Below, one piece after another: positions 1 to 64,000 of a DNA stretch of 64,000 bases. Location of the stretch: the NCBI GenBank assembly GCA_003116975.1, contig BGKB01000052.1, positions 248,001-312,000 on the forward strand, given 5' to 3'. Each line of letters starts with the position of its first letter. The stretch's first letter is position 1. The notes beneath the pieces were generated by a model. The model saw nothing but the letters and a program-made list of their open reading frames with translations. It searched no databases and was not told where the DNA came from. The DNA is from Aurantiochytrium sp. KH105 (Eukaryota > Sar > Bigyra > Thraustochytrida > Thraustochytriidae). The position numbers were made by a program, and so were the translations under genes.

Positions 1-1
1 G

Positions 2-274
2 CCATACGACTGCTTTGAGCTCTGGAATGTAACCGAGATTCTCGGTCATGTCACCATTGAAGAGCATAACGCCGCTTTCCCCAAGATGCAGCTCACAGCC
101 CAAAGGTTCACACCCGGACCGAAGCTTGCAAAGGAGCGCTTACATGTTCGCGACACGCACATGGTCAAGCTTCCTTCCCTCAAGGCTATCAACAAGGTTC
201 AACTCTCCGGAAGTGGTCGTAAAACCTTCTTGCTACCTCGAAGGGCAAGGAGTGAATTCGAAAGCGGAGCGTAG
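2..274 (+). CDS. C-terminal fragment of an unknown protein (5' end outside window)
   Basis: An open frame enters from the left edge in the second reading frame and ends at a TAG at 272-274, giving about 90 residues. The frame is open from the first base, so it is probably the tail of a larger gene and not an independent start at the ATG at 86. The fragment has mixed, soluble-looking composition with a basic C-terminus (RRARSEFESGA). I see no membrane segment and no motif I recognise. Codon use resembles the rest of the window. Function unknown; that it is coding at all is inferred from the open frame. Confidence 0.5.
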   Translation, partial: PYDCFELWNVTEILGHVTIEEHNAAFPKMQLTAQRFTPGPKLAKERLHVRDTHMVKLPSLKAINKVQLSGSGRKTFLLPRRARSEFESGA

Positions 275-1172
275 TCGATGTCGGCAGATTTATAAAATGC
301 AAATGCAATGTAATGGAGAAACACAATCTCCGCGTCTACCAATTTGAAATGAGCTGCTACGTAACTCGAACGGAACAATAATAACAAGTACAGGATCTAT
401 TGTTGTCATCTATGAATTTTGAAAGCGACGGCATGTAGCCCGGGCAAGTGAATCTGTCCAAGCTTTGATTTTTTTTTTTTTTTTGGGGGGGGGGGGGGAA
501 ACAGATGTCGCGGTTGTGCTTGCATCGCACATTGCTTACGCCACCAATGACTTCAAACTTAGGGTGTCGAGGTTGGTCATCCTTCGTGGATGGATCTCTT
601 GGACCTCACTTTCGTCATGATGTTCGGAAACGTGCTCGCATTTTTTAAAATTTTAATGGCGGTATCAGGTTGTCAAAGAAAACCTTGAGTGATCCTGAAC
701 CATCGCCGCCGCGCAATTGCGAAGAGGGCCTCGAGAGCGTTAAAAAGGAAGTCTTAGCCCACCCACTAAACGTCTGAGAGATGTTGAGCCCCGTGGGGTA
801 TCAAATGTAAGCTATCTTGTCTTGAAACTTTTTGAGAATACTCTCCATCATCCCTATTTTCGCCCGCCACCGCCGCTCGCCGCCACCGCTGTTGAAGCGA
901 AAAGTCGCTGCAAGTTTCAAGATGTTTAGAAAGAAAACGAGAGCAAGGAGACAGCGAAAAAGAGGAGGAAAAATGAGGTAAAAGAGTTGGAGACAATCCG
1001 AGTTTTCCCTGTCAAGTCCACCATTCCTTCGATTCAATGATAAGATGATCGATCGATCCACGCGCCGGACAGCTAAAACGAGTGTCCGAGTTGCAGCACC
1101 GATCATTAAAAAAAGGAAAAAGTACGCGTGCTTTTTTCTCTCTCTCTCTCCGCACAGACCCAATTGCGTGGT
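275..1172. other. Intergenic region, convergent 3' ends
   Basis: This lies between the end of the partial left-edge gene and the end of the exportin-7 gene on the other strand. It holds AT-richer 3' flank, a homopolymer block at 469-498 and a CT dinucleotide run near 1136-1152. No convincing gene seen; small frames here lack coding character. Confidence 0.6.
469..498. repeat. T16-G14 homopolymer junction
   Basis: A run of 16 T is followed directly by 14 G. Such tracts are slippage-prone and also a common place for sequencing or assembly error. Confidence 0.9.
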
Positions 1173-4100
1173 CTACTCGCGTCGAAGTTCCCGATTAAAG
1201 GTGCAAAGTTCTTTGGCAAAGGTGTCATTGGAACGTAGCACAACGTTGAAGAGGGCAGGATTGGAAAGTGCGGGGCCGAGCTTGGTGAAGAGCGCATCGT
1301 AAGCCTCCCGAATGCGCGGCTCGCGCACAGCCGATTGAGCGGATAAGAACTGCTGACGCTGTTTCTCAAACTCTGCAGGCGCGCAAAAGATGAGAGGCAT
1401 GATAGGCTTGGCCATGGACCACTGATTCGGGAGCTCCGAAGACCCGCTCGAGAAAAGCTGGTCCATAACAACGGCCAATAGGCTGCTGAAAAGATTCGGG
1501 TGGGCGCGCTCATGTTCTTGGAAGAGAAGCGCAGCACGGCGGTACTCTTCGAGCGAGGTCGTATCACCGCGCGAGCGGTGCTCAGGATTCAACACGGCGC
1601 GCACACGGCGCAAGGGGTCCGTGTCGACAGCGTTGCCATCACCCTTGCCGTCATCCCCAGAAGGACCGTGGACCGCGGCCGCGGCGCGACACCGAAAGAT
1701 GGCAATCGACTCGACCGCACTTGCCGCCGGTGAGCTGAGCTGGGCGTTGCCCGAGACGAGCGCCTCACCGAGGCAACACATGATGCGTGCAAACAGTGAA
1801 GGCGAGAGGTCTACAAGTGCAATGACGAACTTCTCCGACAGTTGGTTGAGAAGACTCACGAGCGCCTTTGACATCTTCGGAAAGGACATGGTGTGTTTTG
1901 GCGAAGAGGCAAGCGCAAGCTCGAGCGTGACCCGACGCGCATCAAGCAGGCAGCTGTCCCCAAAGAGCTGAAAGGTGCCCAGCGGCGCGTACCTGCCATT
2001 GAGCATGCGGCTCAGCGTGATCAGGCAAACTCGCGAGCACTTTTGCTGCGGCTCCTCGAGATCAACCGTGATGCCAGGTCCAATTGCGCCAGGTCCGACA
2101 TCGATAACGGTGCCGTTCATGTTTTCAACCTTTTTCTTGTCGCTGCCGCTGCCGCTGCTGCTAAGGAATTCTTCACCCATGGCAATAACCGCCTCCTGGA
2201 GCGCCTGCATAGACAATGGATCGTTGGTCGTCCCGTTGCTGCTAATCTCGGTGCCGAGCGCCTGCGAAAGGGATTCCATTACGGGGTTGTTCATGTTATC
2301 CACAAGCTTGGATCGAATGGCCTCGCGCTTTTCATGACGCGTGCGCTGCGCTTCGCGCGTGCGCTCGAGCGCCTGCAGCTGCGGGGTGCAGAATGCCACC
2401 AACACGCGCGCTGCCTCGCGAAAGAGAATGAGGCCGCCCGCGGATAACGACGGAAAAACAATGCGAGAACCACGGTTGTGCACGAGCTCGGAGAGAAGTT
2501 TGAGCAACGGCACCATAACTTCAAAGTTGTCGTGAAAGGTCGAGGCAAGAACTGCAAGCAGTGTGATACGGTTCGGGTAGAACCACGAAAAGATGAGCTC
2601 AAACTCGCGCGCTGCCGAGGCGGAGGAAATGACTCCACGAAGGTCACGAAGCAAGCCAATGGTGGGGCCTATCAAGGACGGGTTGCGAAGGTCATTGCTG
2701 TTGGAATTGACAATGCGTAGCAAACCATCTGCAACTTCCGTCATTGGCTGCATGAAGGACACAAAGCGCTCCTCGACCTGGTCGTGCGAAGTGTACATGT
2801 TCGCGTTCACATCGAACATGTTTTCCGGGACCTGACTCGAGTTTTGCGACGAGGGATACCGCGTTTGCGTATAGAGCAGCTTGGATAGAGTCGCCATGAG
2901 AAAGGTGCGGGCCCGACCATGCTTTGGCTCCCGAAGCAGGGGAAAACGCTCGGCAGATGGGTTTTGCAAAAGGTCTTGAATCACTTCGCTCTCGAGGAGC
3001 AGACGACCGCTACTCATGAGCCGAGGGGTGTGCACCTTGCCCGTATGGACAATGGTGACTCCCATGCTTAGCTGATACAAGACGCTCAAGGCACGCTGCA
3101 CGAGCATAACTGGCGCCGAAGAATCATCGAGCTGCGCGTTGCGTTCATTCACGTGCTGAGCAAATTGTAAGAGGCCAAAGATGCGACGCATTGCCACATC
3201 CAAGAGCGCGCGGTCCCCACCTTGCACGCCGACGCGCGCTGCGATACTGTGCTGCATAGCCGCGACGCGCGCATTGTTTTCTTCCTCGGATTTGATTTCC
3301 GATGCGCTGAGCTCGTCGACCAATAGGCCTTGCTGCTTCATGCCGCCATTATTGTTGTTGTTGTTGCTGCTGCTGCTGCTGTTGTTGCTGCTATTGTTGT
3401 TATCAGCGTTTCCATCCGACATACCGGTGTCATTATCGGGCTGTTTGTCTGCGATGGCGCGCGTGCTGCTGGCCCCACTGCTGCCCGAAGATCCGGTTTG
3501 GTTGAGTCTATCAAGCGAGGGGGAAGGCGCTGGCAAGGAACGAAGCTGCATGGAGCGCATCTCCGAGCCGGGCCCGATCATCAGCGAAGTCGTGGCTCCA
3601 CCAGCGCCGTTGGGCACCATCGCCCCCCTTCGCAGGAAGGCAAAGTTCATGTAGCCGGAATAGTCGTCGACGAGCTCAACAGAACGGTCGCGCGCGGGAC
3701 GTTCCGCCTCGTCCTCACGCGCGCGAGACTCAATGTAGAGCGTTTGGAAACAGCGGAAAAAGTAAAGCGTGGCCAGCTCAAGGCGCCAGCCGGCATTGCT
3801 CCCAAACCCAAAAATGAGAGCAGCCGGAGACTCGCCCCTCGAAGCAATGACGTCCTCGGTCCGCTGCGAATCGGTGACCATCTTAAAGACAAGCGCAGCC
3901 AGCTCAGCATTCAGCTCTTCCAGACGTTCAATGGCGCGCGCCGAGACACGCGTCACGTGGCCGCCCACGATGGCGCCCACAACGTATGAGAGAAAGGCAA
4001 GGCGCGCCTGCGAGTCTGCGAGACGGCATTTGGCCATGAGCAAGGTTTGTCCCTGTGGGTTGGACAAAAGCGCCGTGACGGCCTGGGCGCGCTCGTTCAC

Positions 4101-5663
4101 GGCAGTCAAAAAGAGCTCGCCGACCCCGGAGGCAGAGTAACCATAGCGGAAGCGCGCCAGTGTTGACAACGGCGTCAATTGCTCTAGCAGCATGCCCTCG
4201 TCGTCGAGGGGATTGTCCTCGATTCCACCCGAACCCCGACCAAAGCTTCCAAAGCCTTGTCGACTCGTGCCCAAGAGCTCTGAGGCGGCCTCGCCGCCCT
4301 CGTCAAGCTCCTCGAGAGCGGCTGCGCTGCACATGTCGGCCCGCGTCGAGACAAAGGCTTGAACAACGCGGGGCACGTATTGGTCGAGGCCGCGCAGGTA
4401 CCCGGGCTGGTTCATGCCGTCGCGATTCATGCCCTCGCGGATGCGCAGGTAGGGCGTTGGCAGAACGAGGGCGCTCCACAAGCGAACGAGGTAGTGGACG
4501 GAGCGCGTGGAGACGGTGCGCCACGCTGCGAGGGTTTCCTCGGTAAACTGTGCGAGTGCTTCTAACCAGAGCTGGTACTGGGGCGGCTTGGCAAGCTCGA
4601 CGAGCTGGAAATGACTTTTCATGCGCGAGAGAAGTCGGCACAGGTGGTGGAGACAGGCGTCGCTGTGGCTGAGGCCGGTCTTCTCCTTCATGAGCTGCGT
4701 GGAGCCTTCCAAAAGGGCAACGAGGAACTCATGACGGGTGCTCTCCTCAAAGACGGAGCGCCTGGTCGAGGCCAACAGAGCGATGCACTGAAGCGCCATG
4801 CTGGCGGCGCCGTCTTCGGAGCCATCAATTTCGCTCTCGTTCTGGACTTGCCATTGCGCGTTGTAAATTTGGAAAAGAAGCCGCAGCGCGTTCGCGTTGG
4901 CAATATCCTTGGTCCACTCGATGGGGATGTAAAGGCAGGCGACCACGTCGTCGCTCTCGCTGTACCCGGTGCCGACAAAATCGTACGCGAGGCAAGTCTG
5001 CAAGGTCTTGAGGGCCTCTCTGAGAATGGGGCGGTCTCGTGCGGGCTCTTGCGAGCTAAACGCCTGGTTCACCGTTTTGAGCGCCAGCATAAACGCGCGC
5101 GAGAGCCCATCTTGTTCCCTGAAAGCTTGCGCGGCCTGTCGACCCTCGGGGTCCAGGCGGCCGTTTGGCTCTGTGCGTCCAAGCTCGAACTCGGTAATGA
5201 GGTCTGTGAGGATACGGAGCCCGAGGATGGCGTGCTGCGCGCCGGCATGAAGAAACTGCACAATCTCATTCATCAATCTTCGCAGCTCTGGGTCCGAAAC
5301 CCATCCGAGCTTTGTCAGTCGGCAGAGGACCTGGATCGTTGCCTTGGTCACGAAATCGTTTGGGTCCGATGACGAGGACGCCAGCCTCCGCAGCAAGAAC
5401 TGCTGCAAGTGGACGCGTTGTGAAGAGGTCACATTGCGCCAATCTTTGGAGAGAATGAGCAGCAGACCTTTCGAGGCATACAGAAGCGCATACTGCGATG
5501 TGGAGTTTTCCAGTGTGTACTGCAGCTGCGGCAAGTACTGCGCCGAGGATTGCAGCCGCAAGAGCCACCGTTGCGCTTCGAGTTTCTCAATCAAGGTGGC
5601 GTTTTGTCCGCTATAGAGCAGGGCGCACAAGCTCTCCAGCTTGTTCAACTCTGAGGCGTCCAT
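1173..5663 (-). CDS. XPO7: Exportin-7 (RanBP16)-like nuclear transport receptor
   Basis: Importin-beta superfamily receptor that carries cargo between nucleus and cytoplasm with Ran. The 1496-residue product begins with the XPO7-type helical repeat (LESLCALLYSGQ, then QRWLLRLQSS and YASKGLLLILSKDW, residues about 8-90). It ends with the XPO7-type C-terminus (NQWSMAKPIMPLIF, then CTFNRELRRE), which I match to 'NQWSMSRPLLGLI...AFRREV' in animal XPO7. It is longer than animal XPO7 (about 1090 residues). Part of the excess is low-complexity insertion, including an Asn/Ser run near residues 745-772. The frame is open further upstream, but the first ATG in good context (GCCACCCGCCATGG) is at 5663. 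Divergent from the START gene across a long GC-rich spacer. Confidence 0.85.
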   Translation of the reverse strand: MDASELNKLESLCALLYSGQNATLIEKLEAQRWLLRLQSSAQYLPQLQYTLENSTSQYALLYASKGLLLILSKDWRNVTSSQRVHLQQFLLRRLASSSSDPNDFVTKATIQVLCRLTKLGWVSDPELRRLMNEIVQFLHAGAQHAILGLRILTDLITEFELGRTEPNGRLDPEGRQAAQAFREQDGLSRAFMLALKTVNQAFSSQEPARDRPILREALKTLQTCLAYDFVGTGYSESDDVVACLYIPIEWTKDIANANALRLLFQIYNAQWQVQNESEIDGSEDGAASMALQCIALLASTRRSVFEESTRHEFLVALLEGSTQLMKEKTGLSHSDACLHHLCRLLSRMKSHFQLVELAKPPQYQLWLEALAQFTEETLAAWRTVSTRSVHYLVRLWSALVLPTPYLRIREGMNRDGMNQPGYLRGLDQYVPRVVQAFVSTRADMCSAAALEELDEGGEAASELLGTSRQGFGSFGRGSGGIEDNPLDDEGMLLEQLTPLSTLARFRYGYSASGVGELFLTAVNERAQAVTALLSNPQGQTLLMAKCRLADSQARLAFLSYVVGAIVGGHVTRVSARAIERLEELNAELAALVFKMVTDSQRTEDVIASRGESPAALIFGFGSNAGWRLELATLYFFRCFQTLYIESRAREDEAERPARDRSVELVDDYSGYMNFAFLRRGAMVPNGAGGATTSLMIGPGSEMRSMQLRSLPAPSPSLDRLNQTGSSGSSGASSTRAIADKQPDNDTGMSDGNADNNNSSNNSSSSSNNNNNNGGMKQQGLLVDELSASEIKSEEENNARVAAMQHSIAARVGVQGGDRALLDVAMRRIFGLLQFAQHVNERNAQLDDSSAPVMLVQRALSVLYQLSMGVTIVHTGKVHTPRLMSSGRLLLESEVIQDLLQNPSAERFPLLREPKHGRARTFLMATLSKLLYTQTRYPSSQNSSQVPENMFDVNANMYTSHDQVEERFVSFMQPMTEVADGLLRIVNSNSNDLRNPSLIGPTIGLLRDLRGVISSASAAREFELIFSWFYPNRITLLAVLASTFHDNFEVMVPLLKLLSELVHNRGSRIVFPSLSAGGLILFREAARVLVAFCTPQLQALERTREAQRTRHEKREAIRSKLVDNMNNPVMESLSQALGTEISSNGTTNDPLSMQALQEAVIAMGEEFLSSSGSGSDKKKVENMNGTVIDVGPGAIGPGITVDLEEPQQKCSRVCLITLSRMLNGRYAPLGTFQLFGDSCLLDARRVTLELALASSPKHTMSFPKMSKALVSLLNQLSEKFVIALVDLSPSLFARIMCCLGEALVSGNAQLSSPAASAVESIAIFRCRAAAAVHGPSGDDGKGDGNAVDTDPLRRVRAVLNPEHRSRGDTTSLEEYRRAALLFQEHERAHPNLFSSLLAVVMDQLFSSGSSELPNQWSMAKPIMPLIFCAPAEFEKQRQQFLSAQSAVREPRIREAYDALFTKLGPALSNPALFNVVLRSNDTFAKELCTFNRELRRE

Positions 5664-6586
5664 GGCGGGTGGCCCGTGCGTTACTTTGCGGTCGCACTCT
5701 CCCACTCTCTATCTTTTCTTTCTCTCTCTCTCTCTCGCTTTTGCTTTCCTTTATCTCGCGAGGATACCTGTTGATGCTGCTGCTCGTTTCCCTCGTTTCC
5801 TTTTTGGATAGCGAGTCGACGTACGTGCGGGGGCGTCGCGAGCGGGGAGGTTCTCTCTCCCCGATGCAACCGCCGGGTGCCCGCGGAAGCCGCAGATGCT
5901 GCGGATGCACGGCGCGCAAGAAAAAGAAAGCACAGACGCTCCTGAGGGGCGGAAATCAAACGAGGCGAAGGAGAGGAAAGGAATCAAAGCCGCGACGGCG
6001 CTCGCTGCGCGCGGCGAGCAAGCACGCTCGCCAACAGCGAAGCTCGCTCCGCTGTGGTCGCCCCTGTCTAGCTTAGCGTAGCTTAGCTTCGCTGAAGGGA
6101 GGGCGCGACCGCGGGCGGCCTTTGCGGCGCCGGGCAAACTTCTCCGCGCGCGCGCTCTCTCGCGCTCCCGCGGGCTCTCTCCGCCTCCCGCTCCTCCGCC
6201 GCGCGCGTCTCCGCTGCGGCGCGCGCTGCGCTTGCTTCGCTTTGCCTTCTTTCTTCGAAAGATCCGCGGCGATCCTCGTCGTTCAAACCCGGCCCGGCCG
6301 GCGCGATGCCAGCCCGGCCCGCGCGGCGGAGGGGCGCGCGGGGGCGGACGGCGGCGGGGAGAGGGCCCGGCGCGCGCCGCGCGCGCGGGGGTGGCGGCGC
6401 GGGGCCTGCCTGCTGCCTGCCTGCCTGCCTGCTGCCTGCGCTCGCCGCGCCTGCTGCGCCACGATCCGACTCGCCCTTCGGTCTTTGCCCTGCCTGTCTT
6501 GGCCTCTTGGCCTCTTTCTTTCTTTCTTTCCTTGTCTGCCTCTCTGTCTGTCTGTCGCGAAAAACGTTTGCCGCCCTTTCTGCGCG

Positions 6587-6657
6587 CACTTGCGCGGCGC
6601 CATTCTCCACTTGCGCGCGCCGCCCGCAACTGCCGCCGCCGCGCCCGCCAAGTGCGC
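6587..6657. promoter_or_regulatory. CACTTGCGC motif cluster (three copies)
   Basis: CACTTGCGC occurs at 6587 and 6608, and its complement-type form CAAGTGCGC at 6649. The second copy overlaps CATTCTCCACT, a string also found near 61736. The cluster lies between divergent genes, about 60-130 bases from the AT-rich TTAGTGTAGTATC. Promoter role is inferred from recurrence in several intergenic regions. Confidence 0.45.
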
Positions 6658-6862
6658 AAAGCGCGCCGCGTGGGGTTCCGCGTTCTTTTCGTTCCAACGC
6701 CGACGACCCTACAGTTAGTGTAGTATCTTTGCTGGGCGGGCGGACGCGTCGCCGCGCGCGGGGCGAGGGTTGGGCCACATTCTTTAGGCCGCTTCGCGAA
6801 GAATCTAATCGAGGCTCGGGCCCACTCTGTCTTGGGGATGATCGTGATGATGCGAGTCGGTA

Positions 6863-7113
6863 ATGGCGGATGAATTGGACGTGCAGACGCGAGAGGGAGA
6901 AGAAGCGCTTCGGGTGGCCGACAGCGGAGTGAGAAGCCGCCACACCGTCGGTAATTTCAAAATGGTTGTGATCCTTTTTACTTTTGGACCACATTTGATC
7001 TTTTTTTCGAGTTGCAGTTGACGAAACGGAGGGATTTTACAGGAAATGAGAGCGACAATGCCGTCTCGACGTCCGGCATGGGCTGCTCTTCTCTACTGGG
7101 CTACAAAGACTGA
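6863..7113 (+). other. Candidate short two-exon ORF or spliced 5' leader
   Basis: An ATG at 6863 opens an acidic frame (MADELDVQTREGEEALRVAD) that runs into an AT-rich stretch with a GTAATT donor-like site at 6951 and a TTGCAG acceptor-like site ending at 7017. Downstream another frame reads DFTGNESDNAVSTSGMGCSS and ends at TGA 7111-7113. The best-looking donor does not join these two frames in phase; a weaker GTCGGT donor at 6947 would. It could equally be a 5' UTR intron of the START gene. Confidence 0.2.
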
Positions 7114-7342
7114 CCAGCGACTTGGTCAATGACCCTCGTTGCAACCCTCTCGAAAAGACCAAAAAGCTTTACATACAAACAGGTTGGCTCAAAATAATAA
7201 GGAAGATAAACAGTGTAGAGTTGGCGGCGAGCAGCCAGCACGACGCAGTATTGCGTTTTCCTGCTACAAAGCCAAAAAGCTTCAACGAGATCTCGACGCC
7301 GCGAGATCGCCCAAGCGCAAGGGCGCGACGCAGTGGGCAACC

Positions 7343-8374
7343 ATGGCCGGCATGTCGCTAGATTGGACGAGCGGCCAAGTCGCGTTCTCGGCCTTCTTCG
7401 TGCTCTTCGCCGCAGATGCTTGGCTTCACGGACCTGTACAAGGACCTGCACGTCATGCGGCGCTCGCCGTCTCCGTAGCCGCTGCTGTCGCAGGCCGATA
7501 CGAGGCTTTTCTCGCGGCCCAGTTCGTGTGGCTCGCCGTCTTGGCGTTCGCAGGCTCACCGACGTCACTCAAGAAGGCTTCTGCGGCACCTGCAGCCGGT
7601 GCCGAGGCGCAGGCGAAGACTGCAACGAAGAGCAAGCGAGAGGGTCTAGATGCTGCAACCGGGACCAGTGCGTTACCTGCGCAGGGAAAGAAACTTATCG
7701 AAGATTCTCTGTCCAAGTTTGTCAAGAACCTAGATCCAGTTCACTCTTGTGACGGAAAAACTTGGCAGCTCGAGCAGGACAAGGACGGGATCAAGGTCTT
7801 TAGCGCGGCCTTCCCCGGACAGTCCACCAAGCGATGGAAGGTCACCTGCACGTGCAGAGCAGAATCTCTTCACGAGCTTTGTGAGGAGCTCTTCAATTTC
7901 GACAAGCGTACGGGCGCCTCTGGCTGGGACACCGCGCTCAAGACCGGCAACATTGTCACGACTTTTGGTGAGCACTTTACTGTGGCCCGCATGATCACCA
8001 ACGCCGCAGCAGGTGGTGCGATTTCGTCTCGCGAGTTTTTCGATCTGCGTGTACGCTACAATGGACCTTCCGAGTACAAATTTGCTCCAGAAAATGGCTG
8101 CCTTACGGCCACGGTTGGTTTAGATCCGAAAAAAGACAAGTCTTGGCTCCCGTCAATGCCCAAGCCAGACAAAAATTACGTTGTGGGAACCTCTTACCCA
8201 GGGGGGGGCGTACGGATATCCGCCTTGGGCAAGGATACATTCTTGTACGAAATGGTGACCAACATGAATTTGAATGGCTGGATTCCTACTTCCGTCATTA
8301 ATACCGCCACGTCGTCGGCCCTTCTCGAGTCGCACCAGGCCATGCTCGCTCATCTCGACAAAAAGTTTGCCTAA
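7343..8374 (+). CDS. START-domain lipid-transfer protein with N-terminal membrane helices
   Basis: A 343-residue protein. The N-terminus has two hydrophobic segments (about residues 11-30 and 38-72), then an Ala/Lys-rich linker. A StAR-related lipid transfer (START) domain runs from about residue 125 to the end. It is recognised by the alpha/beta pattern and the amphipathic C-terminal helix region (GWIPTSVINTATSSALLESH), preceded by YEMVTNMNLN. START domains bind sterols, phospholipids or ceramides in a hydrophobic pocket; the ligand cannot be read from sequence. The helices suggest membrane tethering, as in animal STARD3, but the arrangement is not a clear MENTAL domain. The frame is open upstream but the first in-frame ATG is 7343 (CAACCATGGCC). 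Confidence 0.8.
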   Translation: MAGMSLDWTSGQVAFSAFFVLFAADAWLHGPVQGPARHAALAVSVAAAVAGRYEAFLAAQFVWLAVLAFAGSPTSLKKASAAPAAGAEAQAKTATKSKREGLDAATGTSALPAQGKKLIEDSLSKFVKNLDPVHSCDGKTWQLEQDKDGIKVFSAAFPGQSTKRWKVTCTCRAESLHELCEELFNFDKRTGASGWDTALKTGNIVTTFGEHFTVARMITNAAAGGAISSREFFDLRVRYNGPSEYKFAPENGCLTATVGLDPKKDKSWLPSMPKPDKNYVVGTSYPGGGVRISALGKDTFLYEMVTNMNLNGWIPTSVINTATSSALLESHQAMLAHLDKKFA

Positions 8375-8427
8375 TGTTTTGCATGAGCCGGGATTCACAG
8401 CACATCCGTTGCTCGGTTTCAAGACTG

Positions 8428-8433
8428 AATAAA
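8428..8433 (+). terminator. Poly(A) signal of START gene
   Basis: AATAAA 54 bases after the stop codon, in an A-rich context; position typical for a cleavage/polyadenylation signal. Confidence 0.55.
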
Positions 8434-8991
8434 AAATATGTAAACGAGTTTCCTTCTTCCTTTTCCCTTTTTTTGCCCTCTCTAACGAGGCTTCACCTCA
8501 CTCCTCATTCGCTAGAGATGGCAGACAATGCAAGGAAACCAGCTTTCCAGGCACAATGTTCTTTGAAAGTACAACAAAGCCCAACTCGTTCGTTATCGTG
8601 GGTTATCGCAATCATGGACATTTTCAACATCATCTTTGTAGGTCGAAGACCCATGCGCGAATCGACATGCTGAAACAGGGTTGTATGCAATCAAATATGA
8701 TTGTATTTTTATTTTATTTTTATCAGCAAAAGTATGGTCACGCGCACGCAGAAGAAGAGGGGACGCGCATCCGTGGTCCACGAGCATAGCACGTGAACAG
8801 CTGCACGGCTTTGGAACACGACTGACTTTCGTGATCGCAAAACCCTGTGTACTTGCCGCGGTTGGAGCGCGGGTGACCCCAAACCACGGCTCAGGTCCAC
8901 AGAAGGTTAAAGAGACCGGTATCGGCAAGGTAGCTAGCAGCTGTGCAAATTCCAAAGAATCAAAAAAGAAACCAAAAAAGAAGGAGAAGAA

Positions 8992-9018
8992 GGGGGGGGG
9001 GGGGGGGGGGGGGGGGGG
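8992..9018. repeat. 27-base poly-G tract
   Basis: An uninterrupted run of 27 G after an A/G-rich stretch, on the 3' side of the GT32 gene (poly-C on that gene's strand). The length should be treated as uncertain. Confidence 0.9.
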
Positions 9019-9062
9019 CAGAAAGCGAGTCAGTCATCGGCTCATTATTACAGCGTGGCCGC

Positions 9063-10453
9063 TCACGTTGTGTAAGACGCAAAGGCAACATTGTAAGCGC
9101 GCAAAACGTACTCTGTGCATAGAAATCGTTGAACAAGAAGTAGAGCAGATTGAAGACGTGAACAAAGACAAAGTGAGGAGTGAGTCGTGCTGTTTTCTGT
9201 CCCTTCTGCAGAGAAAACAACTTACGTTGTGGTGCTTTGCTTGGTGACAGGCAAAGTCGGTATAATCACCACACTGCTTCATGGGGACTGCGCAAGAGGG
9301 AGTAAAAAAACGAGAGAGAAAGTTAGTCCGTCGTGTTGTGTTTGCGAGCACGCCAAAGATCCACAAATTGCAAAGGGTTTATCATGAGCCGCAGGCGTAG
9401 CGAAGTAAACTTACAGATTCGGCCAAGCACCTCGCGATGCAAGAGGGTGAGGAACGGGGACTGGTCCTGCTCGCCGAGAGGAATACGATGAAAGTTCTCA
9501 CAAGGCAAAGCGTACCAAGGGTGAGGGTTCGTCTTGATGGTAATATCGAGGTACACCGGACCTGTTGCTGCAAGCACGGGCTTGCCAAACTGCTTGACAA
9601 GCGTTTCAAAGGCGTGCTTCCAAAAAGGGTCTTTTGGCGGTGAGCTCATAAGGCTGTTCTGCACCATCTCGTTGTACTGGTACGGGCTCTCGACGAGGCT
9701 GACGCGGTCCTGAGGGAGATGATCCCAAAAGTTGACAAGAGGCTCGTAATCGAGATCGGCGTAAATGCCACCGTAGGCGTACATGATAAAGTAGCGCGAG
9801 GCATCGGCACGCTGGATGTTGAACTTGTAGCCGTCGTAGTAGGGGAGGAACCAGTCAAAGTGTTCGGCGATGAGCTCGCGCTGCGTCTCATCGGTCCAGA
9901 GAATATGCTTGAACTCTGGCTCGGGGAAGAGCGTCTTCCAGCGCTTGGACCACATTTCATACTTGGGATTGGTAATATGCGTGTCCTTCCATTGCTGATG
10001 GATGATCTTGGGCAGCTCAGGCTTCCAGTCTGCAGGGACATTGTCACGAGAAGGAAAGTTTCGCACAGTGTGCAGAGAGCGCCTGGCCACGACGCAAGGG
10101 TCCTCACTGTGCATGGCGTCAAAAATGAGCGTGAAGACGGTGTACAGCACGAGGAGGCCGAGAAGTACGAGCAAGGCCTTGCAGGAGCGCTTCTCCAGAC
10201 ACTGCTGCGTGCTGTTCTTCCGAAGGGGATTGGCGCCATCGGCGCCAATGGAGGAGAAGGGTGCGCTCACGGAGAAGTCGTCCGGAACGAGACCCTTTTG
10301 GTCGCCATTCTGCGCGCTGTTGCCGCGGCGACGCACAATATTGGACCCGGATCCGCCCATCCCGTTCATGAGGTTCCCGAGCCTTGAGGCCGTCGAAGAC
10401 CTGCGGCGGTTGTCGGTGCCGCCGCTGGCCGTGCCACTTCCGCCGGCGTCCAT
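9063..10453 (-). CDS. GT32 glycosyltransferase, IPC mannosyltransferase (SUR1/CSG1)-like, three exons
   Basis: Type II membrane enzyme: cytosolic tail of about 88 residues, transmembrane helix near residues 89-111, then a Gly_transf_sug/GT32 domain. Landmarks are PKIIHQQWKD, ILWTDE, the acceptor/donor-site string NIQRADASRYFIMYAYGGIY and the DXD motif (ADLDYE, about residue 232). This pattern fits fungal inositol-phosphoceramide mannosyltransferases; the acceptor is not provable here. Exon 1 is 10453-9415 and ends at a perfect GTAAGT donor. Exon 2 is 9287-9226, after TTGCGCAG and ending at a second GTAAGT. Exon 3 is 9110-9063. Splicing keeps phase and ends ...HHNYVLRAYNVAFASYTT; unspliced translation instead reads into intron 1. 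The exon 3 acceptor (CACAGAG) is chosen on frame and is the least certain part. Start is the ATG at 10453. Confidence 0.75.
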
Positions 10454-11571
10454 CTCTGCTCGTCGCGTGCGTTCGTTCGCGCAGTACACGCTCGCTCGCG
10501 TCAGCAAGGCGCGAAGAAATGAAGCAAATGTCGCGGTCTGTCTCGCGGTGGCCCTCCGAACGCGCGCAGGCTGCGTTGCGACCTGCCTTCCGGCTGCCTG
10601 CCGCTCCCCGCCCGGCTCCGCCCGGCGCTCCTTGCCGGTCGCTGCGCGCTGCCTGCCCGTGGCCTCTCGCGCTTCCTCCTCGCGGGCGGCGACGTGGCAG
10701 CGCGGCTTGATCTGATCGAGCTATGCCTTGCTCGCCTCGCCCGCCTTGCTCGCGCCGCTTCCCGCGTTCTTGCCCTTTGCACTCCGTTTGCCCCACTTGC
10801 GCGCCGCTTTGCCCCACTGTGCGCGCGCGCATTCTCCATTCGCGCCGCCCGCCCCAATGGCGCCCGAACTGGCAACCCAAAGCAGGAAGGAAACAAAAGT
10901 ATAGTAATAAAAACAAGTGGAAAAAGTGAAAATCGAAACTTGAAAAAGTGAAAACTAAAAGGAGACGCGCCACGGAAAACGAGAAATGGTGAAGCCGCGA
11001 CAGCGACTCTCTCACTCACTGCCAGGCAGGGCGGCCAAGGTCCCTCACACCCCGCGTGCGCGCGTGCGCGCGTGCGTGCCTGCCGCGGTGACAAGCTGGA
11101 CTCCTGCGGAACCGAGGAGCCGCCTCGACGACGTCACCGCCACCGCGGCGGCACGCTCCGGTGCGCGGGTGCATGCCTGCGCGTGTGCAGGAAAGAAGGA
11201 AGGAAGCAAGGGGAGAGTGCACACCGCGGGAGGCTTGATCTTGACTTTCTTCGGCGCCCTTGCGCGCCCGATTCCGCAGGGCCGTTGACCCGGCGGCGTA
11301 AGGTTTCTAGTCTTCCTCCTGCTCCTGTACTTCTCCTTCTCCTTCTCCTCCTCCTTCGCCCGCCGCTCGCATTCTGGTGCTGGCATGGGAAACTGCGCTG
11401 CAGGCTGACAGCGACGACGACGACGGCGGCGACGGCGACGGGTGCGTTCGTTCCTTGGTTCTTTGGAGCGTGCAAATAGAAGAGTCGTCTTGCGACGCAG
11501 CGTCACGGCGCTCGACCTGGAACGTGGCCGGTATAGTGCAAAGACAGCGAGCAAGCACGTGGAGAGGAAAG
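10454..11571. other. Bidirectional promoter region, GT32 / SPATA4-like gene
   Basis: A GC-rich divergent spacer. It contains a CACTTGCGC motif at 10794, the related string CATTCTCCATT near 10830, an A-rich patch with AAGTATAGTAATA near 10897-10909 and several CTTCTCCT-type pyrimidine repeats near 11315-11360. No gene seen. Confidence 0.55.
10794..10802 (+). promoter_or_regulatory. CACTTGCGC motif
   Basis: One exact copy, followed by the shared CATTCTCCA-type string near 10830 and about 100 bases before the AT-rich AGTATAGTAATA patch, in a divergent promoter. The same spacing pattern appears near 6.6, 31.2 and 61.7 kb. Confidence 0.4.
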
Positions 11572-12099
11572 ATGATGCAGCAGCAGCTAGAAGGACGACA
11601 ACAGCAGCCGAGCCGCGAGGTCCTCAAGTGGCTCCAGGGACTCGACCTCGCGTACGCTGTCAAAAGCATGCGGCGTGACTTTGCAAATGGCTTCCTTGTG
11701 GCGGAAATGTTCTCGAGATACTTTCCCAAGCTCATTCAAATGCATTCCTATGATAATGCCTTGCGCATGTCCGCGCGCCAGGATAACTGGCGCCAGCTAG
11801 AGCTAGTCTTTGCCAAAATTGGCTTTGAGATCGACAATCAAACGCAGCTGATCGAAAGTACCATGAACAGCCAACCTGGGGCGTCTCTACAAATTATCAA
11901 CGCTGCGTACACTTTTCTCACAGCGCGCGAAATCTGTACAAATGCAGCTCCTAGCACGATGACAGCCGCTTCCGTGCGTGCACAGGCAAAGGAACGTGCA
12001 AAAAGAGCCCGACAGGCATCTGTCGGAGACACTCGCAGCGAAGAAAGCAAAGACGCAACCGCAGATAAAAGCGAAGGCTCGGACCGTCAGCAACAGATC

Positions 12100-12134
<35 letters not shown>

Positions 12135-14238
12135 ACCTGGACGCCGCGGTGGCTCAACAGAAGACACAGGGGGACTTAGCGCTGGAACGACTGCTTCGAC
12201 GAGCAAGGGTGCCTCCAAAATTCTGCGGGGCGAAAATCGTCAGCTCGCAAAGGTCGCAAGCCAAGTGCAAGTCAAGACCGGAACAGTAAACATCAAATCG
12301 GTTGAGTCCGGTATCATGGCGCTACGCGCGGCCAAGCGAAGCAGTCATGTCGAGGCTTTTGGGTCAGGTTCATCATCGGTGCCCGCGCATGATGCCCTCA
12401 TTGACGAATCGAAAATGATGGATGGGTCTACGTGGGAATCAAAGACGGGCTCTTCGCACGGAGGCGCCCCAAGCATCCATTCACCATTCGGTATTCTCGA
12501 AGAAGCGGTCGCAGCAGCGCTTGGATCTAAATCTGGGTATTCGATTCCAAACCTCCTGGGCGACATTGACTGCTTGGCGCCTGACAGCGCCGCCAGTCCA
12601 ATGATGCCCCTTGAAGAACTCGAGAGCGTCGTGGCCTCGCTTCAAGCGCAAGGAGACGCCCTCATGAGGGCTGCAATGGCATATCCCGAACAATGGACGC
12701 AGTTGGCCCCGCGATTGGCGACTGTTCTCCTTTATCGCGACAATCGTCTGGCTGGTCAAATTCTTGCAGATGTGGGCGGAGCAATGGCCGAAGAGGACGC
12801 ATGCACGGCGCGGGCCGTGTACTTTAAGAGCATCTTTCCCGTCATGAAGGCTTCGATGGAGACGGCTCTGCCTCGTCAGCGCGCGACAGCCGTCGCTATT
12901 TACGCAGCATACTGCCCTCCTCAAGACCGCATCGGACAGTATGAGGCGCTGCGAATGCTGCAGCGGCATCTGAAACAGCGGCAAACCCTTTTGGCTTGCA
13001 CAGTCACCTTGATGAATCTTGCCGAGGGTGATTTGGCCCTCGAGGTCGAGGATCCATTGAGTAGGTGGCTCATCAGTCTCGCGGTAGAAGGGCTTACGCA
13101 TAGCGCGCCGAGTGCCCGTGCGTGCTCAATGGCCATTCTTGGCGGCGTCCTCGAACGTATCGACGCCGTCGACAAGGTGGCCACACCAGATCTCTTGTTT
13201 CGTGTCTCGGCTCTGGCGATCGATCCGTGGTGGGAGGTCCGGGTCCAATTGGCTCGTGTTGCCATTGCAGCGCGTGACTTTTTGCTCTTGCACGAGGCCC
13301 TGCGAGAGCCGGAGCGTTTTGGCGAGCATGCCTGCAAGCTTGTTTGCTGCTTGCTTGCGCCCGTTCTATCACAGGATGAGTCATTGGCGCCTCTCTTTGT
13401 CCGCTGTGCATTGGGACTCAGTTCGGCTTCGCGTCGCGACGTCCTTGGCGTTCATTCCGAAGACCGAGAAGGTCTTGGGGTTTTTATCAACGCGCACAAC
13501 GCCGCGACGCAAACGGCCAAAGAGTATCTTGCCGCTGCTCACGTGTGGGACACTGAGTTGCTGCTCGATGTCTTCACACGTGGGGCGAGCTCGAGCGTGC
13601 GAAAAGCTGACTATGCGGTCTCGAAGAACATGAGCGAGGGAGAGGCAGACATTCTCCTTGCGCTTTTGCTCTGCAGTCTCCGCAATGCGTCGCAGCAAAC
13701 AGAGCCGGAGCAAACGAATGAGCAAGCGGCTACACACGGTGCAGATGCTTCTGTGGATGAGGAGTACATCCGATCCTTGTGGCATGAAGTTTATGAGGCG
13801 CTGGCTGCATCTATTCTACGCGGTATTGCGGATGCGCGCGACGATGCGGCGCGCATGGAACCATTGGCGGACCTTGTGCTTCTCTTTAGCAAGAGCTACG
13901 CTGGTCTCAATGTGTTTGCTCATCCTCTTTGGCCGGATGCTTTGCGCAAAGTGTACGCGAACGAACGAAGTGACAAGAGTAACGGAGATGATAAAGCGGA
14001 CGCGAGTCATGGCAAAAACACATCGAGGCGCGGCCGAGGAGGCAAACCAAAGAGGACGCTCGCGCCGGGGACTGCGGTATTGGATACCAAGTTGACGGAG
14101 GGTATCTTGCAGGATGCCGCAATTTCGCAGCAAGACGTTCGTGTCAGTCTCGCTGTGCTCGTCGAAGACGCTTCTGATTTGTCTGGCGACATGTGTCCGT
14201 TCATTGAGGCTATTTTGGCCACAAAGTCGCACAAGTAA
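11572..14238 (+). CDS. SPATA4/SPEF1-type calponin-homology protein with long helical-repeat tail
   Basis: 888 residues from the tandem ATG at 11572. Residues about 14-120 form a CH_2/CLAMP calponin-homology domain matching SPATA4 (REVLKWLQGLDLAYAVKSM, then RRDFANGFLVAEMFSRYFP and MHSYDNA). CH domains of this type bind microtubules and occur in cilia and flagella. A Gln tract (CAG-rich DNA, near residues 174-188) and a Ser/Gly linker follow. Residues about 345-888 look like alpha-helical ARM/HEAT-type repeats, which animal SPATA4 (about 300 residues) lacks. Thraustochytrids make biflagellate zoospores, which suits a ciliary role; that is inference. Upstream codons are open but lack ATG. AATAAA follows the stop within 12 bases. 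Confidence 0.75.
12093..12135 (+). repeat. CAG/CAA-rich repeat coding polyglutamine
   Basis: CAGCAACAG-type triplets inside the SPATA4-like gene, encoding a Gln tract interrupted once by Ile. In-frame triplet repeat; length may vary between strains. Confidence 0.8.
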
Positions 14239-14243
14239 ACTAA

Positions 14244-14249
14244 AATAAA
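14244..14249 (+). terminator. Poly(A) signal of SPATA4-like gene
   Basis: AATAAA only a few bases after the TAA stop, in an A-rich context. Confidence 0.45.
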
Positions 14250-14499
14250 AAACGAGTATTACGACGAAGTTTTTCGCTCATTTGCATGGACGTTATCCTC
14301 TTTCCTCTCTCCAAATCGTACATTTTGTCTCATTTCTCAAAGCCAAACCAAGTGTACGAAATTCTGAGAAAAGGAAAACGAAGAGAAACAAGGTAGTAAT
14401 ACTACTACTTTTTTTTCTCATTCTCAGAATCAACAAATACGGATACGGAAAAGATATGTTAGATGGAATGTCTTCTTCTTGTTTGCAAAGAGGTATAAT

Positions 14500-15977
14500 T
14501 TAAAGGGCAGCAGCGCGCTTGGTCTTGACAACGTGGAGCTGAAGGAAGGCCAAGAGACCCTCAGTGCCGCCCTCATGTCCAACACCACTGCACTTGGCGC
14601 CGCCAAAGGCGACGGTGCCGTCGATCTCGCCGTGGGTGTTGACCCAGACGGTACCGGCGTTGATCTGGGCGGCAACCTCATCACCCTTGTCCAGGTCGCT
14701 GGTCCAGACGCTGGCACCAAGACCGTACTCGGTGTTGTTGGCACGCTCGATGGCCTCGTCGACAGTCTTGTAGGACATGACGGGCATGACGGGGCCAAAC
14801 TGCTCCTCGTCGACAATGCGCATACCCTCCTTGACGTTCTTGAGGACGACGGGCTTGATCATGTAGCCCTTGGCATCCTCGCGGGGGGGCGGGACCTCGC
14901 CGACGACCATCTCGGCGCCGTTGTCGAGGGCATCAATGAGGAGCTCGCGCACGCGGTCATACTGCATGCCGTTGTTGAGGGGTCCAAAGACGACACCCTT
15001 GTCGAGGCCGTTGCCAAAGGGGGCGTTCTTGGCCTCGTTGGCGAAAGCCTCGACGGTGGCGTCAAAGATGGACTCCGGGACGAAGATGCGCTTGGCGGCA
15101 ATGCAGACCTGGCCACTGTTAAAGAAGGCGGCCTGGAAGATGCCGGGGGCGACCTTGGCCGGGTCGGCGTCCGGGAGCACAATGGCAGGGTCGTTGCCGC
15201 CAAGCTCGAGGGTGACGCGCTTGAGGGACTCGGCCGCAGTCTGCATGATGCGCTTGCCAGTGGCGGTGGATCCGGTGAAGGAGATCTTGTCAATGCCCGG
15301 GTGCTTGACGAGCCACTCGCCGAGCTCCTTCTTCTCGCTGGTCACGACCGAGAGGACGCCAGGGGGCAGGACCTCGTTGTAGAGGCGGGCGAGCTCGAGG
15401 GTGCAGAGCGGGGTGTTCTCACTGGGCTTGAGGATGATGGTGCAGCCCGAGAGGAGGCCAAAGGAGATCTTGAAGGCCATGAGGGCGATGGGGAAGTTCC
15501 AGGCGGTGATGCAGCCGACGACGCCGAGGGGGCGGTAGAGCTTTTGCACCTTTTGCTCCTTGCTGTCCTCGAAGAGCTTGTTGGGGTGCTCGGCATCAAT
15601 GGCGTTCTGGAACCAGCCCTGGGCGGCCATGATCTCGTAGTCGGCCTGAATGCGTCCCTTGCCCTGCTCGAGAACGAGGAGCTCGGCGAGGGCGTCCTTG
15701 TTCTTCTCGGTCACCTCGGCCATCTTCTTGAGGTAGCCCTTGCGGTCCTCGAAGCTGAGTGCGGACCACGACTTGAAGGCGGTGCGCGCCGCGGACACGG
15801 CCTTGTCCAGGTCGGCCTTGGAGCACGTGGGCGCCTTGGCGACCACGGACCCGTCGAAGGGGTTGATGACGTCGAAGGGCGCCTCGCCTCCCTCCACTGG
15901 CGCGCCGTCAATCATCATGGCGAAGCGCCCGCTGGCTGCCGTCGTCGCGCTCATCTTCCTGCTGCTTCCTGCTCCTC

Positions 15978-16010
<33 letters not shown>

Positions 16011-16074
16011 TCGCGGGTTTTCTCCAGAATGTCTGCGCGGTCGTTGCGAGTCTGCTTGCCGTCGCGCGCAGCAT
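14500..16074 (-). CDS. Mitochondrial NAD(P)-dependent aldehyde dehydrogenase
   Basis: A 524-residue ALDH superfamily enzyme that oxidises an aldehyde to the acid. The start (MLRATASRLATTAQTFWRKP) is rich in Arg, Ala and Ser without acids, a typical mitochondrial presequence, followed by an Ala run encoded by CTG/CAG repeats. The ALDH core begins near residue 50. It shows the cofactor-binding AWNFP and KPSENTP strings, the general-base glutamate in TLELGGNDP (about residue 290) and the catalytic cysteine in NSGQVCIAAKR (about residue 323), with PVMPVM and the late AFGGAK signature. The active site is complete. The substrate class (semialdehyde, betaine aldehyde or other) cannot be decided by eye. 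Start codon is ATG; an inner ATG at about residue 41 could give a cytosolic form. Confidence 0.9.
15978..16016. repeat. CTG triplet repeat in ALDH presequence
   Basis: CTG/TGC triplets encode the polyalanine stretch after the mitochondrial presequence on the minus strand. The run is long enough to be length-polymorphic. Confidence 0.8.
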
Positions 16075-17205
16075 CGCGCCGCCCGCTCCTCGCTGCAGTA
16101 GTACACGTACTACCCGCCCTCAGTATGCTGCCCGAGCCGTATCCGTATCGGTATCCGTGTCGTTCGAGTCGTGCCTCGTTCTGGCGGCGTCCGGGCCTCG
16201 GTCCTACGCCCCCTCGGTCCAAGATACGCCGCCGCCTCCGACGATGCTGCCAAGATCAGGATGAACATGATGGAGATGGAGGAGACGCTGCTGCTGCAGC
16301 TGCAGCTGATGCCGGCGGGGAAGAGAGCGCGGACGCGAAGGAGACGAGAGGGAGATAGATCGGGCTCGTCGCAGTCGCATCGGCATCGGCAGCGGCGGAT
16401 CGACTGCGACGAGGGAAAGATAGCGAGGAAAGGCGGCGACAGTGACACGACACGACCCGCACCGCGCTCGCTCGCTCGCTCGCTCGTTCCGGTGGTACCG
16501 CTGCGGCCGTGCGGGGGCAGAGTGCGACGCACGGCGAGTGGCCGCTGCCACTCCGCGTCTGCGGGCGCCCCCGCCTGCGCGCGCCCGCGCGAGCAGCAGC
16601 GGTAGCGGCGGCACGGGCGCTAGAGATTGGATGGAGTGATCGATGCGTTGGTGATGATGGATGCAGCTCGCAAGCCTGGCGGGGAGGGAGCAAGGGAGGC
16701 CGAGAAGGGGAAGGGGCCAGGCCAGTCCGCTCGACCCGCGTCGTCCACGACCGCCGCGCCGCGCTGAGCAGCCGCGCGCTGCAGAGCAGCTGCTGCTGCT
16801 TTGATTCAAATCTCCCGCCCCCTCCTGCGCCGCGTTTGAACTCAAACCCAGCTTCAAATCCTGCGCCGCGTTTCAAACCGCGGCGCTGCCATCGCTCGCG
16901 CTCCCTGCGCATCTCCTGCACGCCTCCCTCCCTCCCACACCCCGGTCGGCCGACGCCAAACGACGCCGCGGCTCCGAGCCCCGCTCCGGCGCCGGCGGCC
17001 GGGCGGGCCTCCGACGACGCCGCGCGGGGCGGAGGGGGTCTCGGGACGCGGCCGGTGGCGGACCAGAGCGCCTGCTCTTCGACCCGCTGTTGCTTGCTTT
17101 TGCGAGCCCTCGCTATTCGAGTTTTCTAGTGGTTCATCCGTCGGGTCCATCATGGAATTACGTCGCGTCCCGTGCGGTGGGTCGAGACTCCTCTTGGGAC
17201 GCGCC
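16075..17205. other. Intergenic GC-rich region
   Basis: The 5' flank of the aldehyde dehydrogenase gene, with an AGTAGTACACGTACTAC near-palindrome at about 16089-16107 and a GCTC run near 16468-16486. Further on it is GC-rich sequence with no convincing coding region. Arginine-rich frames on both strands look compositional. Confidence 0.5.
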
Positions 17206-17361
17206 GTGCAACAACATTGCCATCGTATTCTACGCTCGGGAACGCTACAAAGAAGCCATTGAATATCTGGAGGCAGCACTCTCAATCGAAGAGGAGGTAT
17301 TGGGTGACCGGCACGCAAAGGTAGCGAACACGCTCGACAACATTGCTGCCGTGCATGAGGC
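17206..17361 (+). pseudogene. Fragment of a kinesin-light-chain/NPHP3-type TPR repeat
   Basis: About 50 codons read NNIAIVFYARERYKEAIEYL, then ALSIEEEVLGDRHAKVANTL and DNIAAVHEA. This is one full tetratricopeptide repeat plus the start of the next, in the 42-residue spacing of kinesin-light-chain/NPHP3-type TPRs. It begins abruptly at the conserved NNIA and dissolves into an Ala run and then a GCATN satellite. No upstream or downstream TPRs, no good start and no splice sites are apparent. It is best read as a relic or captured fragment of a TPR gene located elsewhere. Confidence 0.6.
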
Positions 17362-17403
17362 TGCCACTGCTGCAGCTGCTGCCAGGAGCAGCAGAGCTTG
17401 CTC

Positions 17404-17490
17404 ATCGCATTGCATCGCATTGCATCGCATTGCATTGCATAGCATAGCATAGCACAGCACAGCATAGCACAGCATCGCATTGCATCGCAT
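17404..17490. repeat. GCATN pentanucleotide satellite
   Basis: Imperfect tandem pentamers GCATC, GCATT, GCATA and GCACA, about 17 units, immediately after the TPR fragment. Confidence 0.85.
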
Positions 17491-19424
17491 CGGCGCCGCG
17501 TTGGGCTGCAGACTTTGAGGATGGCGGCGCGGCCGGCCTGCTTGCCTTGGGGCCGGAGGGCGAGCTAGCTGGCTACATGGGCTGGGAGCCGAAGATCCAG
17601 GCGGAGACTGGCGACAGATTGGCTTCCCTTGCCTGGCAAAGGGCGACGACACCGCGCGGGACAGTCGCGTGCCGCTGCGGGTCGTACACTTTGGGTGCCA
17701 TCGCGTGCGGCAGTGGACACGGGCGGCACGGACGGACGGGACCCGGAATGGTTCCGGGAGGAGGGAGAGGGGGCTGGCGGCCCTGACCTCATCAACGCAA
17801 GCCAACGCGCCGTAAACGCACACAGCGTTGTTGGCACGCCGATTAGGATGCAGTGCTGCTTGTCATTGCGCTGTTCTTGTTACTTGCGCATGACCGACGT
17901 CTCTTTGTTCGCGCGCGAGCGAAATGATATTACTGTACGTACCATCTTCTGATGCATAGCTGATCCAAAGTGTAATAAGAAGGAGCACGAGGGAAAACGT
18001 CTTTTTGCACGTCATTTTTATCGCTCGTCCGTATACGCATCTAGAGCTTGCCTTGACCAAAGATATAGTAGATACGGAGCTCTATTGGTGCTTTTACTTG
18101 CGCGTCCACATCAAAGATGCTCAACCAATGCAAAAGACGGCACGTGCCTTCTTTCTAATGGCCGGTTCCTCGACGCATCTTAGCGTCCGACGCATGGCGT
18201 TGGCCTGCCCTTCGTTCTTTCGCTATTGAGCGGAAGTGGTCTTGTCTGGTGAGACACAATGCGGCCCGTGGGTGGGCATACTTGCATGCTATCGCTTTTC
18301 ATTCCAAATTTGCAAAACATACGAGTCATCACTCCTCGGCTCCCACGCATCTTTTGCTCTTTTGCTCGCTTTGTCACGTGCCTCGTCAAAGCACCATCGC
18401 CGCGGACGCCTTGCTATACGATTGGTCGTTGTTGGCCGACGCGGATTGCCCATTATCGATTCAGTCAGCTCAGCTCACGGTCGGCTCGCACGCCCTCTTC
18501 CAGCGCCCATGCGCTCTCAGGGTGGCCTTGTAAGTTCGACCGCAGAACCTGTGTCGCTCTCAAAAGCGCTCTCACAAGCGCTCTCACTTCTCTGTCAATC
18601 CCGATGGTGACATGAAAGAAGCTGCCACTGGTGGTTGCAGCTGCAGCTGCTGCTGGCCCTGGTGGACGAGGTCCTCCGGGGAACGTGCTCCGCCTCCGTT
18701 TGGAGACCGTGGCCCATGATGAAGTTCAAGTTGACGCGTTCTCATCTGGACCATGTTCTAGCCTTTTCACAAATGAATGAATGAATAACCACCTATAGGC
18801 TTGGTTTCCTTTGCTTGATCGCTGCCCAGACAGCGGCGGACGGCCTCATCCGTCCATGATCCCGCCTTCGACCTGCACGCGCGCTCTCAAAAAAGGTTCT
18901 CGGAGACGGCCGACGCAGCGCTCTTCCCCTTCGTCTCGGCCCGAGTTCGACGCGAGAGCGCACGCGACTGCGACTGCGACACCGACCACTGCGACACCGA
19001 CCACTGCGACACCGACGGCGAGAGCGAGAGCGACTACGAAGGGTCCTCGTCCGCACGCTCTTGTCAGCTCCGGCGAGCCCAAGCAGGCTCAAGCTGCACC
19101 ACGCGGCGCAGCGTGGCGTGTGACACGTTATCCCGAGGTTCCGGGGACGTGCGCTGGAGAACCTGCTTTAGATAGCCCTACTACTACTGGCGCCGCTAGG
19201 AGGAGCACGATGCTTGCCTGGGGACGCGGATCAAAGCAGCAAATCTTGCGCCAGCAGAACCGTAACGCAGCGCAGCCCGAGACGACGAGCGACGCGAGGG
19301 TCGAGGCGAGTGGAGGCGAGTGGAGGCGAGACACGAAGAAGGAGACGGAGAAGAAGGACCACCGCGACCGCCAGCGACAGCGGACCCGGGCAGGCGAGAG
19401 CACGCGGAGGGGAAAAGAAGCAAG
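17491..19424. other. Long intergenic region
   Basis: About 1.9 kb with no gene I can support. It includes AT-richer sequence (17900-18140), repeated CGCTCTCAAAAG/CACAAG-like strings near 18555-18590, a GAATGAATGAATAA run at 18774, and GCGACACCGACCACT repeats near 18970-19015. The last 300 bases are the GC-rich leader of the next gene, with a CCCTACTACTACTGG patch near 19176. Confidence 0.5.
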
Positions 19425-22256
19425 ATGCAGCGACAAGGGCGTGGGCCTGGGGTGCCGGCAGAGCCGCCGATCTTCGAGATTCACCTGCGCAAGGCGCTGG
19501 AGCGAGCCGAGCTCGTGCTAGCCAAGAACAAGGTCCCCGTGCTGGCCAAAGATGCGCCGCACGACTACGACGACAAGTTCCTCATCGTCGAACATGCCAT
19601 GAACAATGGCATCGAAGCCATCATGACAGCGTTTTCCGCGCTGGGTCTGGCCGAGGATGGATGGGAGAAAGCCCGCGCCTGGGTCGACGACGGCAAGGCC
19701 GCCAGCCTCCGACTCGAAGCCTCACGCAAGTGCAAATTCCTCCGCAGCGACGTGCGCAAGGAGGACTCCGAAACGGAGCACGTGACCAAGTTTATGGGCA
19801 TGACAAGTACAAGCAAGACGGTCAAGAGCACCACTATGCACTCGTGGGAGATCCAGCATGCCTTCCGGATCGTGCTTTTCACGGGGTCAAACCCTGATGG
19901 TGACAACACCTTTGTCCTGGCGGAGCGCTCAGGCAAGACGGAGGTCAAGACGACCGGCAGCGAAAAGATTGCTCCAGAGCCGGAGACCCATGCTTTTCCC
20001 GAGCAAAACGTCAACATTACGCCGCTCCTGGCCGTTCTCGACAAGAACAACGCCCCCTGTTTTGCCATTGATCGTACCAAGGACACCTGCTTTACGCCTC
20101 GTCGTAATCAAGATGTTGACACCATCTTGGCCGGCCTCGAGCGCCTCGTGATCTGGTGCAAGTCGATCATTCGGCACTTTGAATCCATCTTCGATTATGT
20201 CGACGACCTCAATCGCTCGAGCTTCAACGGCGCCGAAGATCTCTTTGTCCCTGTTCTCCCAGCACTGCAGGAAAAGCAAGACGATGCGTACGGCGCGATC
20301 GATGAGGAGTCCGCACAAGCGCTGCAGAAAGAGCACCAAGTGGACATCGACAAGTGGCTCGACAAGATCCGTGCGCTCTTGCCCCAACCCGAAGGTGGGG
20401 CTGCCGCCGGCCTCGTCACCACTCTCGAGGCGTCTGTCTGCAAGCTCATGCGTCACATTGTCTTCATCAACACGGCCATGGCCAACTCGTGCGACTACGC
20501 GGAGCGCATGCTTCACGATCAGCTCGTCGAGGCCATTGGTAAAGAGGTCACCGCAGATGACATGGCCGAGTACATGCGCTACCACTACCGGCGCCTTTTC
20601 TCGGAGACAATCTTCCAACCCTTTAGCTTTGACGTCAAGCGCCCAGGCTTTGCTCCCGAGGGCTCGCTGTCGATCGAGACACCTGGACGCTCCGAGGCCG
20701 CAGAGATTGCGACGTGTGTGCAAGCACGGCTGCCGAATGACGCGGAGCGGCCGGCGATTCCCATGCGCTTCAAGCTCGGAAGCGCCACCTCGGTCGAGAT
20801 GCAGGGTCCTCAGTATTGCCATGGGTACATGGCTCACAACTTTAGCGGCGGCGGCGGCGGCTCGCGACAGACGCTGAATCTGGTCGCGAGGACGCGCCAG
20901 TTCAGCAGCTTTGTGCTAATGGTGGGCAAAATCTCTGCAAAGGACGAATTTGCGCCCGAACACGCGATCGTGCTGCGCAACAAGGACTGTGCGATCGTGC
21001 CCTTACTCTTGGAGCCCCTGCCGTCGGCAAAGGCTTTTCGTGACGCAATCGAGAGCTTGTCGCCAGAGCAACAAGCGTTCGCCAAGGCGATGCGCAGTAT
21101 GCAGCTCGCCAGCACATTGTTTGGCGTGGCAGTGGTGGAGATCAAGCCCCAGCTGGAGGTTCTTCTTAAGCTTGATGGCGGATCACTGACCAAAGAAATT
21201 GCGCTGACGCAGGACCTCATGCGCCTGTTCATTGAATTTCAGGTCCCTTGTGATCTGGTGACGTTCGACGGTCCAGAGACCACAGATCCTACGGTAAAGG
21301 TGCAAGTGGTGAAGGGCCACGTCAAGTCTTTGATGGATATGATGGAAAGCGAACGCAAGGCCAAGGTCGCCGAGGAGAAAGACCGCGCCAAGGACTTGGC
21401 GTATCAACATATGACTGACAGTGAATGCAACGATGCGGAATTTATGGATTCTGGCGATTTCATTCAATCTGTACAAGCTGGTGGCCCGAGGTTTGGAGCG
21501 GCGGCCTCTGGACCTAGGTCCAATGTAGCGAAGTCGAAGCGCAGAGGACGAGCAGGAGGAGGGCGTCCGTCGCACGCTCAAATTGCAATGGCACCTTACG
21601 CGAGGAATGTGGCGTCGGCTCCTATGTCGGCCCATTCTGCTTTCCCCGCAAATCTGAACATGCAACGTGCCATGCCGCCTCCTGCTCCAGGTCAACCAGC
21701 GGAAAAGCAACAGCCACCTCCCAAGCGTCAAAAAACAGAAGGAATGAACATGGGAAGAAGTGCGGCAGGCGAGCTTGACTACACGAGCATCCCTGCGCAA
21801 ATGGACGCCACCTTTGAAACGCTCGACCCGGAAGGTGCTCTGCGCTCTACAAAAATCTCCACCACGGGATCCATCCGGCTCCAGACGTACGACTCCCCGT
21901 GGATGTCTCGCAACAAGACAGAAACAATAGTGCGCGGGGATGGGCTTCGTGAGCATCGTAACAAAGCGATGGATCTTCTCGACGCGCTCTCGCGCTCTGG
22001 TGAGCTTCCCCTTGTGCAAACGCAGCTTCATATTGTGATTGCAACGACGCATTGCTTTGACCAGAGCATCATGCGCACCATCATCGAGAAGAACATGAAT
22101 CCGATTGAGCGCGTGGAGCGGTCCTCACTACTTGTGGCGTCGACCATTACAGGCAAATCTGTGCCGGACCTCCTCGCGCCAGCTCATCACCAACGCATCA
22201 AGGACGCGGCTCCGCAAATCTATGACATTTCTTCGCGCCAAGAATCGTCCGACTAA
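19425..22256 (+). CDS. Large conserved-looking protist protein, function unknown
   Basis: 943 residues from the ATG at 19425. Three parts are visible. Residues 1-470 are a mostly helical, soluble region with no motif I recognise. Residues about 485-620, after a Gly run, have a dense hydrophobic pattern (FSSFVLMVGKIS, then IVLRNKDCAIVPLLLEPLPS and LFGVAVVEIKPQLEVLLKL). Residues about 785-940 form a C-terminal module (DLLDALSRSGELPL, HIVIATTHCFDQSI, NMNPIERVERSSLLVAS). I have the impression that the second and third parts recur in diatom and oomycete proteins of unknown function, but I cannot check. Between them is a basic, Pro/Met/Gln-rich linker with KSKRRGRAGGGR and PPKRQK, resembling nuclear localisation signals. 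No signal peptide or membrane segment. Confidence 0.7.
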   Translation: MQRQGRGPGVPAEPPIFEIHLRKALERAELVLAKNKVPVLAKDAPHDYDDKFLIVEHAMNNGIEAIMTAFSALGLAEDGWEKARAWVDDGKAASLRLEASRKCKFLRSDVRKEDSETEHVTKFMGMTSTSKTVKSTTMHSWEIQHAFRIVLFTGSNPDGDNTFVLAERSGKTEVKTTGSEKIAPEPETHAFPEQNVNITPLLAVLDKNNAPCFAIDRTKDTCFTPRRNQDVDTILAGLERLVIWCKSIIRHFESIFDYVDDLNRSSFNGAEDLFVPVLPALQEKQDDAYGAIDEESAQALQKEHQVDIDKWLDKIRALLPQPEGGAAAGLVTTLEASVCKLMRHIVFINTAMANSCDYAERMLHDQLVEAIGKEVTADDMAEYMRYHYRRLFSETIFQPFSFDVKRPGFAPEGSLSIETPGRSEAAEIATCVQARLPNDAERPAIPMRFKLGSATSVEMQGPQYCHGYMAHNFSGGGGGSRQTLNLVARTRQFSSFVLMVGKISAKDEFAPEHAIVLRNKDCAIVPLLLEPLPSAKAFRDAIESLSPEQQAFAKAMRSMQLASTLFGVAVVEIKPQLEVLLKLDGGSLTKEIALTQDLMRLFIEFQVPCDLVTFDGPETTDPTVKVQVVKGHVKSLMDMMESERKAKVAEEKDRAKDLAYQHMTDSECNDAEFMDSGDFIQSVQAGGPRFGAAASGPRSNVAKSKRRGRAGGGRPSHAQIAMAPYARNVASAPMSAHSAFPANLNMQRAMPPPAPGQPAEKQQPPPKRQKTEGMNMGRSAAGELDYTSIPAQMDATFETLDPEGALRSTKISTTGSIRLQTYDSPWMSRNKTETIVRGDGLREHRNKAMDLLDALSRSGELPLVQTQLHIVIATTHCFDQSIMRTIIEKNMNPIERVERSSLLVASTITGKSVPDLLAPAHHQRIKDAAPQIYDISSRQESSD

Positions 22257-22636
22257 TTGACGAAGGGCGAGCACAACGCAGTCATGTGTGCTCTTGACGA
22301 AAGAAGTGCATTTGATGCTTATAAAATAAAATATTATGCACCAAAAGGCGCCACACAAATACCGAAGTATTCCTCCAGTTGTTCATTGGCGAAAGCTTGC
22401 TTCCATGGTCGACGCCATGCTGCAATCTCGTCAATCAGAAACTTGACAACTAGACGGCCTTGGCATTTGCTGCTTTGACTCACGCGCTCTCAAGTTTAGC
22501 GTGAGACAAGACCTGCGGCGATACAAACATCTTGCGATGTTGTCGTGCACGTCACACCTCGCAGACAAGTAAACGTTTTCCAAAAATTATAGTACAAACC
22601 ACTTATTCTAGTTCTGCGCATCAAAGATTCGGGCTT
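22257..22636. other. Convergent intergenic region
   Basis: The 3' flanks of the unknown protein gene (AATAAA-like TATAAAATAAAATA near 22321) and of VPS26C. Nothing else seen. Confidence 0.6.
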
Positions 22637-23728
22637 TCAGAGACTGGGACGATAGAGCTGCAGCGGAAAACTCTCTGTGATGATCGTGTTATCTCCAAGC
22701 GTGACCAGAAGATTGATCTCAAAGTCCACACGAAACTGCTGTGCCCGCATTGAAGCACACGTAAACAATTTCGGGAACGGCATATGGATAGGAATGGCCA
22801 TTTCGCGACAGACGTCTCCCGAGGCGATTTGCAGGCTCTGTATCTCGGTGGCTTCCTTGGCAATGCCTTCCGCGTACTCGATGGACTCGACGCGAACGAG
22901 CTGCAGATCGATCGATTGTATTGGCATCTCCGACACGTCTACCTGAACCTCGCCGGACAATGGACACGTGAGCGGGCATCGCAAACGATCAAGGTGACCA
23001 AGTACAGTAAACCGCGGGATTCGGCTGCGCTCCGCATCATCGACATTTTCCAGCGAGTCTGGCGTGATCTCAAATCGAACCGTTGGTTCCACGCTTCGTT
23101 CTGAAGGCGATCTGACTGTTGACACGTTTTCAGCGCTCGTGCTGCGATTGGAACCGCTTGGATTTTGAGAAGCACGAGAAGCGCTGACCTCCTCACCCTC
23201 ACCGGCCCCTGGGATTTCTACGATGAGCTCCTGCTCATGCGAAAGTGTCGATGACAAGAGACCTCGTGATGCCTCGACCCTCAGCACGTAGGCAGTGGTG
23301 ATGTAGACGCCATGGTAAGTCTCTTGAAGTCCAGGCTTCGAATCGAGCACAAAGCTGAAGGGAATGCTCGTTTCACCAGCTTGCACGCGCTTGTTTCGCG
23401 CCAGGATCATCTCCTTTTCCACGAAAATTTGCGGCTGGATCGAGCTGTAAAACGCTTCCAGCAGACCCACGTTCCGCGCGTTGAGGTGCAAACGGCTCGC
23501 CCCCTCGAGCACGAGCCGCACGCTGTTCACGTTCATCGACGCGTGGTGCGTCCTCACAACGACATCGCCTTCGACGCGATCTCCCGGCGCGAAAGGCCGC
23601 TCGCCTCGACGAAGGCGGATATCCACCGACGACGATGAAGCCCTCGCCGTCGCCGTCGTCGAGGACGACGCCGAGGAGACCACCGAGGAGGGCGACGCCG
23701 GGGACGAGGCGTACGAGCTCGTCTCCAT
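22637..23728 (-). CDS. VPS26C: VPS26C (DSCR3)-like Retriever/Commander subunit
   Basis: An arrestin-fold protein of about 363 residues (animal VPS26C is about 297). Retriever (VPS26C, VPS35L, VPS29) recycles endosomal membrane proteins independently of retromer. Family-diagnostic strings are LEAFYSSIQPQIF, ETYHGVYITTAYVLR, RFEITPDSLENV, LQLVRVESIEYAEG, EIQSLQIASGDVCREMAIPI and FPKLFTCASM. These match VPS26C better than VPS26A/B. There is a Ser-rich N-terminal extension and a Ser/Asn insert in mid-protein. The ATG at 23728 has a good context (A at -3, G at +4) and is preferred over the in-frame ATG at 23815, which would add 29 residues in poor context. Shares a divergent promoter with paralogue A. 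Confidence 0.88.
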   Translation of the reverse strand: METSSYASSPASPSSVVSSASSSTTATARASSSSVDIRLRRGERPFAPGDRVEGDVVVRTHHASMNVNSVRLVLEGASRLHLNARNVGLLEAFYSSIQPQIFVEKEMILARNKRVQAGETSIPFSFVLDSKPGLQETYHGVYITTAYVLRVEASRGLLSSTLSHEQELIVEIPGAGEGEEVSASRASQNPSGSNRSTSAENVSTVRSPSERSVEPTVRFEITPDSLENVDDAERSRIPRFTVLGHLDRLRCPLTCPLSGEVQVDVSEMPIQSIDLQLVRVESIEYAEGIAKEATEIQSLQIASGDVCREMAIPIHMPFPKLFTCASMRAQQFRVDFEINLLVTLGDNTIITESFPLQLYRPSL

Positions 23729-23849
23729 CCTCGCTCGCTCGCTCGCTCGCTCAAAGTTTGGCGGCTTGTAAAGTGGCTCAGGGATGCCCGGTGGGGAGGG
23801 AGGAGCGGCGAGCATAAAGTGAAGAATACGGCTCGGAGGCGCTATAAGT

Positions 23850-23876
23850 CACTTGCGCCACGCGCGCACAAGTGCG
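23850..23876. promoter_or_regulatory. Inverted CACTTGCGC motif pair next to TATAA-like box
   Basis: CACTTGCGC at 23850-23858 and its reverse-complement core CAAGTGCG at 23869-23876 form a dyad spaced by 10 bases, directly after TATAAG. Of all copies in the window this has the closest TATA-like element. Confidence 0.45.
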
Positions 23877-23998
23877 AAATGGCGGGTCCAGGAATCTCTG
23901 TTCTGTTGGCCGTTCTTTTTCCTTTTCCTCCCACGGTTCTTTTCCTGTGTTTCCCTCGGTCTTTGTTTCTCCTCGTTCTTTCCCCCTTCCATTCCTCC

Positions 23999-24086
23999 TT
24001 CCTTCCTTCTTTCTTTCTTTCATTCATTCATTCTTTCTTTCTTTCTTTCATTCTTTCTTTCTTTCTTCTTTCTTCTTTCATTTCAT
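23999..24086. repeat. TTTC/ATTC tetranucleotide microsatellite
   Basis: CTTTCTTTC and ATTCATTC units in an almost pure pyrimidine stretch in the promoter of paralogue A. Confidence 0.85.
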
Positions 24087-24466
24087 GCCCCGCGTGTCTC
24101 GGCGCAGTCCAGCAACAGGCAGCGCGAGGGAGGCGGCGTCCGGCGCCCTTCGGAGCTGGTCTCGCGCCGCGCAGAACCGGCGCCGCGCCCGCTCGCCGCT
24201 CGCCCGCGCGCTCGTCCGCCGCGCTCGCCTGCCCGCGCCGCGCCCGCGCCGCCCGCGGGGGCGCCCGCGGTGGGCTGGCATCGGCGCGCAGGCATCGACG
24301 GCGCAGGACCCTGCCTGGTTTCGAAAATTGCGCGGTCGCAGCGCGCGCCTCGGGCAGACGCGACGCGCCGCGCCGCGACGCGCGCACGGCGGAGGGGGAG
24401 GAGGAGGAGCGCGGGGGAAAGAGGTCTGGCTGCCAGCGGCGCGGAGCGCCCGTGCGGTGGAGCACC

Positions 24467-27466
24467 ATGGAGGCGACCTTTGAGGAAGAGTTCAAGCCGC
24501 GGTACCAGCGCAATAACAAGCGCAGCGGGCAGAAGAACATCCGCTGCTTCCCTTCGTGCACGCCTCGTGCTCACTCCTCGAGCGGATTCTGCGGGCAGCA
24601 GGTGACCGTGACCGTGACGAACCTGCCGACGGAGCCTTCGCCCGGCTGCGTCTTTCGCGCCTGGGGCGAATTCGTGCAATGCGGCGCCGATGTGTCGATG
24701 CAGCCGGGTCAAAAGATGAGCCTGCACGAGGCGGACCTCAAAGAACGCAACCGCGCCAATCCGCTGCGCGATTGGGTCCGAGGCGAAGTTTCCGAGCCTG
24801 AAGCAGGACAAATCACGATCATGGTGAATCGCAGCCTGCTCGGGTGGCATTACGGCTGGGTCTCGAGCAAACACACCTGCGATGCCATGCATTGCTTCAA
24901 GGTGCACCTCTTTGTCCTCGACCAGTCGCGCGAAGAGCTTTCGTACATGGGATCTGTCGAGTCGCCAAGCTTTCAGCTTTTCTCGCGCCGTCGCCAAGCC
25001 ATGATGATGGAGGCGCGCGAAGCCGTCAAACAGGCTGCTATTGAAAAGAAAAAGTCGCGCCCAGAAAAACGTGAAACCAAAGCCAATCTTGGCGATGTGG
25101 TACTGCCTCCAGCCAAAAAACGGCTGTGTGCTGACACGGCCATGCAAGTCCGCATACAGCGAAATCTCTGCTTGGACCGCATGGTGCGCCTCATGCTTGT
25201 GAGGAGCGGCTCCGGGACACGTAGCATGTATGACACGGATTACCAAACGGATTCCAAGGGAAAGCGCACCAATCCATGTGTCAGCTCTGGCAATCCGTCT
25301 CCTGGATCCAGCGCAGCAAGTGCCATTCTCAATGACATGATGAAGGCGCCCATCAAGAAACCCCCCACAGCTAGCGCAAAGCAAGCTATTAAGCGCCATG
25401 CCAAAGAAAAGTCATCCTTTGACAACATCAGCACAGATGCCACAGCACCTTCGTATCCACGAGATTTGCCTCTTTCTGGCATTGCCTCCGGGCCGGGCGC
25501 GCCTCCTCTGAAGCAGGAGTTCATTTCTCGTTCGTCGTTGCCAATGGATACCTCGGGTCCAGAGGATCCTTTTGGCGGAGACTGGCCTGATCTCGACTTT
25601 CGTCCCTTTGGCTCGAGCGGCTCGCCTTTTATCGGAATGGGCGGGGACATTCGCGTCGGCGAGGGTGTCGATGATGCAGAGTTTGACAAGCTCATCGAGG
25701 AAGCCCTTCTCGACCCGGAAATCATGGGAGGCGCTGACGGTGAAGAGGAGGCCAAGTCGCGTTCTCGCTCCGGGTCCCCTGCGCCAATGTTTCACTCGAT
25801 TCCAGCGCCAAGTGGAAACGCCGGACCTCCGCCCCCGCCCATGTCACTGCCGCCACAGTCACCCCAGGTGTCGAGAGGCCCTGCTCTCCGCACGCGCCGA
25901 GCGGCCAAGCACTCGGCCGGCGCTGACGGCAATGGAGTTTCCGCGCAGGCGTCGACAGCAAGCTCTTGGCGGCCCCTTGACTTTTCATCGTCTTCGTCTT
26001 CCTCGTCCTCGTCGTCCTCTTCATTTTATTCAGGTACGCCAACGCAGGACTCTCCTCGAGATATTGAGACGGCCCAGGCGGAGTGGGACTCGGGGTGCAT
26101 TTTCACGCGAAAACTCGACTATATCGTTCGCACACACGGATCCGAAAAGACAAAGGCCAATGCCGATAAGATTGTCGAGGTTCTGCGTAAACTTCCAGAT
26201 CGCCTCGTTTCGGTGAGCACGAATAGGCCCGATTTTCTTGCCTTTTTTGCCCGCTGGAAGTCTCCCGAGGGTATCCAGATGCTGCGCGAGCAGTTCGCGC
26301 AAGGCGAGGGTGGCCCGTCATCGTCAGGGCATGTCTCATCTTTCGTGCGCGACGAGGAGCTAGCGAAACATGCAGATCTGAGCGAGAGCACCTCCATCAG
26401 CCCCATGCGCTCCGTGTACGCGGAGATGCGTCTCATCTACCGTCGCGTCGTTCTCGATGCGCTCACTAGTCTGGGCGGGGATCCCGATGATTTTGTAGAA
26501 ACGATGGACCTTTGCGCCCGCTACGGGCTGTTGTTTGTCGACCCGTACTACCCACCTTCCAAGCGCGTGGCTGCTATGACGCACTTGGAGCTGTACAACT
26601 CCTTGGATAGGTTCCGGGAGCAGGATTTTGGTAGCTGCTCTGGCGAGTTCCGCAATGAAGCACAGCGCACGGCGTGGGTGAATGCCTACTGGACTGTGCG
26701 TCGGCGCTCGTTTCGACGACACTTTATCAAAGCTGTGCTGAACGAGGCGGTTGGTTCGAAGCTACCCCCCGAGGGCCGCCCTGTGCCGCCCGAGTTCGAC
26801 CTGACTGGCACATGGGTTCAGACTAGCACGCGTGACGATGCCGCAGAGGTGCATGCCTGGGGTCTCCGCGTTGGTGTAGGCGTCGGCAAGCTTTCGGCAC
26901 GCCTCTTTGAGCGAATGTGGAAGCGAATTACCTTGCGTATTAATTCGGCCGCCTTGCACCTGCAGGGTGAGCGCGTTCTTCTCGCCAATCCGGCTAAGCT
27001 TTTTCTTTTGGACCGCGTTCCGCGCAGACACACGGTGTCCAATCCGCTGCCCATGGCAACCTTTGCCCTCGAACGCACATACATTGCTTGGCTCGGGTTT
27101 GAAGGCTCAAAGGCATATCTGAATCTCATTTTCGGAGGACGAACTCGTAGTACGAGTTTCGAGGAGTATTCAAAGCACGCCAAGCTGGTCAACGACGAGG
27201 AAATTCGCCTCGAGGCGGAACAAATGCCAAAATTTACAGAGATGCGTATCGTCAAACGTTTGCACGTGGCTCAGGATCGGGAGACGATGACGCTCGACCA
27301 CAAGATTCACTTGTTCGACGACAAGTCCGCTCCCGGTTGGGATGACGCCGAAGCGCTGCAAAAACTCTTCGACTCTGGTCAAAAGACTTGCGTCGTCTCC
27401 TATTCGACAAAGTACATCAAGGTTTCTGATCAAGGTCTCGACGAGGTTCTCGAGCTCTTTGACTAG
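24467..27466 (+). CDS. Paralogue A of an unnamed three-gene family (Cys/His N-block, GTW C-block)
   Basis: 999 residues from the ATG at 24467 (CACCATGG). The N-terminal block (1-185) shares with B and C the strings YQRNNK, KN[IL]RC[FY]PxC (C27, C31), SGFCG (C42), WHYGW, a CDxxHC-like site (C138, H142, C143) and SPxFQxxSRRRQ. A basic linker (KKKSRPEKRETK), acidic and Pro/Ser-rich middle and Ser run (about 506-520) follow. A helical region comes next, then a C-terminal block beginning FDLTGTW near 778 and recalling a small lipid- or ligand-binding beta fold. The basic SRRRQ and linker allow nuclear or DNA-binding function, but I recognise no named domain. No signal peptide or membrane segment. 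AATAAA at 27541. Confidence 0.75.
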   Translation: MEATFEEEFKPRYQRNNKRSGQKNIRCFPSCTPRAHSSSGFCGQQVTVTVTNLPTEPSPGCVFRAWGEFVQCGADVSMQPGQKMSLHEADLKERNRANPLRDWVRGEVSEPEAGQITIMVNRSLLGWHYGWVSSKHTCDAMHCFKVHLFVLDQSREELSYMGSVESPSFQLFSRRRQAMMMEAREAVKQAAIEKKKSRPEKRETKANLGDVVLPPAKKRLCADTAMQVRIQRNLCLDRMVRLMLVRSGSGTRSMYDTDYQTDSKGKRTNPCVSSGNPSPGSSAASAILNDMMKAPIKKPPTASAKQAIKRHAKEKSSFDNISTDATAPSYPRDLPLSGIASGPGAPPLKQEFISRSSLPMDTSGPEDPFGGDWPDLDFRPFGSSGSPFIGMGGDIRVGEGVDDAEFDKLIEEALLDPEIMGGADGEEEAKSRSRSGSPAPMFHSIPAPSGNAGPPPPPMSLPPQSPQVSRGPALRTRRAAKHSAGADGNGVSAQASTASSWRPLDFSSSSSSSSSSSSSFYSGTPTQDSPRDIETAQAEWDSGCIFTRKLDYIVRTHGSEKTKANADKIVEVLRKLPDRLVSVSTNRPDFLAFFARWKSPEGIQMLREQFAQGEGGPSSSGHVSSFVRDEELAKHADLSESTSISPMRSVYAEMRLIYRRVVLDALTSLGGDPDDFVETMDLCARYGLLFVDPYYPPSKRVAAMTHLELYNSLDRFREQDFGSCSGEFRNEAQRTAWVNAYWTVRRRSFRRHFIKAVLNEAVGSKLPPEGRPVPPEFDLTGTWVQTSTRDDAAEVHAWGLRVGVGVGKLSARLFERMWKRITLRINSAALHLQGERVLLANPAKLFLLDRVPRRHTVSNPLPMATFALERTYIAWLGFEGSKAYLNLIFGGRTRSTSFEEYSKHAKLVNDEEIRLEAEQMPKFTEMRIVKRLHVAQDRETMTLDHKIHLFDDKSAPGWDDAEALQKLFDSGQKTCVVSYSTKYIKVSDQGLDEVLELFD

Positions 27467-27926
27467 ACGAGGACCTCGGGATGCCGTGCAGTCTTTACCA
27501 GGCGTGGACTGTCCCGCCATATGTTAGCCAAATCTCTTTCAATAAATGTATATCTTCTCAGTCATGGATGCTGCTTTCTTTTTCTTGCTTTCCTCCTTTT
27601 CCGGGCTTGCACGAGTCTCATTACCCTGTCATTCTTGAGCGTTGTTTACCAATTTTACAAAAATAGTGCGAAGACCTCTGCAAAAGCCAGGAAAAGAAGC
27701 AAAAGGACGAAGATAAGGCGAATCAAAGACAAGACAAGCAACGGAAAGGGTAAAATCAAAAACAAAGAAAAGCAGAGTTCATATCGTTTACATTTCGCAC
27801 CACCACATAACAAAAAAAGCGATCTCTCAAGGAATCTCGTGTGCGACGGCTACGTGCATGCACGCACGCATGCACGCACGCGCGCACACCCGTCCTTCCC
27901 CTCTTGATCTCACACCTTGCTCTGCT
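27467..27926. other. Convergent spacer between paralogues A and B
   Basis: 460 bases of 3' flank, AT-richer than the genes, with the poly(A) signal of A and a CACGCATGCACGCACG run near 27858-27890. No gene seen. Confidence 0.6.
27541..27546 (+). terminator. Poly(A) signal of paralogue A
   Basis: AATAAA 75 bases after the stop codon of paralogue A. Confidence 0.55.
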
Positions 27927-30644
27927 TTACAAAAGATCAAGAATCAAGTCCGTGTCCGTTTGGTTCAAATAGCAGCGCATAAATTTATGCCGCATTTTGA
28001 CCCCGGTAAACTTGTATTCCTGCGTGCCTGTGAGCGTCTGCAGCTCTGAGGTCTTGTCCATGCGCGGCGCCAAAGCAGCCCTTGGAAAAATGTGAAAGTA
28101 ATCCTCCATGGTCAAGTGCTGCCTGCTGTGAGAGATAATGAAGCGTTTGTGAATGCGCAGTTGAGGAACGTCACCCGGCTTGACATGTTGTTGAAAAAAC
28201 TTGGACAAGCGCTGGGCCGAGGCCGTGTTTGGCTCTCCGTCACGACGGCGAATCGTATCGCACGCTAGCTCACTGACCGCCTCCGCAAAAAGCGGCCCAC
28301 CAATCACGACATTGATGCAATGCTGCCCATCTTTCTCCACGGAAAGCCATCCGACAATGAGCTTGTTCTGCGAAAGAGGGTGGACTCCAGCATACCCGAC
28401 CACCATTGGCATGGACGGTCGCCAGCAATGCGGCTTGCCCTTGAGATTGGCAACGAGGCGCGGATCCGCGAGCAGCATTTGCTGCCCTCGCGAGGTAAAG
28501 GTCTCTTCAGTAATGTGGACCTCGATCTTGGAGAGCATTGTTGTGAACACGCGATTGTAAAATCCACCGACGTTCACACCAGCACAGATTGAAAGCAACG
28601 CGCCGATTCCCTCGCTGCCCTGTTTGAAACCAGGTTCATCCACAGGACCCAGGAGGATCCATGTGCCATTAATGTCCCAACCAGGCGCAACGGGGGGCTC
28701 GAGGTCTCGCGCCGAGGACTGTGCGCGCGTGCGCTGATCGGAAACGATGCGGTTGCAGACGATTCTGCGCATAATGCCTCGGCGCACGACCATGAGGTCC
28801 TTTGCATACTGGCACCGCTGCGTGTTATCTACAAATTTCCCCTCGCGAGACCCGTAGTCTTGTTTTTCAAAGTGGTCAAGCGACCCGTACAACTGCATAT
28901 GGATAAAGGCAGCAGCACGAGGCGATGGGGGGTAGTACGGGTCGGGCGTCGCGACACCATGCCGCGCTGCTAGATCCATGGACTCAATGTAGGGTTCCAA
29001 GCGCTGGCCCGTATTGACGATGGCTGACATCATAATGTTACGAAAGGCCTGACGCAGCATGCCATAGATGCTCGTCTCGTGGTCCGGATCGTCCACTTTG
29101 GTAGGATCGTATGTTCGGTCTTCGCGTTCTGCGGACCATACAAAGTTCACGTTACGCTCGCGTTCGATCTGCGCCTTGAGTCTCTTGATGCCTTCGGGCG
29201 ACGAATAGGAGGCCACGATATCGTTGAAGGCCTTGTTATTCTTGGCAAGTCGAATCACGCACTCGGAAATGGACTCGACGCCCTCAATGATCATGTCAAT
29301 GCGCTGCGGATCGTGAGCGTAACTTGATTCGCGCATGAGTATCTCGCGCAGCTGCTGCATACCCTCGGACATGTTGGTCACATTGCTGGGAGGGTTCTCC
29401 GCAGCTGGATTGGAGGGCGTAAACCCTCGTTTCAAGAACCCGAGGTCCACATTTGGGGCAGACCGCGCCATGCCAGCACCGCCGCGCGCCTCCTCGCCCA
29501 TCGAGGTATGTGGCAAAGGTGGAACTGGCATTCCATTGATGGTGATATTGCTGTTCTTGCTACGGCCGCCGCTGCCGCCGTGATTGATGTCGTTGTAATT
29601 GTTGTTTACACTCGGCTTGCCGGTATATGCAGGGTCCCAGAGATGTGGATCAACGTACTGCGGCCCGCTAAAGGCCTCGCTGACGTCCATTTCCAGACCT
29701 TGGCTGATGCCACCCGCTGCACTGGGACTGCTCGAGTCCATGGGACCGTGCATGGGGCTGTTGTTGTTTGTGACCTCATTCGAGACGTCCGTTGTGCGAT
29801 CTGTGTCGTCCCAGCACCCCTCATTGCCGCTCGCAAACTGGAATATAAAATAGGTGAGGCGATCCAGCGTGCGATTCAACATATTCTGCCGAGGGTAGTT
29901 GTCCATGAGAGTGTCCAGTATCTTGGAGTCCATGGCGGCTGAGGCGAGCTCGCGAAGCGGCATCGTCATGGACGAGTTGCTGTCTAGTGTAGCCATTGAG
30001 GGGGCTTTGGGAGCCTCCACTTTGGCTCGCTTCGCTGCCGGAGGTGGAATTGGGATATCGTCCCCGTTGCTGCCCGCGTCGGCGGCCTCCTCCTTGAGAA
30101 CACCCCGCTGTCTCCTGCGGCTGTAGACCTGGAAGACGGGGGAAGACACGGAGCCAACATAGACAAGGTCAGGACTGTCGGCCTTGAGCTTGAAAATGTA
30201 GGCGCGAAAGCAATGGTAGCTGTCGCACGAGTGTTTGTTTGCGCGCCATCCGTAGTGCCAACCGCCGAGTTGTCTATTGAAGGCGATGGAGAAGCTGTTA
30301 TCGTCTTGCAAGCGGACGTCGCCAGCAAGCCAGGGCAGCTTGGGTAGCGCTGCAGTGCGCTCCTTGGCCTGGGCCTCGGCGAGCGGGAGGGTTGTGTTGG
30401 GGCGCATCAGCTCCTTGGTCCCGCAGATGATGAACTCACCGTAGGCCCGGTACTCCGTCTCTGCGTCAAGAACCGGGAGATCTTGTACGATGCAGGTGAG
30501 CGAGGTGCCGCAGAACCCACTATCACGATGCCCGCTCACAGAGCATGTGGGGTAGCATCTCAAGTTCTTCTGGCCCCCGAACTTGTTATTGCGTTGGTAC
30601 CGCTCCTTGAAGGACTCCTTGTCGACCCATTCTGCGCGCAACAT
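27927..30644 (-). CDS. Paralogue B of the unnamed three-gene family
   Basis: 905 residues, ATG at 30644. The N-terminal block carries the shared strings FKERYQRNNK, KNLRCYPTC (C30, C34), SGFCG (C45), FNRQLGGWHYGW, HSCDSYHCF and GSVSSPVFQVYSRRRQ. A PPAAKRAKVE string just after is a plausible nuclear localisation signal. The middle is Asn/Gly/Ser-rich. The helical part (from EGMQQLREIL, about residue 455) and the C-terminal block (WDINGTWILL near 655) align with A and C through DPYYPPSPRA, LYGSLDHFEKQDYGS and RRGIMRRIVCNRIV. It is closer to A than to C (shared PYYPPS, F.EQD[FY]GS). It converges on A across 460 bases, so A and B look like an inverted local duplication. Confidence 0.75.
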   Translation of the reverse strand: MLRAEWVDKESFKERYQRNNKFGGQKNLRCYPTCSVSGHRDSGFCGTSLTCIVQDLPVLDAETEYRAYGEFIICGTKELMRPNTTLPLAEAQAKERTAALPKLPWLAGDVRLQDDNSFSIAFNRQLGGWHYGWRANKHSCDSYHCFRAYIFKLKADSPDLVYVGSVSSPVFQVYSRRRQRGVLKEEAADAGSNGDDIPIPPPAAKRAKVEAPKAPSMATLDSNSSMTMPLRELASAAMDSKILDTLMDNYPRQNMLNRTLDRLTYFIFQFASGNEGCWDDTDRTTDVSNEVTNNNSPMHGPMDSSSPSAAGGISQGLEMDVSEAFSGPQYVDPHLWDPAYTGKPSVNNNYNDINHGGSGGRSKNSNITINGMPVPPLPHTSMGEEARGGAGMARSAPNVDLGFLKRGFTPSNPAAENPPSNVTNMSEGMQQLREILMRESSYAHDPQRIDMIIEGVESISECVIRLAKNNKAFNDIVASYSSPEGIKRLKAQIERERNVNFVWSAEREDRTYDPTKVDDPDHETSIYGMLRQAFRNIMMSAIVNTGQRLEPYIESMDLAARHGVATPDPYYPPSPRAAAFIHMQLYGSLDHFEKQDYGSREGKFVDNTQRCQYAKDLMVVRRGIMRRIVCNRIVSDQRTRAQSSARDLEPPVAPGWDINGTWILLGPVDEPGFKQGSEGIGALLSICAGVNVGGFYNRVFTTMLSKIEVHITEETFTSRGQQMLLADPRLVANLKGKPHCWRPSMPMVVGYAGVHPLSQNKLIVGWLSVEKDGQHCINVVIGGPLFAEAVSELACDTIRRRDGEPNTASAQRLSKFFQQHVKPGDVPQLRIHKRFIISHSRQHLTMEDYFHIFPRAALAPRMDKTSELQTLTGTQEYKFTGVKMRHKFMRCYLNQTDTDLILDLL

Positions 30645-31098
30645 TTTGCTTTTCTTTAGTCACGCGAGTATGCGAGCAAATGAGCGAAATAGAGGGAAGG
30701 GGAGAGAGAAAGAGACACCAAGCTCCTTCTCGCAAGGGCCCCTCGCTCGCTCCCGCCTGCGCCGCCTCGCCAAGGGCCCAGAGCTCGCGTCGAAGTCGAG
30801 ACGAATGGACGGATGACCTCGGTGAATTCGATGTCGACCGCCGCCGGGAGCCCGAGATGGTTGCCTTCTTCTCCTCCCCCGTCGCAACCTGCGTTGCAGG
30901 TCGGCACGGGTCCGCGTCGGTCTCCGCCGATGGGTTCCCGCGGGGCGAGCGAGCGTGCGAGCGAGCAAGCGGCCGTGCGTGCGTGCGTGCGTCTCCACTC
31001 GTCCAGGTCTGTGATCAGTCTTTCTTTCTTTCTTTCTTTCTTTGTTGCGGACGAGACCTTGTGTTTTGTTCTTTCTTTCGTTCTTATCGTTCGTCGTC

Positions 31099-31140
31099 GT
31101 ATAGTACTATATCTAGTACAATAGGTACTATAGGCCTAGG
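31099..31140. promoter_or_regulatory. AT-rich palindromic patch with TAGGCCTAGG
   Basis: TATAGTACTATATCTAGTAC, then AATAGGTACTATAGGCCTAGG, in otherwise GC-rich sequence about 460 bases upstream of the ATG of paralogue B. A very similar patch (ACTATACTATACTAGGGCC) lies between RIC8 and OSCA near 61666. Candidate core promoter element; role inferred. Confidence 0.35.
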
Positions 31141-31183
31141 CGCGTTCTTTTTGCCGGCCCCGTCAGCCAGGCCTCGCGCTACG

Positions 31184-31235
31184 CACTTGCGCCTCCCCAT
31201 TCCGCACTTGCGGCCCTGCGATAGTTCACTTGCAC
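31184..31235. promoter_or_regulatory. CACTTGCGC motif cluster (three copies)
   Basis: CACTTGCGC at 31184, CACTTGCGG at 31205 and CACTTGCAC at 31227, evenly spaced by 21-22 bases, about two helical turns, in the upstream region of paralogue B. They lie 45-130 bases from the AT-rich TATAGTA patch. Confidence 0.45.
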
Positions 31236-32476
31236 GGACCTCTGTCCCAGGCTGCGTTCCGTCAAAGCCTCCCGTTCCACTTTCGTTCTATTTTATCCCA
31301 CTCGCGCATGGTCTAGCCGCGGAAGCGTTCCAATCCACCGCCGGGCCTCACCCCGGCCTCCGTCCGCCCCTTCCCGCAGCCCGACTTCGCACGCGCGCTG
31401 TAGGGAGATGTGCGCAGAGTGTCGCTGCATGGCATGGGATAGCTGCGGGGCTGCTGTGTGGCCATCTTGCGACTGTGTATACACTGAACAGGCAAAGAGC
31501 TTCGTCGAGACTCGGAACGTTGGTTCGAGGAAGGGCAGAGAGCCCCTTCTCGGCCGCACCCCTGGCGCTGGGCTTCGCCGTTTTCCCGCCTCGATTCTGG
31601 CGGCAGTGCAGCAATCGCTGCACCTTCTGCCGCTGTCGGAAGCAGGACTCGGCTTGTCTAACCTTAAGATTCACAGGCCAATAATCCGCTCCCGCGCATT
31701 CTGTGGACCGTCCGTTCCCCCCCCCCCTCTTCTCCCGATCTCCCGATCTCGCGTTCCGCCGCCAACCACACCATCAAAGGCGATCGCGACCGTCTGCGGG
31801 TGTCAACAGCCACTGGCAGCAATCACGTCTGCAAGTGCCGACTCCGACCCGTTCGAGCTTCACAGCAAGCAAGCAACACCAACCGGGAGCTGAAGCCGGC
31901 CAGTCAGCCAGCCAGCCAGTCTTGAAGGAAATTGAAGAATCAACCAAGCAAACATTCATGCAAGCAAGCAAAGGCAAAACCGCCAGCACAAACAAACGAT
32001 CGAATGACACCGAGTTTGCATCGATACGAGGACTATCTGCGCCGGTGCCGCGCGCGGATTTTTCGGGCGATACGCGCAGCGACGTACAAGCGCAGGAGGG
32101 ATCTACCTTGTCCCGTGGCCTGCGAAACCTTTTCGTACCCTGAAACATCCGTCGCGACATGGATGGAAAGACCCGGGAAGGAGATCCTGGTACGAGGAAC
32201 GCTTCGCCGTCGGAGTCCAGGCGGAGGCCGTTGGGGGGGACATTTGAGGGCCTACCCCTACTGCGGAGGGGATCGTCATCATCATGATTATCGCCGTGAG
32301 AGCGACTTTGCCACGAAAAACTAGGACTAGACCTAGTGTGCGACGAACAACGCTTTGTGGTCTGACAGGCTGAGAGCAAAGACGTGACCTCGATTCGGCT
32401 CATGGGTATCATCAACATAGTATGGACCGATGCGGAGGAGATCCCAATGTGGAAGGAAAAAATAAGCTTGCGATCG

Positions 32477-32836
32477 CACGAGCAAGGAATCAAGCCATAA
32501 AGACTTGAACGTCGTTCATGTTACTTCAACTTCAGTATCTCGAGATACCAAAGAAAGACTTGCACAGGGCTGAATCGCGAATCTTCGAAATTAGAGACGG
32601 AGGTGACCCACGAGCCTTGAGATACAGCAAACAGCAGAGGCAGGTATTGCAAGCCACACGAGCAAGGAATCAAGCCATTAGGACTTGAACGTCGTTCATG
32701 TTACCTCAACTATAGTGTCTCGAGATACCAAAGAAAGACTTGCGCAGGGCTGAATCGCGAATCTTCGAAATTAGAGACGGAGGTGACCCACGAGCCTTGA
32801 GATACAGCAAACAGCAGAGGCAGGTATTGCAAGCCA
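32477..32836. repeat. 180-bp tandem duplication, two copies
   Basis: Unit 1 is 32477-32656 and unit 2 is 32657-32836, head to tail with exactly 180-base period. They differ at about 7 positions, all in the first 105 bases; the last 75 bases are identical. The unit starts CACGAGCAAGGAATCAAGCC and ends TATTGCAAGC plus CA. No terminal inverted repeats or coding frame are evident. Confidence 0.9.
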
Positions 32837-34639
32837 CGGGGACAAAGCTAGCGGCGCGACAAATCTCAGGATGCTGTCAGGCAATACGATAAGCACACAG
32901 AGAGAAGCTCGCGCAGCGGATCATTACGGTCAGAAAAACCAAAATGACAACACAAGGCAACAAGATGTGACTTTCCTCTTCGCCCCTGGTGAATTCATCT
33001 TTGGGCAACAGCGAGTGTCCGGAAATCATGATGTCCAAAAGCCCTGTAAGCAATTGGGGAAATTTGCGTCATCCTTGAGTCGATTCATCCATCCTCACGA
33101 TTGCTCGAGTTCGATTGAGATTTCAAATTTTAAAAAGAAAAAGACAGCTAAACGCGTGATTTAATGAAGAGCCTTTGGCTTTGTGCTATGTCTCAAGGCA
33201 TTGAAAGATACTTCCGCTCGGGTCTTCAACGAATACGGGAAAGCAGTGACGTTTTAAAAGCCAGGAAGTTTGTGCTAGTACGCGGGACTGCGCCAGAGTG
33301 CCTGCGTAAGGTTGCCTGTTCAAAACCAGGCCAGGTTTCCGGACACAAAGCTCAGCTCGTCTCACTCCTGCGTGGCCTCTCAAGCAATTTTCAATCCATA
33401 TCTTCGGAGGAACGCAGGTTACATCTCGCAAATCGAACCTCAGTCATGGCAGGGCCAGCTCTGTTCCGTGCGCATTCACTGTTATGCTCGCTTTTACTGT
33501 CCCGTTCATAAAACGCATTCTTTCACCGGCCAGCCTCTTTCCCTCCAGGGTAAGGACCGAAACAAGATTCTGTCCAGAACGCACAGCTCCGCATGAGCCC
33601 AAGATTTAGACTGGAGAAGGCCATCACGAAGGCAATCTCCGGCGCGATGGCTGACGCGGTCGACCGCAAAATGACCGGTGTACTTTGCGGAGGTCTGCCT
33701 TCCAGTTCCGTTCCCATGCCCTATGTTCGACCTGCCATTGGCTACTGCAACCAGCGCCTTGCCTTCACTTCCCAGCGAACGGGCCCAGCTCGCCGTACCT
33801 CTTCTCGGCCAGGTTACGCACGTACTATGCCACGGCACCATCCCAAGTCACGACTCGTCGGCCACTTAGTTCCATCCAGCGCGCAAGCAAAAGGAAAGCA
33901 AGACGAGACTCGCAGCCTCGGCACGCAGTCTCACTTTTGCGCAAACAGCCCATGCTCGCCATCCGCGCCACCATTTCCTCCTCCCTCCTCGTGCTCGCTC
34001 TCGCCATCGCTCTCGCCATCGACACCCGCGCGACAGAAAGACAAACAGAACGTCGAGGGCGGACGCAGCTGCGCGCGTCGCTCCTAGTTTTTCCCTTGTT
34101 CCTCGCTGGTCTCCGCACAAGACCGTGGCCCCGGGTCCGGTGCGGGCGCGGATTGGTCTGCAACATGGGCGCGGGAGTACAAGACGCGGAGAGAGCGAGG
34201 GGAGACGGGAAGCGGTGGTCGACGCGTCTGAGCCTGGAAGCGAGTCTCGCGAGGGCGCCAGTTCCTCAACGACGGAGTCGCGACGCGAGCGAGGCGAGGC
34301 GAGGCGAGGCCGCGGGCACTGCCGCCGAGCCCGCGCGAGCGCGGAGCGCAGGGGCGCGGAGCCCGGCCGTGCGCGCGAAGAGGCGGACGGAGCCGTGGTC
34401 GTGGACGTGGACGTGGACTTTGGGCGTGCGGGAATCCAGTTTGAAAATCATCGAGGGGTTTGAGCCGCTGCCCTGAGCCGAGGGAGGACCTTGGAGCTGA
34501 GCCGGCGCCTGGAGATTGGACAAGGAGACCCAGCAAGTTGCCAACGTGAGCTCCGCGCGAGGCAGGAGGACGTCGAGGCTACGTAGACGAAGAAGACGAC
34601 CCGAAGTGAACGAACGGGTCGCGCGAAGAGCGACGAGCC

Positions 34640-37435
34640 ATGAGTCTTGAGCCCATCCACGGCGAGTTCCTGCAGGGCTTTGATAGCGTGTACCAGCGCA
34701 ACAATAAGAACTCGCGGTGCAAGAACCTGCGGTGCTTTCCGCACTGTAGCATTGCGCCCGATGGACAGACGCGACACGTCAAGTCAGGGTTCTGTGGGTC
34801 GTACATCAAGCTTCACGTCTCGTCAGGGCTGGCGAATCTCAGCAACGGGGACTACGTTCAGGTCTTTGGCCAACTCAATGTAGCCGACGCGCCGAACCAA
34901 ATGCACGTTGGTGACAAAGTACCTGCCAAGAAAATTGATGCACAGGCCCGGTCCCCGGAGAACCCTCTCAACAGCCTCATTCAAGGTGAAATCACAAACG
35001 ACGGGGATCGCGGCACCGTCGTCGTCTTTAATCGCGCGCTGCAAAGCTGGCACTACCCATGGGCAAGCACGAAAACCACGTGCGATAGCTTCCACTGCTT
35101 CGAGGCGCACTTTTATTTGCAGCGGGCAAACGATGACAAAGACCTCATTTTTCTTGGGTCTTTGCGCTCGCCAGCCTTTCAGGTTCTCTCGCGACGCAGA
35201 CAGGCCAGTCTTCAGCAAAAGCAAAGCGCCTCCAAAAGCGGCGTTTCGTCCACTCAGTCCGCTCAAAGCGGTCGGAAACGCGCGGCGCCAGGCAACCAAG
35301 GCGTAGACCAAGTTGATGCCGCGGGAGCCAGCAAAAGACAAACCAAGGTTGTTGACTGGATGCGAATGGCCCAATCTGACAATTCCCCCGAGAAATCGTC
35401 GCCCCGGGACCGCGTCAATGCAAGTCTTGGGCCAAGTCCAGCAAAACAGGAAATACCAAATCCGCCTGGGGTTGCTCTTTCATCGCACAACAAGCCCAAG
35501 GAAGCAGTTGGAATACCGCCCTTGGGTTCCTTGTCTCCCGAGTATGAAAAAAATCGCATGCTGGACCGTCTATTAATGTTTGTCATCTTGTATGGCACGA
35601 TATCGAATGCGACTGACGAAGACACATTTTCAATGGATGCCGAAGGTGCGAGCTCAAACGACAGTGCTCTCGTCTCAGAAGGTTGGGGGCAGCCATTCAC
35701 ATTTGCCGCAAATATGGGGAGAACGAGTTCGAGTAGCAGCGCCAGCTCGAGCTCGAGCTCGAGCTCCTTGACTAATAATCAATGGTCACGCGGCATTGTG
35801 GACAATAGCTTTGGGGCGGCTGCAGCCACTGCCGCGGCACAAGAAAAAGACTGCCTCGACGACCTGGAGCTGGATGTCTTTCTGCGGGATCTCGATTTTG
35901 ACCTTGGCGTTGGAGGTCCAGGCGTAGAGACCTCCGGCGACGACGCGCGCAGCACTAGCAGCTCAACTAAGCCGAGCGAGCCAAGCGAGGGAATGCGCTG
36001 CCTGGAGAAAGTTCTTGTGCGGCACGGCGGGATGCAACCTGCCGCGGCGCGAGACATTATTGATAGCCTCGACAGCCTTTGCGTGGTGATGCTCAAGCTG
36101 GCCAAACAAGGTCTGCCAGAGCACGATGAAATGGTCCGCTATTGGTCTGCGAACCTGCCCATGCTCAAGGCCCAGATCCAGCGTGAGAAAGAAGAGTACT
36201 CTTGGTCGATGGAGCGCGAATACGGGACATACGTGCGGGGCAGGTCGAACAACGACGCGGAGAATTCCATCTTTGGCGAGATGCGCCAAACGATGCGCAA
36301 CTATGCAGAGCGCTCCCTCAATGCGGCCGGCCTGGACAAGGCCCAGATCTCGCGCGCAATGCACTTGGCAGCGTGCTCCGGTCTTCTCAAATTCGAGCCC
36401 TTTCGCCCCCCGCCGTTGGAAATTAGATCAAAGCTCAAGAGCGCTTGCGCAGTCTTTCCAAGCATTTCTGCAGCGGATATCAAAGCCCTCGTGGACGATG
36501 TACCCGCGGAATACTTTTCCAATGAGGCGCAGCAAGTTGTCTTTTGTAAAATGCTGATGCGCGTGCGACGTGCGACCTTTCTTCGGGCTCTTGCCAATCG
36601 AATCGTCGAAGACCAGCGTATCCGTGCACGGCTTTCACGCAGAAAGCGTCTCCCTGTGCACCCAGACTGGAACATCAGCGGTCGTTGGATGAAAGTCAAC
36701 TCCAAAGGCATGGACTCTAAGTCGCGCGACCTTGCGCTTCTGATCGGCTCCTTTCGGGGCCTCACCGTGAGCGACTTTACAGCTGAAATTCTTCGGTGCT
36801 CCTGGGATTGCATCCGCGTTTCCATAAGTTCTGACTTGCTCTGCGTTCAAGGAGTTCCTCTGCTTTTTTCCAACTCACTCTGGGCGACTCCCTTTGGCGA
36901 AGTCACCAAGATGGGCATGCAAGAGCCACTTCCTTTGGGACCTATCATGGAGGAGCGATTCATGAATTGCTGGACCTCACGGGAGCAAGACGGTACCGCT
37001 GTGGTGAATATTGTCATGGGCACGGCGCCTGGGCGCGTGGAACCCAACAATTCTGCGTTTTCGGAGGAGCATCCAGAGACTCGAGTGAGTCGAGGACTTC
37101 CCTTCCACGACGACGAAAAAGGCCTTTCGGAGCGCGTTACAGCTGCTGTAAACCTGCAGCGAACAATTCGAAACTTTATTATTGAAAACAATGGCATGAA
37201 CGCTAGTCCTGTGGTGCGCGTCTTCATGCGCTTTTGCAAGCGCCCTGGCGAGATCTCGAGTCTGAACATGACTCGTTCCATGTACTTTTTCGCCAGTGAA
37301 AAGGATGCGCCACCAATGGACTCTGTGCCGGAGCTTATGAAGCTTCCAACTGGATGCTTCAAGGCGCTTCAGTTCTTGGCCGGCGAGATCACTTATATTT
37401 CCGCGGGTGGAAGAGGGGACGGCTCTTGGATCTAA
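34640..37435 (+). CDS. Paralogue C of the unnamed three-gene family
   Basis: 931 residues, ATG at 34640. The N-block again has YQRNNK, CKNLRCFPHC (C32, C36), SGFCG, FNRALQSWHYPW, TTCDSFHCF and GSLRSPAFQVLSRRRQ. The middle has a Ser run encoded by AGCTCGAGC repeats (about 35727-35766). An acidic, Leu-rich stretch (DDLELDVFLRDLDFDLG) there resembles an acidic activation segment, also seen in A (DWPDLDFRPFG); that reading is inference. The helical region and the C-block (WNISGRWMKV near 676) align with A and B, but C is the most divergent: it lacks the PYYPPS string and has extra C-terminal sequence. Same family, probably the older duplicate. Confidence 0.75.
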   Translation: MSLEPIHGEFLQGFDSVYQRNNKNSRCKNLRCFPHCSIAPDGQTRHVKSGFCGSYIKLHVSSGLANLSNGDYVQVFGQLNVADAPNQMHVGDKVPAKKIDAQARSPENPLNSLIQGEITNDGDRGTVVVFNRALQSWHYPWASTKTTCDSFHCFEAHFYLQRANDDKDLIFLGSLRSPAFQVLSRRRQASLQQKQSASKSGVSSTQSAQSGRKRAAPGNQGVDQVDAAGASKRQTKVVDWMRMAQSDNSPEKSSPRDRVNASLGPSPAKQEIPNPPGVALSSHNKPKEAVGIPPLGSLSPEYEKNRMLDRLLMFVILYGTISNATDEDTFSMDAEGASSNDSALVSEGWGQPFTFAANMGRTSSSSSASSSSSSSSLTNNQWSRGIVDNSFGAAAATAAAQEKDCLDDLELDVFLRDLDFDLGVGGPGVETSGDDARSTSSSTKPSEPSEGMRCLEKVLVRHGGMQPAAARDIIDSLDSLCVVMLKLAKQGLPEHDEMVRYWSANLPMLKAQIQREKEEYSWSMEREYGTYVRGRSNNDAENSIFGEMRQTMRNYAERSLNAAGLDKAQISRAMHLAACSGLLKFEPFRPPPLEIRSKLKSACAVFPSISAADIKALVDDVPAEYFSNEAQQVVFCKMLMRVRRATFLRALANRIVEDQRIRARLSRRKRLPVHPDWNISGRWMKVNSKGMDSKSRDLALLIGSFRGLTVSDFTAEILRCSWDCIRVSISSDLLCVQGVPLLFSNSLWATPFGEVTKMGMQEPLPLGPIMEERFMNCWTSREQDGTAVVNIVMGTAPGRVEPNNSAFSEEHPETRVSRGLPFHDDEKGLSERVTAAVNLQRTIRNFIIENNGMNASPVVRVFMRFCKRPGEISSLNMTRSMYFFASEKDAPPMDSVPELMKLPTGCFKALQFLAGEITYISAGGRGDGSWI

Positions 37436-37646
37436 TTTTCAGAAAATCCGACGAGCTATCCCGAAAGCAAGGTCTCTCAGTTCGCCTCTTTGACCTCTCG
37501 TGTAACTCTGCTGCTCGAGCTTGTCACGTCATTGTCATGAATAGATGGAAAGATAGATTATTAGAGCCAAAACAAGCTTTCATTCTTTATTAGTTTGGCG
37601 CATCATGATGAACAAAGAGCTGGCGATGCAACGGAGCCTCAAGACC

Positions 37647-38801
37647 TTAAAGCTTGGCGCGGTAGCCAGATTCCTTGAGTTCCTTGTTGCGAAAGCTGCG
37701 CTGCATACGTTTGATGTTCCAAGCGTACAGCGCCTGGGTTCCAAAGGGCACGTACTGGTCAACGACATTGGTCAGCGTCCCACCGGCATACGTGAGTGCA
37801 CGTCCCCAGTAAAACGGGCCCTCGTCTTCGATTCCAGTGCCTGACATGTAGTCATTGCCTGTCATGTACTGAGCAAGCTGGTAGAGATACCTCTGAAGCA
37901 AGGTGACCGAGAACCCAGACTCTGATGCCGCCTTTTCGGCGACACCATCAAGGATCTCGCGCGGTCCAGAGCCCATGGGCTTGGCCTGATCGAGCATGCT
38001 CGCCATAAAGAACTCCTGTTGATCCAAGAGGGAATCGGGCAAGAGATCGGCCTCAATACCCAGAAGATAGCCAGCGTACTTCCACATGAGCATAAATGAT
38101 GCTGTGTCACTCGCTGAAAGCGAAATACCAACGTGCCGCAGCGATCTCAAGTTGACGTAACCAAAGAGGCCCAGTGTAATGGCCAAGTCATGCTGATTGA
38201 TGGCCTGCTCCGTGGGGTGCTTAAACTTTCCCGTGGCGGACAAGTGATGCCGCAAAGCCGCATGCAAGAGCCTTGTGCGTACGAGCGTATCGTGGGCCTC
38301 GCCACCAGGCTCGAGCTCGCCAGGAAGGACCATTTTGCCGATCATAAAAGAGGTTTCCTGCACGCGCCGTGAGCTGTTGGGTCCCCCAAGCTGACCCATC
38401 GAGGTCACGATGGCAGCCTTGCGAAACATTGCACCACCGACCAAGGCGGAAAATAGAGAGACTGCCATGAAGGGAGAGTACACGGCAATGAGTTCTTGGC
38501 CGCGTTTGATCTTGTCGAAATTCATCCACGCAGGTACCGTCCACGCCTCTTGAAGAAAGGCCTCGCAGGCTGCCGAGTCTGCTCGATGCTCTTTCACCTC
38601 TTTCAGCAAATCCGACATGTTTGTGATGCGGCCATTGATCTCCACGAGCGCGCGAATGCACTCGTCTGCGGCCGGATCGCCCATCGTCCGCCATGCCTCG
38701 AAGCGCTCCTGCGAGAACCGCGTCGTGTACCGGAGCTCTTCCTTGGCCGGAATGCGGTCCAAGGCCATCACCTTGGCCGCGTACTCGAGGTCGTGCTGCA
38801 T
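37647..38801 (-). CDS. DUF2236 / MpaB-like (latex-clearing-protein superfamily) oxygenase
   Basis: 384 residues from the ATG at 38801. The central part shows the ER-bound oxygenase MpaB/B'/rubber oxygenase pattern. It has an AVYSPFMAVSLFSALVGG hydrophobic helix, RVQETSFMIGK, then HDTLVRTRLLHAALRHHL, the YVNLRSLRHVGISLSASD segment and the MLMWKYAGYLLGI signature. Characterised members are haem-dependent (MpaB cleaves a prenyl chain in mycophenolic acid synthesis; Lcp cleaves rubber). Arg and His residues in the RTRLLHAALRHH segment are candidates for the haem pocket, by analogy. The actual substrate is unknown. No signal peptide at this start. It converges on paralogue C with a 211-base gap that contains TTTATT (AATAAA on its strand) at 37586-37591. 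Confidence 0.7.
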   Translation of the reverse strand: MQHDLEYAAKVMALDRIPAKEELRYTTRFSQERFEAWRTMGDPAADECIRALVEINGRITNMSDLLKEVKEHRADSAACEAFLQEAWTVPAWMNFDKIKRGQELIAVYSPFMAVSLFSALVGGAMFRKAAIVTSMGQLGGPNSSRRVQETSFMIGKMVLPGELEPGGEAHDTLVRTRLLHAALRHHLSATGKFKHPTEQAINQHDLAITLGLFGYVNLRSLRHVGISLSASDTASFMLMWKYAGYLLGIEADLLPDSLLDQQEFFMASMLDQAKPMGSGPREILDGVAEKAASESGFSVTLLQRYLYQLAQYMTGNDYMSGTGIEDEGPFYWGRALTYAGGTLTNVVDQYVPFGTQALYAWNIKRMQRSFRNKELKESGYRAKL

Positions 38802-39073
38802 CTTTCCTCTCGGCTCGCCGCCGCTTGATGTTGGCCCTGCTGCTCTTTTCCCCTCTCGCGCGATTCCGTTCTGCCGCGCCGTCCTCTCTCTGTTTTGCCA
38901 AGACGGACTTTGGCTTCTGTCTTGGCTTTTGGCTTTTGGCTTTTGGCTTGGCGCGCCAGATTGCGCAAGGCCCCAAGTCCAGGTCGCGCGCAATCTGACT
39001 GCACGGCGGCCGGTCGAGCGGCTCGTTGCTTTTGGCTCGGACGATCAGTCGACTCGCTGCGCGCCTCGTCGGG

Positions 39074-39141
<68 letters not shown>

Positions 39142-40324
39142 ACTCGTGGAGATGCTCGGGTTGTTTCGTAGGCCTAGTTCTGCGTTTTTGATTGACTGTA
39201 AAAGCATGACATGGGGGAGGGGGAGACAAAACAACTTGAAGACGAAGTTTTTAATGTACAGTGCTTCGAGATGCGCAAGCACAAACGCATTGAGCTCGAA
39301 GGAGAGTGACGAAGTCAGGTTCGTTAGCGACAGCGACCGCTTCATGATTTTTGAACGGATGCATCAACCTCTCTTGCATTGATGCAACTTCTTCCGGATC
39401 GCGTCATTTTTTTTTTCATTGTTCCCGCGCATACTTTTTCCGTGGTACAGGATTCGTCTGACCAAAAGACGCTTGAAAAGGGAAAGTCTCTTCACTTTGC
39501 CCGCTCATCAAAGCTCTTTCCAGTATGACAGTTATGGCAGAGGCTAGTTCCTGAAAGAAGATGAGAAAGCAGCCTAACTATTGTTTTTTGCGCAACATGC
39601 GATTTCCAACCAGCCAGCCGCGTGATGCCACGAGTGTTTCCGTCCATCCAATGTTTCTGTACCCCAGAACAAAGCTTCGGGCCAGTCGAAATGCTGATCG
39701 CGCATCCGCTCAGCATCATGCGCATCGTTTCACTTGACGCGGCATCGAAGAGATCTTCTTTCGCCGCCTCCAAAGTGCTTTCGCTCTTCCCCTTTTTCTC
39801 CAGATGGCCATCTCGCCAACCCCGACGTTCCCCGACATCCTCTTCCCTCCCGCCGCGCTCGCCGCAGCACGCGCTCCCTCGAGGCTCCAGCCCGCCGGCC
39901 TTGGCGGCTGTCTCCGTCGCCTCGCGCTCCTCGTCCCAGTCCCGGCGTCCCGTTTTTTCCCTCGCTTCCTCCCTTCTGTTCTGCGCGAGCCCGGCCGAGA
40001 CGAAGCGAAGGGGCTCGGCCTCGCAGGCTTCGCGAGCACAACTCCAACTCCGACTCCGACGCGGACGCGGACGCGGACGCCGACGCCGACGCCGGCGTCG
40101 AGGCCGGGCGGAGGCGGCGCGCGCGCGCCGAGGCGAGGCGAGGCGAGGCGAGGCGAGGCGAGCGGAGCCGAGCCGGCGCGGGGAAGGAGGGGAAGGAGGG
40201 GAATCTCGCGGCTCGAGCCGCCAGACGTTCCCCTGGCGCTCTCGGGCCACGTTCAGGCGCGCGGCGGCGGCGACCGGGGCGGGCTGCGCCGGGGGGGAGA
40301 GAGGCCGCGGCGCCCGTGCATGCC
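38802..40324. other. Divergent intergenic region with GCTT repeat
   Basis: GC-rich flanks around a more AT-rich core (39180-39480). Contains the GCTT tetranucleotide repeat at 39074-39138, a TAGGCCTAG string at 39171 and GGCGA repeats near 40132-40165. No gene seen. Confidence 0.5.
39074..39138. repeat. GCTT tetranucleotide repeat, about 16 units
   Basis: Perfect GCTTGCTT array upstream of the DUF2236 gene. Confidence 0.9.
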
Positions 40325-41773
40325 ATGGCGTCGAGAGACCCGCACGATCCCCGCGACGCCGAGGCGGGCGTGCCGAATGATGACCTTGAGCAAGAGCACG
40401 AACACGAGCACCACCACCACCACCTCGAACACGGCGGCGAGGACGCAGTGGAGGATGCAGTGGAGGATGCAGAGGTGATCGAAACCAACCAAGATGCTGC
40501 GCAGGCCTCGACCGAAGATCAGGGTGCGGGCGGCGACGCGCAAGGCGTAGATCCGGAGACCAACGATGCAGGGGAAGATGGCAAGCTCGAGGTCGATGGT
40601 GTCACTGGCGCCGGCATGCAAGGAGACGACGACGGAGATCCGCATCAGCACCCGGACCATCATCTCGAGCATCACGAGCACGGCCATCTCAATGCTGATA
40701 ATGCGGACGCGGACCAAGAAGATCTCACGGGCCAGGATCACCAACTTCAACATCAAGATCAGGCGCAAACAGACCAAGATGGCGGAACACAACAAGAGGG
40801 ACAGCAGCAGGACCATAGACAGTCGCAGGAAGCTCCAAATGTCGTTTCCGGCGATCATATACCGGCCCCACCCCCGCCACTTCCAGCAGGTGTACATAGT
40901 ATCCACGCACTTTCACACATGGCGATGCCACAGCCAGACCCGCCTGGAACGATTCCGCCGGATTTTGGTCTCCCGACGACGAGCGACCCTAGGGCCGTGG
41001 TGGCGCCACCAGCGTCTTTTGCAGCCAATAATTCGGGCCTCCCTGTGCCCGCGCTGGTCAACCCCTATGCCATCCGGCACACCGATGCAAACGGCCAGTT
41101 TCCAGTCACGCTTCACGTTCTTGATGCGCAGACAGGCACGAGCACAGAGATTCCGGACCTGCATGGGCACATCATCAAGTTCATCAGCGTGAACAGCGTG
41201 CTCGTCTTCCTGGATGCGCCCACGCGTCTTCGCATTGAAAGGGTCATCACCGAGATTAACTTGCGCACCCGCGAAGACCCGACCAACAAAGCCAAGGGAC
41301 GCGAGGGTCAGCGCGAGCTCGTTTATACAATTGGCGACATTCATGTCCGACTCATCTTATACTCCAAACTGAATCGCAGCAAAAAGGATCAACAACGACA
41401 ATGGCGCGAGCGCTGGGTGGAGGCTGTAAAAAACCTCACGCACGAGGCTCGATCTGGCAACGAGTCCAAAGTGATTCGAGAATTCCACGATTGGCTCGAC
41501 TACTGCCGCAATTTTTTGCAAGAAAACAAGTCCAAGTCGCTGTCCATCCAAAATCTGGCTCCAACCCCGCAAAAACGCAAGCGCGACGCTCTCAAAGCCG
41601 ACGAGGAAGATGGTACTGTCGAAGCCTTCAAGGTCATGCGAAACGCGCTGGGCCAATACATTGTGCGCGCTGTTGACGGGCAAAACGATTCCAACGTGCG
41701 GCTCTCCGTCCTCTCATTTGTCGACCAACACAACAAGGACGCGCTCATTTTCCGCACAGATTCTGGGCCGTAG
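40325..41773 (+). CDS. Acidic His/Gln/Asp-rich protein with folded C-terminal half, unknown function
   Basis: 482 residues from the ATG at 40325 (GCCATGG). Residues 1-185 are disordered, dominated by Glu, Asp, Gln and His (EHEHEHHHHHLEH, HHLEHHEHGH), followed by a polyproline stretch (PAPPPPLPAG). Residues about 245-480 look folded: a beta-rich part (FPVTLHVLDAQTGTSTEIPD) and a helical, basic part (QWRERWVEAVKNLTHEA, KVIREFHDWLDYCRNFLQ). A KKDQQRQWRER string and PQKRKRDALK suggest nuclear localisation. The His clusters could bind metal, but that may be compositional. I do not recognise the family. The MFS gene begins 133 bases after its stop on the same strand. Confidence 0.65.
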   Translation: MASRDPHDPRDAEAGVPNDDLEQEHEHEHHHHHLEHGGEDAVEDAVEDAEVIETNQDAAQASTEDQGAGGDAQGVDPETNDAGEDGKLEVDGVTGAGMQGDDDGDPHQHPDHHLEHHEHGHLNADNADADQEDLTGQDHQLQHQDQAQTDQDGGTQQEGQQQDHRQSQEAPNVVSGDHIPAPPPPLPAGVHSIHALSHMAMPQPDPPGTIPPDFGLPTTSDPRAVVAPPASFAANNSGLPVPALVNPYAIRHTDANGQFPVTLHVLDAQTGTSTEIPDLHGHIIKFISVNSVLVFLDAPTRLRIERVITEINLRTREDPTNKAKGREGQRELVYTIGDIHVRLILYSKLNRSKKDQQRQWRERWVEAVKNLTHEARSGNESKVIREFHDWLDYCRNFLQENKSKSLSIQNLAPTPQKRKRDALKADEEDGTVEAFKVMRNALGQYIVRAVDGQNDSNVRLSVLSFVDQHNKDALIFRTDSGP

Positions 41774-41906
41774 TTGAATAGATGGAATCAAAAAGTAAAG
41801 AGATGTCTCGCAGCTGCTGTTGTTGCTGCAACGTCCTAGCCAAACTTATTTCTCAGAGAATAACAACTTGACGGTAGCAGCGCTTGCGGCCGGCTCGCTG
41901 TTCGGG

Positions 41907-43667
41907 ATGCACAATCAAGGGCCCCCCGAGGCACCGAGACGCCTGCGCCACCTCTTTGCCGAAGCAGGCGTCGAAAACGATGAAGATAACCACGAAGACG
42001 AGGAGGATAGACCGATGACCCCGTTGACATGGTCAAAAGCCGCCGGCTATGGAGAAGAGCGCGAGGGCCTCCTGGGCACCAAGGCTCACGCGCGCCCACG
42101 TGTGACCTCCGGGAGCGGCGGCAGGCCGTCCGAAAAGACCAGCAAGACTGCGAATTTAAGGCTACTAGACCAGGCCATTGACGAGATCGGTGTCGGCGCA
42201 TACCAGAGACGTCTTCTCGTGCTTGCAGGCTTTAGCCTTTTTATCGACGTATCAGAAGGCGCGCTTCTCTCGCTTCTCTATGTCGAATTCGAGAATCTTT
42301 GGCATGTTGCTGCACCCGATCTCGCCGTAATTGGCGCCTTTGGCGCACTTGGCATGATGCTGGGATCCTTCTTTTGGGGCCTTCTCGCGGACGCCTTTGG
42401 CAGGCGACACGCGTTCCGTGCTACGCTCATCATTTGCGTCATGGGTGGCCTCATCTCCTCCTTTGCAGGCTCTGTGCTTCAATTTGCTTGGGCGAGACTT
42501 ATCCTCGGTTTTGGTGCAGGAGGCAACCTCATCATTTGTCAATCTCTCCTTCTCGAAAGCTCTCCGCAGCGGGTGCGAGGACAGTACGTTGTTCTTTCCG
42601 GAGTGTCGTTTGGAGTCGCGCATCTTGTCATGGTCTCTCTGGCCTGGTTCTTGTTTCCGCGGATTGGTTGGCGTCACATGATTCGCTTCATATCGCTACT
42701 CTTTGTGCCCGCAATCGCACAGCTCGCCTTCTTTGTTGAGTCTCCGCGACACCACATTCAGCATGGACAATTTCACCAAGCCGTTGTTGCAGTGAAATTC
42801 ATTGCAAAAGCTAATGCCAAGACGTGCCCCTCGTACTTTAATGTCGCAAACCTCGAATGGAGCGCGCGAGAGAACGCCACGGCTGCCAAGGCGCCGCACA
42901 TGCCGTGGATGGCGCAGCGCACGAGGCGCCGTAAGCGTCTTTTGCGAGTGCGAAAGCTTGGACCGCTTCTTCTTGTTTGGTTGCTCATGGCCATTTCTTC
43001 TGGAATTTTTCAGTTCCTCCCACTCGAATTTCGCGCCTACTTTGGGGGAGGTCAGGCTCATTACCTCACAGCTTGCGTTCTTAGCCTCGCTGGCCTCGCG
43101 GGGACCTTTGTCAACTACCATGTCGTCAAGCAGGTCCCGCGCCGAAGAGCGATTTTCTGCGGCGCACTTTCGCTCGCTGTCAGCACGCTCTCGCTCTGTG
43201 TGGGAAGGCACGCAGGTCTTCTTTTTCTCAGCGTATTCTTCATGCACGCCTCCTTCTGCATCACTGTGAGCACGCTTTACACGTACACTCCGGAGTCTTT
43301 TCCAACATGTGTCCGCAATTCTGTCTACGGACTCTGTGTCGGCTTTTTCCGCGCAGGTGCCGTCATCTCGCCCTTCATCGCTTCGGCCTTTATTTCAAAA
43401 GTGCCCTTGTGCGCCACAAGTGCCTTCTTCGCGTCTATAAGCTTCGTTGCTGCACTTGTTGCGCTTTGTCTGCAGGGTGAAACGCTTGGGCGCCCCCTCG
43501 AAGAAGAAGACGAGATAGAAGATGATGATGACAACGATGAAAATCCAAGCCGAAAATATGGAAATGATGATGATGACGACGACGACAACAAGAATGTTCA
43601 TGACCACCGCGATTCTGATAATTCGGGCAGCTTCGAAAACGATCGACAAGACCTGATGAGTATATGA
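41907..43667 (+). CDS. Major facilitator superfamily transporter, SV2/SVOP-like
   Basis: 586 residues from the first in-frame ATG at 41907. A soluble acidic N-terminus (about 100 residues) precedes the SVOP/sugar-porter start (IDEIGVGAYQRRLLVLAGFS). The first half has about six membrane helices with the MFS loop-2/3 signature GLLADAFGRR, and RLILGFGAGGN in helix 4. A long intracellular basic loop follows (MAQRTRRRKRLLRVRKLG), then about six more helices. The C-terminal tail is a very acidic, Asp/Asn-rich run after ETLGRPLEEEDE. The family moves small organic solutes; the substrate is not predictable. The frame is open upstream of 41907, so a longer N-terminus from an upstream exon is possible. 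AATAAA overlaps the end of the gene. Confidence 0.8.
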   Translation: MHNQGPPEAPRRLRHLFAEAGVENDEDNHEDEEDRPMTPLTWSKAAGYGEEREGLLGTKAHARPRVTSGSGGRPSEKTSKTANLRLLDQAIDEIGVGAYQRRLLVLAGFSLFIDVSEGALLSLLYVEFENLWHVAAPDLAVIGAFGALGMMLGSFFWGLLADAFGRRHAFRATLIICVMGGLISSFAGSVLQFAWARLILGFGAGGNLIICQSLLLESSPQRVRGQYVVLSGVSFGVAHLVMVSLAWFLFPRIGWRHMIRFISLLFVPAIAQLAFFVESPRHHIQHGQFHQAVVAVKFIAKANAKTCPSYFNVANLEWSARENATAAKAPHMPWMAQRTRRRKRLLRVRKLGPLLLVWLLMAISSGIFQFLPLEFRAYFGGGQAHYLTACVLSLAGLAGTFVNYHVVKQVPRRRAIFCGALSLAVSTLSLCVGRHAGLLFLSVFFMHASFCITVSTLYTYTPESFPTCVRNSVYGLCVGFFRAGAVISPFIASAFISKVPLCATSAFFASISFVAALVALCLQGETLGRPLEEEDEIEDDDDNDENPSRKYGNDDDDDDDNKNVHDHRDSDNSGSFENDRQDLMSI

Positions 43668-43673
43668 AATAAA
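43668..43673 (+). terminator. Poly(A) signal of MFS transporter gene
   Basis: AATAAA begins directly after the TGA stop, implying a very short 3' UTR. Confidence 0.45.
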
Positions 43674-43884
43674 ATGATGATTTGAAACAAATGACCATCG
43701 AGTGACTTGTTTTTGGCATACACATCGATATGAAAAGTAGACATTGAACAGTTGCTTTACTTCTTGAACCTATGCTGCAAAAACGCAGGTTATCGTGACA
43801 GTGTCAAAAATGTATCTGTTTGCAAAGAGTCAAAGAAAGGCACAGATGCATGGACGAATGAATACACGCGCTGCATCTTGAGAC

Positions 43885-44727
43885 TTAGTGCGCGCTCGGT
43901 CCCGGCGCAGACCCGTGCGCCGCGAGCCCACCTCGCCACAAGCCTGCGGTTGCCAGAAAAGCGTCAGACTGCAAGTCTGTGCCAGCACGTTCGTGTCGCG
44001 CCCGCGCAGTACCGAGACCGGCAAAGAGCCCCCCCTCGTGGCCGGCATCTTCGGTTTGATTATTATTTCCTCCCATGGACGGGGCCCGTTCGACAATGGC
44101 ATTGCCAAAAATGTCAAACTTTTGCTTTTCCTGCACCGGCCGCTTAAGAGATGTCATCCTACGCCAGTGTTCCTTGCGGCTGGTCTCGCGATCTCGCGCA
44201 GCAGCGGCCTCTTCCTCACGCGTCGCCTGACCGAACGAGGATCGACGGGAAAAGGATCCAGCGTGCGAAGTGTTGTGCTGCTCAATGAGCTGCTGCAGTT
44301 CGTCGCTGCCAAAAGCGAATTTATTCGGCAGTCCCGCACCGCCATGCACGCGAATGTCGCGCGGCTTTTGCGACAAGAGATTCGGGTTGGGGCCTTCCGT
44401 CTCGCAGCCCATCTCGCGTTGCAGATTTTGCCGAACATGTTCCTCGAGATCTTGCTCGACCTGTCGATGGACATGCAGCCGACGGCATGCCGCCTCGATG
44501 GCACCTAGATTTGCGCGCGTTTTCGCATGCTCCGCTTGCTCCTGGGCAAGTCTACGCTGCAGAACAATGACTTCGCGCTTCAGATCTTCATTTTCGACCT
44601 CTTTAGCCTGGACAGACTCGAGCATTCGCTCCTCGCGACTAAAGCTCTTGAGCGGGTTCCGCACACTCTGCTGAAGCGCGGGCGAGTCACGCTCTAGCTG
44701 TTGCTGAAAGGGCTGAGCCCTCTGCAT
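43885..44727 (-). CDS. Coiled-coil protein, unknown function
   Basis: 280 residues, ATG at 44727. Residues about 35-105 form a strong coiled coil (QAKEVENEDLKREVIVLQRR, LAQEQAEHAKTRANLGAIEA). The rest is charged and low in hydrophobics, with SFSRRSSFG (a candidate phosphorylation site) and a Gly/Ala-rich tail. No named domain recognised. Divergent from the UBA5-like gene across 400 bases. Confidence 0.6.
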   Translation of the reverse strand: MQRAQPFQQQLERDSPALQQSVRNPLKSFSREERMLESVQAKEVENEDLKREVIVLQRRLAQEQAEHAKTRANLGAIEAACRRLHVHRQVEQDLEEHVRQNLQREMGCETEGPNPNLLSQKPRDIRVHGGAGLPNKFAFGSDELQQLIEQHNTSHAGSFSRRSSFGQATREEEAAAARDRETSRKEHWRRMTSLKRPVQEKQKFDIFGNAIVERAPSMGGNNNQTEDAGHEGGLFAGLGTARARHERAGTDLQSDAFLATAGLWRGGLAAHGSAPGPSAH

Positions 44728-45127
44728 CTTGCTCTTGCTCGACGTCTATGTCCGTGTCGCTCACTCGCTTGCTTGCTTATTTGCTTGCTTGCGTTTTGGC
44801 GTGCTTGCGCTCTTTTTGACTGCCACGTCTTCTCGGTATGCAGCAGCAGCAGGTGGCGGAGCCGGTGGATTCGTGGGTGGGTGGGTGATGGCCGCGGCCG
44901 CGGCTCGTTCCTCTGTGGACAAGACGAGATGATACTAGTACGAGTAGTCGCACCCCCATCTTGCCACTGCACTTTCGTGCCAATGGCATGGCACACACTC
45001 TGCAAGACGTCACAACGGCTAGATGTGATTGGGACACGCGTCCCATCGGCAGCAATCCCAGACTGACGCACTGACTGCGCTCGCCTCAGCGGGACGCGAA
45101 GAAGAGCAAGAGAGAGCGTCGAGGGCC
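44728..45127. promoter_or_regulatory. Bidirectional promoter, coiled-coil / UBA5-like gene
   Basis: A 400-base divergent spacer with GCTTGCTT repeats near 44765-44790 and a GATACTAGTACGAGTAGT patch at 44932-44949, similar in style to the AT-rich patches in other promoters here. No CACTTGCGC copy; CACTTTCGTGCC occurs near 44970. Confidence 0.4.
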
Positions 45128-46354
45128 ATGCCCAGCGAGGAAGATGACGACATTGTCCTCACGGGCGACGACCTCATCGGATACGTGAATAAACTGAAAA
45201 GGTATGTCAGAATGCTAGAGGAAAGCCTGGCGGACGACGACGATGATGACGAGGACCACGATGGCGACAAGCCGCAGAGCCCAAAATCAAACGCCGATAT
45301 TGTCGCCAGCCTCTCTCGAGGGTCGAACAATCACAAGGGCAGCTCTCCGAGGTCGTCGCCTCCGCCTCTGCAGCAGCAGCAACGACGGCGACAGCAAACC
45401 TCTGGCGACAAAGGCGCCGACGACGGTCTTCCCCAATCGCCAACGAGCTCGTCCGTTTCGCAAAGTCTTGTTCGACGCACAAGCTCTGCCCGGCGCGCAA
45501 AACCTCTGCGGGAATGCACCGTCGTGATCGTAGGTCTCGGTCGCATCGGCGCCCGCGTCGCAGAACTCCTCGCGCGAGCTGGAATCGGACGTCTTGCGCT
45601 CATTGATAAAGGCAGTGTCGAGCCTCGGCATCTCGAGTCTTCGCCATTTGGATGGGACCACGTAGGTCTGCCCAAAACACAGGCAACGCGACTTCTATTG
45701 CACGCCATCAATCCCGGTCTCCGCTTGTCGTCGGAGATTGCCGATGTTAGCGCGAACGTTCGTGATTCCGAAAGCGCGATCCTGAGAAACGCAGACGCAG
45801 ACCTTATGATTGCCTGTCTTGATAGCGAGCCTGCGCGCCGCTGCGTCAATGATCTTGCGCTCGAGCTGAACGTGCCCTTTTTTAATGCGCAACTCAATGC
45901 AGACGTCAGCGCCGGCGTCATCAATCTCGTTCGACCTGGTCGCACGGCTTGCCTGCGCTGCCATGCTGCAAAAGAGATGGCGAGCAGTCTTCAGTCACGA
46001 CGTACGCATGGAACTTCGTTTGCAGGCATCAATCATGCTTTGCGACCCGCTAAACTGGACATTCCGGGTGTTCCTCTTTTCTTTGCTGGTCTTGTCGCCC
46101 AGAACGCAATCAAGTTCTTGCGAATGGACGGGATCGTTCTGCCAACCTTCAAATTCAAACTCGGCGCCGATACTTCAATTACGAGCTCTACAAACGTTCA
46201 AAGCGGCAAGTTTTCAACGAACGAGGATTCAACAAACCCCTCCAAAGCATCATCGGCCACAGAGACGGAGGCGAGCAAAGAGTTCAAATCCTTTGGCGCA
46301 GAACCGTTTCCCCAATGCTCGAATGAAATTTGCCTACGTTACCAACACAGCTGA
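45128..46354 (+). CDS. UBA5-like E1 (ThiF-fold) protein lacking the catalytic cysteine
   Basis: 408 residues from the ATG at 45128. After an acidic, Ser/Gln-rich N-terminus, residues about 130-365 form the ThiF/E1 adenylation fold: GLGRIG nucleotide loop, ARAGIGRLALID, a conserved-type lysine in GLPKTQAT and CLDSE. Zinc-ligand pairs C275/C278 (ACLRC) and C397/C402 (QCSNEIC) are placed as in UBA5, the E1 for UFM1. Two key features differ. The string equivalent to the catalytic 'GVCAAS' reads GTSFAG, so Ser replaces Cys. The Asn-x-Asn-Arg after the first strand ('NMNR' in UBA5) reads HLES. It is therefore probably unable to form a UFM1 thioester: a pseudo-E1, or a divergent ThiF protein with another role. 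Frame and zinc ligands are intact, so it does not look like a decaying pseudogene. Confidence 0.7.
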   Translation: MPSEEDDDIVLTGDDLIGYVNKLKRYVRMLEESLADDDDDDEDHDGDKPQSPKSNADIVASLSRGSNNHKGSSPRSSPPPLQQQQRRRQQTSGDKGADDGLPQSPTSSSVSQSLVRRTSSARRAKPLRECTVVIVGLGRIGARVAELLARAGIGRLALIDKGSVEPRHLESSPFGWDHVGLPKTQATRLLLHAINPGLRLSSEIADVSANVRDSESAILRNADADLMIACLDSEPARRCVNDLALELNVPFFNAQLNADVSAGVINLVRPGRTACLRCHAAKEMASSLQSRRTHGTSFAGINHALRPAKLDIPGVPLFFAGLVAQNAIKFLRMDGIVLPTFKFKLGADTSITSSTNVQSGKFSTNEDSTNPSKASSATETEASKEFKSFGAEPFPQCSNEICLRYQHS

Positions 46355-46458
46355 CGAATACGTCAATCTATCTCGTGTGCAAAAGCAGTGAGTAATTCGT
46401 CGCGAACCTTCATTCGTTTTATATTCTACCATGATATGATGCTAAATGTACGAGCGAG

Positions 46459-49400
46459 CTAAGCAAATCCCTTGGAGCTGTTCGAGGCCACCTGGGACTT
46501 GAGCGCTCGCAAAGCGGCCATATTGGTGCCGACCTGATCTTGAAGAACCGACAGCTGCTCACGGATTGCACCGCGGAGCTCCACGAGCGTGGGCCGAAGG
46601 TTCTGCGTGGCGACGATCTGCTTAAAGTGGACGCGAAGAAGAGCCACTGCAACTTTGACGGCCACCTCGGTGTTTGTGCTCTGCCGTAAGAGGTGTCCCT
46701 CCTGACGTGGGGCCACCAAGACCTCGTGCAAATAAGGAAAAACACGCACAGCATATGAAAACGGCTGAAGCATGAGCGCCTCGTCGAGCTCGCTGGACTT
46801 GATGGAACGCAACGTGTGCATAACGTAGGCAATTGGATCGCGGCCCAACATGAGTGGGTTCGGCGGTGGCGGTTGCACTAAGGGTTCGCCGCGCTTTTCT
46901 GCCTTGGCAAGCTCCTCCTTGGTAGCCTTCTTCCGCGCGGCCTTGAGCGTGACCTCGTGCGCCTTGAGGACTTCGCGACGCTCATCTGCAATATCAAGAG
47001 CTTCCATGAGCCTCTCACCCACGCGAAGCGATTCCGTCGTTCGCTTGGTTGCGGCCGCAGACTCGGGGCCCGTCTGTTCTGCAGCGTCTGCGCCATCCTC
47101 ATCGCCGGCGTCGGCCTCACGAACCGCTTGCACCGTGCTCGTGTCCGCCTTGCGATCCGCGAGCAACTTGGCGTCGAATTGCTGCTCGAGTTCCTTTTCG
47201 CGCTCCTCATCGGGAAAGACGATGTCGTTGGTGCGTTCCCATACGCGCAGCGCTTTGTCATGTCCACTCGACACAAAATAGGAGCCATCGCTTGCGACGG
47301 CGAGACTCCAGACCTCGCCAATGTGGGCCTCTAGAGAGAGAATCATTTCGAACTTGTCTGCATCCCAGTAGCGAATGCGCTGGTCCTTGCCTGCGGTGAG
47401 CATGTAATGCGTGCGCGGGATAAAGCGAACACACATGACTGAAGCATCGTGCGCAAAGAATGACTTGTGGCAATCTCCAAAATCGAGACCCCAGACTTTG
47501 ACGTTCTTGTCAGCAGAAGCCGTGGCAATGAGGGCATTGTCGTCGGAGATATCCATGGACAAAACAGGGAGTTTATGGCCATACAAGGAAAGCGCGAACT
47601 TGAGTGAATCCTCAAAAAAGACCTTGACGGTACAATCGAGCAGAGCGACGGCCAGAATGAGGCGCGCCGAGCTTCCATGGTGGCTATACTTGACGCCCAT
47701 CACGTCCTCGTTCATCTTCAAGGTTCGCGTGTGTACAAACTCAAGCTTGCCGCCGTCCGCGCCACCATTGGCGGCAGGTGCACTGGTCTTCTTCCGTTTG
47801 TTACCCGCGGATGAATCAGATGAGGCGCCCGACGATGACGACGACGACGACGATGACGACGACGAAGACGATGAAGCCACACTGGCTGTATCGTCGGCGG
47901 GGTCCTCTGCACCAACAAGTTCAAACTCCCAGAACTTGACCTGCTTGTCTGCGGAGCCCGTCACAAAGCCCTTACCGTCAGGGCGAACGTCAATGCTCCA
48001 GACGGCGTCGTCGTGCGCGGCAACGTCGCTTAGCACCTCACCAGACGCCAAGTTGAACATAATCAGATGCCCAGAGCGCGTACCCACAATCGCATGCATG
48101 TCACCAGGAACAAAGGCGCAGCAGAGCGAGTACCCACTTCGAAAGGTGCGAATGCAAGAGCGCGTCTTGACATTCCAGAGTTTGGCAGCACCGTTGCCTG
48201 CGGTGAGTACGAGGGAGTCGTCTCCGGAAAGAGCCACCGCACGGACATCGTTGCGGTGACCTTGCAGCTCAACCTCGCGCGTGCGCTGCAAGCTGAGCTG
48301 CCGCTTTCGCTTTTGCCCAGACTGTTCCTGGTCCTCGCCAGCAGCTTGCTGGATGTTTAGCGTATAGAGTTCGAGCTGGTTCGTGTTGTACGAGACAACG
48401 ATCTCGGCCTTGTGGGCGGAGACGCGCGTGAAAGCGAACGAGCGCATGCGGTGGTCTGTGCGGATCTGGGCGAGAGACTCCACCTCGTCTGCAAATTGAG
48501 GAACCTCATCCTGTGCCCCGTCCTTTTCAGCCTCGTCGCCGGCGTCGTTGCTACCGTCCTCCTTCTTTTTCTTCTTTTCCTTGAGGCGCCGCAGTCTTCG
48601 CTTCATCTTTTTGGTCACTTCTTCGGGACTGCGCATACGGAAGATCTCAAGCGTCTTCCCGGCCGTCTGACACCCGATGAGTTGGCCGTTGGGGGAAAAT
48701 CGAATAGTATGTGCGCGTTCGGCGGTGCCGCGCGTGATCGATCCCTCCAGCAGGCGCCAGGAAGACGAGGCGTCAAAGGGTTTGTTTCCACTGTCGCCGG
48801 TTTGCACGCTGGAAAGAGCGCCTGCATCCTCGAGACGTTTCAATTCGGCGGCGCGCTGCTCGTCAGAGACATGCGCAAATCCTCGCAGCTGCTGGTCCGA
48901 GCTTGCTGTGACAATTCGGGTCTCGTCGCGGTTGACATCAACGCTCCAAACGGGGCTGCGATGGCCAACAAAGGTGTCGACACAGTGCTGTGTCTCGAGG
49001 TCCCAAGTCTTCAGGAGCATGTCTTTCGAAGAGGACAGCAGCTGCGCCCCGCCCTTGAGGAAACGAAGATCGGTGACCTCTTGCTTGTGGCCGCGCAGGC
49101 GAAAGAGGCCCACCTGGGCGACGAGGTCCCATAGGATGATGTCTGTGTCGCGGGACCCGGATGCCAGTCGCGCGTTATCGGCAGAAAAACACAGAGTCGT
49201 GACAGCTGATCGATGACCGTTCAAGGCAACGAGAAAGTTCTTGTCCTTGTACGCCCAAAGCTTGATCGTGCCGGCGCCATCGCCCGTGGCGAGGTAGCGG
49301 TCCTCGGGCCCAAGTGCCAGCGCCGAGAGTTCTCTCGACACTGCGTACGGATCAGCGCGGCCCGCGGTATCCGCGTCACGGAATTTGTGCACGAGCTCGC

Positions 49401-49551
49401 CGCTTTGCAGGTTCCACACCAAGACATCCTGCACGCCGGACGTGAGCACGTGGGCGCCCTTGGCGTCGGCCACGATGTTGCAGTCGTGCGCCGCCACCAC
49501 GCCAAAGCTGTCCTGGTGCGCATACCGGAGGTACGTCTTGCTCGACGCCAT
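46459..49551 (-). CDS. UTP12: WDR3/UTP12, small-subunit processome WD-repeat protein
   Basis: 1030 residues, ATG at 49551 (GGCACCATGG). Two sets of WD40 repeats form tandem propellers, with clear GH...WD-type units such as GHRSPVWSVDVN, GHKQEVTDLRFL, GHKLPVLSMDIS and GEVWSLAVASDGSYFVSSGH. A Lys/Glu-rich insert (near residue 315) and a Ser run (about 559-578) sit between them. The C-terminal part (about 900-1020) is the helical Utp12 domain. In yeast Utp12/Dip2 works in UtpB on the 5' external spacer of pre-rRNA in the nucleolus. Length and order match eukaryotic WDR3 (about 940 residues). Only 104 bases separate its stop from that of the UBA5-like gene on the other strand. Confidence 0.92.
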   Translation of the reverse strand: MASSKTYLRYAHQDSFGVVAAHDCNIVADAKGAHVLTSGVQDVLVWNLQSGELVHKFRDADTAGRADPYAVSRELSALALGPEDRYLATGDGAGTIKLWAYKDKNFLVALNGHRSAVTTLCFSADNARLASGSRDTDIILWDLVAQVGLFRLRGHKQEVTDLRFLKGGAQLLSSSKDMLLKTWDLETQHCVDTFVGHRSPVWSVDVNRDETRIVTASSDQQLRGFAHVSDEQRAAELKRLEDAGALSSVQTGDSGNKPFDASSSWRLLEGSITRGTAERAHTIRFSPNGQLIGCQTAGKTLEIFRMRSPEEVTKKMKRRLRRLKEKKKKKEDGSNDAGDEAEKDGAQDEVPQFADEVESLAQIRTDHRMRSFAFTRVSAHKAEIVVSYNTNQLELYTLNIQQAAGEDQEQSGQKRKRQLSLQRTREVELQGHRNDVRAVALSGDDSLVLTAGNGAAKLWNVKTRSCIRTFRSGYSLCCAFVPGDMHAIVGTRSGHLIMFNLASGEVLSDVAAHDDAVWSIDVRPDGKGFVTGSADKQVKFWEFELVGAEDPADDTASVASSSSSSSSSSSSSSSGASSDSSAGNKRKKTSAPAANGGADGGKLEFVHTRTLKMNEDVMGVKYSHHGSSARLILAVALLDCTVKVFFEDSLKFALSLYGHKLPVLSMDISDDNALIATASADKNVKVWGLDFGDCHKSFFAHDASVMCVRFIPRTHYMLTAGKDQRIRYWDADKFEMILSLEAHIGEVWSLAVASDGSYFVSSGHDKALRVWERTNDIVFPDEEREKELEQQFDAKLLADRKADTSTVQAVREADAGDEDGADAAEQTGPESAAATKRTTESLRVGERLMEALDIADERREVLKAHEVTLKAARKKATKEELAKAEKRGEPLVQPPPPNPLMLGRDPIAYVMHTLRSIKSSELDEALMLQPFSYAVRVFPYLHEVLVAPRQEGHLLRQSTNTEVAVKVAVALLRVHFKQIVATQNLRPTLVELRGAIREQLSVLQDQVGTNMAALRALKSQVASNSSKGFA

Positions 49552-50188
49552 GGTGCCGCCGCAGAAGACTTCGCCTCGACCTCCGCGGCCGCTCCTGCCT
49601 CGCTCGTCTGCGTGCCTGCGAGCCTGCGCGCGTACGCAGGACCAAGCCAGCAGCCAATCTCATTCTGCTACAAGGCCCCGGAGCCCGGGCGCCAATCACC
49701 ACCGGTCTCGCCGTCCAAGAACGGCCTTTGGAACACGGCCTCGATTAGAACGGAACGCCGCCATTGAAACTTGAAAAAGAAACTTATGGTTTTTTATTGG
49801 ACTTCTTTGAAGGAGACTTCTTTGAAGGAGCACTTTGGGGCGCTGACGTAGAAGCGACGGGCGTGAATGGCCGCACATTCACAGTCTGGTGGGATTGCAT
49901 ATGTTGAGGGTATGGAAAAAGCGCACCAAGTCGAGAAAAATCAATGCGCACAAGGCAAGACGAGACAATCTTGTTGGCCACAAGAAGGAAAAGGAAATGA
50001 CTTTGTATTGATCATTCCAAACCAAATGCAGGAAGATCTGCGCGGACGCAAAATTATTTTGCAAAGCTCTTCCTCTTGGCACTACGACAGACGCAACGCG
50101 AATGATCGATTTATTTATTTATAAGTAAATGAATGAATGGTTTCAATGCACAAAAGAATAATCGGTATGAATCTCAATCATTGGCAGT
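49552..50188. other. Spacer between two minus-strand genes, with a possible small terminal exon
   Basis: This holds the promoter of UTP12 and the 3' flank of the BTB-ANK-FYVE gene, with TTTATT (AATAAA on the minus strand) near 50108. On the minus strand a frame ending at 49784 reads PFTPVASTSAPQSAP, then SKKSPSKKSNKKP and stop. It overlaps an AATAAA and contains a 15-base direct repeat (TCCTTCAAAGAAGTC twice). This Lys-rich tail looks coding, but its only ATG gives 38 residues. Confidence 0.4.
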
Positions 50189-53100
50189 TCAAGAAAGATT
50201 CACATTGCGACGGCGACGATTGCCGTTTGCGGCAGAGGATGCAGCGACACGAATGTGTTTGACGTTAGAAGCCTGTGCTGACGACTGCGAGCCGCTCGTC
50301 GCGCCAGCCGCAAGATTAGTCGAATCCCGTGCCGCAGAGGCCGATGTTGTCGTGGGCTTCTTGCGCTGCGCACTCAGGAAACTTCGAGCCGAGGTCGACG
50401 AGGCCACGGAGCGCGCCTGACTTTCACGACGATCAAGCTCGTCCTGAAAGGTGTCCTCGTCCGCCTCGTCGGAAAACTCGTCCTGATCAGATCCAGAATA
50501 CTCTTCGTCTTGCACGTCTGGCCAGGACAACGCCTCGTGGCAAGCATCGCACACGCGCACAGGAGAATCAACGCCAAATCGTGGAATAGGGAGTTTGCGA
50601 CTGGCGCACGTGCTACAATGGATGGAGTGACAGCACCTGCAGTGATGCTTGCGATTCGTAAAGGAGAATGCCGACTTGCACGTTTCGCACTTGGTCACTT
50701 CAGCGTCCTCGACCCAGCGTGGCGCCATCGGTAATTGTTTGATGAGAGCATTGACGAGTAGTGGAAGCGGCCAATGCTCCCGCGCTAACGCCAAAGGCGT
50801 GGCGCCTGCTTGGTCACGAGCGTTCGGGTCTGCACCACCACGAATGAGAACGGTAACGGCACGAACATGGCCATTCCGCACGGCGACGTGAAGGGGGGTC
50901 ACGCCATCAGACCCAATCGCTTTCATAGTTTCGTGGCCACCCGGAACGCCAACAAGAATTGTAAGAAGGCGTGTCATGTTCTCGATGCGGGCACGCTGCG
51001 CGGGACCAGGGTCCTGGAGCTGACGGAGCCACGATACGTTGCCGCGGATCTGCTGCGATTGCTTGCGTTGACCGCCGAGCGCAAAGTGCAATGGGACATA
51101 GCCGATTTTAGTGCGGGCCATGACGTCAGACTTTGCGTCCAAGAGCGTTTCGATGACCTTGCACGCACGGCGAAAGACGTCATATTCGGGAAGGTCGTGC
51201 TGCTCCGTCTCCTCGGCATCAGGTTTTCCGCTGTTGAGGCGTGCCGTAAAGGCGATCTCCGTTCGGATGATTGCATCGCAGCCGGTGGCGCACGCGCAGT
51301 GCAGCGGAGTTCGACTCTGGAGATCTTTGGCGTTGGTGATAGCTCGGCAGTGAAGGTAGCCATCAATGTTTGACCCATGCTTGAGCGTGGTCTTGCCGGA
51401 TCTCGTGCTTCGTCGACTGCCCACACTCCGGTCGTCGGGGAATCCTCCAGCTTTGGACGGAGACGAAGACACGGCAGCAGCGCTGGACGCTGCACCCGAA
51501 GAGGAGACCTTTGCGGTTGTGCCGGTTTTGGAAGAAGCTCCCTGATTCGCCGCACTATCCTGGTTTTCTGTGTTGCCATCCCTATCTTTCTGATCCTTTT
51601 TCTGCGGAGAGCGGGATGATTTCGGTGACGAAAGTCCGTCGTTCGGTGCGCCGGCGGCGGCGTGTGCCTGGTCGTGTTGCTGTTGCTGCTGTTGAGCGCG
51701 ACGCTTTGAAGGCCCGGTGGTCTCGGCTTCGTCGACCGCTTCTTCGTCGAGCTCGCGAGCCATGTCAAGCACCACGAGCACGACGCGATAATGAGCGTTC
51801 GAGGCTGCGAGATGTAATGCGGTGCTACCTTGATCATATTCGGTAGCCATGATGAGGCCGAGGGGGTTCTCGCATGCCTGAAGGATGTGGTGAGCCACCT
51901 CGGCGTGGCCCTTGCGGGCCGCATGGTGCAAGGCTGTCCAGCCATAGCGATCGGGAATCATGACGTTGACAGCGGCTTGAAGCAGCTCGACAACCGAGAC
52001 GTGGCCGCGACGACAAGCAAGATGCAACGCTGTGCATCCGTTTTGGTCCTGCTGATTGTGGACGACACCATTGGCGAGAAGCACGCGTGCTACATCCGCG
52101 TGGCCACCCTCAGCTGCGCAGTGGAGCGCGCAGCGGCCTGTGGCAGGGTCGCATTCATTAATGTCGGCGCCGGCCTCGACAAGGGCTTCCACGTGACGCG
52201 CGTTACCCAGGCGCGCGGCGAGATTAAGCATGGAATGGTGCTGCTGCACGTGATCGCGGCGATCACCCATGGAAGCATCTGCGACGCGTTTAGCGCCGAG
52301 GATGAGCGTTTCCACGATGCGAGTCATGTCCTCTTGCGAGGACCACGTGGGCTTATAGCCGAGTTCCTGATCGAGAATGCGAGCAATGCGCGCCTCTGTT
52401 TGTGCTGCTGACACCCGAGTACTCGACTCTTGGTCTGCCTCGGTTTTGCCCTCGTTGGCCGTGGGTCCAGCCGGAATAGAAGGCAGTCCTGCAGAGCGTT
52501 GCGTTGGGCCTGTGGCACTATTTGCGCTATAGAGATCGTCCACGGAGGCTTGACGACGCGTATTGCCCGGCAAGGAGGAGATGGATGAGGATGAAGAAGA
52601 AGCGAGACGCGCGTGCCCCTGGTCTCCCTGGGACGAAGCAGAAAGTACTTTGCCCAGTTGAAGAGCAATTTCGACGGGGAGAAGGTTTGACAGCGACGTG
52701 GGCGCATCTGGATCGACCCCTCTTGAGATGAGATCAAGAACTATGTCTGCTCTGCCGGTGAGCACGGCAGACTCCATGAGTCGCGGACTTTCTACAGAGC
52801 CGGCAATTTCTAAGAGGACGTCGGCGCAGATGCTGGCCTCGCAGGAGCTTGCGGCATCGTCTTGTGCCCCCTCGCGCAAGTTGGCAACGGGTCCGTGCAT
52901 GGCTCGAAAAAGCGCAGCACGCGTGGATGGCGGTGCCTCGTCCAGTTCTGCGTGCACAAAGTTCAGGCATGCGCGGGCAAGACGCGGGTCGATGCATCCA
53001 TCGAGCCTGTCGCGCTCGACCTTGAGCGCCGTGGCAGCACTTCGGCCATGCATGGCAAACTGCAAGACTGCGAGTGCGGTGGAGAACCACTCGTCGGTTC

Positions 53101-53731
53101 CTCGGCCTTCGCTGACGGTGCGAGCGAGCCAGTCGCCGGCGAGCTCTTCGAGCAAGGTGATGCCGAAAAGACGGGCGGCGCTGTGAACGCGAGCGCCCAA
53201 GTGCAAGTTCCCTGCAGGGATCTCGAGGGCATCCGTGTACATGAAGCGCACAACAGCGCGCATGACGTCAAAGTCTGCGATTTCGCACTTGATGTCGCTG
53301 CGCCCATACCAAGGTCCGCCGACCTTGAGTCGCTGGCGGAAGACGGGAGATCTCAGACTGAGCACGAGTCTATGCGCTGGGATCTGCTCGATGGTCGTCA
53401 GGCCCTGGTCGTCCTCGAAGCCGTGGAGTCGCACGTCTGCGAGCTCATGCGAGTTGAACATTTTCCGCAGCCCAAGCCGCACATCGTGCTCGAGGGATCC
53501 GGATCTAGCTGCTCCAGATGCCGCTGCGGAGGTGCCGCCTGCCTGGGCCTTGGTGAGCGGCGGCGTTGTCGCGGTCGTTGCTGGCCGTGACGACGACGCG
53601 AGTGAGCTCGCCATGGCCGACTCCAAAGTCGACGCGTTGGCCTGCCGCTGCTGCTGCTGTTGCTGCTGCCGCTGCTGCTGCTGCGTGGCGCCCGCGGCGC
53701 CCTCGCAGGTCTCTGCGCCTCCGTGCGCCAT
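50189..53731 (-). CDS. BTB-ankyrin-FYVE protein (rabankyrin-5/ANKFY1-like)
   Basis: 1180 residues, ATG at 53731. A Gln tract near the start is encoded by CTG/TGC triplets. A BTB/POZ domain covers about residues 90-200 (ELADVRLHGF, PAHRLVLSLRSPVFRQRL, VVRFMYTDALEIP). Ankyrin repeats occur at about 500-680 (GRCALHCAAEGGHADVARVL, TALHLACRRGHVSVVELL, WTALHHAARKGHAEVAHHIL) and again near 800-990 (VTPLHVAVRNGHVRAVTVLI). A C-terminal FYVE zinc finger covers about 1005-1065: CETC, RKHHCRCC (the PI3P-binding R(K/R)HHCR motif), CSTC and VCDAC. The domain order BTB-ANK-FYVE matches ANKFY1, a PI3P- and Rab5-binding early-endosome protein in macropinocytosis. The C-terminal tail is acidic, then Ser-rich and basic. 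Confidence 0.82.
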   Translation of the reverse strand: MAHGGAETCEGAAGATQQQQRQQQQQQQRQANASTLESAMASSLASSSRPATTATTPPLTKAQAGGTSAAASGAARSGSLEHDVRLGLRKMFNSHELADVRLHGFEDDQGLTTIEQIPAHRLVLSLRSPVFRQRLKVGGPWYGRSDIKCEIADFDVMRAVVRFMYTDALEIPAGNLHLGARVHSAARLFGITLLEELAGDWLARTVSEGRGTDEWFSTALAVLQFAMHGRSAATALKVERDRLDGCIDPRLARACLNFVHAELDEAPPSTRAALFRAMHGPVANLREGAQDDAASSCEASICADVLLEIAGSVESPRLMESAVLTGRADIVLDLISRGVDPDAPTSLSNLLPVEIALQLGKVLSASSQGDQGHARLASSSSSSISSLPGNTRRQASVDDLYSANSATGPTQRSAGLPSIPAGPTANEGKTEADQESSTRVSAAQTEARIARILDQELGYKPTWSSQEDMTRIVETLILGAKRVADASMGDRRDHVQQHHSMLNLAARLGNARHVEALVEAGADINECDPATGRCALHCAAEGGHADVARVLLANGVVHNQQDQNGCTALHLACRRGHVSVVELLQAAVNVMIPDRYGWTALHHAARKGHAEVAHHILQACENPLGLIMATEYDQGSTALHLAASNAHYRVVLVVLDMARELDEEAVDEAETTGPSKRRAQQQQQQHDQAHAAAGAPNDGLSSPKSSRSPQKKDQKDRDGNTENQDSAANQGASSKTGTTAKVSSSGAASSAAAVSSSPSKAGGFPDDRSVGSRRSTRSGKTTLKHGSNIDGYLHCRAITNAKDLQSRTPLHCACATGCDAIIRTEIAFTARLNSGKPDAEETEQHDLPEYDVFRRACKVIETLLDAKSDVMARTKIGYVPLHFALGGQRKQSQQIRGNVSWLRQLQDPGPAQRARIENMTRLLTILVGVPGGHETMKAIGSDGVTPLHVAVRNGHVRAVTVLIRGGADPNARDQAGATPLALAREHWPLPLLVNALIKQLPMAPRWVEDAEVTKCETCKSAFSFTNRKHHCRCCHSIHCSTCASRKLPIPRFGVDSPVRVCDACHEALSWPDVQDEEYSGSDQDEFSDEADEDTFQDELDRRESQARSVASSTSARSFLSAQRKKPTTTSASAARDSTNLAAGATSGSQSSAQASNVKHIRVAASSAANGNRRRRNVNLS

Positions 53732-55690
53732 GGCCTCTGTCGCGCCGCAGACCGCGGCCGCGTTGGGCTTGTGGCTGATGATGACGGGGCGAGAGAGTCT
53801 CTGCCCATACTAGGCCTAGGCCAAGCCTAGCTCATGATACAGACACCGAACAACGTCCATTTATAGATCTGGATAGACGAAGATCAACCCCGGTCGGCAC
53901 AGCTTATGAACAGCAAGCAGCCCGTCGCTAACGGCCCAGCAATCTACCATGCTTGCTTTATTAACCTTTATTAGGTGGGACGGGCGTCTTTTGCTCGTGG
54001 GACTCTCTCGCTCTCGATGGGTCCAAAGTCGCTGCGAATCAATCAAGTATCCTTGATTTGGGAGTGGTTGCGAGGCGTGCCTTCCAAGCAACTTGCATAC
54101 CTTCAATCGACAAGCATGCATGCTTCACACAAGGCGACTCCGAATTTCTGCAGAATAATATCCCAAACACCTGGAACAAGTCTTCGCTCATAAACATGCA
54201 AGCCTCTGCCAGGCCCCAAATCTTGCGCATTTTCATTCGACGATCTCTGTCGATCCGCAGAGCAGTTTTGCATATCATAGAATGTCTGTGCTCCACCTCC
54301 ACCTCCTCCACCTTCACCTCCTCCGCCGACAGCGACATTTGCCCAAGTTGTGTGTTCCTCACCGCGCCGTCTTCCTCCCCCGCCACACCCGCGGCTTCGT
54401 GCGCACTGCATGTATAAGACAGGCGGATGCGCATCGCTTTTCCTTTTCTTTCCGCACACCATCCGTGCCGCTGCCGCACGATGTCTTGCACACACCTAAA
54501 AAGCGGAACGACGCACGCTCCGCCAGGCCTCCAGCAGCTGCAGCTGCCACTGATGCCGCGGCAACGCGCGAGAGGATCTTCGTCGCTCTTGAGTGTCAGG
54601 AAGTCCACGCCTCGTTCGTTCGATTGTTTGTTTGGTTTTATGGTGACCGTAAAAGGATCGATTTCTTTCCAAGCGGCGGCGGCACGAGGCCCGGTTCGGA
54701 GGGGCCTTGCGCACGTCCCGTCCGCGTCTCTTACGCCTACTTCCTCCTCAATTCCTTATCTGCCCCCCGACTTGCCTGTATCCGTCCCATCCTGGGGCGT
54801 ATCGAACAACACCCTGCCCCGATCCGCACCCATGTAAACCACCTTAGGGCACCGGGAGGTATACGTGGACTCCGCCGGCACCCCCCGCCTCGATTCCCGC
54901 GCGTGCCGCCTCGCGCGCGCTCCTTTTCCCTCCCGGGTCCTCTCGCGCCCGCCCCGCTCGCTCCTCTCCGCCGCGGCGCCGCTGCTGCTCTCCTCGCCGC
55001 CGCCCGCACCCGCGTCTGCGCCCGCGCGCAGCCATCAGCAGCGGCTGCGGCAGCCCTCCCGCCCTGCGCGCTCCACGCTCAGAATCGATGCCCGCGCGGC
55101 ACGTGCACGTGCACGCGCAAAAAAAGAAAAGAAAGCCAAAAAAGCACGCCCGCCCGCCCGCCCTCCGCGGCGCCCTCGCCCTCCCGCCCTCGCTGCGGCC
55201 TCCCGCGAGCCCTCCTCCTCCTCCTCCTCCTCCTCCTCCTCCTCGCCGCGCCGGCGCAGCGCCGCTCGCGCTCGCGGCCGGGGTCGTGCACACGCCGCAT
55301 TCCGCAGCTCAGCTCATTCATTAATCCTGGGCCCGGCGCGCGCACGCCGTGTCTGCACGCAGAGCAGGAGCAGAGCAGAGCAGAGCAGCAGCAGAGCAGA
55401 CCTGCAACCCGGCGCCGCCGCTGCAGCCGCTGCCGCCGCGCCGTCGGAGCGGAGTCGGCGCGAGCCCTGCTGTCGCTGCCCGGCGCGCTGCGAGCGAGCG
55501 CGTGCGGGCCGGCTGGCTGCCTGGCCGGCAGAAGAGGGAGTCCAGTCCATCTTCACTCGAGACGCCGCGTGGAAGGCGGTCGCTCGGTCGCTGGCTCGGT
55601 CGGCGCGGACGGGCGCCGGCAGACCAGGAGCGCGAGGAGGAGGAGGAGGAGGAGAGCCGCGGCTAGCGCGCCGCGTAGACGCAGGGCGCG
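53732..55690. other. Bidirectional promoter region, BTB-ANK-FYVE / myosin
   Basis: A divergent spacer of about 2 kb. Near the left gene is a palindromic patch TACTAGGCCTAGGCC plus AAGCCTAG (53808-53830). The centre (53850-54420) is AT-richer and unremarkable. The right half is GC-rich with CTC repeats (55211-55244) and GAGCA repeats near 55360-55390. No gene supported; the long Arg/Ala/Pro-rich frames on both strands look compositional. Confidence 0.5.
55211..55244. repeat. CTC triplet repeat
   Basis: About 11 perfect CTC/TCC units in the myosin upstream region. Confidence 0.85.
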
Positions 55691-58600
55691 ATGGGGTTCT
55701 TCAGCATCCGCGTGAGCAGCAAGAAGCCCACGGCCGAGCAGCTCGAGAAGCTCGCCGCGAGCAAGGGCAAGCTGCGCAAGCCGACCGGCTGGGTCCGCCG
55801 GGAGACCTACGATGGCAAGCCGTACTACTTTAACCACTCGGCCATGTCCGTGGACGAGAGCGTGCAGTTCGAAAAGCCGGACTCGCTCAAGACCGAAGAG
55901 GAGCTCGCGCGCACCAGCGGCGAGTGGGTCTGGGCCCCTCACCCGACCCGCATCTGGCAGCCCGCCAAGGTCTTGAAGCGCAACAAGGACGGCTCCGTCC
56001 TCGTGCAGCCTTACAAGGGCAACCAAATGACCATTCCCGCCGACGGCCTCATGCAGCCGTGCCGGGAAACTGGCAACCGCGTTCAGGAGGTGCCGCTGTG
56101 GCCCGTCAACCACACCGCGCTCGACTTTCTCGAGGACGACGTCATCCAGCTTGACCCCGTCAACGAGGCCACCATCCTGCACAACACCGAGGCGAGGTAT
56201 GCCCGCGATCAAATCTACACCTGGGTCGGCGCAGGGCGCGCTGTCCTGCTCTCGCTCAACCCCTACAAGGAGATCGAGGGCTTTGACGAGGCCAACATGT
56301 CGTTTCACAAATCACAAGAGAATAAGCCGGACAAGTGGATTCCTCCGCACGTCTTTGCCATCGCCAACGAGGCCTACGATGCTCTCATCGAAAACAACAA
56401 GGACCAGTCCATTCTCATCAGCGGCGACTCTGGCGCAGGCAAGACGGAAAGCACGCGCCACTGTCTCGAGTTTTTCGCCAAACAGGTCGGCAGCGAGGCC
56501 GTCGACCATCGCGTCTCAGAAAAGCTCCTCTACGCAAGCCCGCTGCTCGAAGCTTTTGGCAACGCCGTGACGATCCGTAACTTCAACTCGTCGCGCTTTG
56601 GCCGCTGGGTCGAAGTCACCTTCTCGCACGAGTCGGGCCAGATCACCGGCGCAAAGTTCACCAACTTTCTGCTCGAAAAGACCCGCGTCATTGGCCACCA
56701 GGAACGCGAGCGCAGCTTTCACATCTTTTACCAGATCCTCCAGGACGCCGATTTGGTCGCGGAACTGGGTCTCGAAAAGCCAAAGGCGTACAGCTACCTC
56801 AACCACAGCAAGGCCAGCACGGGAGGCCCCCTTGCTGGCATCGATGACGCCGCCAAGTTCGAGACGGTCAGGGAAGCCCTTGAGAGCCTCGAGTTCTCTG
56901 GAGACGAGCAATCGTCTATCTTTCGCATTCTCAGTGGTGTCCTGAACTTGGGCAACATCGCGTTCAAGGACGTCGATGATGCCACCTCGCAGGTGACTGG
57001 GAGCGAAGTGACCTCTGCTGGCGAGGCGTGGCTTGCCAAGGCTGCCGATGCGCTCTCGCTCGACAACGAGGCGCTGCGCGCCATGCTCACCTCTCGCACT
57101 CTGTCCACGCGCGGGGAGGAAATTAAAGTGTCTCTGGACGCCGCCGCCGCAAAGGATGCCACCAATGCCCTGGCCAAGGATGTGTACAACCGCCTCTTTT
57201 CGTTCTTGGTCAAGAGCGTCAACGAGGCCATGGCGCCGCCGGCAGAGAGCTTCAAGATTGGCATTCTCGACATTTTCGGCTTTGAGATCCTCGAAAAGAA
57301 CTCCTTTGAGCAGCTCCTCATCAACTACTGCAACGAAAAACTCCAGCAGTACTTTAACGCCCACACGTTTGACGTCGAGGAGAGCTTTTACCGCGCCGAA
57401 GGCGTCGACTACAGCTTTCTCAAGTATGTTGACAACCAAGAGGTCCTTGACCTTCTCGAGATCAAGTCCAAGGGCATTCTGCACATGCTCGATGACGAGG
57501 GCGCCCTGGGTGCCGGCTCGGATCAGAGCTGGCTCGGTAAGGTCGAAAAGGAGTATGGCGAGCACCCATGCTTCGAGACGGACTTTCGGCGCAAGTTCGA
57601 ATCCGTTCTCAGCTTTGAGATCAAGCATTACGCCGATACCGTCAAGTACGACGCTTCCGGGTTTGTGTCCAAGAACAAGGACACGCTCTGGGCGGACTTG
57701 TACAGTGGCGCTTCGGCCTCGTCCGATGCTGTCATGACGAAAATGTTCCCGGCGCGCACGACGCGGTCGTCCAACACTAAACCTGTGGCGGCGCAGTTCC
57801 GCGGCCACGTGAACAACTTGCTTAAGCTCATTCAGTCGACCGAGGTCCGCTTCATTCGCTGCATCAAGCCGAACGAACGCATGGAGTCGGGCAGCTTCGA
57901 GGCCACGCTTGTGGCGCAGCAGCTTCGTTACAGTGGTGTTTTCGAAACCATTGAAATTCGTCAGGGCGGCTACCCGTTCCGTCTTACTCACAAGCAGTTT
58001 GCCTTTCGATACGCCTGCATCAACATTGGCCTCAAGTATCCCAAATTCGACGGCCATTCGGCTTGGCGCAATCTTTGCGCTGAAATCCTCAACAACTTTT
58101 ATGACGAGACTGTCGCACAGAACGCACAGCTTGGTAACTCGATGGTTCTTTACCGAGTTGAGGTGCACAAACCTCTCGAGGTGGCGCGTAACCTCGCCAT
58201 CGAGGTCAACCTTCCCCGTGTCCAGGGCTTCATCCGTGGTGCCATTGGCCGCCACTACGCGAATCAGCTTCGCGAGGCCGAGGACACCCTTCAGGCGGCC
58301 CTCGACGCCGGCAACGATATTGCGCTGGTGCGCAAGGGCTTTGGCCTCGTCGAAGATACCAAGGCTTGGTTGGAGCCGAATCTTTCGTTTCTGCCGGCGT
58401 ACCCGATGCAGCTTTACAACAAGGGTCGTCACCTTGAATCTCGTCTTGTCGCGTTCGAGGAGCTCGAGGCCGAAATGCACGAGGCCTCGGACAACAAGGT
58501 TGCCGAAAAGGTCGACGTCGCTCTTTACAAGCACCTCATTGAGCTTTGCGAGCGCGCGGATGGAGATTTGGCCGATGTCGTGCGCACCAACGCGCAGCAA

Positions 58601-59773
58601 GACCTCTATGAATTCTGCCAGGAGCTCATTCACGACTCGCCCCCGGGTCTTCTCGACGCCGAGGCCGGTCCTGCGCTGGAGTCGCTCGACCGCGAGCGCA
58701 TGCAAGCCGTTTCAGACAAGGCCGACGAAATTGGCTACCCGACGGAAATCGTGAAGCGCATCAAGTACATTTTGGGCCGCCTCGAGTACCTCGATGTCGA
58801 GCTGGTCGAGTCGCTCGACGTTCTTGACTCGGTGCGCATGAAGGAAGCTCTTGATGAGTGCCGGTTGTACAAGCACGAGAACGCGGACGTGCATGAAATC
58901 GAGCGTCTCTTTGATCTTCCCGAGATTGAGTTTGTGCAAATGGAACTTAAGGCCGCCAAGCGCCTGGGCGACAAGCCTCGCGAGCTTCACCGTCGCATTC
59001 GGCTCCGCGAGCTGCAAATCCTGGCGCGACACGACGAGCTTTCCAACTGGGCCGCCTCGGGTCATGTGCGTGAGGCCACGCATTACGCCAAGTCTGCCGG
59101 TATGTGCGGCCGTACGGCTGTGCTGCTAAGCATGTTGCGATGGACCGAAAAGCCCATTCCGTGCCCGCTCACGCTCATGCCGGGCGAGGTGCCCGGCGTC
59201 GTCGACGACACCAAGGAAGTCAAGAAGATGAAGAAGATGTGCAAGGCTAACTTCGTCAACATCATGAAGGCAATGGGTGACAAGAAGGCTTCACAGCCAG
59301 ACAAGTTTGTGCAAAAGGTGATTGACTTTGGTCTCGCGAACCCCGGTCTTCGCAACGAGGTCTTTGTCCAGATCATCAAGCAGCTCACCGAGAACCCTAA
59401 TGAGTACTCTGTCGAAGCTGGCTATGAGCTTCTCAGTCTCTGCGCCGCGGCATTTTTGCCGAGCGATGGATTCGCCGACTACCTCACCGTTTGGGTGATG
59501 GATCATCCTCCCCCCGACGGCAACTGGCATGCCATCACCTCGGGCATGCATCAGTTGCAATTCCGCGAGGAAGACGAAGCGTCGGAATCTGGGGCGCCAT
59601 CGGGCGACCTTGCCGAGCTTCGGACTGAGCTAAACAAGCTCCGCGAGGAGGGATCTCGTTTCTCAATTGCCATTGATGCCTTTACGGGTCCCACCGAGGC
59701 CATGCGCACCAAGGAATTGAGTAAGCTCAAGGCTGCTAAGCTCAATGCAGCGATGGACCGCCCCTCGCTTTAA
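55691..59773 (+). CDS. Class IV-type unconventional myosin: WW, motor, IQ-like, MyTH4
   Basis: 1360 residues, ATG at 55691. Residues about 31-63 are a WW domain (GWVRRETYDGKPYYFNH) with Phe in place of the second Trp. The motor (about 110-820) is complete: P-loop GDSGAGKTES (about 244), switch I NFNSSRFGRW (about 297), switch II DIFGFE (about 527), then LLINYCNEKLQQYFN, and the actin/relay region FIRCIKPNE. One IQ-like motif follows (VQGFIRGAIGRHY, about 843). The tail is helical and acidic, with a MyTH4 domain (about 1130-1300): KFVQKVIDFGLANPGLRNEV, QIIKQLTENPNEYSVEAGYE, LLSLCAAAFLPS. WW-motor-MyTH4 is the layout of class IV myosins (first known from Acanthamoeba). No SH3 domain is visible at the end, unlike the Acanthamoeba protein. 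AATAAA at 59889. Confidence 0.9.
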   Translation: MGFFSIRVSSKKPTAEQLEKLAASKGKLRKPTGWVRRETYDGKPYYFNHSAMSVDESVQFEKPDSLKTEEELARTSGEWVWAPHPTRIWQPAKVLKRNKDGSVLVQPYKGNQMTIPADGLMQPCRETGNRVQEVPLWPVNHTALDFLEDDVIQLDPVNEATILHNTEARYARDQIYTWVGAGRAVLLSLNPYKEIEGFDEANMSFHKSQENKPDKWIPPHVFAIANEAYDALIENNKDQSILISGDSGAGKTESTRHCLEFFAKQVGSEAVDHRVSEKLLYASPLLEAFGNAVTIRNFNSSRFGRWVEVTFSHESGQITGAKFTNFLLEKTRVIGHQERERSFHIFYQILQDADLVAELGLEKPKAYSYLNHSKASTGGPLAGIDDAAKFETVREALESLEFSGDEQSSIFRILSGVLNLGNIAFKDVDDATSQVTGSEVTSAGEAWLAKAADALSLDNEALRAMLTSRTLSTRGEEIKVSLDAAAAKDATNALAKDVYNRLFSFLVKSVNEAMAPPAESFKIGILDIFGFEILEKNSFEQLLINYCNEKLQQYFNAHTFDVEESFYRAEGVDYSFLKYVDNQEVLDLLEIKSKGILHMLDDEGALGAGSDQSWLGKVEKEYGEHPCFETDFRRKFESVLSFEIKHYADTVKYDASGFVSKNKDTLWADLYSGASASSDAVMTKMFPARTTRSSNTKPVAAQFRGHVNNLLKLIQSTEVRFIRCIKPNERMESGSFEATLVAQQLRYSGVFETIEIRQGGYPFRLTHKQFAFRYACINIGLKYPKFDGHSAWRNLCAEILNNFYDETVAQNAQLGNSMVLYRVEVHKPLEVARNLAIEVNLPRVQGFIRGAIGRHYANQLREAEDTLQAALDAGNDIALVRKGFGLVEDTKAWLEPNLSFLPAYPMQLYNKGRHLESRLVAFEELEAEMHEASDNKVAEKVDVALYKHLIELCERADGDLADVVRTNAQQDLYEFCQELIHDSPPGLLDAEAGPALESLDRERMQAVSDKADEIGYPTEIVKRIKYILGRLEYLDVELVESLDVLDSVRMKEALDECRLYKHENADVHEIERLFDLPEIEFVQMELKAAKRLGDKPRELHRRIRLRELQILARHDELSNWAASGHVREATHYAKSAGMCGRTAVLLSMLRWTEKPIPCPLTLMPGEVPGVVDDTKEVKKMKKMCKANFVNIMKAMGDKKASQPDKFVQKVIDFGLANPGLRNEVFVQIIKQLTENPNEYSVEAGYELLSLCAAAFLPSDGFADYLTVWVMDHPPPDGNWHAITSGMHQLQFREEDEASESGAPSGDLAELRTELNKLREEGSRFSIAIDAFTGPTEAMRTKELSKLKAAKLNAAMDRPSL

Positions 59774-59888
59774 GATTGCATCCCATTCGTTTCCACTAGT
59801 CGGTTTGCTGACCTGATTCGCCGGACCTTAAGTCTCAGTCCCCACCCCCCCAATCCCCCTTTTCGTCTTTTAGGCCCTTTTCATACAA

Positions 59889-59894
59889 ATAAAT
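59889..59894 (+). terminator. Poly(A) signal of myosin gene
   Basis: AATAAA 115 bases after the TAA stop, followed by a T/G-rich stretch (TGTTTTTGTTG), the usual downstream element. Confidence 0.6.
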
Positions 59895-59988
59895 GTTCTT
59901 TCTGTGTCTGTCTGCTGTTTTTGTTGTTTCTCTGTGTGTGTGTTTGTTTTTCAATTTGCTCTCTTGATTTTTCTCCCTTTCTTCATTA

Positions 59989-61503
59989 TTATTGAGCACC
60001 AGGAATATTGAGCAAACCCTTGAGCTGTAGAAAACCCATGGCATTGCCGATGCCCGCACGACGGGTTAGCTCATCGCTTTTGTTATCGCACAATGTCCAC
60101 ATGAATTCGCCCAAGAGCCTGGACACCGTATTGGATGCTGGCGTATTCATACTCTTGATCACAAAGCTCAAGAGCGAGCCGGGCGGCACGTGCTCGCCGT
60201 CCATTTTTTGCTTGCCATTCTTCTTGTTGGTTGGCTTTTGTGAACCCTCCGTCGCGCCTGCACTTCGCGCGGTGGATTCGCCAGGCTTGCTAGGATTTTC
60301 CTCGGAAAAAGTCGCCTCAGTAGATGAATCCTGCGCGGAATTCTTGGAACCATCCGAGTTCTCCTTGTCCTCAGCCTCCGCTGCAGCCTTGGCAGCCTTG
60401 GCAGCGAGTTCATCTTGTTCAGAGAACAATAGAGTCTTCATTTGCGTTTTGGCCGCGACCGAGTTGTTTGCTGCCTCGGAAAGCACGACCAAGGGCGGCG
60501 TGAGCCGGACTTCGTAGTCTGGCTTGCCCTGCACCAAGGTTGCGTGCAGCTCACGTTCGAGCAGCTCCAGAATGGGTGCCAGAGCGTTGTTTGCACTGAG
60601 AAAATTCGCGTACTGCGGTGGCATGAATGTGAGTACGGTAACGACCTTGGCGCGGACCTCCATAGCCCAAGGAAGGTCAGCGGGAACGAGCAAGAGCTCG
60701 ACCAGGACAACACCAAGTTGCGTCAGAAAATCGCGTTCGTGCTCTGACGGATCATCGCTGCGCAAATCTTCTTGCTTCATTTGCGAAGCTAAGAGCATTT
60801 GCAACGTGAGGATTTCAAGCACCAGATCCACGCGACCGCGGTCTTTACCTGGGAACCGAGAGGGTGTCTTGCTGCGGACGCAATATGCCAGACATGCAAC
60901 GGATGCCCGCGCGTATGCGTTGATCATTTGCGTCAGCTTGGCACGATCCTCGTCGCTGCTGGTTTTTTCCGCACTAACGGCCTGGTTCTGAATGCACAAG
61001 TTCATGACGCGGGTGCAGCGTTGCAGTTTGCCCGCAGACCCGGCGGCGCGAAAGAGCGCCAAGACACGAGCGCCGCCGTCAATCTCTTGAAAGGCCTTGT
61101 AGGCGGCCGGGTTCATATAGATGGAGTTCACGAGGCAAGTGACGCCCTCGACGCTGGCCACGTGACCCACGCTCGCTTGGTTCTCGCCGGCACGCAAGTA
61201 TAGCTGGAGCGCTGGGCCCTGCGCAAATGCTTCGCTACCCTTGATCCGCGTGCGCAGGTACAGTCTCGCTACGCGCAAGATCTTGAACAGGAGCTCTCTC
61301 TCCGCGCTTTCAAGCGTCGCCCCCTGCGCCTTGTCCAGCAGCCGCTGGCCTTCCGCCTGCATCTCTGCGCAGTCGCCGGCCACGGCCGCCGCGTCGCCCA
61401 GGTCCACGTCGCCGTCATGCTCCGCCTCCGCGGTCTGCGTTCCGGGCCGCGCCTTCGACAGGGCCTCGAGCCTGGCGGCCGTGCGCTCCGCCCTGGCCTC
61501 CAT
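59989..61503 (-). CDS. RIC8/synembryn-like armadillo protein (G-alpha chaperone/GEF)
   Basis: 504 residues, ATG at 61503. The protein is almost wholly helical, in an armadillo-like pattern (LLFKILRVARLYLRTRIKGS, LTLQMLLASQMK, FLTQLGVVLVELLLVPADLP). The C-terminal LGEFMWTLCDNKSDELTRRA plus GIGNAMGFLQLKGLL closely resembles the RIC8 '...TGYGNAAGLLAARGLL' segment that follows its repeats. An acidic, Ser/Lys-rich insertion (about 375-435) interrupts the last repeats. RIC8 folds and activates heterotrimeric G-alpha subunits at the membrane. The assignment rests mainly on fold pattern and this C-terminal segment, so it is moderate. Divergent from the OSCA-like gene. Confidence 0.6.
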   Translation of the reverse strand: MEARAERTAARLEALSKARPGTQTAEAEHDGDVDLGDAAAVAGDCAEMQAEGQRLLDKAQGATLESAERELLFKILRVARLYLRTRIKGSEAFAQGPALQLYLRAGENQASVGHVASVEGVTCLVNSIYMNPAAYKAFQEIDGGARVLALFRAAGSAGKLQRCTRVMNLCIQNQAVSAEKTSSDEDRAKLTQMINAYARASVACLAYCVRSKTPSRFPGKDRGRVDLVLEILTLQMLLASQMKQEDLRSDDPSEHERDFLTQLGVVLVELLLVPADLPWAMEVRAKVVTVLTFMPPQYANFLSANNALAPILELLERELHATLVQGKPDYEVRLTPPLVVLSEAANNSVAAKTQMKTLLFSEQDELAAKAAKAAAEAEDKENSDGSKNSAQDSSTEATFSEENPSKPGESTARSAGATEGSQKPTNKKNGKQKMDGEHVPPGSLLSFVIKSMNTPASNTVSRLLGEFMWTLCDNKSDELTRRAGIGNAMGFLQLKGLLNIPGAQ

Positions 61504-61934
61504 CCTCGCGCGGCGCGCTCCTCCTCCTCCTCCGCCTCCTCGCGCGCGCTCCTCTCGCCGCCCGCGCGAACGTTGTTCGGGTTTGCTGCCCGAGCTCGCT
61601 TTTCGTGCACGTCCTCTGCATCCTCCTTCCTGTCTTCTAACTGTTCGTTCGTAATTTTTACATACTATACTATACTAGGGCCTATAGTATACTATCTCTC
61701 CGTCGCGCCGTTGAAGCTGCAGTGTGTCCCAGCGGCATTCTCCACTGAGGCCGCGGCCGCGCAAGTGCGGCAAACGGCGGCGCAAGTGCGGCAAAGGGCG
61801 GCGCAAGGGCGGCAAACCAGCACAGAGGAAGGACTGCGAGGAGGCTCTGGCAAACAGAGCTCGTTCGGGGCGGCGGCGGCGGCGGCGGCGAGCGAGCGTC
61901 CGCACGCGGCGGCGGAGCACGGCGCGGGAGCGCG
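61504..61934. promoter_or_regulatory. Bidirectional promoter, RIC8-like / OSCA-like genes
   Basis: A 431-base divergent spacer. An AT-rich, nearly palindromic patch ACTATACTATACTAGGGCCTATAGTATACTAT spans about 61665-61695. Then come CATTCTCCACT (61736) and two inverted CACTTGCGC-type motifs. Compact enough that both promoters must overlap. Confidence 0.5.
61762..61791 (-). promoter_or_regulatory. CACTTGCGC-type motif pair (minus strand)
   Basis: CAAGTGCGG at 61762 and 61783, spaced 21 bases, with a degenerate third copy CAAGGGCGG at 61804. This is the same 21-base spacing as the 31.2-kb cluster. They lie about 70-100 bases from the AT-rich patch. Confidence 0.45.
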
Positions 61935-64000
61935 ATGGTGGACCTGGCGGCGGCGGCGGAGGCGGCGGCCAACACGGGCACGCCGCCGCCGACGATGACG
62001 CCGCCCGACAAGTCGCAGGTGGAGGAGTCCCTGCTCCTGTACGGCGGCCTCGTGGCCCTCTCGCTGGCGCTGTACTCGGTGCTGCGGAAACGCTGCTCGC
62101 GCGTCATGATACCCGCGGCGAAGCACGGCGACGTCCCTGCGTCGAGAGAGCTCGACACTTACCTGCTGGGCGACGGCGGGAATGGCGAGAAGCCGCGCAA
62201 CAACGGTGGCGAGGTCTCTACGCCCCCGCTGCGCCCCAGCGAGGTGCGCGGACACAGTCGCGGCCGCGGCCGCAACCGCGATCGGCACGACCCTCGCGAC
62301 GAAAACACATGCGGATGCTGCAGCTGGTTCACGAGGTGCAAAGCGTGCGGGTGTTCTGGCAGCCTCGCCTCGCTCGACATGTCGTGGTCCTGGAAGGCTC
62401 TTGCACTGCGCGAGCGAGATCTTGTGCGAATCGCGGGGCTTGACGCCTACATCTTTTTGCGCGTGGTGCGTTTCTGCTGGGCAGTCATGACCGGATATGC
62501 GGTGGTAGCTCTTGTCTTTCTCATTCCCGTTTACCTTGGGCAGCCCATGCCCGCACGTTGCAAATCGGTGTGCGAGTCCCAAGCCTCGGCTCACCACAGC
62601 GTCACGGCGGACCCGGATGACCCATGGGATGCGGCAAGCTGTATTTGTAGCGACATTGATCGGGCCAGCATGGCCAACATCGCCGCTGGATCGAGCGCGC
62701 TGTGGACGCCGGTTCTTGTCATGTACATCTTTACCATGTCGACACTCTGGGCCACGAGTGTAGAGTATCGCGCCATGGTCAGGATCAAGCGGCGCTACTG
62801 GAGTTCTGCGCCCCCAGAGGCGTATTCTGTTCTCGTCGAACATCTTCCTCCACGTCTTTGCGACCGCTCGGGTCGACTTCTCTACGAATACTTTGATCGT
62901 GTCTTTCCAGACCGCGTCTTCGCAGTGAGCATGGTCGACACAGGCACTGACTTGAGCCGTCGTCTTCGAGGGATCGGCGTGCAACGGAACAAAGCCCTTT
63001 GGAAGCTCGAGCACGCCACGGTGGACTACTACCGGGCGCAGGAGCACGTCCTGGCGCCGCAACACGGGTACTGCGGGGGTTCTTGCTGCACGAACAGGAG
63101 CACTTCCAATGGGTCAGCAACCAGCAAGGCCCTCAAATGCTGGCACTGCCTGATGTACTGCGTAACGTGCGGGAAGCTCCCGTATCCTGATGCCTCGCAA
63201 GTTCGCCAGATGCGCTCGCACGTGGAAAACCTCGAGGAGTCCTTGGAGGATCTGAATGCAGAGTTTGCAATCGCACGGAATGAATATCATCAGTTGTGCA
63301 ATACGGTGGGCAAGTTTTCGGCGACGAATGGCGCCCGAAGAATGGACTCTTTTAAGTCGTTTGGATCTTTGACGGACAGCCTGGACGAATCGTTTTCGGT
63401 CCTCGAGCGTGGCCAGACTGGCGGCGCCTCGGTGGCTGAGCCGCCACCGAGCCCCTCGCGGCCAGACAAGAGCAATTTCTCTTCTTCGGGGGCCGCCGTC
63501 GATGAACAGTCAAATGGTGGGGACGACGGTGCGGCGACGCGTCTGCTTCCGCGCGATGAAGATGCCTTTTTTTCAAGCGCCTTTGTGACCTTTCGCACGC
63601 TCAAGGCAAGCACGGTTGCGTCGCAAACGCAGATCGACGATAAGTCGGACATGCGCGTGGTGCCTGCTCCTGAGCCTCTCGATGTGGCATGGGACAACCT
63701 CGGCATGACCACGCATGAACGAGTGGTGCGTCGTGCTGTGACCAAGACAGTCTTTTATCTTCTTGTCGTCTTCTGGGGTGTACTCACGTCTGTGGTAGGA
63801 GCAAGTACGTCAACGCCTGCGCTTGCGCGGCAGATCCCGGCCATCAAGAGTTTGCTGGAAAAGTATCCGCATCTAGCTGGGTACATGGACATGCTTGCGC
63901 CTCTGGTTCTGGTATCTTTGGTTGGTGTGGTGAACCCGTTGATGAGTCTTTTGGCACGCTTTGAGGGCCGGATTTCGGAAAGCGCAGCGGACAAGCGTGC
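61935..64000 (+). CDS. OSCA/CSC1/TMEM63-like mechanosensitive cation channel, N-terminal part
   Basis: An open frame from the ATG at 61935 to the window edge (at least 688 residues, no stop). Hydrophobic helices occur at about 32-50, 180-205 (FCWAVMTGYAVVALVFLIPV), 255-277 (LWTPVLVMYIFTMSTLWATS), 600-622 (VFYLLVVFWGVLTSVVGAS) and about 650-670. Between the third and fourth is a long cytosolic loop with YSVLVEHLPP at its start, then coiled coil, and AFVTFRTLKASTVASQTQ and DVAWDNLGM at its end. This is the RSN1/CSC1 'PHM7_cyt' pattern of OSCA channels. Unusual Cys clusters sit at about 115-135 (CGCCSWFTRCKACGC) and about 378-415 (CGGSCCTN, CWHCLMYCVTC). The family gates calcium-permeable currents by membrane tension. 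The pore half lies outside the window. Confidence 0.8.
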   Translation, partial: MVDLAAAAEAAANTGTPPPTMTPPDKSQVEESLLLYGGLVALSLALYSVLRKRCSRVMIPAAKHGDVPASRELDTYLLGDGGNGEKPRNNGGEVSTPPLRPSEVRGHSRGRGRNRDRHDPRDENTCGCCSWFTRCKACGCSGSLASLDMSWSWKALALRERDLVRIAGLDAYIFLRVVRFCWAVMTGYAVVALVFLIPVYLGQPMPARCKSVCESQASAHHSVTADPDDPWDAASCICSDIDRASMANIAAGSSALWTPVLVMYIFTMSTLWATSVEYRAMVRIKRRYWSSAPPEAYSVLVEHLPPRLCDRSGRLLYEYFDRVFPDRVFAVSMVDTGTDLSRRLRGIGVQRNKALWKLEHATVDYYRAQEHVLAPQHGYCGGSCCTNRSTSNGSATSKALKCWHCLMYCVTCGKLPYPDASQVRQMRSHVENLEESLEDLNAEFAIARNEYHQLCNTVGKFSATNGARRMDSFKSFGSLTDSLDESFSVLERGQTGGASVAEPPPSPSRPDKSNFSSSGAAVDEQSNGGDDGAATRLLPRDEDAFFSSAFVTFRTLKASTVASQTQIDDKSDMRVVPAPEPLDVAWDNLGMTTHERVVRRAVTKTVFYLLVVFWGVLTSVVGASTSTPALARQIPAIKSLLEKYPHLAGYMDMLAPLVLVSLVGVVNPLMSLLARFEGRISESAADKR

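Follow-up and report, generated by a model that had tools for sequence, protein, structure and literature searches.

We propose that three large genes, here called A, B and C, belong to an expanded family of putative ligand-responsive transcription regulators, a reading to which we give a probability of about 0.5. The genes lie in a 64,000-nucleotide stretch of DNA from Aurantiochytrium sp. KH105, called the window below. The folds are predicted, and we infer the binding of DNA, ligand and metal. Structure prediction and fold search, run on B, led from the N-terminal domain (N-domain) to the beta-sandwiches of transcription factors and from the C-terminal block (C-block) to the barrel of fatty-acid-binding proteins (FABPs). 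An earlier note on this DNA had suggested a beta-sandwich DNA-binding domain with a C-terminal ligand-binding fold, and that suggestion stands as far as these predicted folds go.

The three genes are full-length paralogues, as the note had judged by eye, with reading frames intact where it had placed them (Table 1) and tblastn similarity far above chance. When B was searched against its own genome, A was matched with E values of 1.9e-50 (B residues 8-190) and 3.0e-38 (445-874), and C with 6.8e-31 (10-190) and 1.6e-29 (401-783). The open frame of A extends upstream of the ATG at 24467. An alignment of the three proteins contains the common N-terminal motifs that the note had listed, and the start of the C-block, [DN]x[STN]G[TR]W, is likewise common to all, at residue 778 in A, 657 in B and 678 in C. 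Among the database matches listed for B are FCC1311_058902 of Hondaea fermentalgiana, a thraustochytrid of the labyrinthulomycete stramenopiles (99% identity, full length), and P0002 (63% identity, full length). The cluster is flanked by a gene for a Vps26-like protein with weak arrestin similarity (22637-23815, minus strand; PF03643, E 9.1e-26) and by an open reading frame with an ER-bound oxygenase/rubber-oxygenase catalytic domain (37647-38993, minus strand; PF09995, E 1.9e-12).

Table 1 Features of genes A, B and C, in positions of the window. Domain folds are predicted.
Feature	Positions	Strand	Length, residues	Basis or remark
Gene A	24467-27466	+	999 aa	Intact ORF, ATG to stop; homologue of B
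A N-terminal beta-sandwich domain	24467-24997	+	1-177	Alignment and profile (A is a profile seed); the structure model is of B
A Cys-Cys-His-Cys loop	24545-24592	+	C27, C31, H36, C42	Conserved columns
A NLS-like basic string, after N-domain	25043-25069	+		Pattern only
A helical region (approximate)	26114-26791	+		Aligned to B
A FABP-like barrel	26798-27463	+	778-999	Profile E 2.1e-44 for the ORF (itself a seed row); hhalign of C-block profile to FABPs
Gene B	27927-30644	-	905 aa	Intact ORF, ATG to stop
B FABP-like barrel	27969-28688	-	653-892	
B helical region	28707-29366	-	427-646	AlphaFold2 model
B NLS-like PAAKRAKV, after N-domain	30018-30041	-	202-209	Pattern only
B N-terminal beta-sandwich domain	30105-30644	-	1-180	AlphaFold2 and fold search
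B Cys-Cys-His-Cys loop	30510-30557	-	C30, C34, H39, C45	Conserved columns
Gene C	34640-37435	+	931 aa	Intact ORF, ATG to stop; homologue of B
C N-terminal beta-sandwich domain	34640-35203	+	about 1-188	Alignment and profile (C is a profile seed)
C Cys-Cys-His-Cys loop	34733-34795	+		Longer spacer before His
C helical region (approximate)	35927-36655	+		Aligned to B
C FABP-like barrel, divergent	36671-37432	+	678-931	Full-length match to B, reaching B residue 783

A, B and C are neighbours, as noted earlier, but they are not an isolated trio: they are three of about 19 loci per haplotype. The genome (76 Mb, 367 contigs) gave 45 family matches at E <= 0.001 with the whole of B and 47 with its N-domain alone. 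It looks diploid, because for almost all members of the family a different contig carries a near-identical counterpart. The cluster itself recurs on contig C62, where the copy of B is 98% identical, and 18 of the 19 loci have a partner contig copy, the exception being C28. The count of loci comes from matching contigs to one another on position and on the length of the open frame, which is our own reading; for the 16 loci that do not belong to the cluster we took a single copy each. The N-domain profile, whose alignment includes A, B, C and database proteins, is present in 19/19 loci (E 3e-67 to 1.2e-19). The C-block profile, whose alignment includes A, is present in 7/19. C is an eighth locus with this block by its full-length match to B; its block alone is matched weakly by that of B (E 0.085) and is not among the profile matches at E 1e-3. 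On contigs C10 and C81 two further loci are separated by about 62 kb, and contigs C52/C62 have a fourth, divergent one about 82-83 kb past gene C.

The family also contains at least 27 database proteins, with Hondaea, Mucochytrium quahogii and the oomycete Achlya hypogyna among their named sources. Three of them (P0002, P0007 and P0011) carry 'mmetsp' labels, which we take to denote a transcriptome collection, and relatives are therefore transcribed. The Achlya hypogyna protein has, by eye, a strongly hydrophobic, membrane-anchor-like C-terminal end, and some members might thus be tethered to a membrane. In a tree of 46 N-domains, A, B and C form a seven-row group with P0001-P0004 (support 80/93, several long branches), which is weak evidence that A, B and C arose by local duplication. 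A viral origin was rejected: two peptide patterns gave 96 matches in viral contigs, none of them a relative.

Pfam and NCBIfam contain no significant family match to A, B or C, in line with the note, which could assign no known family and had named as its refuting check a profile match that would place the proteins among enzymes or structural families already well described. When 28 members were compared with Pfam, 21 scattered weak families appeared, each in one member (best E 0.0075); these and a HepT-like match (E 0.14) were taken as chance. Titles and abstract openings in the open-licence PMC literature gave no description of the family or of its domain combination, which does not imply absence from print.

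The AlphaFold2 model of B residues 1-200 has a pLDDT of 86.4 and a pTM of 0.81, and its nearest solved folds are transcription-factor beta-sandwiches of velvet/T-box/NFAT/STAT-like type. The model suggests that the N-domain is probably a Rel/velvet-type sandwich. Velvet PF11754 was not among the 21 families matched by the 28 members at E <= 10, a search in which HMMER filters remove most matches above about 0.1. The Rel/NFAT, T-box, STAT and p53 profiles gave no Pfam match in the three full proteins or the 28 members. The hhalign score to velvet was reached by 2/60 permutations and is not significant, and the scores to Rel and T-box fell inside the permutation range (STAT and p53 were outside this comparison). 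On sequence, we therefore rejected the family as a member of velvet, Rel or T-box. Runt, described in a passage of PMC10845976 as a relative of velvet, is absent from the 50 structural-neighbour rows listed for the N-domain; this carries no weight either way.

A metal site of five Cys and one His had been proposed for this domain. The kind of site appears right, and five Cys and one His are indeed common to A, B and C. Over 46 N-domains (19 genome loci and 27 database proteins, with the near-duplicates B/P0001 and L044/P0012), however, what is conserved is a Cys-Cys-His-Cys quartet within a single loop, together with His144, and on this conservation it displaces the larger set. In B numbering, C30 is kept in 46/46, C34 in 45/46, H39 in 43/46 and C45 in 46/46, and by eye the other three have a neighbouring His in place of H39. 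His144 is also invariant, Cys140 is Cys in 29/46 and Cys145 in 10/46. A regular expression for the loop missed one of the 46, gene C, because of its longer spacer. Two divergent loci (L053 and L054) have YVRT and then a gap where others have YQRNNK, and so lack NNK; both keep the loop.

The acidic middle described earlier holds for B and C (net charge -10 and -7 over residues 191-430) but not for A (net -1). NLS-like strings, also claimed, are present in A and B and absent from C. They occur in 19/46 tails, more than in shuffled ones (at most 11 in 300 shuffles), and the rest of the C-terminal sequence contains them just as often (20/46). Their absence from C and equal frequency elsewhere make them weak evidence for what would be a nuclear location. 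Between haplotypes, omega is 0.066-0.078 for A (two overlapping pieces), 0.061 for B and 0.218 for the first 696 codons of C. In B, nonsynonymous and synonymous differences number 0 and 14 in the N-domain, 14 and 14 in the middle, 0 and 17 in the helical part (codons 421-655), and 1 and 22 in the barrel. The three folded modules are strongly constrained and the middle is not.

The C-block very probably has an FABP-type fold. The AlphaFold2 model of B shows a 10-strand barrel in which two helices separate strand 1 from strand 2, the arrangement of FABP/CRBP (iLBP) proteins. The hhalign comparisons of the block with FABPs gave probabilities of 66.3 and 63.7 (E 5.5e-5 and 6.7e-5; 0/150 permutations each), small FABP sets score weakly, and avidins and lipocalins score below FABPs. 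A control with the N-domain columns only scored 10.4, and the full-length family alignment scored 22.4 (probability 1.8%), its match falling within the barrel columns. Pfam gave no lipocalin/FABP match in nine barrel blocks, and the PDB gave no sequence match of note (best E 0.13). Barrels of L050, A, B, L044 and L040 had 9, 7, 5, 8 and 10 matches in the genome (E <= 1 for L050, E <= 0.1 for the other four). All sit in open frames that also carry an N-domain, as judged by contig and frame length. A search with the P0007 region, again at single-sequence sensitivity, returned only P0007 and P0027 from 395 candidates, and P0027 also carries an N-domain. As the five own-genome searches gave fused copies only, at the sensitivity of single sequences, we rejected the barrel as a widespread separate domain.

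In the mechanism that we propose, the N-domain would act on DNA as a beta-sandwich of the velvet, Rel/NFAT, T-box and STAT kind. The family-specific loop (YQRNNK...KNLRCFPxC...H...FCG) probably binds zinc, and this loop and the closing R-R-R strand probably touch DNA. After a variable, disorder-like middle, the conserved helical region would serve perhaps in dimerisation or coupling. Inside the barrel would sit a small hydrophobic ligand, for instance a fatty acid or a carotenoid-type molecule, whose presence the barrel would signal to the other parts of the protein. In nuclear receptors this is done by a ligand-binding domain of unrelated fold. We lean towards the family being transcription regulators; its regulation by a ligand is a closer call, slightly on the doubtful side. 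In a bolder form, which is speculative and rather improbable, these would be lipid-gated transcription factors of thraustochytrids, with a Rel/velvet-type domain fused to an FABP barrel in about 19 loci per haplotype, at least eight of them with the lipid-binding module. DHA and other fatty acids of the cell would in that case directly set how lipid and life-cycle genes are transcribed, and the family would be functionally equivalent to nuclear receptors while made from unrelated parts.

The barrel may instead be structural, serving dimerisation or protein docking in DNA-binding regulators without a ligand. Fatty-acid-binding FABPs hold the carboxylate with Arg in strand 8 and Arg-x-Tyr in strand 10. 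The Arg-x-Tyr is not evident by eye in the sequence alignment of the barrels. Barrels of different loci share 24-34% local identity, and those of A, B and C have long insertions relative to shorter family barrels, so that this divergence also speaks for a structural barrel. Residues conserved across 12 members, among them an Arg that is invariant (12/12) where the barrels align with strand 8, and the strong purifying selection on the B barrel argue against it, although they would also fit a structural role. We regard such a ligand-free barrel as unlikely.

It is also improbable that the N-domain has RNA, a chromatin protein or something else as its partner instead of specific DNA, which would make the proteins nuclear or cytosolic adaptors with lipid-type cargo. 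DNA-binding domains dominate the top of the structural-neighbour list, the net charge is positive in 42/46 N-domains, and much of the invariant basic and aromatic set maps to residues 1-46, the vicinity of residues 129-144 and the closing strand. For a nitrobindin-like haem barrel that senses NO or redox state, there is a precedent in the order of parts: such sensing has been proposed for human THAP4, which according to PMC6275384 has an N-terminal DNA-binding domain and a C-terminal all-beta barrel. We consider this very unlikely here, since PF08768 gave no match in the three full proteins, nine barrel blocks or the genome (a control was detected in one genome) and the barrel alignments contain no invariant His.

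The organism is an oil-rich marine protist, and thraustochytrids are used in industry to obtain DHA. If ligand-responsive regulators are the right reading, they would provide a direct route from lipid to transcription and an engineering handle in these organisms. The Rel/velvet-type DNA-binding sandwich would extend into stramenopiles, the FABP-type barrel would be placed outside its usual setting in animals, and ligand-gated transcription factors would have been put together separately from nuclear receptors. Both folded modules are small, and each can be tested by itself.

By sequence definition, the family is set apart from the velvet, Rel, nuclear-receptor and THAP4 families. It differs from the fungal velvet regulators (VeA, VosA and VelB) in the lack of a velvet Pfam match in 28 members, in the Cys-Cys-His-Cys loop and in the FABP-like barrel, which is not known to us from any velvet protein. 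The DNA-binding domains of Rel/NFAT, STAT, T-box, p53 and CP2/LSF resemble the N-domain in overall sandwich and chain span, whereas the family has no sequence signal for Rel or T-box and no Pfam match to this group. Unlike that of FABP/CRBP proteins, its barrel is part of a stramenopile fusion with a putative DNA-binding domain, has in B a helical insert between strands 7 and 8, and is without an evident Arg-x-Tyr or a Pfam lipocalin/FABP match. Human THAP4, a zinc-finger DNA-binding domain with a nitrobindin barrel, is alike in the order of parts, but both its domains come from other families, and neither matched the family proteins. Comparison of A, B and C with Pfam at E <= 1 brought up neither the C4 zinc-finger nor the helical ligand-binding domain of nuclear receptors. 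Nuclear receptors such as PPAR and RXR are thus alike in the proposed logic only, a lipid-type ligand domain fused to a DNA-binding domain. By that logic, the proteins described here would be ligand-gated transcription factors assembled from other parts.
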